Below, piece after piece: positions 1-45,221 of a stretch of 45,221 nucleotides of DNA; position 1 is the stretch's first letter; each line of letters begins with the position of its first letter. Below the pieces are notes generated by a model. The model searched no databases and was not told the origin of the DNA. It was given only the letters and a program-made list of their open reading frames with translations. Position numbers and translations under genes: made by a program. Source of the DNA: an uncultured Maribacter sp. (lineage in GTDB: Bacteria > Bacteroidota > Bacteroidia > Flavobacteriales > Flavobacteriaceae); NCBI GenBank assembly GCA_938038975.1, contig CALHVP010000073.1, forward strand, positions 1-45,221, given 5' to 3'.

Positions 1-7
1 CAACTAC

Positions 8-17
8 ATGTATACAT
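8..17. promoter_or_regulatory. 10-bp perfect palindrome, possible operator
   Basis: ATGTATACAT is a perfect 10-bp palindrome lying about 20 bp upstream of the -7 box (39-46) of the regulator gene that follows. Its position near the -33 region would suit autoregulation by the encoded XRE-type protein. That is inference; AT-rich palindromes of this size also occur by chance. Confidence 0.3.
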
Positions 18-38
18 AGGTAAACCTATATAATTATG

Positions 39-46
39 TAACTTTG
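39..46 (+). promoter_or_regulatory. Bacteroidota -7 box (TAACTTTG) for the XRE regulator gene
   Basis: TAACTTTG matches the Bacteroidota -7 consensus TAnnTTTG exactly. It ends 9 nt before the ATG at 56, so a start site about 6 nt downstream would leave a leader of only a few nucleotides. No good -33 TTTG is visible upstream. Confidence 0.5.
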
Positions 47-55
47 TAACCAAGC

Positions 56-415
56 ATGGATACCGAAAAAATTAATCTTAGAATAGAACAAATACTTAAG
101 CACTATGAGCTTACGGCTTCTTCGTTCGCAGACAGCATTCATGTACAGCGTTCTAGTATTTCTCATATACTTAAAGGTAGAAATAAGCCAAGCTTAGAAT
201 TTGTTAACAAGCTAGTTCAAGAATATCCAGAAGTAGATTTGTATTGGCTGCTTTACGGAAAAGGTGATTTTCCAAAGAATGATTTAGATCAAAACCGCTC
301 CACTGTTCAAACAGAAGTAGTAAATAAAATTCCACCCAAAACAAGAAAGAAAAGTATAGAGAAAGTTATGGTATTTTATTCTGACGGTACATTCTCCTCC
401 TATAATCCTGATTAA
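56..415 (+). CDS. XRE-family helix-turn-helix transcriptional regulator
   Basis: This is a 119-residue DNA-binding protein with an N-terminal Cro/CI-type helix-turn-helix at about residues 8-60. The recognition region reads ADSIHVQRSSISHILKGRNK and is followed by the LYWLLYGKGDFP stretch common in phage-repressor-like XRE proteins. The remaining ~45 residues are polar and rich in Lys and Glu, with no peptidase or oligomerisation domain that I recognise. A TAnnTTTG box lies just ahead of the ATG and a palindrome at 8-17 lies upstream, so self-repression is plausible. It precedes the lipoprotein and terC genes on the same strand with a 71-bp gap. The target genes are unknown. The family call is firm; the role is not. 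Confidence 0.85.
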   Translation: MDTEKINLRIEQILKHYELTASSFADSIHVQRSSISHILKGRNKPSLEFVNKLVQEYPEVDLYWLLYGKGDFPKNDLDQNRSTVQTEVVNKIPPKTRKKSIEKVMVFYSDGTFSSYNPD

Positions 416-486
416 AGGATGCTTTTTGTTACTAACTATTCTTATGAAACAATTAAGTTAAATTCAAATTTGATTAATTTGCAGGT

Positions 487-864
487 ATGATTAAATCAAT
501 AGTCTTTGCATTTTTAATATGCTTATTATTAGCGTCTTGTTATCAGCCAGAACGCGACTGTAATTCATATAAGACAGGCTCATTCTTGTTTAATTACGAA
601 GTTGGGGATTCTACCAAAACAGCTAAGTTTATTCGAGGAAACGAGTTCAGCGTGGATTATTACGATGGCAAAATAGATAGCGCAAAAATTAGATGGTTTA
701 ACGACTGTGAATTTGTACTCAAAGACATTCACAGCAAAACAGCGATACACTACAAAATTATAAGCACTACGGATAGCTCCTATACCTTTTCATATAAAAA
801 GGCAGTAAAGGACCCTAATAAAGAATTAATCGTTAAGACGGCTACCGCCTATAAAACCAACTAA
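487..864 (+). CDS. Small conserved lipoprotein of unknown function
   Basis: This is a 125-residue protein with a lipoprotein signal peptide: a hydrophobic stretch at residues 4-15 followed by the lipobox LASC, with the lipidated Cys at 18. The mature part is short, polar and rich in beta-prone residues, with an early QPERDCNSYKTG motif and a second Cys in WFNDCEF. It ends 2 bp before the terC-family start codon, so the two genes are almost certainly co-transcribed. I recall that flavobacterial homologues carry the database name 'DNA topoisomerase IV'. Nothing in this sequence supports that name: it is exported, has no topoisomerase motif, and the true parC and parE lie a few kilobases away. 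Its function is unknown. Confidence 0.8.
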   Translation: MIKSIVFAFLICLLLASCYQPERDCNSYKTGSFLFNYEVGDSTKTAKFIRGNEFSVDYYDGKIDSAKIRWFNDCEFVLKDIHSKTAIHYKIISTTDSSYTFSYKKAVKDPNKELIVKTATAYKTN

Positions 865-866
865 TC

Positions 867-1664
867 ATGTTCGAAATATTTTCTAACCCAAGCGCCTGGA
901 TTGCCTTAGTAATACTTATTCTTATTGAAATTCTTATTAGCATAGACAACATAGTCTTCATTTCATTTGCATCAGAAAAATTAGAAAGTGGAAAGCAAAA
1001 GAAAGCTATTTTTAGTGGTTTTGCCATGGCAGCAGTTATCCGCATCATCTTATTAATAGGATTTTCATTATTACTTTCTCTTAAAAAGCCTTTTTATCTC
1101 ATAGATTTAGAATGGATAACCGGGGGATTAAGTGTTCAAGGTGTAGTACTTTTTCTAGGAGGTCTTTTCCTATTAATTAAAGGCACTAAAGAACTTAGAG
1201 AAAAGGTAGAGGATAGAAGACATGACGAGGAAGAGGTGAAGAGAGAAAGAAGTAGTAGTTTTTCAAAAACCATAATTCAACTTCTTATAATAAATATGGT
1301 TTTTTCTTTAGACTCGGCCTTAGCTGCTATTGGAATGACTACTGGCATATCTTCAGACAGCAATAGCATTTTAGTGATAATGATTATTGCCGCACTGATA
1401 GCGCTCCTAATACTCATTTCTTTTGCAAAAGGAATAAACTCTTATATAGAAAAACACCCATCTATTAAAGTTTTTGGGCTTGCTTTTCTTATGATAATAG
1501 GTTTTATAATGATTGCTGATGCCGCTCAGATATCGCATATTACACTATTTAAGCAAGAGGCAACTAGCATCCACAAAGGATATCTTTACTTCGCAATTGC
1601 CTTTTGTTCCATCATCGCCTTAATTGAATTAATCAGAAAGAAGAAACCCTTAGTAAACAATTAG
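867..1664 (+). CDS. TerC-family integral membrane protein
   Basis: This is a 265-residue polytopic membrane protein of the TerC family. Known members are implicated in metal-ion (notably manganese) efflux or in tellurite resistance. The two family repeats are visible: EILISIDNIVF near residue 22 and NMVFSLDSALAA near residue 143. Their membrane-embedded Asp/Asn residues are thought to bind the metal. About seven hydrophobic segments are split by a charged cytoplasmic loop at residues 108-133 (KELREKVEDRRHDEEEVKRE). The gene starts 2 bp after the upstream lipoprotein gene. Its stop codon overlaps the left arm of a 13-bp inverted repeat. The family call is firm; the transported ion is not determined. 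Confidence 0.88.
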   Translation: MFEIFSNPSAWIALVILILIEILISIDNIVFISFASEKLESGKQKKAIFSGFAMAAVIRIILLIGFSLLLSLKKPFYLIDLEWITGGLSVQGVVLFLGGLFLLIKGTKELREKVEDRRHDEEEVKRERSSSFSKTIIQLLIINMVFSLDSALAAIGMTTGISSDSNSILVIMIIAALIALLILISFAKGINSYIEKHPSIKVFGLAFLMIIGFIMIADAAQISHITLFKQEATSIHKGYLYFAIAFCSIIALIELIRKKKPLVNN

Positions 1665-1928
1665 TAGGCCTAAAGTTTATACAGGGGTGCCAGATTAAAA
1701 TTCCGGCTATCCCTTGATTTAAATAGGAAAAACGATAGTATAACAACAATAGTATGACTAAGGATACTAATAGTCTTCTTCTTGAAGCTACTCCGCTTTT
1801 TATTCCGAGAATCAGTAGGAACTAAAGCTAAGAAATAAGAGTTGTCAGAAGAACGACTTACTATTTAGAAATTAAATAGCGCTATCACAACCTAAATTTT
1901 AAGGAATTAACCTAGTTAGGCCTACTAA
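1661..1928. repeat. 13-bp inverted repeats bracketing a convergent intergenic region
   Basis: TTAGTAGGCCTAA (1661-1673) and its exact reverse complement TTAGGCCTACTAA (1916-1928) bracket the 247-bp region between terC and the convergent desaturase gene. Each arm contains the palindrome TAGGCCTA. The left arm overlaps the terC stop codon and the right arm encodes the last residues of the desaturase. The interior holds a smaller stem (1861-1879, CTATTTA/TAAATAG) and no gene that I can support. No target-site duplication is visible, so a MITE-like origin is only a possibility. Confidence 0.4.
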
Positions 1929-2871
1929 AAGCCACTTCTGGGTTTTCGCTCTTTTGCTTACGGAACAAACGCTGCTGCTGTTTCACAGTCATTGTACTGC
2001 CATCGTGACTCCAGCCTGGTGGTCCAAAAATATACATAAACTTATCTTTTAGGCTACTTGTCTTCTTGGTGTCGTTCCAAATATCCTTAAACTCATGAGT
2101 AAGAATCACAATGGGGTTATTTGAACTTGGTGCATGAATAACTCCATATTTAACATCAATAGAATCATCTAGCTCCAACCAAGTCCCAAACATTCTATCA
2201 AAGATATTTAAGAAACCACCATGGTTTTTATCCAAGTACTCTACATTCTGCGCATGATGCACTTGATGCATCGTATGGGTGTTCATGAACTTCTCAAAAA
2301 TACCCAGCTTAGGAAGTAGTACTGTATGTAATTGAAACTGCCATAAAGCTTCTATTCCTAGGCAGAATACAACCATTTCTGGAGAAAATCCAAGTGCTGG
2401 CATCCACATATAGAAAAATGGCTTGTAAAGCAATGTAAACCAACCGTTACGTACCGCAGTACCTAAATTGAAGTTGTCTGAAGAATGATGAACAATGTGC
2501 GCCGCCCACAATATTCGAATTTCATGGTTTGCTCTATGGAACCAATAATACGTAAAATCATCTGCAAGTTGACACAACAACCAGATATACCAAGCATAAC
2601 CAAAAGACTCATATCCTAATACATGCGTTCGAACCCCATCTACAAGGGGATTAAAAACATCATACACGTAAGTGAAAATGACTATTGCGGAAACTACTTT
2701 TAAAAGCGCTGCAAGAATTGCTGAACCAACACCCATAAATCCACTCGCAAAAAGATCCTTCCAATCATACAAATCATGATGGTCGTCATGGTTTTTGCTG
2801 TATGTTAATTCTAATAAGATAAATATAATAAAGCAAGGTGCTCCATACACCAGGGGGTTTGTCAAATCCAT
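1912..2871 (-). CDS. Sterol desaturase / fatty acid hydroxylase family protein
   Basis: This is a 319-residue integral membrane di-iron oxygenase of the fatty acid hydroxylase superfamily. It carries the family's histidine clusters in order: HRANH (HxxxH), HIVHH (HxxHH) and HTMHQVHH, plus a late NHGG. Hydrophobic segments lie at about residues 8-22, 45-70 and 145-170. Known relatives hydroxylate or desaturate lipids or sterol-like substrates; the substrate here cannot be read from sequence. It is the last gene on the minus strand after parE, parC and mscL, separated from mscL by 112 bp that contain a 12-bp inverted repeat. It therefore may have its own promoter or be uncoupled from the topoisomerase genes. 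A second family member lies at 24105-24989. Confidence 0.85.
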   Translation of the reverse strand: MDLTNPLVYGAPCFIIFILLELTYSKNHDDHHDLYDWKDLFASGFMGVGSAILAALLKVVSAIVIFTYVYDVFNPLVDGVRTHVLGYESFGYAWYIWLLCQLADDFTYYWFHRANHEIRILWAAHIVHHSSDNFNLGTAVRNGWFTLLYKPFFYMWMPALGFSPEMVVFCLGIEALWQFQLHTVLLPKLGIFEKFMNTHTMHQVHHAQNVEYLDKNHGGFLNIFDRMFGTWLELDDSIDVKYGVIHAPSSNNPIVILTHEFKDIWNDTKKTSSLKDKFMYIFGPPGWSHDGSTMTVKQQQRLFRKQKSENPEVAFSRPN

Positions 2872-2920
2872 TACGTTAATTCAATTTTTTAATAAATATA
2901 CCTATTTAAGCAGTCTCTGT

Positions 2921-2984
2921 ATAACTTGTTTAACCTTTAGCATGTGATTTAAGAGGATACTACTGCCAGTGCTAAACAAGTTAT
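2921..2984. repeat. 12-bp inverted repeat between mscL and the desaturase gene
   Basis: ATAACTTGTTTA (2921-2932) and TAAACAAGTTAT (2973-2984) are perfect reverse complements with a 40-nt spacer. The right arm reaches the mscL stop codon. In the minus-strand transcript a long-loop stem would form directly after mscL, but no U-tract follows it. An mRNA 3'-end structure or protein-binding site is as likely as a terminator. Confidence 0.45.
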
Positions 2985-3415
2985 TATTCATTTTTGTTTT
3001 TTAGAAGATTATTTTGCTCCTGCATTAACTTCTCTAAATTAGACAGCAACTCTATTTGCTTTGGCGTCTCTATTTCTTTGTCTTCCGGGTCTTCTGCCTT
3101 GTTCTTAAATTTATTAATGAACTTGAACACCATGAAAATAGTAAATGCAACGATTAGAAAATCTACCATAACTTCTACAAATTCGCCATAACCTATAGCA
3201 ACTTCCTCAATGTTTTCAGAAGCACTTCTTAGCACCCATTTTTTATTTGACAAATTTGTGCCATCTGTAAATAAAGATAACGGAGGCATAACAATAGTTT
3301 TTACTAAAGAATTGACCACATTATTAAACGCCGTTCCGATTATTATTCCGATAGCCATATCAATCATATTGCCCTTTACTGCAAAATTCTTGAATTCATT
3401 GAACAATTTCTTCAT
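2984..3415 (-). CDS. mscL: Large-conductance mechanosensitive channel MscL
   Basis: This is a 143-residue inner-membrane channel that opens under membrane tension to release solutes during hypo-osmotic shock. The N-terminal amphipathic helix and the first transmembrane helix are typical (FAVKGNMIDMAIGIIIGTAF, residues 12-31). A periplasmic loop at about 46-78 and a second transmembrane helix at about 82-101 (VDFLIVAFTIFMVFKFI) follow. The C-terminal cytoplasmic helical bundle (IELLSNLEKLMQEQNNLL) is also present. Length fits the family. It begins 6 bp after the parC stop codon, so translation is probably coupled to that of topoisomerase IV. Such linkage of a turgor valve with topoisomerase genes is not functionally explained. 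Confidence 0.95.
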   Translation of the reverse strand: MKKLFNEFKNFAVKGNMIDMAIGIIIGTAFNNVVNSLVKTIVMPPLSLFTDGTNLSNKKWVLRSASENIEEVAIGYGEFVEVMVDFLIVAFTIFMVFKFINKFKNKAEDPEDKEIETPKQIELLSNLEKLMQEQNNLLKNKNE

Positions 3416-3421
3416 GATGTA

Positions 3422-6196
3422 TTAGAAAAGTGTGATTTGACCTTCATCATCCCCGTCCTCTTCTGCTTCGGATTCGCTATTTGCGGGAGGGGTTTTAGAG
3501 TCACTAGGTTTGGTTCCTATTTCTTTATTAGAAACATTTTCTTCGTCTACCACCTCCATATTGTTGGCGTCTTCGTCAAGCACTTGCTCCTCATAAGGCA
3601 AAGCATCTAATGAATTAATATTTTTAACTTTTTCAGAAGTCAATTGATTACCTAAAGCTTTAATTCCCTTAATCGATATAAATTTCTCAACATCAATAGA
3701 TTGATTTTCTTTAGGGTCTTTTCCTCGAGGTTTAGGAAATTCCAATTCTATCATAGGTCTCCAATCTGTAGAGATGAGCTCCAGATAAGATTTTGGATGC
3801 TCTGAAATGAACAAGTCTTCTCTATTCTCACTTTCAATAAGAAATCGTTTTACATAAAATCGTTCCTTTTCACCCTCCCAGTAAATTGCAGAGATTGGTT
3901 TTTTAGGATTCCATTTTTCCAACACAATCATATCATCATCAAAATGTGATGTAACCACTGGTGGTATGGTTTTAACTACACCCTTTTGATTTATGATCAA
4001 CAACAAATCTTCTCCTCCAAATTCACCAATAAGCTCCCCTCTTCCATCCACATTTAATCGCCTAACAACATCATCGAACCAGATTTTTCTAGGTTTTAAA
4101 GTAGAAACTCCTTTCTCCTTGAGTTCAATACGCTTAACAGTATACTTAGTAACAATATTCCCTTTAGACGTACGTCCTTTTATACGAACATCTGCAAAAT
4201 CAATATCCCATTTCAACTTCTTTATGCTTCCAGCCTGCCGTAAGTTTACAGTCACCACTTCTGCCTCTCCATTAGGGTTTGCAGAAAAATAAATTACATC
4301 TGAATTAGGAGAACCCGCAGTGAGGTCATAGGGCTTGTCCCTAGTAACCGATGTAACATTAAATCTTTTTATATAAGTTGGCCCACCCTTACCATCCTTA
4401 TACATTAGGTTATAGGTACTACGTTTATCTTTCTTCTTAAATACGGCTACATGTATAATATTTTTGCCAACAAAAATTTTAGCATCTACTTTACTAACTT
4501 GCATTTTACCATCTTTGGTAAATACTATTATATCGTCAATATCACTACAATCAGTAACGTATTCATCCCTTTTAAGGGAAGTGCCCACAAAACCTTCTTC
4601 CCTATTTACATAAAGCTTGGTGTTCCTTATAGCAACCTTAGTTGCTTCAATATCATCAAAAACACGAATTTCTGATTTACGCTCCCTACCCTCTCCGTAG
4701 GTCTTTTTTAGCCTATTAAAATAAGCGATGGCCCAATCTATCAAATTAGCTAGATGATGCTTTACTTCAGCAATTTTCTCTTCTAAATTATCAAGATATT
4801 CCTGTGCTTTACCTAAATCAAATTTTGATATTTTCTTAATTTTAATTTCAGTTAAACGTAAAATATCATCTTCGGTAACAGCACGTCGTAAGTGCTTTGC
4901 ATGAGGCGCTAATCCCCTATCAATAGCAGCTATAACACCTTCCCAGGTTTCCTCTTCTTCTATGTCTCGGTAAATTCTATTCTCAATAAAGATTCTTTCT
5001 AAGGATGCTGCGTGCCATTGCGCCTCTAATTCAGATAGTTGAATTTCTAGCTCTTGCCTTAACAACTCTACAGTAGCTTCCGTAGAACGCTTTAGCATTT
5101 CTGTTACACCAATAAATAGCGGTTTATTATCTTCAATTATGCATCCTAATGGAGAAATAGAAGATTCACAAGCGGTAAAAGCGTACAGCGCATCAATAGT
5201 TTTATCTGGGGAAATACCGGAAGGAAGATGTACTAAAATCTCTACATCAGCTGCTGTGTTATCCTCTATTTTCTTAATTTTAATCTTTCCCTTGTCGTTT
5301 GCTTTTAGAATAGAATCAATTAAAGAAGAAGTATTGGTGCCGTAGGGTATCTCATTGATAACAAGCGTATTCTTGTTTAGTGTTGCTATTTTAGCACGAA
5401 CTCTTATTTTTCCACCACGAAGTCCGTCATTATAATTATTGATATCGATAATTCCAGAAGTGGGAAAATCAGGATATATTTTGAATCGCTGTCCTTTAAG
5501 GTGTTTAATTGAAGAATCTATAAGTTCAATAAAATTATGAGGAAGTACTTTTGTTGATAATCCTACCGCAATACCCTCTGCTCCTTGCGCCAAAAGCAAA
5601 GGAAACATAACAGGCAGATTTATGGGTTCTTTTCTTCTACCATCATATGATTGTTGCCATTCTGTTATCTTAGGACTAAAAACAACGTCTAAAGCAAACT
5701 TTGAGAGACGAGCCTCTATATATCTAGATGCAGCGGCCCTATCTCCTGTTAAAATATTACCCCAGTTACCTTGCGTATCTATCAAAAGGTCTTTTTGACC
5801 CATCTGCACCATAGCATCCGCTATACTTGCATCCCCATGGGGATGATACTGCATGGTATGCCCAACAACATTTGCTACCTTGTTATAACGACCATCATCC
5901 AATTCCTTGAGCGCATGCATAATACGACGTTGTACGGGTTTGAACCCATCTTCTATCGCAGGCACCGCACGCTCCAATATTACATAGGAGGCATAATCAA
6001 GGAACCAATCCTTATACATGCCGGTAACCTTCGTCAAGGATATATCTTCCTCCTCTTCAACAACAGCATCTTCTTCAGAATTACCGTTCAATTCGCCCTC
6101 GGAAGTAGCATCTTGATTTTCATTCAAGTCTTGCTCATTATCCGATTGGTTTTCATCATCAGCAGGTAAATTCAAATCTTCTTCATTCTCTTGCAT
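3422..6196 (-). CDS. parC: DNA topoisomerase IV subunit A
   Basis: This is a 924-residue type IIA topoisomerase A subunit, the strand-breaking half of the enzyme that unlinks daughter chromosomes. An acidic low-complexity N-terminal extension (residues 1-53) precedes the winged-helix domain. The catalytic tyrosine is Tyr159 in AAASRYIEAR. A coiled coil at about 440-470 and a beta-propeller-like C-terminal domain follow, ending in an acidic tail closing with GQITLF. In the quinolone-determining region HPHGDASIAD, the position equivalent to E. coli ParC Ser80 is Ala123, and the Glu84 equivalent is Asp127. The gene lies 35 bp downstream of parE. The ParC rather than GyrA assignment rests on this pairing and on the sequence style. 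Confidence 0.95.
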   Translation of the reverse strand: MQENEEDLNLPADDENQSDNEQDLNENQDATSEGELNGNSEEDAVVEEEEDISLTKVTGMYKDWFLDYASYVILERAVPAIEDGFKPVQRRIMHALKELDDGRYNKVANVVGHTMQYHPHGDASIADAMVQMGQKDLLIDTQGNWGNILTGDRAAASRYIEARLSKFALDVVFSPKITEWQQSYDGRRKEPINLPVMFPLLLAQGAEGIAVGLSTKVLPHNFIELIDSSIKHLKGQRFKIYPDFPTSGIIDINNYNDGLRGGKIRVRAKIATLNKNTLVINEIPYGTNTSSLIDSILKANDKGKIKIKKIEDNTAADVEILVHLPSGISPDKTIDALYAFTACESSISPLGCIIEDNKPLFIGVTEMLKRSTEATVELLRQELEIQLSELEAQWHAASLERIFIENRIYRDIEEEETWEGVIAAIDRGLAPHAKHLRRAVTEDDILRLTEIKIKKISKFDLGKAQEYLDNLEEKIAEVKHHLANLIDWAIAYFNRLKKTYGEGRERKSEIRVFDDIEATKVAIRNTKLYVNREEGFVGTSLKRDEYVTDCSDIDDIIVFTKDGKMQVSKVDAKIFVGKNIIHVAVFKKKDKRSTYNLMYKDGKGGPTYIKRFNVTSVTRDKPYDLTAGSPNSDVIYFSANPNGEAEVVTVNLRQAGSIKKLKWDIDFADVRIKGRTSKGNIVTKYTVKRIELKEKGVSTLKPRKIWFDDVVRRLNVDGRGELIGEFGGEDLLLIINQKGVVKTIPPVVTSHFDDDMIVLEKWNPKKPISAIYWEGEKERFYVKRFLIESENREDLFISEHPKSYLELISTDWRPMIELEFPKPRGKDPKENQSIDVEKFISIKGIKALGNQLTSEKVKNINSLDALPYEEQVLDEDANNMEVVDEENVSNKEIGTKPSDSKTPPANSESEAEEDGDDEGQITLF

Positions 6197-6231
6197 AAAG
6201 GACTACTGTCTGTATTGTTCTTTGTTTGTAT

Positions 6232-8091
6232 TTATTGGTCGTTATCAACTAAATCAATCTCAACTTTAAGATTTTCGATAATAAATTTTTGACGGTCAGG
6301 TGTATTTTTACCCATATAAAAACTTAATAGTTCCTCTATTGACATTGCCTTGTCTAGCATCACAGGCTCTAATCGAATATCATCACCTATAAAGTGCACA
6401 AATTCGTCTGGGGAGATTTCACCCAAACCTTTAAAACGTGTAATCTCCGGCTTACCTGTTAATTTCTCCATGGCATTTCGGCGTTCTTCCTCGCTATAGC
6501 AATAGATGGTTTCTTTCTTGTTTCTTACACGAAACAAAGGCGTTTGCAAAATATATAAGTGATTCTCTTTTATAAGTTCTGGGAAGAATTGTAAAAAGAA
6601 AGTAATCAGTAACAATCTAATGTGCATTCCATCAACATCTGCATCCGTTGCGATAACAATATTATTGTACCGTAAATCTTCTATAGATTCTTCAATATTC
6701 AATGCTGCTTGCAGCAGGTTAAACTCCTCGTTCTCATAGACTATCTTTTTAGACAGTCCATATGAATTCAGTGGTTTACCCTTTAAACTAAACACCGCCT
6801 GTGTATTTACATCTCTAGATTTTGTAATAGAACCAGAGGCAGAGTCACCCTCTGTAATGAAGAGCGTACTTTCTAGGTTTCTATCTTTTTTTGTATCCCC
6901 TAAGTGAATACGACAATCCCGTAATTTTTTATTGTGAAGGTTTGCTTTCTTAGCACGGTCTTTTGCTAATTTTCTAATACCAGATAGCTCTTTACGTTCA
7001 CGTTCTGCCTGTAATATTTTACGCTGTATGGCCTCTCTCGTATCCGGATTTTTATGCAAATAGTTATCCAAATATTTACCAACAAAATCATTAATAAAAG
7101 TTCGTACGGTAGGTAGTTTTCCACCCATATCCGTAGAACCTAATTTCGTTTTTGTTTGACTTTCAAAAACAGGTTCCATTACTTTTATGGCTATAGCAGA
7201 AATTACAGATTTTCGGATATCTGATGGGTCATAATTTTTTCCATAGAATTCCCGAATAGTTTTCACCAAGGCTTCTCTAAAGGCAGTTTGGTGCGTACCA
7301 CCCTGTGTTGTATTCTGCCCATTCACAAACGAATGATATTCTTCACTATACTGAGTTTTGCTATGAGTAATAGCAATTTCAATGTCCTCACCTTTTAAAT
7401 GAATAACTGGGTAAAGAAAATCTTCCGTGTTGTTATTATCTTCTAAAAGATCTTTTAGTCCGTTTTCTGAATAAAACTTTTCTCCGTTAAAGTCTATCGT
7501 TAAACCCGGGTTTAGATAAACGTAATTTTTGAGCATGCGCTCCACATACTCGTTACGGTATTTATAATTTTTAAATATAGCTTCATCTGGACGAAAAGAC
7601 ACCTTAGTCCCCTTACGCTGAGAAGAATCACTTGGCCCTTCTTCTTTTAAAAGATTACCTTGACTAAACTCAGCAGTTTTAATTTTGTTATCCCTAGAAG
7701 ATTGCACCTCAAAGAAACTAGAGAGTGCATTCACAGCTTTTGTTCCTACTCCGTTTAATCCTACAGATTTTTTAAAAGCTCTAGAATCATACTTTCCACC
7801 GGTATTCATTTTGGAGACTACGTCTACAACCTTACCAAGTGGAATTCCTCTACCATAATCACGAACTTTTACCAAACCATCCTTAATACGGATTTCTATG
7901 GTCTTACCAGCCCCCATTACAAATTCATCAATACAGTTGTCTATTGTTTCTTTTAATAGGATGTAAATACCATCATCAGCGGAAGAACCATCACCAAGTT
8001 TACCTATATACATACCTGGACGCAATCGGATGTGTTCTTTCCAATCGAGGGAGCGTATATTATCCTCTGTATATTTAGTGTCTTGGGACAT
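6232..8091 (-). CDS. parE: DNA topoisomerase IV subunit B (ATPase)
   Basis: This is a 619-residue ATPase subunit of topoisomerase IV. The GHKL ATP-binding fold is complete: DNCIDE (51-56), GRGIP (80-84) and GLNGVGTK (111-118). The TOPRIM domain has EGDSASG from Glu414 and the metal-binding DADVDG at 483-488. A C-terminal KGLGE motif follows. The length is typical of ParE and lacks the insertion seen in proteobacterial GyrB. It heads the minus-strand cluster parE-parC-mscL. Upstream, TATCTTTA (complement of 8120-8127) resembles a -7 box with A for the final G, about 28 nt before the start codon; no clear -33 box is visible. Confidence 0.95.
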
Positions 8092-8420
8092 GTAAAAAAA
8101 TGGTTTGTGAAAGTGTTGTTAAAGATAGCACGACTTAGAAAAATAAAAAACCTCTATGAACTAAAGTAATTAACAATGAAATAGCTCTTTTTGTTGATAG
8201 CCTTGCTAATCAAGTAAAAAACTATTCAAATATTTGCATTCATTCGTCCACATGATACTTTAACATGTAAATAAATTAATTTTTGGACAAAAGAGGTGAT
8301 GTCACTACTATTTAAACGCAAATCAAAAGTTAAATTGACCAACGCATATATCTATCTAACCCAAGTAAAAAAAATAATTGTGTTTTACTATACTAGTAAA
8401 TGGAATAAAGAATGATTTAG
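8092..8420. other. Intergenic region upstream of parE and downstream of ychF
   Basis: This 329-bp AT-rich stretch lies between two minus-strand genes. It contains a near-consensus -7 box for parE (TATCTTTA, complement of 8120-8127). Near the ychF end there is a weak stem, AGTAAAA paired with TTTTACT (about 8364-8388), and the palindrome TACTAGTA just beyond it. These could mark the ychF transcript end, but no strong U-tract terminator is present. I see no protein-coding gene or tRNA in it. Confidence 0.45.
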
Positions 8421-9515
8421 CTAGACATTAAATCTAAAATGCATTACATCTCCATCCTTAACAATATACTCCTTGCCTTCTACCTTCATTTTACCAGCTT
8501 CCTTAACTTTGGCTTCACTACCATAAGCAACGTAGTCGTTATAAGCGATAACCTCTGCTCTAATAAAGCCTTTTTCAAAATCAGTATGTATAACTCCGGC
8601 TGCTTGCGGTGCTGTAGCTCCAATAGGAATTGTCCACGCCCTCACCTCCTTAACACCAGCTGTAAAATATGTTTCTAAATTTAGTAATTTATAAGCCCCT
8701 CTAATTAATTTGGCAGAACCAGGCTCTTCTAAGCCTAAATCCTCCAAAAACATTTGACGCTCTTCATACGTATCTAGTTCCGTTATATCAGCCTCTGTAC
8801 CTACGGCAAGCACAATAACTTCTGCATGCTCATCAGCTACTGCTGCCTTTACCTTATCTACATAATCATTCCCTTTGGCTGCAGCGTCCTCGTCTACATT
8901 ACATACATATAAAACAGGTTTATCTGTAATAAACTGCAAAGGCATAACAAACTCATTACGGTCTTCTTTGTTTATTTCAATAGCCCTTACCGATACACCA
9001 GCTTCTAGTCCTGTTTTTATACTCAATAAAACTGCTTCTTCCTTTTGGGCTTCCTTATTTCCTGTCTTTGCAGTTCTTTTAACTTTTTCAAGCTTTTTAT
9101 CAACTGTTTCCAAATCCTTAAGTTGAAGCTCCATATCTATGGTTTCTTTATCCCTAATAGGATCTACATTACCATCAACATGAATAATATTATCATCATC
9201 AAAACACCTTAAGACATGCAGAATAGCATCTGTTTCTCTAATGTTTCCTAGAAACTGATTCCCTAAACCTTCGCCTTTACTTGCTCCTTTAACTAAACCC
9301 GCAATATCAACGATTTCAACAGTAGCTGGCAATACTCTTTCTGGATCAACCAAAGATTCTAGTTTCTGCAATCTTGCATCCGGTACGTTTACGACTCCAA
9401 TGTTTGGCTCAATCGTACAAAAAGGAAAGTTTGCACTCTGTGCTTTTGCATTAGACAAACAATTAAAAAGTGTTGACTTACCTACGTTTGGCAATCCTAC
9501 GATACCTGCTTTCAT
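8421..9515 (-). CDS. ychF: Redox-regulated ATPase YchF (Obg-family)
   Basis: This is a 364-residue P-loop NTPase of the Obg/YchF family, which associates with ribosomes and is linked to translation and stress responses. Walker A is GLPNVGKST (residues 7-15) and the switch II motif is [17 protein letters not shown]. The base-specificity motif reads CNVDED instead of NKxD, the substitution that gives YchF proteins ATP preference. A central coiled coil (about 125-170) and a C-terminal TGS domain complete the usual architecture. The protein is full length. A consensus -7 box lies 22 nt upstream. It appears to be transcribed alone, divergently from the sigma factor gene. Confidence 0.95.
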
Positions 9516-9537
9516 GAGTATAATTTTTAAAACGATG

Positions 9538-9545
9538 CAAATATA
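9538..9545 (-). promoter_or_regulatory. -7 box (TATATTTG) for ychF
   Basis: The complement of 9538-9545 reads TATATTTG, an exact TAnnTTTG match, 22 nt before the ychF start codon. At a 19-nt spacing the -33 position reads CTG instead of TTG, so the upstream element is weak. Confidence 0.55.
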
Positions 9546-9715
9546 GTTTTTACTTCATGATATGCAGCCTTAATAAACAGCAATAACCATCAAACTGACA
9601 AAATAAAATCCCACATTATTCATCCAAATAGAATAATCGCATCTACTATTTATAGGTATTTATACAATTTGTTGATAATAATTTAATATATTTCCGATTC
9701 TATTAAAAATAATGT

Positions 9716-10294
9716 ATGGATACCACCCCGGATAAATCCTTATGGTTTTTTTTTAAAAAAGGCGATTTAAATGCTTTTAAAGCTCTTTTTAAAATACACT
9801 ACCCTGCTTTGCATACGTACGGGATTAAACTTTCTAATGACTCAAACTTAACAGAGGATTGTTTGCAAAATTTTTTTATTTATCTGTATGAAAATAGAGA
9901 AAATCTTAGTGATGTAAATAATATTAAATCTTACCTCTTCGTATCGTTTAAAAGAAGATTAATAAAGCAATTACAAAATAAAAAATTAAGAACAAGTTTC
10001 CTAGAACAGGCGCCACTAGAACAAGAAATCATGTTCTCACCTCAAGAACTTGCTGTTAAACAGGAAGTTCAATTCTTATGCACTAAAACACTTCATAACT
10101 TGTTAAATGATCTCCCTAAGAGAGAAAGAGAAGTTGTCTACTTTAGGTATTATTGCGATATGTCCACCTTGGAAATATCTGAAGTAATGGAAATAAAATC
10201 ACAAAGCGTTCTAAACATTCTTCAGAAAGCAATGATTAAACTTCGAAAACACTCTGAAAACAAGCTAATAGCGGAAATCTTAAAAAAATCTTAA
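9716..10294 (+). CDS. RNA polymerase ECF sigma-70 factor (FecI-like)
   Basis: This is a 192-residue extracytoplasmic-function sigma factor. Region 2 covers about residues 22-90 (YPALHTYGIKL, LTEDCLQNFFIYLYE, IKSYLFVSFKRRLI) and binds the -10 DNA and core polymerase. Region 4 covers about 128-180, with the helix-turn-helix around LPKREREVVYFRYYCDMS and LEISEVMEIKSQSVLNIL. It is followed after 56 bp by a FecR-type anti-sigma gene and then a STN-domain TonB receptor. This is the classic arrangement for surface signalling by a substrate. Upstream, TATATTTC at 9687-9694 is one base off the housekeeping -7 box. The regulon and inducing ligand are unknown. Confidence 0.9.
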   Translation: MDTTPDKSLWFFFKKGDLNAFKALFKIHYPALHTYGIKLSNDSNLTEDCLQNFFIYLYENRENLSDVNNIKSYLFVSFKRRLIKQLQNKKLRTSFLEQAPLEQEIMFSPQELAVKQEVQFLCTKTLHNLLNDLPKREREVVYFRYYCDMSTLEISEVMEIKSQSVLNILQKAMIKLRKHSENKLIAEILKKS

Positions 10295-10350
10295 AAAAAT
10301 AGGGTATAAAGTTTAAACGTAAGGCTCTTTAATATGGAAGACCTTATTGA

Positions 10351-11361
10351 ATGAAAACAGAACACTCTTTTTTACAACAATTATTAAACGACCCATCTTT
10401 TGTCAATTGGGCAAAGAACTCGAATAATAATGATATTGAATATTGGAATAATTGGATAGCTAATAATGCTTCCCGCATTGAAACAGTAGATACAGCCAAA
10501 GCAATTATTTTAGGTATTAAGTTTGAAAAAAACTTTCCAGCTAATTATAAAGTAGAAAAAGAATTATCTAAAATTTTACCACAATTACGTACTGATGATT
10601 TCCTTATACCACATAGTATAAAGAAAAATCCTTTTAAAAAGTATGTCTCGTTATCCGCTGCTGCCTTAATTCTTGTACTCATATCATGGTCTGGGAATCA
10701 GTTTTACACCAATTCTACTAGTACCGTACACAAAACAAATTATGGGGAAATTATAGATTTAAAGCTTCCTGATGGAACCTCGGTTGTGTTAAATGGTAAT
10801 TCGGAAATACAATATAAAAATAACAACCCTAGAAATATCTTTTTAAAAGGGGAGGCTTACTTTAAGGTAAAGTCCATACCATCTACAAAGGCAAAATTTT
10901 GGGTACATACTGAAGATCTTAAAGTTGAAGTTTTAGGCACGCAATTTCATGTAAACACCAGAAAGAAGAGAACAAATGTTGTATTAGATGAGGGATCAAT
11001 TCATTTGGAATTTGACAACGGAGATGTAAAAAAGATGATACCCGGAGAACTAGTTACTTTTTCTAAAGATTCTGAAAAACTGGTTCACACCAAAGTTACT
11101 GTGGCTACACCTTATGCCCTTTGGCGGGATGGAACGTACACTTTTAATGGAATTTCCTTAAAAGAAGTAATGACTAATATCGAATATACATACGGAGTTA
11201 AAGTGAAGTATCAGCATCCACAACTACAACAACTTTTAATAACAGGAGGTGTACCCAATCAAAACTTAAAAATATGTATCGCTGCAATTGAGCTGGCAAC
11301 CAATACTCGCATCATTCACAAAGACAATACTTTATTAATCCAAAACAATTTGAACAATTAA
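10351..11361 (+). CDS. FecR-family anti-sigma factor with DUF4974 domain
   Basis: This is a 336-residue single-pass inner-membrane regulator. The N-terminal ~90 residues are cytoplasmic and should hold the sigma factor. One transmembrane helix lies near residues 93-112 (VSLSAAALILVLISW). The periplasmic part has the FecR domain (GEIIDLKLPDGTSVVLNGNS to about residue 245) and a C-terminal DUF4974 region beginning GISLKEVMTNIEYTYGVKV. The known mechanism is that the STN domain of a ligand-loaded receptor contacts this periplasmic part and frees the sigma factor. The stop codon lies within a 12-bp tandem repeat that fills the gap to the receptor gene. Confidence 0.92.
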   Translation: MKTEHSFLQQLLNDPSFVNWAKNSNNNDIEYWNNWIANNASRIETVDTAKAIILGIKFEKNFPANYKVEKELSKILPQLRTDDFLIPHSIKKNPFKKYVSLSAAALILVLISWSGNQFYTNSTSTVHKTNYGEIIDLKLPDGTSVVLNGNSEIQYKNNNPRNIFLKGEAYFKVKSIPSTKAKFWVHTEDLKVEVLGTQFHVNTRKKRTNVVLDEGSIHLEFDNGDVKKMIPGELVTFSKDSEKLVHTKVTVATPYALWRDGTYTFNGISLKEVMTNIEYTYGVKVKYQHPQLQQLLITGGVPNQNLKICIAAIELATNTRIIHKDNTLLIQNNLNN

Positions 11362-11398
11362 CTTAACTATTAACTTAACTATTAACTTGAACAATTAA
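11350..11398 (+). repeat. 12-bp tandem repeat between fecR-type gene and TonB receptor gene
   Basis: Three consecutive 12-bp units lie at 11357-11392: ATTAACTTAACT, ATTAACTTAACT and ATTAACTTGAAC. The block is flanked by a direct repeat TTGAACAATTAA at 11350-11361 and 11387-11398, and the first copy contains the anti-sigma stop codon. Slippage here would change the leader length of the receptor message without altering either protein. Confidence 0.75.
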
Positions 11399-11413
11399 TT
11401 AAAACTATCTATT

Positions 11414-14400
11414 ATGAGAACCAAAAATCAAATTAAAACGCTGTTAGCGCTACTACTTTTTATAAGTAGTCTAGGCATAAACGCAGCAGAAACTGTAAAA
11501 AAAGAAGTCACTTTAAGTGAATTCTTAAAAGAGATTAGCTCTAAACATGAAGTATTTTTTACCTACAATCCAGAATTAGTAGGTACTACAAACTTAAATC
11601 CTAAGGATTATGAATTTCCACTATTAGACAAAATAATAAATAAGCTAGAACGCAAAACTAGCTTTGATTTTGAGTATTTAGGAAACAAATACTACGTAGT
11701 ATATCATAAAAAAGCAGCTAAAGCAGAGCTAAGTAAAGTAAATGCTATTACTAACGGTCTGTCAAACGTTTCTTTGATTTCAGATTTTCAAAGCAGTGTT
11801 TCTGGAAAAGTTACAGATGCTGATGGCGTAGCCTTAGCAGGAGTAAACATTGTTGAAAAAGGAACAACTAATGGAGCTTCTACTGATTTTGATGGAAATT
11901 ATAGCATCAACGCAGCAGAAGGAGCTACTTTGGTATTTAGCTATATAGGTTTTGCTACCCAAGAAATCAAAGTTGCTGGTAAATCTACCATTAATGTGAA
12001 GATGTCTGAAGGGATGCAATTAGAAGAGTTTATTGTAGTAGGGTCAAGAACAGCACCTAGAAGTAATGCTGATACCCCTTTACCCGTAGATGTTGTAGGA
12101 GCTAAAGATTTGACATCAACTGGTCAAATGACATTTGATAAAGCGTTACAATATAGAATACCATCTTTCAACACGGTTCAAACTCCTGTGAATGATGCGA
12201 CATCTTTATTAGATCCATACGAGATTCGTAATATGGGACCAAGTAGAACTTTGATTTTGATTAATGGAAAAAGAAAGAACTTAAGTGCACTTCTTTATAC
12301 TCAAACTTCTCCAGGTCGTGGTGAAACAGGAGCAGATATCTCAGCTATACCAACTGATGCAATTAAAAGAGTAGAGATACTTCGTGATGGTGCTTCTGCA
12401 CAATACGGTTCAGATGCTATCGCAGGTGTAATGAATATTATACTTAAAGATACGCCTAATGAAGGTTCTGCAACTATTAGAACTGGTATCACTTCTGAAG
12501 GTGATGGTGAGATGTTTGGTGTTGCAGTTAATAATGGTTCATCTATTGGTGATGATAAAGGTTTTGTAAACTATACGGTTGACTTATCTAAAGTTAATTT
12601 AGCCAATAGACCAGGTACCGTTAACGCAGCAGGTGAAGCCGGTGATTTTGGTGCAGACATAGCAGATGTTCAAGAATTTTTAGGGCGTAACCCAGATGCA
12701 AATAATATTAACGGTTCACCGGAAACTGCAGCAGCAAAATTTTCTGTAAATTTTGGTTATGATTTAAGTGAGAATACTTCATTGTATGCTAATGCAGCTT
12801 ACGTTTACAAATCTGTAAATAGTTTTGCAAATTACAGGACTCCATATTGGAGAACCGTAGACGATTTTCCATATTTAGCTGATTTCTTTCCTGGAGACAA
12901 TCCAACTACAGCTGGTGGTTACGACGGTTACGTACCAACCTTTGAAGGATTATTAAGTGATTATAATGCAACTGTTGGCTTTAAATCAACTATTAATGAT
13001 TGGAATATTGATGCAAGTTTCACTACAGGTGGAAACTCGCAAACTTATAAAGTGAACCAATCACATAACAGAAATGTTGTTTTCTCACCATCTACGTTTA
13101 TAGATGCAAACAATAACGGTAGTGTAGATGACGGTGAAATCACTGAAGGTTCTGAAATATACAGAGCAAACAGTCAGCAATCATTTGATCCAGGAGGAAC
13201 AAGCTTCTCTCATAACGTTGGTAACATTGATATCTCAAGAGTACTTTCTGATAAAATTAGTATTGGTGTAGGTGCAGAGTTTAGAACAGAAACTTTCGAA
13301 GTAATAGAAGGTGAATTAGCTTCTTACGATGGTGGTGGTGCAGATTCATTTGCAGGAAACGCACCTCAAAATTCAGGTAAATTTAATCGTTACAATATTG
13401 GTGGATACTTCAGTTTAGATTACGATGTATCGGATGCTTTCTTATTAAGTGGTACTATTAGAACAGAAAACTATTCTGATTTTGGTAATGCTTTCGTTTA
13501 TAAATTTAGTTCGCGTTACAAAGTTAGCGATGCTTTCACCTTAAGAGGATCTATTTCTTCTGGTTTTAGAGCACCTACTTTACATCAAATTTACACTCAA
13601 AAAGCACAGTATTCTTTTATTCCTGGTCAAGGAATACAAGTGGGTGGTTTAATTAATAATGTATCTACTTCAGCAAAATTATTAGGTATTGATCCGTTAG
13701 ATGCTGAAACATCTCAAAACTTTACAGTTGGTTTTGGTGGTAAAGCAAATAAGTTCTCCTATACTTTTGACTACTATAACATCGCTGTTAAAGATAGAAT
13801 TGTATTAGGAACAGAGATTGGTGCTAGTGGAGACGCTACTAACCCATTAGATGTTTTATTAGCAGCTAACAACTTAAGCGATATCAGTTTCTTCTCAAAT
13901 GCTATAGATACGAAGACATCAGGTATTGATGTGGTTCTTGGGTATAGAGGTATCGAACTTGGAAACGGTAGTTTGGATTTAAATTTATCTGGAAACTATA
14001 CGATTCAAAACGAACGTGACGGAGCAGTTAAGGATATTGATATCGTTGCAAATGCTGGACAATCTGTTTTCAACGACACACAAGATGCGCTTCTATTTAG
14101 TTCGCGTCCAATAACAAAATGGATTTTAGGTGGAAACTATGACATTAACAAATTTGGATTTTCTTTAAATAATACACTTTTCGGTAAAACTACGTTTCAA
14201 CAACAAGGTTTAGATTCGAATATATTTACAGAATTTACGCCGAAAGTTGTTACTGATTTAGGAATCAATTATAGCGCAACTGAAAAATTAACTATTGCTT
14301 TAAATCTTAATAACATATTAAATGTGTTACCAGAATGGAGCTTTAAATCTAAAAACGCTGCCGGTGATGCTTTATTAGCAGATCCAGCTCAGACTCAAAA

Positions 14401-14512
14401 TCAGTCTAATCTAATTACTTTTAACCAGAGATATTCTCAAATGACATATGATGGTTATCACTTTAGTCAATTAGGTGCTATGTTTAATCTATCATTGAAC
14501 TATAAGTTCTAA
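11414..14512 (+). CDS. TonB-dependent receptor with STN and CarboxypepD-like domains (FecA-type)
   Basis: This is a 1032-residue outer-membrane receptor. A signal peptide (residues 1-25) is followed by an STN signalling domain (about 30-98), a CarboxypepD-regulatory-like domain (about 128-200, VSGKVTDADG to VKMSEG), a plug (about 215-345, including RVEILRDGASAQYGSDAIAG) and the beta-barrel to the C-terminal NYKF. The STN domain and the sigma/FecR genes directly upstream make it a transducing receptor that imports and senses its ligand. No SusD partner follows, so a polysaccharide SusCD system is not supported. A predicted extracellular loop carries an EF-hand-like DANNNGSVDDGE. The ligand is unknown. 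A strong terminator follows the gene. Confidence 0.93.
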   Translation: MRTKNQIKTLLALLLFISSLGINAAETVKKEVTLSEFLKEISSKHEVFFTYNPELVGTTNLNPKDYEFPLLDKIINKLERKTSFDFEYLGNKYYVVYHKKAAKAELSKVNAITNGLSNVSLISDFQSSVSGKVTDADGVALAGVNIVEKGTTNGASTDFDGNYSINAAEGATLVFSYIGFATQEIKVAGKSTINVKMSEGMQLEEFIVVGSRTAPRSNADTPLPVDVVGAKDLTSTGQMTFDKALQYRIPSFNTVQTPVNDATSLLDPYEIRNMGPSRTLILINGKRKNLSALLYTQTSPGRGETGADISAIPTDAIKRVEILRDGASAQYGSDAIAGVMNIILKDTPNEGSATIRTGITSEGDGEMFGVAVNNGSSIGDDKGFVNYTVDLSKVNLANRPGTVNAAGEAGDFGADIADVQEFLGRNPDANNINGSPETAAAKFSVNFGYDLSENTSLYANAAYVYKSVNSFANYRTPYWRTVDDFPYLADFFPGDNPTTAGGYDGYVPTFEGLLSDYNATVGFKSTINDWNIDASFTTGGNSQTYKVNQSHNRNVVFSPSTFIDANNNGSVDDGEITEGSEIYRANSQQSFDPGGTSFSHNVGNIDISRVLSDKISIGVGAEFRTETFEVIEGELASYDGGGADSFAGNAPQNSGKFNRYNIGGYFSLDYDVSDAFLLSGTIRTENYSDFGNAFVYKFSSRYKVSDAFTLRGSISSGFRAPTLHQIYTQKAQYSFIPGQGIQVGGLINNVSTSAKLLGIDPLDAETSQNFTVGFGGKANKFSYTFDYYNIAVKDRIVLGTEIGASGDATNPLDVLLAANNLSDISFFSNAIDTKTSGIDVVLGYRGIELGNGSLDLNLSGNYTIQNERDGAVKDIDIVANAGQSVFNDTQDALLFSSRPITKWILGGNYDINKFGFSLNNTLFGKTTFQQQGLDSNIFTEFTPKVVTDLGINYSATEKLTIALNLNNILNVLPEWSFKSKNAAGDALLADPAQTQNQSNLITFNQRYSQMTYDGYHFSQLGAMFNLSLNYKF

Positions 14513-14536
14513 AAATTAAGTGTTTTGTTTTTAATT

Positions 14537-14569
14537 AAAAGCTGTCTATTATTAGACAGCTTTTTTTAT
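14537..14569 (+). terminator. Intrinsic terminator after the TonB receptor gene
   Basis: A perfect 12-bp stem pairs AAAAGCTGTCTA (14537-14548) with TAGACAGCTTTT around a 4-nt TTAT loop, followed by a T run. It ends about 10 nt before the next start codon, at 14578. Confidence 0.9.
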
Positions 14570-14577
14570 TTTTAAAT

Positions 14578-15321
14578 ATGACTGATCTATATAACAACAA
14601 ACTGTCTAGCACATATGATAATATGTACCAAGGGTTTATAGACTATACGCTGGAATACAACTTTTATGCAGGTATTTGTTCTAGATATAGAAGTAGCACT
14701 ATCCTTGAAATAGCATGTGGAACTGGAAATTTAGCTAAACCTTTCTCTCAAAATTTTAAATCCTACACAGGATTAGATGTTAGCGATTCTATGTTAGATA
14801 TTGCTAAAAAAAGATACCCTATGGGGACTTTCATAAAAGGAGATATGAGAAGTTTTAAAAGCACAACGCTATACGACAGTATATTAATCACAGGTAGGTC
14901 TACAAGTTATTTGATTTCTGACGCAGACCTGCTAAACACTTTTGGTGTGATTACCAATGCACTTGAAACAAGCGGTGTTTTCATTTTTGATTTTATAGAT
15001 GCAGATCGGTTTGCACCTTTTGTTGATAAAAATAAGTATGTAACCCATAAAAGCGAATACAATGAAAAGCAATACTTCAGAAAATCTGAATGGGTTAATA
15101 AAAAAGTAACGAATATAAATTTAATACACTGGAAGGCAGATTATTACCAAATAAAACAAGGGAAAAACGTATTTATTGGTAATGATACAAGTACTTTTAG
15201 GTGCTTTAGTAAAATTGAAATTGGACAACTATTATCAAAAAAAGGATTTAAGATATTAGAGCTTATAGATAGGAAAACCTATGCTTTTGACACATACGTT
15301 GCTGTCTGTAAAAAACTATAA
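14578..15321 (+). CDS. Class I SAM-dependent methyltransferase
   Basis: This is a 247-residue cytosolic methyltransferase. Motif I is ILEIACGTGNL (about residues 43-53). It is followed by the acidic ribose-binding strand YTGLDVSDSML, a later GDMRSF motif II region, and a strand FIFDFIDADR. The fold resembles the UbiE/Methyltransf_25 type, but the acceptor substrate cannot be inferred. The start codon is only about 10 nt beyond the receptor gene's terminator, with no promoter box between them. Expression must rely on read-through, or a shorter protein could start at Met17. It converges on the ferredoxin gene with a 64-bp gap that contains no clear hairpin. Confidence 0.8.
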   Translation: MTDLYNNKLSSTYDNMYQGFIDYTLEYNFYAGICSRYRSSTILEIACGTGNLAKPFSQNFKSYTGLDVSDSMLDIAKKRYPMGTFIKGDMRSFKSTTLYDSILITGRSTSYLISDADLLNTFGVITNALETSGVFIFDFIDADRFAPFVDKNKYVTHKSEYNEKQYFRKSEWVNKKVTNINLIHWKADYYQIKQGKNVFIGNDTSTFRCFSKIEIGQLLSKKGFKILELIDRKTYAFDTYVAVCKKL

Positions 15322-15385
15322 CTGTGATGAATATACCAATCTACACTATCTAGTTGTTACCTCAATATGTTTTTTTAAGACTACG

Positions 15386-15739
15386 CTACTCTTCAGGGTG
15401 CATAAATTTTTGTTTTCCAAGTAGCACTTCTTCAGTTTCTACATGATCATCATCTGGCACACAGCAATCTACAGGACAAACAGCAGCACATTGCGGCTCT
15501 TCATGGAATCCCATGCATTCCGTACACTTATCAGGAGAAATATAATAAACTTCATCACTTATAGGTTCTTGAACGCTATCTGCATTTACTGCTTTCCCAT
15601 CTGGTAATACGATATCGCCTTCTAAAGAAGTACCATCACTATACCTCCACTCATCTGCGCCCTCATAAATTGCAGTATTTGGGCATTCTGGTTCGCATGC
15701 CCCACAATTTATACACTCATCCGTAATTATAATAGCCAT
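15386..15739 (-). CDS. 4Fe-4S dicluster ferredoxin
   Basis: This is a 117-residue bacterial-type ferredoxin. The first cluster motif is C9-x2-C12-x2-C15-x3-C19-P. The second is Cys72, Cys75, Cys84 and Cys88-P, with extra Cys92 and Cys93. A ~45-residue insert rich in acidic residues separates the two motifs. This longer YfhL-like layout is common in flavobacteria. It transfers single electrons in the cytosol; the partner is unknown. It is divergent from the acyl-CoA reductase gene. Its promoter, with both -33 and -7 boxes, lies in the leader of that neighbour, so the two genes cannot be fired independently without interference. Confidence 0.93.
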
Positions 15740-15829
15740 AATTTTCTTTTTAGCATGTTTCGATTAAACCGAAACTATTTTTATGAATTCTAACACACTC
15801 TTTGAAATTCTAGTTAGAAAAGGTATCCG

Positions 15830-15837
15830 TATTTTTG
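15830..15837 (+). promoter_or_regulatory. -7 box (TATTTTTG) for the acyl-CoA reductase gene
   Basis: TATTTTTG is an exact TAnnTTTG match 38 nt before the ATG at 15876. The nearest TTTG upstream (15801-15804) is 25 nt away, longer than the usual 19-21, so the promoter is probably weak or activator-dependent. An inverted repeat TTCTAAC/GTTAGAA (15788-15794 and 15813-15819) overlaps the -33 region and could be an operator. Confidence 0.5.
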
Positions 15838-15839
15838 CA

Positions 15840-15871
15840 CAAAGATAATTCCTAACAATTCTTTGTACAAA
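15840..15871 (-). promoter_or_regulatory. Promoter of the ferredoxin gene
   Basis: On the minus strand TTTG (complement of 15868-15871), a 20-nt spacer and TATCTTTG (complement of 15840-15847) give a full Bacteroidota promoter. Transcription would start near 15834, leaving a leader of about 95 nt. Its -7 box is 2 bp from the oppositely facing -7 box at 15830-15837. Confidence 0.65.
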
Positions 15872-15875
15872 TATA

Positions 15876-16946
15876 ATGACCACTCAAAATACCAACATAA
15901 AAGCTTTTGTTAAACTTGGAGAATTTCTAAGTGAATACTGTAAATCAATAGCAAATGATACATTTACAGAGCTTGCTGATCAAAAATGGTTCGAAAAATT
16001 GAATCAAACAGTTGAAACTGCATTTCATCACAACGGATGGTTTACTAAGGAAAATTTAGTATTCGCATTAGAGGAATGGTCAAAAGGGTTGTCTGAGGAT
16101 AATTTAACTAAATGGCTGAAACCTTATGATATCTCAAAAAGTTCAACAAAAAATGTAGCACTCATATTAGCTGGAAATATACCTATGGTAGGGTTTCATG
16201 ACCTGTTAGCTGTGCTAATTACTGGTAATAATGCTGTTGTAAAATTATCTAGTAACGACAAATTATTATTACCACTTTTAGTAGATTATCTAATTGATGT
16301 AAACCCAGAATTTTCAGGTAGCGTATTGTTTACAGAAGAACGCCTTACAAATTTCGATGCGGTAATAGCTACTGGAAGTAATAATACTGCTCGCTATTTT
16401 GAGTACTATTTTGGGAAAAAACCTAATATCATTAGAAAAAACAGAAACTCCATAGCTATTCTAACGGGCAAGGAATCTAAATTGCAACTCGCAGCTCTTG
16501 GAGAAGATATTTTTAGATATTATGGTTTGGGTTGCCGCAGTGTTTCTAAATTATTTGTACCATTGGGTTATGACTTTGATAATTTTTACAAAGCTATGTA
16601 CCCCCACAACGAAATAATCAATCAACATAAATACGCTAATAATTACGATTACAACAAGGCAGTATACCTGATGAGTGAGTTTGATATTTTAGATAACGGA
16701 TTTCTAATGTTGAAAAAAGATACTAGCCACGCATCTCCCATAGCTACTTTGTTTTACGAAGAATACGAAAGTCAAGAACAGTTAAAATTAAAAATAGCAA
16801 ATGATTTAGATGCTATACAATGTATAGTTTCTAGTGGTCTATTTGATGATGAGGTTGCATTTGGAAATACACAAACTCCAAAACTATGGGACTATGCAGA
16901 TGGAGTGGATACTGTTGAATTCCTGTTAAAAACATCTAAGAAGTAA
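15876..16946 (+). CDS. LuxC-type acyl-CoA reductase
   Basis: This is a 356-residue protein of the LuxC/acyl-CoA reductase family within the aldehyde dehydrogenase superfamily. Such enzymes reduce fatty acyl thioesters to aldehydes with NADPH. The catalytic cysteine is Cys220 in YYGLGCRSVSK. The nucleotide-binding region shows LAGNIPMVGFHDLL (98-111) and VIATGSNNTARYFEYYF (163-179). No luxAB or luxDE genes are near, so bioluminescence is not implied; a role in lipid or aldehyde metabolism is more likely. It is divergent from a ferredoxin and is followed 63 bp downstream by serC. A small hairpin, ACAAAGA/TCTTTGT (15839-15866), lies at the expected 5' end of its message. Confidence 0.85.
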   Translation: MTTQNTNIKAFVKLGEFLSEYCKSIANDTFTELADQKWFEKLNQTVETAFHHNGWFTKENLVFALEEWSKGLSEDNLTKWLKPYDISKSSTKNVALILAGNIPMVGFHDLLAVLITGNNAVVKLSSNDKLLLPLLVDYLIDVNPEFSGSVLFTEERLTNFDAVIATGSNNTARYFEYYFGKKPNIIRKNRNSIAILTGKESKLQLAALGEDIFRYYGLGCRSVSKLFVPLGYDFDNFYKAMYPHNEIINQHKYANNYDYNKAVYLMSEFDILDNGFLMLKKDTSHASPIATLFYEEYESQEQLKLKIANDLDAIQCIVSSGLFDDEVAFGNTQTPKLWDYADGVDTVEFLLKTSKK

Positions 16947-17009
16947 TTATAATCTATCAGGCATTATAGTTGGAAATTTCTGACCTTTATCGCCATAAAT
17001 ATTAAGAGA

Positions 17010-18074
17010 ATGAAAATACATAATTTTAGTGCCGGTCCTTGTATATTACCTAAAGAAGTATTGCTAAAGTCATCAGAAGCAATACTAGACTTTAATGGCT
17101 CGGGACTATCTTTGATAGAAATTTCACACCGTAGCAAGGATTTTGTTGCAGTCATGGAAAACGCAAGAGCCCTAGCATTGGAACTTTTGGGCTTAGAAGG
17201 TAAAGGATATAAAGCCTTGTTTTTACATGGTGGTGCTAGCTTAGAGTTTTTAATGGTAGCTTATAATCTTTTAGAGAAGAAAGCTGGTTATCTTAATACG
17301 GGTACTTGGAGTGATAAAGCTATAAAAGAAGCACGTCTTTTTGGAGAGGTGACTGAGGTAGGTTCTTCTAAAGATGAGAATTTTAACTTTATACCAAAAG
17401 GATACAGTGTGCCTAAAGGATTGGATTACTTACACTTAACTTCGAATAATACAATATATGGAACTCAGTTTAAAAAGTTTCCAGCAACAGATTGTCCCTT
17501 AGTTTGCGATATGAGTTCTGATATCTTCTCAAGAGTTTTAGATTTCTCTCAGTTTGATTTAATCTATGCAGGAGCGCAAAAAAATATGGGTCCGGCAGGA
17601 ACTACATTGGTTATTGTAAAAGAAGATATTTTAGGTAAAGTATCAAGGAAAATTCCTTCTATGCTAGACTATCAAGTACATATTAGCAAGGACAGCATGT
17701 TTAATACACCTGCTGTATTTCCTGTGTATACTTCTATGCTAACACTAGAGTGGCTTAAAAATTTAGGAGGGATAGAGGCAATCGAAAAAATTAATAAGAA
17801 GAAAGCTAGGTTACTCTATTCAGAAATAGATTTAAATCCTGTTTTTGACGGTTACGCAAAAAAAGATGATCGCTCTTTAATGAATGCGACCTTTAGCATC
17901 AATGAACCAGGGTTAAAAGACACATTTGAAACGATGTTAAAAGAAGCTGGAATTAATGGATTAAATGGTCACAGATCTATTGGAGGATACAGAGCTAGCA
18001 TGTACAATGCATTATCTCTAGATAGTGTTGGCGTATTGGTAGATGTAATGAGTGAAATGGAGCGAAAAGGATAA
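17010..18074 (+). CDS. serC: Phosphoserine aminotransferase
   Basis: This is a 354-residue PLP enzyme that converts 3-phosphohydroxypyruvate and glutamate to phosphoserine. The N-terminal NFSAGPCILPKEVL is the family signature. The PLP-binding lysine is Lys191 in YAGAQKNMGPAG, and the C-terminal GHRSIGGYRASMYNAL binds substrate phosphate. Length is typical. The next gene, serA, encodes the enzyme that makes its substrate, so the two form a serine-synthesis unit in the order step 2 then step 1. No serB is seen in the window. The preceding gene encodes the acyl-CoA reductase, probably on the same transcript. Confidence 0.97.
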   Translation: MKIHNFSAGPCILPKEVLLKSSEAILDFNGSGLSLIEISHRSKDFVAVMENARALALELLGLEGKGYKALFLHGGASLEFLMVAYNLLEKKAGYLNTGTWSDKAIKEARLFGEVTEVGSSKDENFNFIPKGYSVPKGLDYLHLTSNNTIYGTQFKKFPATDCPLVCDMSSDIFSRVLDFSQFDLIYAGAQKNMGPAGTTLVIVKEDILGKVSRKIPSMLDYQVHISKDSMFNTPAVFPVYTSMLTLEWLKNLGGIEAIEKINKKKARLLYSEIDLNPVFDGYAKKDDRSLMNATFSINEPGLKDTFETMLKEAGINGLNGHRSIGGYRASMYNALSLDSVGVLVDVMSEMERKG

Positions 18075-18147
18075 TATAAAACTGTTTCTTACTCAAGTAA
18101 CAGTAATTAAAGGGACAAACTTAACTATTAAGATTAGATACTTTCAT

Positions 18148-19098
18148 ATGATAATATTAGTAAATGATGGCATATCAAAATCTGGAATTGAGGCTTTAGA
18201 AGCTGCTGGCTTTGAGGTGTTAAACACTAACGTTGCTCAACAGCAATTAATTAATTACATCAATAAACACAAGGTAATAGGCCTTTTGGTGCGCAGTGCT
18301 ACTCAAGTAACTAAAGACCTTATAGATAGCTGTCCTACTTTAAAACTTATTGGACGTGGCGGTGTTGGAATGGATAACATTGATGTAGTTTATGCTAAAA
18401 AGAAAGGACTTCATGTCATTAATACTCCAGGTGCATCTTCAGAATCTGTAGCGGAACTAGTTTTTGCTCATTTATATGGAGCAGTACGATTTCTTTACGA
18501 TTCCAACAGAAATATGCCATTAGATGGTGACAGTAAGTTTAAAGATTTAAAGAAGGCATATTCCAAAGGAACGGAGCTAAAGGGTAAAACCTTGGGTATT
18601 ATAGGTTTTGGTAAAATTGGACAAGCCACTGCCAAGATAGCTTTAGGTATTGGCATGAAAGTGGCATATTATGATCCAGAAATTACTTCTTGTGACATCG
18701 AATTACAGTTTTTTGATACGCAAACAATTTCGTTTCATCTTGAATCTACAACTAAACAAAAAGTGTTAGAAACTGCAGATTTCATTACGGTGCACGTTCC
18801 AGCTCAAAAGGAATATGTATTAAGCTCTGAAGAGTTTAATCAAATGAAAGATCATGCAGGCGTCTTAAATGTAGCAAGAGGTGGTGTATTGGATGAAGTG
18901 GCCCTTGTTGATGCATTAGAAAACAATAAAATAGCATTTGCAGCATTAGATGTTTTTGAAAATGAACCAAATCCTGAAATACGCGTTTTAATGCATCCAA
19001 GTATATCACTTAGTCCTCATATTGGTGCCGCCACTCTGGAGGCACAAGACCGCATAGGCGTAGAACTAGCGACTCAAATAAGTACGCTCTTAAAATAG
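18148..19098 (+). CDS. serA: D-3-phosphoglycerate dehydrogenase (short form)
   Basis: This is a 316-residue NAD-dependent 2-hydroxyacid dehydrogenase that oxidises 3-phosphoglycerate, the first step of serine synthesis. The Rossmann motif is GIIGFGKIG. The catalytic triad is visible as Arg in LNVARGGVLDE, Glu in FENEPNP and His in SPHIGAATLEAQ. The ACT regulatory domain of the long form is missing, so serine feedback through that domain is not expected. I chose the ATG at 18148 (MIILVNDGISKSG). An in-frame ATG at 18052 would add 32 residues that overlap serC and do not look like the family. It lies 73 bp after serC. Confidence 0.92.
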   Translation: MIILVNDGISKSGIEALEAAGFEVLNTNVAQQQLINYINKHKVIGLLVRSATQVTKDLIDSCPTLKLIGRGGVGMDNIDVVYAKKKGLHVINTPGASSESVAELVFAHLYGAVRFLYDSNRNMPLDGDSKFKDLKKAYSKGTELKGKTLGIIGFGKIGQATAKIALGIGMKVAYYDPEITSCDIELQFFDTQTISFHLESTTKQKVLETADFITVHVPAQKEYVLSSEEFNQMKDHAGVLNVARGGVLDEVALVDALENNKIAFAALDVFENEPNPEIRVLMHPSISLSPHIGAATLEAQDRIGVELATQISTLLK

Positions 19099-19169
19099 TA
19101 TTGCTAGGCTTATCTTTTTAAAACGCTTTTTGTAAATTGGCACAAACATTAAATTAACTATATATTATT

Positions 19170-19802
19170 ATGTCAGGATTATTAGATTTACTTAACAGCC
19201 CAATGGGCAAACAATTAATAAGTGGTGTAGCTGGACAAACAGGACAGCCAGAAGGAAAAACTTCAGATGTACTTAGTATGGCCATGCCATTAATTCTAGG
19301 TGCAATGAAAAAGAATGTTTCTACTCCGGATGGAGCGGCAGGACTTATGAGCGCATTATCAGGAAAGCATAATGGTGGAATTTTAGACAACATTGGCGGT
19401 CTTTTTGGAGGCGGTGTAGATGATTCTGTTATGCAAGACGGAGCTGGTATTCTTGGTCATGTTTTCGGAAACAAACAACCACAGGTAGAAAATGCACTTA
19501 GTCAGAAATCTGGTTTAGATGCTGGTTCTATTGCTCAGATTTTAAAAATAGCAGCACCTATCGTAATGGGCTTTTTAGGTAAGCAAACAGCACAAAGTAA
19601 TGTTAGTGATTCTAGTGGAATGAACGCATTACTTGGTAGCATGTTAGGTGGCCAACCACAAGAGAATCAGAGTTTAATAACTACCTTATTAGATGCTGAT
19701 GGCGATGGAAGCATTTTAGACGATGTAGCTGGAATGGTAATGGGTACCAACAAGCAAAAAGGCGGTCTTGGTGGTCTTTTAGGTGGATTATTTGGAAAAT
19801 AA
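19170..19802 (+). CDS. DUF937 domain-containing protein
   Basis: This is a 210-residue protein of the DUF937 family, with no transmembrane helix. It is rich in Gly, Leu and Ser, with short repeats built on MGKQLISG, GLFGGG and GGLLGGLFGK. The core segment PIVMGFLGKQTAQSN and the C-terminal LLDADGDGSILDDVAGMVMG are characteristic. The latter looks like a calcium-binding EF-hand/dockerin loop (D-x-D-x-D-G). The function of the family is not established. It is monocistronic: 71 bp after serA and ended by a very strong terminator. Confidence 0.82.
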   Translation: MSGLLDLLNSPMGKQLISGVAGQTGQPEGKTSDVLSMAMPLILGAMKKNVSTPDGAAGLMSALSGKHNGGILDNIGGLFGGGVDDSVMQDGAGILGHVFGNKQPQVENALSQKSGLDAGSIAQILKIAAPIVMGFLGKQTAQSNVSDSSGMNALLGSMLGGQPQENQSLITTLLDADGDGSILDDVAGMVMGTNKQKGGLGGLLGGLFGK

Positions 19803-19825
19803 TTTTCTCCTATCTCAACCCTATC

Positions 19826-19859
19826 AAAAGCCGTTTGTTACAACAAACGGCTTTTTTTT
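19826..19859 (+). terminator. Intrinsic terminator after the DUF937 gene
   Basis: AAAAGCCGTTTGTT (19826-19839) pairs perfectly with AACAAACGGCTTTT across a tight AC loop, followed by a T run to 19859. It ends 13 nt before the next start codon. Confidence 0.92.
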
Positions 19860-19872
19860 GTAACTTAACTAC

Positions 19873-20343
19873 ATGAAAAAGAAAAGAAACATTAAAAATC
19901 TATTTACTGTTATTATCTGCAGTATTAGTTTAGTATGGCTCTCTGGTTGTGGAGCGTCAAAGGAAGCAATATCAATATCTGAAGAGGAAAAAATGGCTTT
20001 TGCTTCTGATGATGATAAGCCAGTGAGTATTTCTAACGAAGATGTTGAATACGAAATTACTATCATAGATCCTGGTTTTTACACTTGGCTTAATTCTGTA
20101 GCAAGACCGGAGGGCTATTATTCTCAAACATTCTTAGAAAACAGGAATAGACTTATGGTTTTAGAGTGGAATCAAAGAGCAATACAACCTAGACGCTTTA
20201 ACCCAGATCTTTATTTGATGCAGATAGATTATAAATCGGGCGTTGATTATGGCTACGATGTAAACTACAAACTCTACAATTACTTTATTTTTTTCCAAAG
20301 AAAGTATAATCAACGACTAGGAGCTTTTGTTCCTCGCATATAA
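19873..20343 (+). CDS. Small conserved lipoprotein (probably DUF6146 family)
   Basis: This is a 156-residue exported protein with a signal peptide ending in LSGCGAS, which gives a lipidated Cys at 26. An acidic linker precedes a conserved domain starting near residue 60 (YEITIIDPGFYTWLNSVARP) and containing YYSQTFLENRNRLMVLEWNQ. From memory this matches the flavobacterial DUF6146 family; its function is unknown. The high content of aromatic and Arg residues suggests a folded periplasmic domain. It is followed 28 bp later by another small flavobacterial gene, an arrangement I recall as conserved. Its ATG is 13 nt past a terminator, with no visible TAnnTTTG box between. Confidence 0.75.
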   Translation: MKKKRNIKNLFTVIICSISLVWLSGCGASKEAISISEEEKMAFASDDDKPVSISNEDVEYEITIIDPGFYTWLNSVARPEGYYSQTFLENRNRLMVLEWNQRAIQPRRFNPDLYLMQIDYKSGVDYGYDVNYKLYNYFIFFQRKYNQRLGAFVPRI

Positions 20344-20371
20344 AAAGTATTTTTGAAGCTTCTAAAAAGCT

Positions 20372-20698
20372 ATGAAAAAACTAAAGGAGCGTTGGGGTAT
20401 TACTAGTAACTGGCAGATACTAATTATATGTTTTGTTTTTGCTATTACAGGGTCTTCATCTGTATATGTGGCTAAGCCTTTTTTGGCTTGGCTTGGCATG
20501 GACAAAAGTAATTTTTCTGATGTTTGGTGGGCGCAAACATTATATTGGGTACTGCGTATCTTATTAGTGTTCCCATTTTATCAGATTTTACTGGTACTTT
20601 TTGGTTGGTTATTTGGGCAGTTTAAATTCTTTTGGGCATTTGAAAAGAAAATGCTTGGAAGAATAGGCCTTCAATTTTTATTTAATAACAAGAGTTAA
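20372..20698 (+). CDS. Small membrane protein (probably DUF6787 family)
   Basis: This is a 108-residue inner-membrane protein. It opens with KKLKERWGITSNWQ, then a transmembrane segment at about residues 17-36 (LIICFVFAITGSSSVYV). A second segment lies at about 62-86 (VLRILLVFPFYQILLVLFGW). The C-terminus is amphipathic (FKFFWAFEKKMLGRIGL). From memory this matches DUF6787, which often follows the DUF6146 lipoprotein gene in flavobacteria. No enzymatic motif is seen. A functional pairing with the preceding lipoprotein is inferred only from their adjacency. Confidence 0.75.
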   Translation: MKKLKERWGITSNWQILIICFVFAITGSSSVYVAKPFLAWLGMDKSNFSDVWWAQTLYWVLRILLVFPFYQILLVLFGWLFGQFKFFWAFEKKMLGRIGLQFLFNNKS

Positions 20699-20710
20699 GT
20701 TTTCTTTAAC

Positions 20711-21049
20711 ATGATATTCTACTCCTTTTATTATTTTCGTATTGTGAAAAGAAACTTATTTACTAACTGCATAGCAATATTGCTGTTTACTTTGATGCTA
20801 TTCAAAGTATCTTCCTTTCATGTATATACCCACCAAGATAGTACCTCTGATGATATAGAAAATTGCAGTGTTTGTGAGTTGGCTATAGAGAACCAGAATA
20901 CAGAATATTTAGTAATTGCTCCCCAGATTCTTTTAAATACTATCTTAGAAACGAATAGGGAAGTACTAACATATGAATATAGAGTAGCTGTTACTTCTTC
21001 ACATTTTTGCTATGATTTATTTGGCAGACCTCCCCCATTTACAGTTTAG
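20711..21049 (+). CDS. Small exported Cys/His protein ahead of a TonB receptor
   Basis: This protein of 112 residues (101 if a GTG at 20744 is the true start) has one N-terminal hydrophobic segment (NCIAILLFTLMLFKVSS). The rest should be periplasmic and short. It carries an HxxxH motif (HVYTH), an acidic patch, a CxxC motif (CSVC) and a C-terminal RPPP. I do not recognise a named family with certainty. The layout resembles small DUF2946-like proteins that sit next to copper or other metal receptor genes. It is 67 bp upstream of the receptor gene, across a run of overlapping hairpins. A metal-binding or sensing role is an inference from the Cys and His residues and context. Confidence 0.65.
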   Translation: MIFYSFYYFRIVKRNLFTNCIAILLFTLMLFKVSSFHVYTHQDSTSDDIENCSVCELAIENQNTEYLVIAPQILLNTILETNREVLTYEYRVAVTSSHFCYDLFGRPPPFTV

Positions 21050-21091
21050 TATCTACACCTAAACTATTTTAGGTCCAATTTTTAATTGGAC
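21043..21091 (+). promoter_or_regulatory. Overlapping alternative hairpins in the TonB receptor leader
   Basis: Three stems overlap here. Stem A is AGTTTAG (21043-21049) with CTAAACT (21059-21065). Stem B is ACCTAAA (21057-21063) with TTTAGGT (21068-21074). Stem C is GTCCAATT (21073-21080) with AATTGGAC (21084-21091) around a TTT loop. A and B exclude each other, and B and C share two bases. No U-tract follows C. Stem C could also be a protein-binding palindrome. Confidence 0.45.
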
Positions 21092-21116
21092 AATCTAAGC
21101 GTAACATCTTATTTAT

Positions 21117-23513
21117 ATGAAATATAGCATTATGCTATTATTTGCACTTTTATTATGTGGCAAAAGCGTAGCACAAAAATGTGAATCCATTCTTTTAGGA
21201 GAAATAATAGATTTTCATAATAATACCTCTTTGGACGGGGCAACCATTAGTGTCACAGGAAAAAATATAGAGGTTCTTTCTAAAAACGGAGGTAAATTTA
21301 GAATAGAAAACCTTTGTGATGGAGTCTTGGAGCTAGAAATTTCTCACCATGAGTGTGCTACTAAATTCGTTACAATAATTATAGAAGGAGATACTTACGA
21401 AAAGATTTTATTAGAACACCATTTAGAAGAATTAGAAGAGGTGCAGGTTACTGGTGATTTTACTAAAACAACTACTTCTGCACAAGAAGAAAGACTAACC
21501 CAAAGAGAATTAGAAAAATTTAGTGGTGCCAGTTTAGGAGATGCGCTTAAAAGTTTAAACGGAGTTTCTTCCTTAAATACAGGCGGAAATATAGTTAAAC
21601 CTGTTATACAAGGTTTAATGGGCAGTAGGGTTCTCATCCTAAATAACAACGTTCGTATGCAAGACATGGAATGGGGAGAAGAACATGCTCCAAATGTTGA
21701 TATTAATGCAAACCAAGATATTAGCGTGGTTAAAGGTGCGGCGGCATTAGAATATGGTGGAGATGCGATTGGTGGTGTAATTATTATGAATCCACTACCT
21801 ATTATAAGAACCGATTCTTTATTTGGTAAAACTCAAACAAGTTTATTTTCGAATGGTCGTGGTGGAAATATCACTACATCCTTAACAAGGTCATATAACT
21901 CTGGGTTTTATATTCGGGGGCAGGCCTCTTTTAAACAGCTTGGTGATTTAGAAGCCCCTAATTACTTACTCTCAAATACTGGAATTCTAGAGAAAGGCGC
22001 TTCATTTTCAATTGGCAAAAGAGACTTTCTCCAAGGATGGGAAGCATATTATTCCTTTTTTGATTCAGATATAGGTATTCTGAGAGCATCACATATTGGT
22101 AATATTGACGATTTAATAACAGCGATTAATAGCGAAGAGCCTAATATAATTAATGACTTTTCATATGACATAGATCGTCCTAATCAAGAGGTTAGTCATC
22201 ATCTTGGAAAACTCAGCTATTATAGACGATTTGAAGGTTTAGGGAAATGGAGTTTACAATATGATTTTCAAAAAAATAAACGCTTTGAATATGATGTACG
22301 TGTAGGTGAGGATGCGAATAAAGCTTCTTTAGACCTTAGTCTTACGACGCATACACTAAGTACAGATTTTAAATTTGATGCAACCGATGGCCTAGATATT
22401 AAAGCTGGACTTTTAGGCAGGTATCAAAATAATTTTGCAAACCCAGAAACAGGAGTTAGAAGGTTAATTCCAGATTATGATAAGTTTGATTTAGGCGTTT
22501 TTTCAATAGCAGAATATCAAGCTAAAAATAATTTAGTTTTTGATGCTGGAATACGTTATGATTTTTCCCGTGTCAATGCAAAGAAATTTTACAGAACCTC
22601 ACGCTGGGAAGAAAGAGGCTATAATGAAGACTTTGGTACAACAATCATAGATGATTTAGGTACCCAGTTACTAACTAATCCCATCTTTGATTTTCATAAT
22701 ATATCTGCAACCACTGGGTTTGAATATGATTTTGGGAAGGATACAAGATTACGCTTTAATTATTCTTTAGCGCAAAGAGCACCCAACCCATCTGAACTTT
22801 TTAGTGATGGTTTACACCATTCTGCTGCAAGAATAGAATTAGGTGACTTAAGAATCAAGAGTGAAACAGCATCTAAAATATCTGCATCCTTAGAAAAAAA
22901 TAGTGCTTCATGGGGTTATAGCTTTGCTCCTTATTTAAATAGTATAAATGATTTTATTGTACTGGAGCCTGGTTCTGTAGAGTTTACAATAAGAGGTGCA
23001 TTTCCAGTTTGGGTCTACAGACAAACCAATGCGCAACTTATGGGTATTGACGCATCTATATATAATAACTGGAACTCCAATATTAGAACAGACCATAAAT
23101 TCTCTTGGGTGCAAGGAACAGATACGTCCACAGATATTCCCTTCATAAACATGCCACCTGCTGCACTTAATAATAGCATTACATACAAAAATAAAAAAAT
23201 AAAAAATCTGGTTTTAAACTTAGAAAGCATGTATGTGTTTGAACAGCAACGATTTCCTTCTAACATACTTGTGTTTTCTCCAGAGCAGCAAATAGAAGTA
23301 CCACTCACAATTAATACGCCTCCCCCAGCCTATCATTTATTAGCTATGGATATTGAAACATCTTATTCTATTCGTAATACTAATGATTTGAAAGTTGGAC
23401 TACGAGTCACCAATATTTTAAATACTAATTATCGTGATTACCTAAATCGGCAACGTTATTTCGTAGATGATTTAGGTAGAAATATAAGCTTGCGTATTAT
23501 TTATAATTATTAA
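21117..23513 (+). CDS. TonB-dependent receptor, ZnuD-like
   Basis: This is a 798-residue outer-membrane receptor. A signal peptide (1-20) precedes a CarboxypepD-like domain (about 22-105) that carries several Cys and His residues (KCES, ENLCDG, SHHEC). The plug (about 110-230) contains KPVIQGLMGSRVLILNNN and VVKGAAALEYGGDAIGGVI. The rest is beta-barrel. The plug resembles that of ZnuD/Cu-type receptors more than siderophore or SusC types. It has no STN domain, so it should not signal through FecR. It lies between a small Cys/His protein and a lipoprotein, probably as one operon. A metal or metal-complex substrate is inferred; which metal is unknown. Confidence 0.88.
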   Translation: MKYSIMLLFALLLCGKSVAQKCESILLGEIIDFHNNTSLDGATISVTGKNIEVLSKNGGKFRIENLCDGVLELEISHHECATKFVTIIIEGDTYEKILLEHHLEELEEVQVTGDFTKTTTSAQEERLTQRELEKFSGASLGDALKSLNGVSSLNTGGNIVKPVIQGLMGSRVLILNNNVRMQDMEWGEEHAPNVDINANQDISVVKGAAALEYGGDAIGGVIIMNPLPIIRTDSLFGKTQTSLFSNGRGGNITTSLTRSYNSGFYIRGQASFKQLGDLEAPNYLLSNTGILEKGASFSIGKRDFLQGWEAYYSFFDSDIGILRASHIGNIDDLITAINSEEPNIINDFSYDIDRPNQEVSHHLGKLSYYRRFEGLGKWSLQYDFQKNKRFEYDVRVGEDANKASLDLSLTTHTLSTDFKFDATDGLDIKAGLLGRYQNNFANPETGVRRLIPDYDKFDLGVFSIAEYQAKNNLVFDAGIRYDFSRVNAKKFYRTSRWEERGYNEDFGTTIIDDLGTQLLTNPIFDFHNISATTGFEYDFGKDTRLRFNYSLAQRAPNPSELFSDGLHHSAARIELGDLRIKSETASKISASLEKNSASWGYSFAPYLNSINDFIVLEPGSVEFTIRGAFPVWVYRQTNAQLMGIDASIYNNWNSNIRTDHKFSWVQGTDTSTDIPFINMPPAALNNSITYKNKKIKNLVLNLESMYVFEQQRFPSNILVFSPEQQIEVPLTINTPPPAYHLLAMDIETSYSIRNTNDLKVGLRVTNILNTNYRDYLNRQRYFVDDLGRNISLRIIYNY

Positions 23514-23529
23514 TCTAAACCCAAAACAA

Positions 23530-24099
23530 ATGAAAACAAAAACAAGCGTACAGAAACTTACAAGGACTAGAGCAATAGTAGGATTACTAAGCCTTGGCTT
23601 AATAACACTTTCGTGTTCTAACGATGATGACCCAATTGCAGTAGATGAGGAAGAAGTAATCACAACGATGACAATTACTCTAACTGAAGGTTCAAACTCA
23701 GTTACCTTACAAACTAGAGATTTGGATGGTGATGGCCCTGATGCGCCAGTAATTACAACAGGCACCCTAACAGCGAATACGACCTATACAGGTGCTATTG
23801 TATTGTTGAACGAAACCGAAACACCTGCGGACAATATTACATTAGAGGTGGCAGAAGAAGATGATGAGCATCAATTTTTCTTTACCACAAGTGGCGCTAT
23901 TGGCTCTGTAGATTATACAGATGAAGATGGTGATGGAAACCCGCTCGGACTTGCTTTTACGTTTAGCACAGGAGACGCTGGAAACGGAGTGTTCCAAGTA
24001 ACTTTGCGTCATGAACCAAAAAAACCAAATGATGGTTCTCTAGCAGATGCTGGCGGTGAAACAGATATTGCACAAAGCTTTACTGTAGTTGTAGAGTAA
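23530..24099 (+). CDS. Surface or periplasmic lipoprotein paired with the TonB receptor
   Basis: This is a 189-residue lipoprotein. The signal peptide ends in ITLSCSNDDD with the lipidated Cys at 29, and the acidic residues that follow resemble the Bacteroidota surface-export signal. The mature domain is beta-rich and acidic, with DLDGDGPDAP and DEDGDGNPLG loops that could bind a divalent ion, the stretch EEDDEHQFFFTT, and a C-terminal FTVVVE. I recall relatives annotated as 'type 1 periplasmic binding fold superfamily protein', which the sequence itself does not confirm. It starts 16 bp after the receptor gene. It may be a surface-exposed capture or accessory subunit for that receptor. Confidence 0.75.
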   Translation: MKTKTSVQKLTRTRAIVGLLSLGLITLSCSNDDDPIAVDEEEVITTMTITLTEGSNSVTLQTRDLDGDGPDAPVITTGTLTANTTYTGAIVLLNETETPADNITLEVAEEDDEHQFFFTTSGAIGSVDYTDEDGDGNPLGLAFTFSTGDAGNGVFQVTLRHEPKKPNDGSLADAGGETDIAQSFTVVVE

Positions 24100-24104
24100 T
24101 CGAT

Positions 24105-24989
24105 TTAGATATCCTTCGGTTTGGGTTTACCTAGGCCGAAGGTTATTTGTTTCCAGAATCCTTTAGGTATTTCTTCATCACCTTTAAATCCTAAGACAAT
24201 TTGACCACCCTCCTCAGGAATATAATTGGTTTTGAAAATATAGTCCCACAAGCTTAGGCTTATTCCAAAATTGACACCAAACTTACCTTCTGGTAGTTTA
24301 AATGCATGATGATACAAGTGCATTACTGGATTGTTAAGCACATACTTTAGAGGTCCCCAAGAAATTTTGATATTCGCATGATTTAGGTGCCCAATAGTAA
24401 TTGCTATAAAATGAACAATAAATGCTTGCTCCGGTTCAAAACCTCCTAAAAGCATAACCGCAATAGTTTTCAATGGTTTATAGAAAATATTCTCCATCCA
24501 ATGGTAGCGTAAATGTGCGGCAAAACCCATTTCCTTTACACTGTGATGAATTTTATGAAATTGCCATAAAAACGGATATTTATGTAATAAAATATGAGTA
24601 AACCACTGAACGAAATCTAGTAAGACAAAAAACAATAGTAGTTGCGCCCAGTTAGGAAATTGTGAAATGGGTAATATTGAGATAGCGTTTAGTTGGATGC
24701 CTAAACTACTGAAACCTGCGCCTAAAACGCTGTAAAACCCACTTATAACTATACTAAAAAGGAAGAAATTAAAAAACATATAAAACCCGTCTAACCAAAA
24801 GTCGGTTCTAAAAATGGATTGTTGCTTACGCCAAGGAAAAACAATTTCTAATCCCCAAACAATTAGAGAAATCAAAATCAAACCCCAAAAATAATTAGTA
24901 TACCACGGGACTTCAAAAATAATTGACCTCCATGTCCAATTGATACTACCTTTTATAGCAGAGATAAAAATATCAAAAAGCATTTCCAT
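24105..24989 (-). CDS. Sterol desaturase / fatty acid hydroxylase family protein
   Basis: This is a 294-residue membrane di-iron oxygenase. The histidine boxes are HILLH (HxxxH), HKIHH (HxxHH), a lone-His stretch HLNHAN and HLYHH (HxxHH). The hydrophobic N-terminal half holds about four membrane segments. It is only distantly similar to the enzyme at 1912-2871. The substrate is unknown; lipid or carotenoid hydroxylation is possible. It is on the minus strand downstream of folE and a small membrane protein. It converges on the lipoprotein gene with only 5 bp between stop codons. A hairpin inside its last codons (24113-24142) may serve as a transcript end for the opposing operon. Confidence 0.83.
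   Translation of the reverse strand: MEMLFDIFISAIKGSINWTWRSIIFEVPWYTNYFWGLILISLIVWGLEIVFPWRKQQSIFRTDFWLDGFYMFFNFFLFSIVISGFYSVLGAGFSSLGIQLNAISILPISQFPNWAQLLLFFVLLDFVQWFTHILLHKYPFLWQFHKIHHSVKEMGFAAHLRYHWMENIFYKPLKTIAVMLLGGFEPEQAFIVHFIAITIGHLNHANIKISWGPLKYVLNNPVMHLYHHAFKLPEGKFGVNFGISLSLWDYIFKTNYIPEEGGQIVLGFKGDEEIPKGFWKQITFGLGKPKPKDI
24113..24142 (+). terminator. Possible terminator of the receptor-lipoprotein operon inside the convergent gene
   Basis: CCTTCGG (24113-24119) and CCGAAGG (24136-24142) form a 7-bp GC-rich stem with a 16-nt loop, followed on the plus strand by TTATTTGTTT. It lies 13 bp past the lipoprotein stop codon, within the 3' coding end of the desaturase gene. Confidence 0.45.
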
Positions 24990-25081
24990 ATAAATTGGGT
25001 ATTCTGTAAAAAATAATATTACTCTTCACTTGTTCTGTTAGAATCCATATAAATATTATATTTCTGAATCCAATAAACAAA

Positions 25082-25381
25082 CTATACTTCTATAGTCTTT
25101 CCAATTTTACTCTTCTTAAAAACATATGTGTATAACCACATTATCGTAAACGTCGGAATCACATCTAAGCCTGGTATAATTTCCTCTACGAAAGTAACCA
25201 CACCAGCCACTTGACCAATTTTTCCTTTATACATTCTTGTAATGAGCCAACCGGCTAATGGCGCCCAAATTACGTCTGAAAATTCTCCCATGAAGGGAAC
25301 AGCAAACGAAAGCATACCAATGGCATCGAAAAGCAATCCAAGAAAAAGGTGCTTGTACTTTTTATTCTTAGTTTTTGACAT
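25082..25381 (-). CDS. Small conserved membrane protein of unknown function
   Basis: This is a 99-residue protein with a basic N-terminus (MSKTKNKKYKH) and about three hydrophobic segments: FLGLLFDAIGMLSFAVPF, DVIWAPLAGWLITRMY and IPTFTIMWLYTYVFKK. The loop GQVAGVVTFVEEIIPGLDVI is likely the conserved core. I do not recognise a named domain. It sits between folE (98 bp upstream) and the desaturase gene (92 bp downstream), on the same strand as both. A small palindrome, TTGTAT-gga-ATACAA (25402-25416), lies 20 bp ahead of its start codon and could be an operator, so it may not be simply part of a folE operon. Confidence 0.75.
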   Translation of the reverse strand: MSKTKNKKYKHLFLGLLFDAIGMLSFAVPFMGEFSDVIWAPLAGWLITRMYKGKIGQVAGVVTFVEEIIPGLDVIPTFTIMWLYTYVFKKSKIGKTIEV

Positions 25382-25479
25382 AAATCTAAATTAATAATCC
25401 ATTGTATGGAATACAACAAAGATGCCAAAAAATTATACTGTAATCATCAGTCCTAACTATATGACCAGCAGTAGAACTA

Positions 25480-26079
25480 CTAAGAAAGTTTAGAACTTAT
25501 TAATTTCAAAAATTCATTTCTAGTCTCTTGTTTTTCAAATTGTCCTCTAAATCCAGATGTTGTAGTTACAGAGTTTTGCTTTTGAACACCTCTCATCATC
25601 ATACACATATGAGAAGCTTCAATTACAACAGCTACACCTTTTGGTTTTAAAGTATCATTAATACATTCTAGAATATCATGAGTTAAACGCTCCTGTACCT
25701 GGAGCCTACGTGCAAAAACATCTACTACACGTGGTATTTTACTCAAACCAACAATGTGACCATTTGGAATGTAAGCTATATGCGCTTTACCAAAGAATGG
25801 CAACATATGATGCTCACAAAGAGAATAAAGTTCAATATCCTTTATAATGACCATATCATCATAATCTTCTTTGAACATGGCACCCTTTAATATCTCAACA
25901 GGATCTTGTTTGTAACCTTGTGTTAAAAACAACATTGCTTTCGCTGCTCTTTCAGGAGTTTTAACCAAACCTTCTCTAGTAACATCCTCGCCTATTTCAT
26001 CTATTATAGAAGAATATCTACCTCTAACCTCGTCTGTAATCTCTAAATTATACTCTTCTAAATTCTTATATGGGGCCAT
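25480..26079 (-). CDS. folE: GTP cyclohydrolase I
   Basis: This is a 199-residue enzyme that converts GTP to 7,8-dihydroneopterin triphosphate, the first step toward folate and tetrahydrobiopterin. The zinc ligands are Cys88 and His91 in LCEHHMLPF, and Cys159 in SHMCMMMRG. The signatures [20 protein letters not shown] and [12 protein letters not shown] are present. Length is normal for the homodecameric bacterial enzyme. A consensus -7 box lies 36 nt before the start codon. It is divergent from lolD. It is the zinc-dependent FolE1 type, so it needs zinc; no zinc-independent FolE2 is visible in the window. Confidence 0.97.
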
Positions 26080-26115
26080 AAATTTATTGTTTAGGATATT
26101 CTTTTAATCTTTAAA

Positions 26116-26123
26116 CAAAGTTA
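26116..26123 (-). promoter_or_regulatory. -7 box (TAACTTTG) for folE
   Basis: The complement of 26116-26123 reads TAACTTTG, an exact TAnnTTTG match, 36 nt upstream of the folE start codon. The -33 position at a 19-nt spacing reads ATG instead of TTG. Confidence 0.55.
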
Positions 26124-26328
26124 AAGATTAAATCTATACTTACATACAGTAAAACAGTTAAAATAATCTATATTGATGTGTTTTTATAAAACCAAGACTA
26201 CTAAAATGTAATTAAAGATATTCTATTATTTTGATAATAATTGTGAGCCAACACAGATACCCCAGTATACACGCTATATTTTGCTATGTCCAACCCATTG
26301 TCTAATTTCACATCATATAAAATTGACA

Positions 26329-27009
26329 ATGATACAGGCAAACAATATCCACAAATATTACGGAGATTTACAAGTTCTCAAAGGGGTGAATCTCCATATA
26401 AAAAAAGGAGAGATTGTATCTATTGTAGGTGCATCAGGGGCCGGAAAAACTACATTACTTCAAATTTTAGGGACATTAGATCAACTATCTAACAAAAAGG
26501 AAGGAACACTTTTGGTTAATGGTACTGAAACTACCAATTTAAATGATAAAGATCTTGCTAAGTTTAGAAATGAACATATAGGATTTATTTTTCAGTTTCA
26601 TCAATTATTACCAGAATTTACTGCTTTAGAGAATGTCTGCTTGCCTGCTTTTATAAAAAAAACGAGCAAGGCTGATGCTGAAAAAAGAGCAAAAGAACTA
26701 TTAGATTTTTTAGGCTTGTCTCATAGATATGAACATAAACCGGCAGAATTATCTGGCGGAGAGCAACAGCGTGTTGCCGTCGCTAGAGCATTGATAAATA
26801 ACCCTGCTATAATTTTCGCAGATGAACCTAGCGGAAACCTAGACTCTGAAAGTGCGGATAATCTGCACCGCCTATTTTTTGAATTAAGAGAAAAATTTGG
26901 TCAAACATTTGTTATTGTAACTCATAATAAGGAATTGGCAGAGATGGCAGATAGAAAGCTATCCATGGTAGATGGTAAAATAGTTGGCCAAATAACAGTT
27001 ACAGCCTAA
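26329..27009 (+). CDS. lolD: ABC transporter ATP-binding protein, LolD-like
   Basis: This is a 226-residue ATPase of the LolD/MacB subfamily, which drives release of lipoproteins from the inner membrane or related mechanotransmission. Walker A is GASGAGKT (34-41), the Q-loop region is [18 protein letters not shown], the signature is LSGGEQQR (141-148) and Walker B is IIFADEP with Glu166. I chose the ATG at 26329; an upstream in-frame TTG at 26281 would add 16 residues with no family similarity. No LolC/E permease lies nearby, as is common in Bacteroidota. It leads a three-gene run, 10 bp ahead of a CPBP protease gene. LolD is preferred over other MacB-like ATPases, but not proven. Confidence 0.85.
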
Positions 27010-27019
27010 CTTAAAAAAT

Positions 27020-27574
27020 ATGCTAAAAGAAGTATGGGAATTTTTAAAATATCCAGAAAATCTAATTCTTGACATCGACGCTGCTCAGAAAAGGAAAAGG
27101 TTAGGTCAACTATTGTTTTTAGCAGTTTCTTTTAGTTTACTATCCGGTATTTTACTTGAAGCAATAGCATCTGTGTTTCATTTAGATTTTGGTGCTCATG
27201 CAGCAGAAAAGCTAATGGAAGAATTCTCTGTCTTAGCTATTTTCTTCTTTGCCGTTATTTTAGCTCCTTTGCTAGAAGAATTAATTTTTAGAGGTCCTTT
27301 AGGTTTATTTAAAAACCGTAAATCGTTTGCTTACGCTTTTTATATCTCTGTACTTCTATTCGGAATGATTCATATCTCTAATTTTGAAGACCTTAACGGA
27401 CACTATTGGGCCGTTCCTTTTATGATTTTACCACAACTTTGTGCTGGAACCTTTTTAGGGTTTATACGTGTGAAACAAGGACTAATTTGGTCAATCCTAT
27501 TGCATGCAGGGCATAACTTAATTCTTATTGGACCTTTTATATTTTTCAAACTATTAGATATTCCTATAGAATGA
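27020..27574 (+). CDS. CPBP-family intramembrane metalloprotease
   Basis: This is a 184-residue polytopic membrane protein of the CPBP (CAAX protease and bacteriocin-processing) family. The three family motifs are intact: EELIFRG with Glu86, Glu87 and Arg91; FGMIHIS with His118; and HAGHN with His162 and Asn166. These are thought to form the metal site. Known relatives process prenylated proteins, bacteriocins or anti-sigma factors; the substrate here is unknown. It starts 10 bp after lolD. Its stop overlaps the next start in an ATGA sequence, so the three genes are translationally coupled. Confidence 0.9.
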   Translation: MLKEVWEFLKYPENLILDIDAAQKRKRLGQLLFLAVSFSLLSGILLEAIASVFHLDFGAHAAEKLMEEFSVLAIFFFAVILAPLLEELIFRGPLGLFKNRKSFAYAFYISVLLFGMIHISNFEDLNGHYWAVPFMILPQLCAGTFLGFIRVKQGLIWSILLHAGHNLILIGPFIFFKLLDIPIE

Positions 27575-28335
27575 AAAAAAATGAACTTAAGGATTTTCTT
27601 GATAGTAAAGTAATCCAATATAATCGCCCTGATTTTCTTGAAAGCGACCCTATTCAAATCCCTCATCAATTTCAAAAGAAAGAAGATATTGAAATAAGCG
27701 CATTTCTTACAGCTACCATAGCTTGGGGAAATCGAAAGAGTATAATAAACAATGCTAAACGTTTAATGGAAATTATGGATAGCAGTCCTCACGACTTTAT
27801 AATGAATCATAAGGATACTGATTTAGATAAACTCTCTGGTTTTGTTCATCGTACTTTTAATGAATTCGATTTACAGTATTTTATTCAAAGTCTTCAACAT
27901 ATATATATGAATCATGGTGGCCTAGAATCCATTTTTACAAAACATCAGGCTAAAGATTCTTTACAACCTACCATATCTAAATTCAAAGAACTATTCTTTG
28001 AGCTTCCACATCAAACTAGAACAACTAAGCACGTATCTGACCCATTAAAAGGTTCAGCTGCTAAACGTATTAATATGTTTTTAAGATGGATGGTTCGCGA
28101 TGCAAAGAGCAACGTTGATTTTGGTATTTGGGAAAATATACCCACCTCTAAGCTATCCTGTCCCATAGATGTGCATTCAGGCAATGTTGCCCGTAAATTA
28201 AGGCTTCTAAAACGCAAACAAAATGATGCCAAAGCTTTAGCTGAGTTAGATACAGCGCTTAGAAAATTAGACCCAATAGACCCTGTAAAGTATGATTTTG
28301 CTCTTTTTGGATTAGGAGTTTTTGAAAAATTTTAG
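27571..28335 (+). CDS. TIGR02757 family protein
   Basis: This is a 254-residue cytosolic protein of the TIGR02757 family, found mostly in Bacteroidota and of unknown function. Characteristic stretches are ISAFLTATIAWGNRKSIINN near residue 44, RINMFLRWMVRDAKSNVDFG, and CPIDVHSGNVARKLRLLKRK. The fold may resemble helix-hairpin-helix DNA glycosylases, but I see no catalytic motif that proves this. Its ATG overlaps the stop of the protease gene by 4 bp. It converges on the Gfo/Idh/MocA gene with 26 bp between stop codons and no obvious terminator. Confidence 0.85.
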   Translation: MKKNELKDFLDSKVIQYNRPDFLESDPIQIPHQFQKKEDIEISAFLTATIAWGNRKSIINNAKRLMEIMDSSPHDFIMNHKDTDLDKLSGFVHRTFNEFDLQYFIQSLQHIYMNHGGLESIFTKHQAKDSLQPTISKFKELFFELPHQTRTTKHVSDPLKGSAAKRINMFLRWMVRDAKSNVDFGIWENIPTSKLSCPIDVHSGNVARKLRLLKRKQNDAKALAELDTALRKLDPIDPVKYDFALFGLGVFEKF

Positions 28336-28361
28336 TTCAATCAAAATTCATCACAAGCGTA

Positions 28362-29498
28362 TTAGCCTCTAACTATTCCCATATCACCTAAATCTAGTAC
28401 TTGTTTCTTCCCACCTTCAGAGATAGATGTATAGATAGCTTCCACAATAATCATATCACGCTTGCCCATTTCACCAGGAGCCACGTTAGGTGTATCCATT
28501 AAGATATGTTTAGAAAAATCATCCATTTGTATAGCTTGCTGCATTTTATGCGGAAAATGAATGGTATTTCCGTCAGAAGTTCTTCCGCTAATTGGACCAT
28601 AGCTATGAGCGGGGTCTAGTTCAAACCATCCGTTGCTACCATAAGATTTTAAATGATTCCCATTTGCATTATGAGACGTCATCATTTGACCAACAGCATT
28701 ATTAGGAAACTCAAATTGAGCAGTTATAGTTTCATCAGTATCCTTAAAATAATCAGGACGGGTACTAAATTCTTGTGCGGAAACAGAAACAGGATTATTT
28801 CCTATTCCATAAATACTGGTCTGAATAGCATACACACCCATATTCATTAAAGCTCCACCCCCAGATAAAGATTTATTTAACCTCCATTGGCCTGGATTTC
28901 CTTTAGATATATAGGCAGCATCAGAAGAAACAAAGTGTATATCTCCAAAAGTTTTCTCTTTTACATATTTCTTAATTTCTTTCGTGTATGGGTCACTTTG
29001 CATTCGGTAACCAACAGATAGTTTTACATTATTCTTTTTACATGCTGCTATAATAGCATCACACGCTACCACATTAACAGCCATGGGCTTTTCACAAATA
29101 ACATGCTTACCTGCATTTGCAGCTCTTATACAGAAATCTGCATGCATACTATTTGGCAGCACTACGTATACAATATCTATTTTAGAATTGTTAATGATAG
29201 AATCAAAATTATCATAATCATAAATACAATCATCTGTTATCCCATACGTATCCTTCCAATCCTGTTCTTTACTTTTTGTGCCTGTAACAACTCCTGCTAA
29301 ATAACAATGCTTAGTTTCTTGTAGAGAGGGAGCTAATTGATACGTGCTATAGCTTCCAAGACCTACAAGAGCAATTCCAAGTTTTTTCTTTGTATTCGTA
29401 TGATCTCCAATAAAGGGATATGAATTTAGAGGTAATGCAGATGCTGCTAATCCTAATCCTATTCTTTTTGTAAAGCTCCTTCTATTTAGTTCTTTCAT
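28362..29498 (-). CDS. Gfo/Idh/MocA-family oxidoreductase with Tat signal
   Basis: This is a 378-residue NAD(P)-dependent oxidoreductase. The N-terminus NRRSFTKRIGLGLAASAL fits a twin-arginine signal, so the folded holoenzyme is probably exported, as for glucose-fructose oxidoreductase. The Rossmann motif is ALVGLGSYS near residue 43, and the catalytic EKP motif appears in HVICEKPMAVNV. The C-terminal half includes GGALMNMGVYAIQ, which positions substrate. The sugar substrate is unknown. It is transcribed alone. TATCTTTA (complement of 29524-29531) resembles a -7 box 25 nt before the start codon. Confidence 0.87.
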   Translation of the reverse strand: MKELNRRSFTKRIGLGLAASALPLNSYPFIGDHTNTKKKLGIALVGLGSYSTYQLAPSLQETKHCYLAGVVTGTKSKEQDWKDTYGITDDCIYDYDNFDSIINNSKIDIVYVVLPNSMHADFCIRAANAGKHVICEKPMAVNVVACDAIIAACKKNNVKLSVGYRMQSDPYTKEIKKYVKEKTFGDIHFVSSDAAYISKGNPGQWRLNKSLSGGGALMNMGVYAIQTSIYGIGNNPVSVSAQEFSTRPDYFKDTDETITAQFEFPNNAVGQMMTSHNANGNHLKSYGSNGWFELDPAHSYGPISGRTSDGNTIHFPHKMQQAIQMDDFSKHILMDTPNVAPGEMGKRDMIIVEAIYTSISEGGKKQVLDLGDMGIVRG

Positions 29499-29620
29499 TT
29501 CAAACGATCACATTAATCTGATTTAAAGATATAAATTATCTCCCTTAAAATAGTCTAGATAGCAGATGATATTATATCAAATAATCCTTAATTTTAGGAC
29601 AACTAATTAAAAAATAACTC

Positions 29621-31108
29621 ATGAAGATAAAGTATCCATTAGTCCTGTTTTTGTTTGCAACTATAACAGGCCTAGCTCAAAGTAGAACCATACCAGTTGA
29701 TACTGTTGTTACTACACAACATAGTGTTACTATTAACGGGGCAGCTATTAATTATACCGCTCAAACAGGAATGCAACCTGTATGGGACGAAAACGGAGAC
29801 CCTACTGCAGCGCTACATTACACTTACTATACGAGAAACAACGTGAAAGATAGAGCTTCTAGACCCCTATTAATATCCTTTAATGGTGGTCCTGGTTCCG
29901 GTTCTGTTTGGATGCATTTGGCTTATACAGGTCCTCGCGTTTTGAAAATTGATGATGAGGGTTATCCTATTCAGCCCTATGGAATTAAAGAAAATCCTTT
30001 TTCCGTTTTAGATGTTACAGATATCGTCTATGTTAATCCAGCCAATACAGGTTATTCCAGGACTATTCCAGAAACTGGGAAAGAAGTTGATCGTTCTAAA
30101 TTTTTTGGCATTAACGCTGATATTAAATATTTAGCAGAATGGCTTAATACGTTCGTAACAAGAAATAACAGATGGCGTTCGCCTAAATATATTATTGGTG
30201 AAAGCTATGGAGGAACAAGAGTTATGGGACTTTCTTTAGCGCTACAAGAACAACAATGGATGTACTTAAATGGTGTAATTATGGTATCTCCTGCTGATTA
30301 TAAGGTCATTAGAGAAGATGGTCCAGTTTCACAGGCTATTAATCTACCGTACTACACAGCCGCTGCTTGGCACCATAAAGCTTTGCCTCCAGCACTACAA
30401 CAAAAAGATTTATTAGATATTTTACCAGAGTCAGAAGCCTATACGATTAATACTTTAATTCCCGCAATTGCTAAAGGAGGGTTTATATCTGACGAAGAAA
30501 AAAATAGTGTTGCCAAGAAAATTGCTTACTATTCTGGTATTTCAGAAAAAGAAGTATTAGACCAAAATCTTGTAGTGCCTACCTCCTATTTTTGGAAGAA
30601 TTTATTAAAAGACAAAGGCGCATATACAGTAGGTAGATTAGATTCTAGATATTTAGGTATTGACAGACAGGTGTCTGGAACACGACCAGATTACAATTCT
30701 GAACTCACATCTTGGTTGCATAGTTTTACACCGGCAATTAACTACTATTTACAAGAAGAGCTAAAGTTTAAGACAGATATTAAATATAACATGTTCGGTC
30801 CCGTACGCCCTTGGAACAATGATAACGATACAACCAGAGAAGATTTAAGACTTGCAATGGCGCAAAACCCATATTTAAATGTGATGGTACAATCTGGATA
30901 TTATGATGGGGCAACTACATATTTTAATGCTAAATACACCATGTGGCAAGTGGACCCAAGTGGAAGAATGAAAGATCGTTTTAGCTTTAAAGGGTATCGT
31001 TCTGGACACATGATGTATCTGCGTAGAGAAGACTTAAAGAATGCTAATGATGACATCAGAGCCTTTATTTCAAAAACGGTAACCAATGGTAAAAGTGCAA
31101 AATACTAA
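29621..31108 (+). CDS. Peptidase S10-type serine carboxypeptidase, exported
   Basis: This is a 495-residue alpha/beta-hydrolase of peptidase family S10. A signal peptide covers residues 1-20. The oxyanion-hole region is FNGGPGSGSVWMHL (87-100) and the nucleophile is Ser195 in GESYGG. The acid and base are probably Asp429 (SGYYDGAT) and His463 (YRSGHMMYL). Length fits the family. It should release C-terminal amino acids from peptides in the periplasm or outside the cell. Its TAA stop overlaps the TAG stop of the convergent gene (31105-31108), leaving no room for a dedicated terminator. Confidence 0.9.
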   Translation: MKIKYPLVLFLFATITGLAQSRTIPVDTVVTTQHSVTINGAAINYTAQTGMQPVWDENGDPTAALHYTYYTRNNVKDRASRPLLISFNGGPGSGSVWMHLAYTGPRVLKIDDEGYPIQPYGIKENPFSVLDVTDIVYVNPANTGYSRTIPETGKEVDRSKFFGINADIKYLAEWLNTFVTRNNRWRSPKYIIGESYGGTRVMGLSLALQEQQWMYLNGVIMVSPADYKVIREDGPVSQAINLPYYTAAAWHHKALPPALQQKDLLDILPESEAYTINTLIPAIAKGGFISDEEKNSVAKKIAYYSGISEKEVLDQNLVVPTSYFWKNLLKDKGAYTVGRLDSRYLGIDRQVSGTRPDYNSELTSWLHSFTPAINYYLQEELKFKTDIKYNMFGPVRPWNNDNDTTREDLRLAMAQNPYLNVMVQSGYYDGATTYFNAKYTMWQVDPSGRMKDRFSFKGYRSGHMMYLRREDLKNANDDIRAFISKTVTNGKSAKY

Positions 31109-31566
31109 GGAATACTAGATCTAACATTGTTAGAAATACCTAGTAATGACAAAGGTTCTAAAGTAATTATTGATGAATCTTTAAGGGGCGCGATGAATTT
31201 TTTTTGGCCTATAGCCTGTTTAAAAAGTTCATCGCGTTTTCTTTTTTTCTTTTGTTTAAAAATATCTATAGTTACACCCACTGCTGCGCCACCTAGCACA
31301 GTTGCTAATAAATCTCCATTATCCCAACCGTCATATTGGTTGCTATCTATACTTTCCTTTGCAAGTCCAATAAGTAAACTACCCCCTAAAGAGCCTACAA
31401 ATGTCCAAGTTCTATTTCCTTTTGATATTTGTGATGCCACACCCGCACCTACCATCCCATAAAGATTACCTCCTAAAAAATGAAGTGCTTTATCTTTCTC
31501 TATCTGTGCGTGAGATTTATTCAATATTAAAATTGAAATAATTAAAAAGGGGATTTTTAAATACAT
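31105..31566 (-). CDS. Exported YfiM-like protein of unknown function
   Basis: This is a 153-residue protein with a signal peptide (MYLKIPFLIISILILNKSHAQ). Its N-terminal mature segment DKALHFLGGNLYGMVGAGVA resembles the YfiM/DUF2279 pattern. Gly-rich hydrophobic segments (FVGSLGGSLLIGLAKES and LLATVLGGAAVGVTIDIF) suggest membrane association. They flank a conserved-looking DGWDNGD. The basic tail KQKKKRKRDE follows. The function is unknown. A consensus -7 box ends 5 nt before the ATG, implying an almost leaderless message. It is monocistronic and convergent with the S10 peptidase gene. Confidence 0.72.
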   Translation of the reverse strand: MYLKIPFLIISILILNKSHAQIEKDKALHFLGGNLYGMVGAGVASQISKGNRTWTFVGSLGGSLLIGLAKESIDSNQYDGWDNGDLLATVLGGAAVGVTIDIFKQKKKRKRDELFKQAIGQKKFIAPLKDSSIITLEPLSLLGISNNVRSSIP

Positions 31567-31571
31567 GTGGG

Positions 31572-31579
31572 CAAATGTA
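31572..31579 (-). promoter_or_regulatory. -7 box (TACATTTG) for the YfiM-like gene
   Basis: The complement of 31572-31579 reads TACATTTG, an exact TAnnTTTG match. Only 5 nt separate it from the ATG, so transcription would start at or next to the start codon. No -33 TTTG is visible. Confidence 0.5.
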
Positions 31580-31674
31580 TTAGATCTGATTTTAAGGGTT
31601 CGTATTCAGAATGGTAATTTAAATATTCCAATAAAAATTCTAAAATACTATCTTAGAGCTTTAAACAGAATCAT

Positions 31675-32133
31675 ATGGAGATAAAGAATTATTTTAAATC
31701 GCTCAACGTTCTACACCTATCGCTAGTCATAGGACTTACAATCTTCTTTATCATTGCCCTAGTTCAAGGCAACGGCTTTAACACAGACATTAACGCTAAT
31801 AGAACCCTATTATATTTGGTTCCAGTTTCAGCATTAATTGGATATTTTGGTAGTCAGTTTCTATTCAAGAAAATGCTTTCTAGCGTTCAACTGTCAGATT
31901 CCTTAGAAACAAAACTTAAGAAATTTCAATCGGCATCTCATATCAAATACGTAATTATTGAAGCTCCTGCATTCTTGGCTCTATTCGTTTATTATAGCAC
32001 TGGCAACGCCCTTCCATTAGTAATTGCTGGTTGTTTACTAGCTTATCTGTTTGTACAAAAACCTAGTAAAGAAAAAGTATTACAAAGTTTACCATTTAAC
32101 GCCGAGGAGAAACAGAAAATAACATACAAATAA
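31675..32133 (+). CDS. Conserved membrane protein of unknown function
   Basis: This is a 152-residue inner-membrane protein with about four hydrophobic segments: LSLVIGLTIFFIIALVQG, LLYLVPVSALIGYFGSQFLF, VIIEAPAFLALFVYY and LPLVIAGCLLAYLFVQ. The loop between segments two and three is charged (SDSLETKLKKFQSASHIKY). The tail is short and ends KQKITYK. I do not recognise a named family, although the pattern is frequent in flavobacteria. It lies 35 bp ahead of the SGNH hydrolase gene and is probably co-transcribed with it; no functional link is evident. Confidence 0.72.
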   Translation: MEIKNYFKSLNVLHLSLVIGLTIFFIIALVQGNGFNTDINANRTLLYLVPVSALIGYFGSQFLFKKMLSSVQLSDSLETKLKKFQSASHIKYVIIEAPAFLALFVYYSTGNALPLVIAGCLLAYLFVQKPSKEKVLQSLPFNAEEKQKITYK

Positions 32134-32168
32134 TTAATTTTCAAAAGTTAAAAACATAAACAATACAG

Positions 32169-32867
32169 ATGAAGCAAAAAATAATTTTAATAATGGGTTT
32201 AGTATCAACACTTTTTGGATCACAACAAATTACTTCACAAATAGTCCAACAAGATTGGGCAAACTTGAAGCATTTTCAAGAAGCAAATGAAGCCTTAGCT
32301 AATTCTAAAATAGAAGCTAATAGGGTTGTGTTTATGGGAAACTCCATCACCATAGGATGGCTGAATGCAAGACCAAGCTTTTTTAAAGATAAACCCTTTG
32401 TAAATAGAGGAATTGGTGGGCAAACTACGCCTCAAATGCTTATTCGTTTTAGGCAAGATGTTATTAATTTAAACCCAAAAGTTGTTGTTATACTTGCGGG
32501 AACTAATGATATAGCCGGTAATACGGGACCCTCTACTATAGAAATGATTGTAGACAACATAAAAAACATGGCTGAGTTAGCCCATGCCAATAATATTAAA
32601 GTTGTTTTGTCATCCACGCTTCCTGTATATGATTATCCTTGGAAGCCCGGCCTTGAACCAGCAGAAAAAATTATAGAACTTAACGCGGCTTTAAAAAATT
32701 ATGCGTTAGATAAAGGGCATATTTATTTAGATTATTTTTCTGCTATGGTAGATCATCGTAATGGCTTACCAAAAAAATATGCAACAGATGAAGTACACCC
32801 TACTGTAAAAGGATATAAGGTTATGGAACCTTTAGTTGAAGCTGCAATTGCTAAAGCCTTAAAATAG
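32169..32867 (+). CDS. Exported SGNH/GDSL-family hydrolase
   Basis: This is a 232-residue SGNH hydrolase with a hydrophobic signal peptide (MKQKIILIMGLVSTLFGS). The nucleophile is Ser59 in FMGNSIT, where Asn replaces the Asp of GDSL as in many bacterial lipase/acylhydrolase GDSL-like proteins. Block II is RGIGGQT, block III is AGTNDIA, and the catalytic pair Asp207/His210 is in DEVHPT. The likely activity is ester hydrolysis, for example deacetylation of sugars or polysaccharides; the substrate is unknown. A 12-bp inverted repeat follows the stop codon and may end the transcript. Confidence 0.9.
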   Translation: MKQKIILIMGLVSTLFGSQQITSQIVQQDWANLKHFQEANEALANSKIEANRVVFMGNSITIGWLNARPSFFKDKPFVNRGIGGQTTPQMLIRFRQDVINLNPKVVVILAGTNDIAGNTGPSTIEMIVDNIKNMAELAHANNIKVVLSSTLPVYDYPWKPGLEPAEKIIELNAALKNYALDKGHIYLDYFSAMVDHRNGLPKKYATDEVHPTVKGYKVMEPLVEAAIAKALK

Positions 32868-32877
32868 ATATTAAGCA

Positions 32878-32931
32878 TATCCTTGAGTAACATAGTTAAA
32901 ATTGTTGTTTTAGATATGGTACTCAAGGATA
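32878..32931. repeat. 12-bp inverted repeat between convergent genes
   Basis: TATCCTTGAGTA (32878-32889) and TACTCAAGGATA (32920-32931) are exact reverse complements. The 30-nt spacer contains an inner TAAAA/TTTTA stem. The right arm overlaps the stop codon of the PhyH gene. It could act as a bidirectional transcript-end structure, although no long T-tract follows on either strand. Confidence 0.5.
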
Positions 32932-33789
32932 GAGTAATGGAAAAAATTTCCCTTCCATCTTTTCTCCTTTTTTAACAGGAGGAACACCTTTTAATAGCTC
33001 ATCGTCAGTATTACTTATGGTACCATCTGCAAAGGCGTTAAGAACAAATGCCCTTCGTGGTCTTTCTGATTTATTCTCGTAAGAACCATGAACTAACAAA
33101 GGATGATGAAAAGAGCCATACCCCTTCTTTAATTCTATAGCTACAGGATTAAATTCTTTTTTTTGCTCATCAGTAAGATAGTTTAGTAGCCCTTCCATAT
33201 TGCCAGCAAGTTCAGGAGCTTCCAAAAGCCCCCATTTATGACTTTTTGGAATATACTGTAAACAACCGTTTTCAACTGTAGCGTCATCTAAACCTGTCCA
33301 ACATGTTAAATGCTGCATAGCAATCGTTCTAGTCCAATAGGAATAATCTTGATGCCATGCCACTACCCCGCCATGCTCAGCAGGTTTATAAAAAAGTTGG
33401 TCATGCCAAAATCGAACAGCTTTATTCTCTAATAATTGATGTGCAGCCATTACAAATGCTGGATTCCATAAAATATCATGAAACCCATTGGTAATCCTCC
33501 AATGACCTAAAGAATGAAATAAAATATTGTCAGAATTACCAGATTCATTGCTATGAAATTCATAAAACAAGGAGTTTCCAGGGTGTTCTGGATTTACTAA
33601 TTGATCTAATTCCTCTCTTAATTGATCAATAACATGAACATCTAGAAGTTTTATCCCAGAAACATAACCAAACTCATGAAAGTGCCGTACTTGATCTTCA
33701 CTTAAACGATATTGCTCCCACTCTTCTTTACAGGTTGGCCATTTAAATAACTCTGAAACCAATCCGTGTACGTCCGCTAAGTCTTTCAT
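32923..33789 (-). CDS. Phytanoyl-CoA dioxygenase (PhyH) family protein
   Basis: This is a 288-residue Fe(II)/2-oxoglutarate-dependent oxygenase of the PhyH family. The metal-binding HxD is in VAWHQDYSYW. The distal His is probably in HHPLLVHGSYEN, and RPRR after it would bind 2-oxoglutarate. Family members hydroxylate small molecules such as fatty acyl chains, ectoine or secondary metabolites; the substrate here is unknown. I chose the ATG at 33789 (MKDLADVHGLVSEL). The reading frame stays open to an ATG at 33879, but the extra 30 residues are hydrophobic and basic and atypical of the family. It converges on the SGNH hydrolase gene. Confidence 0.85.
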   Translation of the reverse strand: MKDLADVHGLVSELFKWPTCKEEWEQYRLSEDQVRHFHEFGYVSGIKLLDVHVIDQLREELDQLVNPEHPGNSLFYEFHSNESGNSDNILFHSLGHWRITNGFHDILWNPAFVMAAHQLLENKAVRFWHDQLFYKPAEHGGVVAWHQDYSYWTRTIAMQHLTCWTGLDDATVENGCLQYIPKSHKWGLLEAPELAGNMEGLLNYLTDEQKKEFNPVAIELKKGYGSFHHPLLVHGSYENKSERPRRAFVLNAFADGTISNTDDELLKGVPPVKKGEKMEGKFFPLLYP

Positions 33790-33934
33790 CTTTCTTACTA
33801 TTTTAACTTTTATACTATTGAAACGACAAGAACTTACGTAGAAGATTTCAAACAGAAAAATTTTTAAGACTAACAACAATCCGATAAAAGTGAATTTACC
33901 TTTACATCAACTTATCCGATAGATTTCTTTTGAT

Positions 33935-33942
33935 TATTTTTG
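33935..33942 (+). promoter_or_regulatory. -7 box (TATTTTTG) for the M28 peptidase gene
   Basis: TATTTTTG matches TAnnTTTG exactly. It lies 10 nt before the ATG at 33953 and 22 nt before the ATG at 33965. A start site near 33948 would favour the second ATG. Confidence 0.5.
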
Positions 33943-33964
33943 ATAAATTTTGATGACTAATAAA

Positions 33965-35518
33965 ATGAAAAAAACAGTACTTATTCTTACAGGTTTAGTA
34001 ATGGCTTGTAATTCTTCTCAAAAAACGGTGAACGCAGACGCTAAGGAAAACATCGTAAAAATGGTAGACCCTTCGGTGTATGCAGAAAGCATTACAGAAG
34101 CAGAACTTAAAGATCATCTTTATATTTATGCATCTGACGAATTTGAAGGTAGAGAAACGGGTGAGCCAGGACAGAAAAAAGCAATTGCCTACTTAAAGGC
34201 AGCATATGAAAAATTAAATATACCTGCGGCACAGGAGAATGGTGAGTATTTTCAAAAAGTAGGATTAGAAGTGGCTAAAATGCCAACAGGCACATTAACA
34301 GTTAACGGTTCTTCGTATACCTTAGGTGAAGATTTTGCCAGCTTTAATGATTCTGGAATAAGTACTGAAAAAATAGTCTATGCTGGCTATGGTATAGAAG
34401 ATGGGGAATATTCAGATTACACGAATATAGATGTAACCGGAAAACTTGTTTTAGTTAAAGATGGAGAGCCTAAAAATGAAGACGGCACCTATGTACTTAC
34501 AGGGACCACCGAGGCTTCTAAATGGAGTGCAGATTCTATGAATAGAATCCAGTTTGTAATGGATAAAGGCGCTAAAGGAGTTTTATTATACGCTCCAACA
34601 TTGTACCCTAGGATTCTAGCTTATTATAATAGATCCAAGAATAGTTCTTCTGGAAGAATGAGTGTAAAAGGACTTAAAAAGAGCACCTTTAATGCGGTAA
34701 TAAGTGAAAAACTAGCTGAAGCAATACTTCCTAATATCGAGAAAGACAATACTCCAAAGGAGTTAAGTATTAAAGCAACTACAGATATAATTGGCAACGC
34801 AGATGCTGTGGATTCTGAAAACGTAGTAGCTTTTATAAAAGGTAGTGAAAAACCAGATGAGTATTTGGTTATTTCTTCACACCTAGACCACATTGGGGTA
34901 AGTGACGATGGTCAAATAAATAATGGTGCAGATGATGATGGATCTGGTTCTGTAGCACTATTAGAAATTGCAGAAGCTTTTAAAAAAGCAGCTGACGCAG
35001 GTAATGACCCTAAACGTTCTGTTGTATTTCTACATGTTACAGGTGAAGAAAAAGGATTATTAGGTTCCTTATATTATACAGATGTAGATCCTATTTTTCC
35101 ACTTTCCAAAACAGTTGCAAATTTAAATATTGATATGATTGGTAGAATTGACCCAAACAGAGAGGGCGAAAGAAACTATATCTATCTAATTGGTTCAGAT
35201 AAGTTAAGTACCGAGTTACATGAGCTATCGGAGGCTGTAAATACAAAATATGCAAATATTGAGCTAGACTATACCTATAATGATGAAAACGACCCAAATC
35301 GTTTTTATTACAGAAGTGACCACTACAATTTTGCAAAAAATAACATTCCAATTATATTTTATTTTAACGGAACTCATGCAGATTATCATAAACCTGGAGA
35401 CACCCCTGATAAAATAAATTATGATTTATTAGAGAATAGAACTAGACTTGTTTTTCATACCGCTTGGGAAGTAGCTAATAGAGACAAACGAATTACTGTA
35501 GATAAAGCTACAGAATAA
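33965..35518 (+). CDS. M28-family metallopeptidase lipoprotein
   Basis: This is a 517-residue lipoprotein; the signal is MKKTVLILTGLVMACNSS with the lipidated Cys at 15. A protease-associated (PA) domain covers roughly residues 115-270. The M28 catalytic domain carries the usual zinc ligands: SSHLDHIG, GADDDGSG, TGEEKGLLGS, NIDMIGR and THADYHKPGDT. The likely activity is aminopeptidase cleavage in the periplasm or at the cell surface. Two earlier in-frame starts exist (ATG 33953, TTG 33950). I prefer 33965 because the signal peptide begins there and the -7 box leaves almost no leader for the others. A strong terminator follows. Confidence 0.9.
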   Translation: MKKTVLILTGLVMACNSSQKTVNADAKENIVKMVDPSVYAESITEAELKDHLYIYASDEFEGRETGEPGQKKAIAYLKAAYEKLNIPAAQENGEYFQKVGLEVAKMPTGTLTVNGSSYTLGEDFASFNDSGISTEKIVYAGYGIEDGEYSDYTNIDVTGKLVLVKDGEPKNEDGTYVLTGTTEASKWSADSMNRIQFVMDKGAKGVLLYAPTLYPRILAYYNRSKNSSSGRMSVKGLKKSTFNAVISEKLAEAILPNIEKDNTPKELSIKATTDIIGNADAVDSENVVAFIKGSEKPDEYLVISSHLDHIGVSDDGQINNGADDDGSGSVALLEIAEAFKKAADAGNDPKRSVVFLHVTGEEKGLLGSLYYTDVDPIFPLSKTVANLNIDMIGRIDPNREGERNYIYLIGSDKLSTELHELSEAVNTKYANIELDYTYNDENDPNRFYYRSDHYNFAKNNIPIIFYFNGTHADYHKPGDTPDKINYDLLENRTRLVFHTAWEVANRDKRITVDKATE

Positions 35519-35537
35519 GTTATCTAATCTTAGAATT

Positions 35538-35570
35538 AAAAAAGCCTGTTTTAAACAAACAGGCTTTTTT
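35538..35570 (+). terminator. Intrinsic terminator after the M28 peptidase gene
   Basis: AAAAAAGCCTGTTT (35538-35551) pairs perfectly with AAACAGGCTTTTTT (35557-35570) around a 5-nt loop. It starts 20 bp after the stop codon. Confidence 0.92.
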
Positions 35571-35586
35571 AATGGCTTTTTTGAAA

Positions 35587-35615
35587 TAAAAAAAGCCCTA
35601 AGTAAACTTAGGACT
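35587..35615 (-). terminator. Intrinsic terminator for tRNA-His
   Basis: On the minus strand AGTCCTAAG, loop TTTA and CTTAGGGCT form a 9-bp stem (one T-G pair), followed by a run of seven T. It begins 15 nt past the tRNA 3' end. Confidence 0.85.
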
Positions 35616-35629
35616 TTTAGGCTCTCTAG

Positions 35630-35703
35630 GGTGGAAGACCGGGTTCGAACCGGCGACCCTCGGTACCACAAACCGATGCTCTAACCAGCTGAGCTACAAC
35701 CAC
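35630..35703 (-). tRNA. tRNA-His (anticodon GTG)
   Basis: The minus strand folds as a full cloverleaf: D stem GCTC/GAGC, anticodon stem TCGGT/ACCGA with loop TTGTGGT (anticodon GTG), T stem GCCGG/CCGGT with loop TTCGAAC. The discriminator is C73 and the preceding genomic base provides G-1 (35704), the His identity pair. CCA is not encoded. The acceptor stem pairs GTGGTTG with CTTCCAC, leaving two adjacent T-T mismatches (5-68 and 6-67). It has its own promoter and terminator. Confidence 0.96.
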
Positions 35704-35719
35704 CATTTGTAAGCGTGGG

Positions 35720-35750
35720 CAAAGGTAATTTTTTTAAAATACTTTTCAAA
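35720..35750 (-). promoter_or_regulatory. Promoter of tRNA-His
   Basis: TTTG (complement of 35747-35750), a 19-nt spacer and TACCTTTG (complement of 35720-35727) match the full Bacteroidota promoter. The -7 box ends 15 nt upstream of the G-1 base. It is the best promoter match in the window. Confidence 0.8.
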
Positions 35751-36056
35751 GCAAAAAGATATAATTGAGACTTATATTTATTTTATAGAAGTAACTAATC
35801 TTAGGTATTTCTTTAAACAAAATTAGCATACTACTGAAATTCAATCTATTACTTATGACTTTCAACAAGTCAGAAGCGATAAATATAAATCAAAAAGGAT
35901 ATACAGAAATCTTATATTTTCAATGGAAATTCTAGATTATTTTCAAATTGCCATAAAATCAATATCAATAGTACAAATAAAACTATTTTACTTAAATTTA
36001 TTACGTATGAAAACATACTGTTTCCACATTCTTTCAAAATATGCTCTTATTAAAAT
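35751..36056. other. AT-rich leader region of the kinase array
   Basis: About 306 bp separate the tRNA promoter from the first kinase gene. I find no gene in it and no exact TAnnTTTG box. A short stem GTATG-AAAA-CATAC (36005-36018) lies 38 bp before the start codon. The region probably contains the kinase promoter in a non-consensus form. Confidence 0.4.
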
Positions 36057-38093
36057 ATGATTAGAAAAGAAGTTCTATTTCTTTTATTTTTTATATTCTG
36101 TTATTTAAGCCTTAACTCCCAAACGGATAGTATTGCTTATTATAAGGAACAAGTGACTCATATTAGAAACTCACCTAATTTCACTCCTAGGGACACTACG
36201 TATATTCAACTGTTAAATATATTAAGTTCAAAGATAAAATATCGTAATACTGATTCGCTATCCATTCTCTCTATCGAGGCATTAAGTTTAAGTGAGGATA
36301 TCAACTATACCAAAGGAAAAAACGATGCACTGTCCTATTTAGCGATTTATGAACTTGTCAATGGGAATTATGAAAAATCCCTTAATTATAACCTAGAAAT
36401 ATTAAAAAATATAGACAAATCCAAAAGGCCAGAGCTTGCGGCAGGCATATACAATATTATGGGGCAAACGTATTCTTCTCTGAGTAATTATCCAGAAGCT
36501 TACAAACACTTGTATGAATCGTTATTATTGGCTCAATTGGCAGGTAATAATGATTTAATAATAAAAATAAACTCTAATCTAGGTACCTTATTTTCCTTAT
36601 TAGAGGATTATAACGAAGCCACAAAGTATTACCAGGTTGCCTTGGAAAAAATAAACAAAGACGACAATACAATCCTTAAGGCAGGTATTCAGTGTAATCT
36701 TGGATATCTCTTTATGAAAAAAAGAGATTCCACTAAAGCACTTGACTTTCTTAGGAAAAGCCTTCCTACTTTAGAGAAACAAAATGCAACCTTAATATTG
36801 GGAATCACATATACTACCTTCGGTGATGTCTATTATACCTTTGGAGATTTCAAAAAGTCCTTACGGTATTTTAAAAAAGCATTACCATACTATGAGTTCC
36901 TGAACGATGCAAGAAATAAGGCTGCAGTACTATATGGAGTTGGAACATCTTATCTGGCATTAAATAATTTTGAAAAAGCTGAAGAGTTTTTAAAAGAAAG
37001 CGTTTTCCTTTATAAGAAAGTACAGTATAAAATTGGATTGGAGCAATCTTACAGAGCGCTTTATAAGTTAAATAATAGTAAGGCTAAGGCAGCAAAAGCA
37101 CTTTATTTTTTAGAATTATCACAAAGCTATTCTGATTCAATTTTCAAGGAAAAAAGCGTTCGGGATATTGCAATGTTAAAAGCAAAAATGGCATTCGAAG
37201 AAGATAAAGCCGATATAATTCTTAAAAACAATATTGAAGTTGCGGAACAAAAGAAATATGTACGAAGCGCCATTTTTGGCTTTATATGTGCCTTAATTAT
37301 CGCATTACTAGTATTTCAAGCAAATAGGACAGAAAGGAAGTTAAATAATGAACTGGCAATTCAGACTCATAGCTTAACACAAAAACAAGAAGAACTTAAT
37401 GAAATTAATAAGAATCAGGATAAGCTTTTCTCTATTGTTGGACATGATCTAAGAGGGCCCATTGTATCCTTAAAACAACTTCTAACACTAGCTTTGGAAA
37501 ATGAAACCGGAGTGCAACATTTTTATCGGTTTGGACCAAAGCTTAAAAAAGACGTAGATCACATTCACTTTACCTTAGATAATTTATTGAACTGGGGATT
37601 AACTCAAATGCAAGGCGAACCATTAAATCCAATTGCAGTAAACATTCAGAAGGAATTATCAGAAATTATAGTTCTATTCAGAGAAGTTTTAGATAAAAAA
37701 TCTATTACAATTCATAAGGACTTTTTGACAAGTAAAAGTATTTTTGTTGACGCAAACCACTTTAAAATCATTTTTAGGAACCTGATTAGTAATGCCATAA
37801 AATTTACGCCTGAACATGGTGATATTTGGTTAAAATCTCGAATAGAAGAAAACAATTTAATTATTAGTATCCAAGACAATGGTATTGGAATGACTAAGGA
37901 TGTCCTTCGTAGAATTTTTAATCAATCTGAATATTATACAACTTTCGGAACTGATAATGAACGTGGCACTGGCTTAGGTTTAGCACTATGTAAAGAGATG
38001 GTTGTTAAAAATAATGGAACTATTTCAGTAACCAGTATTCCAGATGAAGGAAGTACTTTTTATGTTAAATTTCCGAGGCTAAATCATGTTTAA
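36057..38093 (+). CDS. TPR-containing sensor histidine kinase (array copy 1)
   Basis: This is a 678-residue membrane kinase. A signal peptide (1-21) leads to a periplasmic TPR superhelix (about 50-350) for ligand or protein binding. A short coiled coil, a transmembrane helix (about 403-421), a second coiled coil (425-455) and the DHp helix with phospho-acceptor His463 in GHDLRGPI follow. The ATPase domain has the N-box NLISNAIKF, DNGIGM and GTGLGLALCKEM. There is no receiver domain and no response-regulator gene nearby, so it must signal to a distant partner. It aligns almost without gaps with copy 2 up to the phospho-acceptor His. Confidence 0.93.
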   Translation: MIRKEVLFLLFFIFCYLSLNSQTDSIAYYKEQVTHIRNSPNFTPRDTTYIQLLNILSSKIKYRNTDSLSILSIEALSLSEDINYTKGKNDALSYLAIYELVNGNYEKSLNYNLEILKNIDKSKRPELAAGIYNIMGQTYSSLSNYPEAYKHLYESLLLAQLAGNNDLIIKINSNLGTLFSLLEDYNEATKYYQVALEKINKDDNTILKAGIQCNLGYLFMKKRDSTKALDFLRKSLPTLEKQNATLILGITYTTFGDVYYTFGDFKKSLRYFKKALPYYEFLNDARNKAAVLYGVGTSYLALNNFEKAEEFLKESVFLYKKVQYKIGLEQSYRALYKLNNSKAKAAKALYFLELSQSYSDSIFKEKSVRDIAMLKAKMAFEEDKADIILKNNIEVAEQKKYVRSAIFGFICALIIALLVFQANRTERKLNNELAIQTHSLTQKQEELNEINKNQDKLFSIVGHDLRGPIVSLKQLLTLALENETGVQHFYRFGPKLKKDVDHIHFTLDNLLNWGLTQMQGEPLNPIAVNIQKELSEIIVLFREVLDKKSITIHKDFLTSKSIFVDANHFKIIFRNLISNAIKFTPEHGDIWLKSRIEENNLIISIQDNGIGMTKDVLRRIFNQSEYYTTFGTDNERGTGLGLALCKEMVVKNNGTISVTSIPDEGSTFYVKFPRLNHV

Positions 38094-38187
38094 AATTTAT
38101 CTGTCATTTGACTAATTAACAATATTAGAATGCGCAAGTTTAATAATTTCATGTATTACAAACACAGTTAATTTAGGGAATAAGTTT

Positions 38188-40218
38188 ATGATGAATAAAA
38201 AAATACTTCTTTTATTTTTATTTATAAGCAACACACTGTTTGTTCTTTCTCAAACCAAAAAGCCTTCTAATTTATTACAAGAAATAGAAGAGTTAAAATC
38301 ATCAAGCAGTTTTGATGAGAAAAGTGTAACCTACATTGATTTATTAATAGAACTTGGTCATAGTTTAAAGTATTCAAAAACCGATACTATTAAAATAATT
38401 GCTGTACAAACATTAGAGCTAAGTGAAAAACTAAATTACGAAAAAGGAAGAATAGAGTCTTTAATCAATTTTGGTTTTTATGAGCTGTTTACAGGGAACC
38501 CAAACCAAGCTATTTTTTATTATGAAAAGGCGCTAGATGGGGCTTTCTCCTCTAACTTCCAGGATATAACCATTAAATGTTATAATGGTATTGCTCAAGC
38601 ACAGTTTATCAAAGCAGAATTTCCAGATTGCTATAAGAGCTTTCTGAAAGCATTAGAAGTGGCGGAAGAGATCAATGATTTTGAAATGATCATTTTGATG
38701 AATACCAATCTAGGAACACTGTTCTCCCTATTACAGAACTATGAAGAAGCATTAACGTATTATGAAGTTGCTCAAACCAAATTTAATGAAGACACTTCAA
38801 TAATAGCAAAAGTAACCGTTTTAGTTAATCTAGGTTTTCTGAATAATAAAACCAAAGAACCTAAAAAAGCTTTAGAATATTTAAATGAGTCTATTGATTT
38901 AGTGCAAACTATCGAGGCTACCAAAATACTCGCATTTGCATATTTAACTAAAGGAGAAGTATATAGTCAAATGCAAGAATATGAGAAAGCTATATCCTAT
39001 TTTAATCAAGCAAAAAAAATATACGATGAGGGTAATGATAACAAAGGAGAAGCAGATTTTTATTATTATGCAGGTCTTGCAAATTATGAGCTAAACAACC
39101 TAGAAGTAGCGGAGAAATTTATAAGCAAAAGCCTTGAACAATATACCGCCTTTACCCTGAAATCTGGTATGCAAAAATGTTATAGAGCATTATATCTCAT
39201 TAATAAAAGAAAAGGATTAACCGCTAAAGCACTTTCTAATTTGGAAAAGTCTCAGCTGTTTGCGGACTCTACATCCAGAGACAAACAAACAAGAGATATC
39301 TCAATGCTTAAAGCGAGGTCCGCTTTTAAGAAAAGTAAATTACTAATTGAGGAGGAAAATAGTCTTAAAATAGCTAAACAGAAAAGGTACATCCAATGGA
39401 CAACTACAGGTTTAATATGCCTATTACTTATATCTATTTTAATTTTTAAATCCAGTAGCACAAAAAAAAGACTAAATAAAGAATTAGCAATTAAGGCAGA
39501 CATCCTTTCTAATAAAAAGGAGGAATTGGATAAAATAAATAGTAATCAGGATAAGCTCTTTTCTATAGTTGGTCATGATTTAAGAGGCCCTATACTATCT
39601 TTAAAACAACTTCTTGGATTGGCACTAAAAAATGATACTGATATTAAGCACTTTTATAAGTTTGGCCCAAATCTTAAAAAAGGAGTAAATCATATTCATT
39701 TTACATTGGATAACCTTCTAAACTGGGGGCTATTGCAAATGAAAGGTAACACCTATGATCCAGTACAGATTAATATTAATGAAAGTATAAGCGAAATATT
39801 AGAATTTTCGCGCGAGTCTTATGAAAACAAAAAATTAAGCGTAACTAAAGAAATAGATGAAAATCTTAGTATTACTGCGGATGCAAATCACTTCAACATA
39901 ATTTTTAGAAATTTAATTAGCAACGCTATTAAGTTTACTCCTGACAATGGTGCTATATCCGTTACCGTATATTCAAATGAGAGAGTAACAACTATAAGCA
40001 TTGAAGACACAGGTATTGGTATGACTCAAGATATAGCGTATAAAATTTTAAATAATAAAGAGCACTACAGCACTTTTGGTACTAATAATGAACAAGGAAC
40101 AGGTTTAGGACTTGTACTTTGTAAAGAACTAATTAAGAAGAATAGTGGGGAAATCAATGTTACTAGTGAATTGGGACATGGAAGTACATTTATTGTGAAT
40201 TTTATAAACGGTACATAG
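38188..40218 (+). CDS. TPR-containing sensor histidine kinase (array copy 2)
   Basis: This is a 676-residue paralogue of the preceding kinase with the same order of parts: signal peptide (1-21), periplasmic TPRs (about 50-350), transmembrane helix (about 402-420), coiled coil, DHp with His463 in GHDLRGPI, and ATPase domain (NLISNAIKF, DTGIGM, GTGLGLVLCKEL). The identical His position and shared segments such as NLGTLFSLL at 174-182 in both point to direct duplication. Divergence is higher in the TPR region than around the His, which would suit different inputs feeding similar output. It lies 94 bp after copy 1. Two ATG codons in a row start the gene; I take the first. Confidence 0.93.
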   Translation: MMNKKILLLFLFISNTLFVLSQTKKPSNLLQEIEELKSSSSFDEKSVTYIDLLIELGHSLKYSKTDTIKIIAVQTLELSEKLNYEKGRIESLINFGFYELFTGNPNQAIFYYEKALDGAFSSNFQDITIKCYNGIAQAQFIKAEFPDCYKSFLKALEVAEEINDFEMIILMNTNLGTLFSLLQNYEEALTYYEVAQTKFNEDTSIIAKVTVLVNLGFLNNKTKEPKKALEYLNESIDLVQTIEATKILAFAYLTKGEVYSQMQEYEKAISYFNQAKKIYDEGNDNKGEADFYYYAGLANYELNNLEVAEKFISKSLEQYTAFTLKSGMQKCYRALYLINKRKGLTAKALSNLEKSQLFADSTSRDKQTRDISMLKARSAFKKSKLLIEEENSLKIAKQKRYIQWTTTGLICLLLISILIFKSSSTKKRLNKELAIKADILSNKKEELDKINSNQDKLFSIVGHDLRGPILSLKQLLGLALKNDTDIKHFYKFGPNLKKGVNHIHFTLDNLLNWGLLQMKGNTYDPVQININESISEILEFSRESYENKKLSVTKEIDENLSITADANHFNIIFRNLISNAIKFTPDNGAISVTVYSNERVTTISIEDTGIGMTQDIAYKILNNKEHYSTFGTNNEQGTGLGLVLCKELIKKNSGEINVTSELGHGSTFIVNFINGT

Positions 40219-40349
40219 GTAATAAAATCGCTATCATTTTAACCCTTTTATCATATAAGTGATTTAGCTTATCTTACAATGAGATAATATTAAAATATCG
40301 ACGTAATACACTCTATTTCAGTTAAAACACACATAAAAACGTGTTTCAC

Positions 40350-40417
40350 AACATTATTTAGTTAACAGCTAGAACATATATTAGTTTTAGACCTAGTTAA
40401 CTAAGTAAAATAATGTT
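40350..40417 (+). promoter_or_regulatory. Start-codon-sequestering hairpin of kinase copy 3
   Basis: The left arm 40350-40366 (AACATTAT then TTAGTTAAC) pairs with GTTAACTAA (40396-40404) and, across a 5-nt bulge, with ATAATGTT (40410-40417). That is 17 bp in total, with a 29-nt loop. The ATG at 40413-40415 lies inside the second paired block, so the folded leader would hide the start codon. Confidence 0.55.
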
Positions 40418-42503
40418 TTTTAATACTAAGTATTTTTTTCACAGCCAAGGACGTGCTATAATTACGGCATTTTCTATTCTAATATTTGTCCTGCAAGTAG
40501 AAGAACTATTTAGTCAATCTAAAACTGCAAATCATCTTTTGGAGAAAATTGATAAGCTTCAAGCAAAGGATAATTTTCAAAAAACAGATACGCTTTACAT
40601 TAATACCATATTGGAAATAGCTGGTAATCAACGTTATTATAACGTAGACAGTTTGTATTTGCTAGCCTCTCAAGGATTATCTCTAAGTAAAAAATCAAAT
40701 TATATAAAAGGGCAATCAAAATCATTTTCGCTTTTGGGTAATTTTTATTCTGATAACGGGAAACATGATGAAGCGATAGCAAAGTTTAGTAATGCATTAG
40801 AATTAGCTCGAGAATTAGAACTTCCAAACCTTACTCTTTCTGCTATCAGTGACTTAGGTGGTGAATATGCTTATAAAGGTAATTACGCCATGGCGTTAAA
40901 AAAATACCTTTTAGGAATTGAAATTGCGGAGGAACATCAGAATAAACTTAGACTATCCATATTAAATGAAAATATAGCAAATCTATATGTTTCACAAAGA
41001 GATTTTGAACAAGGAATGCTATTCTACAATAAAGTAAAAAAAATTAACGAAGAAATTGGTAATCCTATATATATGGCTGAAACCATGAGCAACATGGCAT
41101 CTGCATATGCAGACATGGAAGAGCTAGATTTAGCAATGTATAATGTAAATAGTAGTATCCGTGTTTTTGAGAAAGAAAAAATAATGGATTGGTTAGCTTA
41201 TGCCTATGAAATTAAAGGTAAAGTATATTTAAAGCAAAAAAAGTACGATTGGGCTATGTACTGGTACAAACAAAGTGAACTTATACATACAGAACTTGAA
41301 GATGAAAGGGCAGAAATCTCTTTGTTGAACGGTATGGCAGAAGCTAATCTTGGTGCAACAAATGATAGTATTTCAGAAGTATACGCATTAAAGGCTATGA
41401 ACCTTTCAATGAAACTAGAATCTATGACCACTACAAAGGATGGTGCGAAAATTCTATATTCATTATATAAAAAGAAAGGTGAACATGAAAATGCATTGCG
41501 TTATCATGAACTTTATCAAAGGTTATCCGATACATTATCCAGAAAAGAAAATCAAAAAAGTTTAACCCTGTTCAAAACCAAGTCTGAGTACGATCAACAG
41601 AAAGAGCAACTAGTTCTTGAAAATGAAAAAGCACTAGCAAAGCAGAAAACCTATGTTTACGCAGCACTATTTTTTCTAATCATATTTCTTTGCATTACCT
41701 TCTTAGTTCGAAGAAATGAAAGAGTTCAGAAAAAATTAAATAAAGAATTACTTTCGAAACAATCAGATTTAGAAAATAGTGAAGTCCATTTAAAAGAAGT
41801 AAACCAAACAAAAGATAAATTATTTTCTATAATTGGGCACGATTTAAGAGGACCTATAGGTGCTTTTCAAGGGTTAATAAAACTTTTTCAAGATGGCGAA
41901 GTTACAAAAGAAGAATTTCTTGATTTTGTACCAAAATTAAAAACTGATATTGATAATATAGCGTTTACATTAAATAACTTACTTTCTTGGGGACAGACTC
42001 AAATGAATGGATCTGTTACTTCTCCTAGTGTTACTTCATTAGAACATATAGTTCAGGAAAATATTGATTTGCTTTCTGAAATAGCAGCAAATAAATCTAT
42101 AAAATTATTGAATAGAATAGAGACAAACACTTTTACCTATTCAGATAGTAATCAAATAGATATAGTCGTAAGAAATTTATTAAGTAATGCATTGAAATTT
42201 ACACCGGAAAAAGGAACAGTAACCATTGGTGCCGTTGAAAAAACAAAGTATTGGGAAGTTTTCGTAAGAGATACTGGAATAGGAATGAATGAAGAGACAC
42301 TTGGGAAAATTTTCAATAAAGATTCTACCCATACCACCTATGGGACGAATGACGAAAAAGGTACTGGCTTAGGACTATCTCTTTGTAAAGAAATGGTTGA
42401 GAAAAATGAAGGAATTATTTGGGTAGACAGCTCAGTGAATAGCGGTTCTAGCTTTTATTTTACTATTCCTAAAGGAAAAAAATTACTTCAAAAAAGTGCT
42501 TAG
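40413..42503 (+). CDS. TPR-containing sensor histidine kinase (array copy 3)
   Basis: This is a 696-residue, more diverged member of the kinase array. The N-terminal hydrophobic segment is preceded by a longer basic stretch (residues 1-35). Periplasmic TPRs span about 60-375. A transmembrane helix (about 414-432), a coiled coil, DHp with His476 in GHDLRGPI and the ATPase motifs NLLSNALKF, DTGIGM and GTGLGLSLCKEM follow. It is separated from copy 2 by 194 bp, and a strong interrupted hairpin encloses its start codon. Separate translational control is therefore likely. Its TAG stop overlaps the TAA stop of the convergent bshB1 gene. Confidence 0.93.
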   Translation: MFFNTKYFFHSQGRAIITAFSILIFVLQVEELFSQSKTANHLLEKIDKLQAKDNFQKTDTLYINTILEIAGNQRYYNVDSLYLLASQGLSLSKKSNYIKGQSKSFSLLGNFYSDNGKHDEAIAKFSNALELARELELPNLTLSAISDLGGEYAYKGNYAMALKKYLLGIEIAEEHQNKLRLSILNENIANLYVSQRDFEQGMLFYNKVKKINEEIGNPIYMAETMSNMASAYADMEELDLAMYNVNSSIRVFEKEKIMDWLAYAYEIKGKVYLKQKKYDWAMYWYKQSELIHTELEDERAEISLLNGMAEANLGATNDSISEVYALKAMNLSMKLESMTTTKDGAKILYSLYKKKGEHENALRYHELYQRLSDTLSRKENQKSLTLFKTKSEYDQQKEQLVLENEKALAKQKTYVYAALFFLIIFLCITFLVRRNERVQKKLNKELLSKQSDLENSEVHLKEVNQTKDKLFSIIGHDLRGPIGAFQGLIKLFQDGEVTKEEFLDFVPKLKTDIDNIAFTLNNLLSWGQTQMNGSVTSPSVTSLEHIVQENIDLLSEIAANKSIKLLNRIETNTFTYSDSNQIDIVVRNLLSNALKFTPEKGTVTIGAVEKTKYWEVFVRDTGIGMNEETLGKIFNKDSTHTTYGTNDEKGTGLGLSLCKEMVEKNEGIIWVDSSVNSGSSFYFTIPKGKKLLQKSA

Positions 42504-43219
42504 ATTAAATTATCTAAAGATTCTACAGCAATTAGTCTTTCTACATTAAAGCCTTCGGCATAATCAGTACCCACTAATCTTCCTAAATCTTGAGCTCTGT
42601 ATTTAACGCTTTCTATAAAGGTTTTACTGCTTATAGGGGTTTCTGGCTCTTTACTATTAGCATCATGAAACTGAGAACCATATGCTAAAATGGACTTCAC
42701 TTTTACATCCATAAACCCACTAATATCTATAACAAAATCTGGAACAAGGTTCTTCCATTGTATATAGTGATAAACAAATTTAGGTCTCCAAGGAGCTTGA
42801 GTATTATTTTCAATAGTAGTACTTATCTTAATTAAACCACTAAGAAAACAAGCGTCACTAACCAACTTACTACCTTTACCATGATCTATATGCCGGTCAT
42901 CTATAGCATTACATAAGACTATCTCTGGTTGATATTTACGAACCATCTTAATAATAGCTAGTTGGTGCGCTTCATCATTTATAAAAAATCCATCTCTGAA
43001 TTTTAAATTCTCTCTTACTGCCACTTGAAGTATACCAGCTGCTGCTTGCGCCTCTGAATCTCTTATTTCGGCTGTTCCACGTGTTCCTAATTCTCCTCTC
43101 GTTAAATCTACAATACCCACTTTTTTACCGTTGGCTATCTCCTTTGCAATAGTTCCGCCTGCCCCTAGTTCTGCATCATCAGGATGTGCGCCAAAAACCA
43201 ATATATCTAATTTCATCAT
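42500..43219 (-). CDS. bshB1: Bacillithiol biosynthesis deacetylase BshB1
   Basis: This is a 239-residue zinc-dependent N-acetylglucosaminyl-malate deacetylase of the LmbE/PIG-L family. It makes GlcN-malate, the intermediate to which cysteine is added to form bacillithiol. The metal-binding motif is AHPDDAELG (11-19), with a second site at DDRHIDHGKG. The downstream QFHDANSKEPET and the YAEGF stretch near the C-terminus are typical of the BshB1 subgroup. It lies downstream of a trans-sulfuration PLP enzyme gene on the same strand, a link with cysteine supply. bshA and bshC are not in the window. It ends within the last codon of kinase copy 3. Confidence 0.93.
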   Translation of the reverse strand: MMKLDILVFGAHPDDAELGAGGTIAKEIANGKKVGIVDLTRGELGTRGTAEIRDSEAQAAAGILQVAVRENLKFRDGFFINDEAHQLAIIKMVRKYQPEIVLCNAIDDRHIDHGKGSKLVSDACFLSGLIKISTTIENNTQAPWRPKFVYHYIQWKNLVPDFVIDISGFMDVKVKSILAYGSQFHDANSKEPETPISSKTFIESVKYRAQDLGRLVGTDYAEGFNVERLIAVESLDNLI

Positions 43220-43263
43220 ATTACAGGATAGGTTTACTATTATTTAATCAAAGTACTATTATC

Positions 43264-44454
43264 TTAATTATTGGAATAAACAAGGTTTGACTTTTTTACA
43301 GAAGCAATTGCTTGCTCTATGTCTGCTATTAAATCCTCGACTTCTTCAATACCAACAGAAAATCGTATGAGACCATCCTTTATCCCCTGCTCCGCTCTAA
43401 CCTCTGGGCTCATTAGGGCATGTGATGTCTGCGTTGGAGATAAAACGGTACTCTCTACACCAGCTAAACTCATTGAAGATTTTATTAATTTTAAAGACTT
43501 TTGAAATTTAGAACTATCAAGGGAAGGTTTCAATTCAAAGGATAACATACCTCCAAAACCTTTCATTTGTCGTTTCGCCAATTCATGATCCTTATGTGAT
43601 GGTAGACCAGGATAGTATACTGCATCTATATCTTCATGAGTATACAGAAATTTTGCCATGGCCAAGGCATTTTCATTTTGAGCTCTTACCCTAATTCCCA
43701 TTGTTTTTATACTACGTTCTAAAAGCCAAACTGTATAATCACTTAAACTTCCTCCAAAGTTTTTGGCCAAATGAAAGATACGTTCCATGTGCTCCTTACT
43801 GGATGCTACTGCTCCAGCACAAATATCTGAGTGTCCACCCATATATTTGGTTGCACTATGAATTACAACATCAATACCTAAATCTATGGGATTTTGGTTA
43901 ACTGGGCTTGCAAACGTATTATCAATCATTGATATTACATTATGCTTCTTTGCCAGCGCTGCAACTGCTTCTATATCGGTAATTGTCAGCAACGGATTAG
44001 ATGGAGTCTCCACATAAATTACTTTGGTATTTTCTTTAATCTTATCAGCGAAATCCTTGGCGTCCCAACCGTCGGTAAATGAAAATTCAATACCATATTT
44101 AGAAAATTCTTCTGTCACTAGGTTATACGTACCACCGTATAAGGTTTGTTGCAGTACTACATGATCCCCTGCTCTTAAAAAAGCCATCAATGAGGTACTT
44201 ACAGCCGCCATACCACTTCCAAAAATTAAAGCAGCCTCTGCATGCTCTAAAGCAGCTACTTTTAAACAAAGACCTTCTTGATTGGGTGTATTAAAATATC
44301 TTGGATATCTTTTTACATCAACATCTTCAAAAGCATAGGAAGTACTCATATATAAAGGTGACACCGCACCTTTATGCTGTTTATCTTCCAACTCTCCAGT
44401 GTGTGTACAGATGGTATTTAATCCTTTGTTGTTTGCTGCCATTTTTAAATCCAT
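43264..44454 (-). CDS. Trans-sulfuration PLP enzyme (cystathionine gamma-synthase/lyase or methionine gamma-lyase type)
   Basis: This is a 396-residue PLP enzyme of the Cys/Met metabolism family. The cofactor lysine is Lys203 in SATKYMGGHSD, the phosphate-binding loop is FGSGMAAVST, and the active-site Tyr is in YGGTYNLV. The C-terminal SLAGVESTVLSPTQTSHALM holds the carboxylate-binding region. The exact reaction (gamma-synthase, gamma- or beta-lyase) cannot be fixed from sequence alone. Start at Met5 (44442) is possible and gives a better leader if TATCTTTA (complement of 44460-44467) is the -7 box. The next gene downstream is bshB1, which connects the pair to cysteine and thiol metabolism. 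Confidence 0.88.
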   Translation of the reverse strand: MDLKMAANNKGLNTICTHTGELEDKQHKGAVSPLYMSTSYAFEDVDVKRYPRYFNTPNQEGLCLKVAALEHAEAALIFGSGMAAVSTSLMAFLRAGDHVVLQQTLYGGTYNLVTEEFSKYGIEFSFTDGWDAKDFADKIKENTKVIYVETPSNPLLTITDIEAVAALAKKHNVISMIDNTFASPVNQNPIDLGIDVVIHSATKYMGGHSDICAGAVASSKEHMERIFHLAKNFGGSLSDYTVWLLERSIKTMGIRVRAQNENALAMAKFLYTHEDIDAVYYPGLPSHKDHELAKRQMKGFGGMLSFELKPSLDSSKFQKSLKLIKSSMSLAGVESTVLSPTQTSHALMSPEVRAEQGIKDGLIRFSVGIEEVEDLIADIEQAIASVKKSNLVYSNN

Positions 44455-44480
44455 TTTTTTAAAGATACAAAAGAGCTATT

Positions 44481-45221
44481 TTATTTAGAGAAATTGATCT
44501 TATTCCTCCAGAAACTTATAGCACCAAGTAGAAACACCCCAGCAACAGTATAATAGATAAATGTTGGAGTAATTACTTGAGATCCACTCGCATAACTATG
44601 CAATCCTACTAAATAAAAGTTAACTCCAAAATAGGTCATCATGATACTCCCAAAAGCGGCTACACTTAAGAAATTAAAAGTCCATTTTCCTCTTAATCCT
44701 GGTACTAATCGGGTGTGTATTACAAATGCATAAACCATAATTGAAACTAATGCCCAAGTTTCTTTAGGGTCCCAACCCCAATAACGTCCCCAACTTTCAT
44801 TTGCCCATTGCCCACCTAAGAAGTTACCAATGGTTAGCATAATTAAACCTACTGTTAAAGCGAGTTCATTAATGATAGTTAATTCTTTAATATTAATAGC
44901 CATTCGTTCTTTATTCTTAGCAGTCGTAAGCACCATCAAAATCAAACAAACAACACCTAATATCATACCTACGGTTAGCGGACCATAACTACCTACAATT
45001 ACAGCTACATGTATCATTAACCAATAGCTATCTAATACAGGAACTAAATTTGCTATAGAAGGATCCACCCAACTTTGATGCGCAATCCATAATAACATAG
45101 CCGTTACAAATGCAGAAGCTGCTATAGTCATATCACTTTTTCTTCCAAATGCAAGACCCATTCCCATGGTAGCCCAAGAAACGTAAAGGATACTTTCATA
45201 TGCATCACTCCATGGAGCATG
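44481..45221 (-). CDS. Cytochrome c biogenesis protein CcsA/ResC type (5' part outside window)
   Basis: This is the C-terminal part of a membrane protein that runs off the right edge. About 246 residues are visible, starting at HAPWSDAYESILYVSWA. It has at least six transmembrane helices. The tryptophan-rich WWD haem-handling domain is present as GGQWANESWGRYWGWDPKET. The His in VIHTRLVP and the earlier MIHVAVIVGSYG are likely haem ligands. In System II cytochrome c maturation this protein exports and presents haem for attachment to apocytochromes. In flavobacteria it is often fused to the CcsB/ResB half, which may lie upstream outside the window. It ends 26 bp before the PLP enzyme gene, on the same strand. 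Confidence 0.92.
   Translation of the reverse strand, partial: HAPWSDAYESILYVSWATMGMGLAFGRKSDMTIAASAFVTAMLLWIAHQSWVDPSIANLVPVLDSYWLMIHVAVIVGSYGPLTVGMILGVVCLILMVLTTAKNKERMAINIKELTIINELALTVGLIMLTIGNFLGGQWANESWGRYWGWDPKETWALVSIMVYAFVIHTRLVPGLRGKWTFNFLSVAAFGSIMMTYFGVNFYLVGLHSYASGSQVITPTFIYYTVAGVFLLGAISFWRNKINFSK

Follow-up and report, generated by a model that had tools for sequence, protein, structure and literature searches.

Three adjacent kinase genes of an uncultured Maribacter sp., here named K1, K2 and K3, were found to form what is fairly probably an inherited orphan locus. Most likely, K1 and K2 respond to different ligands through a common dimer and partner chemistry, and K3 addresses its own or a merely overlapping partner. 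Jointly with this account, and at the same strength, K3 is regarded as an old, conserved gene, and K1/K2 as derived from an older duplicate that was later copied once more. The periplasmic TPR sensor would probably bind a peptide or protein ligand, as suggested by the TPR fold and by work on FimS. The signal would then pass via one transmembrane helix and a linker, the histidine of the HDLRGP motif would be autophosphorylated (the required motifs are present) and the phosphate would be donated to an unlinked regulator. The features within the analyzed window, a stretch of DNA of 45,221 nucleotides, are given in Table 1.

Table 1. Positions of the kinase array and its neighbours in the window.
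Feature	Position	Strand	Remark
Putative peptidase	33950..35518	+	upstream of K1; conserved neighbour, adjoins bshB1 also in some genomes without K3
tRNA-His (gtg)	35629..35703	-	separates the peptidase gene from K1
K1, A-clade TPR sensor histidine kinase	36057..38093	+	678 aa ORF
K1 TPR	about 36132-37223
K1 transmembrane helix	about 37254-37331
K1 DHp	37413-37646
K1 His463 codon	37443-37445
K1 CA	37647-38081
K2, A-clade TPR sensor histidine kinase	38188..40218	+	676 aa ORF; sister of K1
K2 His463 codon	39574-39576
K3, B-clade TPR sensor histidine kinase	40413..42503	+	696 aa ORF; conserved copy adjoining bshB1
K3 His476 codon	41838-41840
bshB1 (bacillithiol biosynthesis deacetylase)	42500..43219	-	conserved neighbour that converges on K3 and overlaps it by 4 bases

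The product of the upstream peptidase gene, which we take to be of the M28 type, matches the NCBIfam LapA aminopeptidase below the cut-off. The promoter consensus of the Bacteroidota, TANNTTTG, is absent from all three upstream gaps of the array.

The sequence-only reading had described the genes as a same-strand trio with a shared architecture, and this was confirmed, since all three plus-strand ORFs combine TPR, transmembrane and kinase regions. The TPR and HATPase_c families were matched in each of them, with E-values for HATPase_c (PF02518) of 6e-25, 9.5e-20 and 6.9e-23 for K1 to K3. The N-terminus of all three is hydrophobic, as judged from the hydropathy profile alone, and a single strong hydrophobic stretch was seen by hydropathy at residues ~400-425 in K1 and ~410-436 in K3. 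The N, G1 and G2 boxes are intact in K1, K2 and K3, and the acceptor histidine of HDLRGP is residue 463, 463 and 476, respectively. Among 112 aligned kinases, the phospho-His was found in 111 and the following Asp (His+1) in all 112; K1-K3 carry HD. The term HisKA-type denotes for K1-K3 a likeness by motif and by matches to solved kinase structures (residues 459-689 of K3), not a passed HisKA model, as K3 reaches 23.8 of the 26.9 bits demanded by Pfam and K1 and K2 give no match at E 0.001. The alignment of K1 and K2 up to their common acceptor position was also found as described (residues 1-462, 0 gaps, 38% identity), and the third copy is indeed more diverged (K1-K3 over residues 1-462: 26% identity, 15 gap columns). 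Pairwise similarity is far above chance in both cases (E=1.2e-178 for K1 vs K2; E=4.9e-101 for K1 vs K3).

With the K1 model as query, Foldseek ranked the solved, peptide-binding TPR domain of the animal protein LGN/Pins first (TM-score by target about 0.6-0.75; 15-17% identity), a likeness of fold alone that gives no indication of the K1 ligand. The best NCBIfam match of K1-K3 was FimS of P. gingivalis (NF053520), which fits best over the linker and kinase. Like K1-K3, FimS has a C-terminal kinase preceded by periplasmic TPRs, of which eight are predicted between two transmembrane helices according to an excerpt of PMC11053733. However, K1-K3 are not FimS orthologues (152.5, 191.2 and 199.4 bits compared to a cut-off of 600), and the FimS gene is accompanied by that of its regulator FimR, as stated in a passage of PMC5706477, whereas no regulator gene was detected for K1-K3 in the window or in the flanks of the 54 loci described below.

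K1 and K2 are 74% identical in the DHp domain but only 36% in the TPR region. Between orthologues, the DHp identity is 83% (K1) and 76% (K2) and the TPR identity 50 and 54%. At the K1/K2 duplication, the internal/tip branch ratio was determined to be 1.63 for the TPR region (5-95% range 1.27-1.93) and 0.58 for the kinase core (0.38-0.80; 40 resamples), although the interval for DHp alone is wide (0.24-1.44). The resulting TPR/core ratio of 2.81 stems from one duplication event only and compares with 0.54-1.68 in eight speciation quartets, the value of 1.68 being reached by a B-clade control quartet. Since evolution is generally faster in the A clade than in the B clade (mean identity 66% vs 88% in DHp and 44% vs 61% in TPR), relaxed constraint could mimic new ligands. 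The pattern suggests that after the duplication the sensing half changed and the signalling half was kept, probably for different outside cues and the same partner. Gene conversion was rejected as the source of the high K1-K2 DHp identity, which is 74 and 73% within genomes vs 76 and 73% between genomes.

For the analysis of specificity residues, His243 of EnvZ is taken to be the phospho-acceptor, which yields the offsets His+7, His+11 and His+12. The corresponding residues T250, L254 and A255 dominate EnvZ specificity, as described in an excerpt of PMC2991266. These positions hold V,Q,L in K1, L,Q,L in K2 and G,G,L in K3; K1 and K2 differ at one of the three main sites (V/L) and K3 at two. 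In the B clade (K3 and 51 relatives), His+8 is A in 52 of 52 sequences and His+7 is G or A. The A clade has S at His+8 in 33 of 34 sequences and I, N, V, T or L at His+7, and varies within itself at His+7 and His+11. This split is, however, no greater than the general divergence of the DHp domain between the two clades (46% identity), and the rules derive from EnvZ/RstB and may not hold for HDLRGP kinases. From the residues, a common output of K1 and K2 is likely, and it is doubtful that K3 would share it.

A single triplication, as proposed in the sequence-only reading, is not supported by the phylogeny: the K1/K2 clade and K3 had already parted when the genus originated (AU test, p=2.9e-7), and the copies differ in age. 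A duplication of K3 within the genus as the source of K1/K2 is rejected by the same test (p=2.9e-7), with the caveat that the choice of the group followed the inspection of a previous tree and that long branches are involved. In the trees, K3 falls within the B clade and lies distant from K1/K2; K1 and K2 are sisters, each pairing with one copy of genome G006, and their duplication is common to one other species. The extra upstream copies of G209 and G143 may belong with the A clade, with which they group in the best tree (support 73; A clade with the G209 copy alone, p=0.095 in the AU test), and the three copies of G192 cluster together. An independent expansion is therefore counted for G192 only.

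The absence of a receiver from the window, also part of the earlier reading, was verified with a receiver HMM built from receivers of the same genome, which was negative on all window ORFs of at least 60 aa and picked up all 30 receiver loci, including the 16 of its training set. A Pfam scan (E 1e-8) of 20 further ORFs of the window showed no receiver either. A kinase adjoins bshB1 at 54 loci, 51 of which also have the adjoining peptidase, and in 21 other genera bshB1 or the upstream peptidase is adjoined by K3 (by a closely related sister group in one of these genera). The fetched flanks of the 54 loci gave no receiver gene; therefore, the orphan state looks inherited. In 20 genomes hand-chosen among those without K3 (at E 1e-70), the peptidase lies near bshB1 with no kinase between in 10 and is missing from the fetched stretch in nine; one has a TPR-less hybrid kinase at the same site. 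The adjacency of peptidase and bshB1 is thus independent of K3, and a functional link between kinase and peptidase was discarded. In a literature collection of limited extent, no paper was found that deals with this locus or with orphan TPR kinases in tandem.

A partner regulator was searched for by co-occurrence of the orphans L086 and L061 (L082, L088, L069, L070 and L077 being left out) and by the acceptor sites of L086, L072 and L061, and none was found. The NarL-type L086 (G000:C224; repeated by L220) was matched in 18 of 20 kinase genomes (partially in G163), in one of 20 without K3 and in 20 of 159 genomes of the family sample. L072, also an orphan of the NarL type, marks a clade (at 80% or more) whose sampled genomes all carry the kinase, so that this co-occurrence reflects clade membership and not linkage. 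L086 is missing in the kinase-bearing G114 and G192, 18 of its 20 distinct sequences have Glu instead of the acceptor Asp, and L072 of this genome likewise has Glu; both were dismissed as ordinary phospho-partners. The regulator may be missing from the data, as the assembly, made up of 279 contigs, has a completeness of 85%.

The proposal that several cues feed one distant regulator holds in part. The missing linked regulator, the several extracytoplasmic inputs and the shared output of K1 and K2 (DHp vs TPR identity, one of three sites, sensor-biased divergence) are retained; one regulator for all three is not. This many-to-one form is possible but rather unlikely: no receiver was detected near the 54 syntenic loci, and the unlinked NtrC-type L061 (G000:C110), with an acceptor Asp by eye, occurs in all 20 genomes of the family that were tested, but the K3 clade differs from the A clade at His+7/His+8, and L061, equally present without K3 (10/10) and with a kinase at the locus (10/10), is uninformative and not tied to the kinases. 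A known funnel of this kind leads from KinA-E to Spo0F. K1-K3 resemble it in having several sensor kinases, no linked regulator and a likely shared output for K1/K2, whereas a Spo0F-like common phospho-acceptor was not identified and the K3 signature differs.

At His+4, G, S, D, A or V was found in 112 of 112 aligned relatives and Thr/Asn in none, compared to 13 of 14 other HisKA motifs of the same genome with Thr/Asn (57 fetched loci). According to a passage of PMC3510030, this residue is required in HisKA proteins for phosphatase activity only. K1-K3 and their aligned relatives are therefore predicted to be kinase-only donors that add and do not remove phosphate by the usual HisKA mechanism, although another phosphatase mechanism would be compatible with the loss. 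If phosphatase activity is truly lacking, the shut-off step must sit elsewhere.

A broader view, which we consider unlikely, is that of a sensor-swapping locus, where a clade-wide family of regulator-less, kinase-only TPR receptors would form tandem expansions next to bshB1 in several genera, with a constant output half and a TPR half free for new ligands, some copies, such as the pseudokinase of one genus, now tuning their active dimer partners. Recent kinase duplicates that keep their output and change only the sensor would be a natural test of how bacteria add inputs to an existing pathway without crosstalk, and the K1/K2 pair, the older K3 and the presence of one to three copies in dozens of species make such input addition testable. 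That every kinase would serve a pathway entirely separate from the others, through a distant regulator of its own, appears quite improbable: the sensors are strongly diverged and the K3 specificity residues are unlike those of K1/K2, but K1 and K2 differ at a single dominant site within a largely identical DHp domain, and the duplicate gained no linked regulator. Very doubtful is a heterodimeric array whose members would tune each other in mixed dimers and not act alone, for which the co-oriented tandem with gaps of 94 and 194 bases, the high K1-K2 DHp identity and a same-locus three-gene array of another genus (G207) could be cited, but K1-K3 all have complete catalytic motifs and the phospho-His is lost in just one of the 112 kinases. 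The middle member of the G207 array is a pseudokinase that has Gln in place of the phospho-His and lacks the G1 box, yet its ORF of 666 aa is intact.

The three adjacent TPR sensor histidine kinases K1, K2 and K3 form a real, conserved kinase locus without a regulator, which is of an already known general kind and contains a younger duplicate. Each protein has a hydrophobic N-terminus followed by a TPR region, a single strong transmembrane stretch and a kinase half, and the H, N, G1 and G2 boxes are intact in all three. In an AlphaFold2 model of K1 built from the three window proteins (mean pLDDT 72, pTM 0.50), helical hairpins reach roughly residue 366, a long helix passes through the membrane region, and an ATPase fold is present; residues 439-520, most of the DHp part that bears the acceptor histidine, have a pLDDT below 50 and are uninterpretable. 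In Foldseek, this model matched TPR domains of the LGN type and cores of histidine kinases best. Two genes of the fatty acid hydroxylase family are also present in the window (1915-2871 and 24108-24989, both on the minus strand).

Coordinates, length and phospho-acceptor position of the three kinases
Gene	Position	Strand	Length (residues)	Acceptor His
K1	36057-38093	+	678	463
K2	38188-40218	+	676	463
K3	40413-42503	+	696	476

The assembly to which the window belongs, as contig C73, is 85% complete. A search with K2 (E 1e-60) over 60 genomes including the own one resulted in matches in 37, namely all 36 of the genus and one from a different genus of the same family, and in none of the 23 genomes from the rest of the order. 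The gene order peptidase, A kinase(s), K3, bshB1 (bacillithiol biosynthesis deacetylase) and PLP enzyme is kept in the fetched loci of the genus, A being the clade of K1, K2 and their relatives. K3 together with two A copies was found in three of the 36 genus genomes (the own genome G000, G006 and G032), and an A copy was not seen in G001 and G011. The remaining 31 have a single A copy, a count that is possibly too low for G020, G024 and G031, where the loci are at contig ends, and that includes a gene broken by frame shifts (G009).

Across 159 genomes sampled from the family (including the own one and one congener), K3 matches at E 1e-70 were obtained in at least 28, a lower bound because few candidates were scored per genome. 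Such a kinase adjoins the peptidase or bshB1 in 21 other genera, in 20 of them bshB1. The marker protein L072, an orphan NarL-type regulator, is at least 80% identical in exactly those 21 genera; therefore, the kinase gene marks one sub-clade as judged by L072 identity. G192, G143 and G207 each carry three tandem copies at the same locus and G209 two, and tandem copies at other loci were found in G210 (two) and G108 (five). All five kinases of the G108 array (L173:4446-16638) belong to this TPR kinase family and are full-length; the array lies away from bshB1, a kinase-like fragment of 190 aa separates kinases two and three, and the fetched stretch L173 yielded no receiver. G150 lacks K3; here the peptidase and bshB1 genes flank a hybrid kinase of 684 aa (L206:4473-6524), which combines HisKA, HATPase and receiver and gave no TPR match.

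Trees were calculated for 112 kinases using FastTree and for subsets as two quick IQ-TREE trees. In all of them K1 groups with one G006 copy and K2 with the other, these pairs being sisters, and K3 is placed inside the B clade (K3 and relatives) among syntenic relatives. The three G192 copies lie outside the B clade, as its sister group. When A and the B copies of the genus were constrained to be monophyletic, the tree was worse by 95 log units (AU p=2.9e-7), with long branches involved and the group picked after a tree was seen. Topology and AU result therefore indicate an old A/B split and a later K1/K2 duplication, and the tandem triplication proposed in the sequence-only reading did not hold as a simple triplication.

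The identity between K1 and K2 is 36% in the TPR region, 74% in DHp and 52% in the ATP-binding part (CA); between K1 and K3 it is 22-23%, 50% and 41%, respectively. In the K1/K2 quartet the branch from duplication to speciation was long for the TPR region (0.61) and short for the kinase core (0.15), corresponding to 1.63 and 0.58 relative to the tips. The 5-95% ranges do not overlap, either for 60 resamples (1.19-1.99 vs. 0.39-0.96) or for 40 (1.27-1.93 vs. 0.38-0.80). The TPR/core value of K1/K2 was 2.81, compared to 0.54 to 1.68 in eight speciation quartets, and that of the A/B split was 0.83. These values, from one duplication event in a clade that evolves faster than B throughout, point to a changed sensor and a retained output.

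Residues were aligned on the acceptor histidine of EnvZ, which we take to be His243. EnvZ T250, L254 and A255, the reference positions for partner choice (PMC2991266), correspond to V, Q, L in K1, L, Q, L in K2 and G, G, L in K3. The 52 B-clade sequences carry G (50) or A (2) at His+7 and invariably A at His+8, and 45 of them have G at His+11. Of the 34 A sequences, 33 carry S at His+8; at His+7 the clade has I (18), N (6), V (5), T (3) or another residue (2). The A/B divergence across the whole DHp is as large as at these sites. The partner-choice residues make a common partner likely for K1 and K2, and its sharing with K3 doubtful. Of the shared output suggested earlier for the array, the K1/K2 part is favored by both the residues and the sensor-biased divergence; K3, with its differing G, G, L, fits it poorly.

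No receiver domain was found across the window, as already noted from the sequence. The same applies to all 54 loci with a kinase at most 1.5 kb from bshB1 (34 in the genus, 20 in other genera), in fetched flanks of mostly 5-8 kb per side (shorter in a few, minimum 0.6 kb). The receiver test detects linked cases, as receivers were located 13 and 4 bases from the own-genome TPR kinases L112 and L113, the latter called by similarity only. A partner of K1-K3 was not found among the orphan regulators examined. Two orphan NarL-type regulators, L086 and L072, follow the clade; they were rejected as ordinary phospho-partners because the acceptor site is Glu (L086, 18 of 20 distinct sequences; L072, own genome) and their co-occurrence is explained by clade membership. 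An NtrC-type orphan, found in 20 of 20 genomes tested, is a possible candidate that is untied to the kinases. L086:1240-1857 and L220-L239 are orphan NarL-type regulators mostly restricted to the kinase-bearing clade, in which L072 is conserved at 80-91%. A family 2 glycosyltransferase fused to a receiver domain is encoded on contig C1 of the own genome (L069:275-1414).

According to PMC3510030, HisKA phosphatase activity requires the Thr/Asn of H-E/D-x-x-T/N, and kinase activity the acidic residue adjoining the His. His+1 is D in all 112 aligned kinases, and His+4 is G in 90, S in 16, D in 3, A in 2 and V in 1. For comparison, a motif scan of the own genome, covering 57 fetched loci with kinases or regulators, identified 15 other HisKA-like motifs, of which L004 was dropped as the same gene as L111, already among the 112; in the remaining 14, His+4 is T or N in 13 and S in 1. 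The inherited lack of Thr/Asn fits kinases predicted to be one-way phosphate donors.

The middle gene of the three-kinase array adjoining bshB1 in G207 (L195:5303-7300) is a pseudokinase with an intact ORF, in which Gln replaces the phospho-His and the G1 box is degenerate; its HATPase_c match is still 3.5e-8. On contig C19 of the own genome, L114:3336-5330 encodes a TPR-like protein whose C-terminal half is not alignable as a kinase and appears nucleotide cyclase-like by alignment impression.
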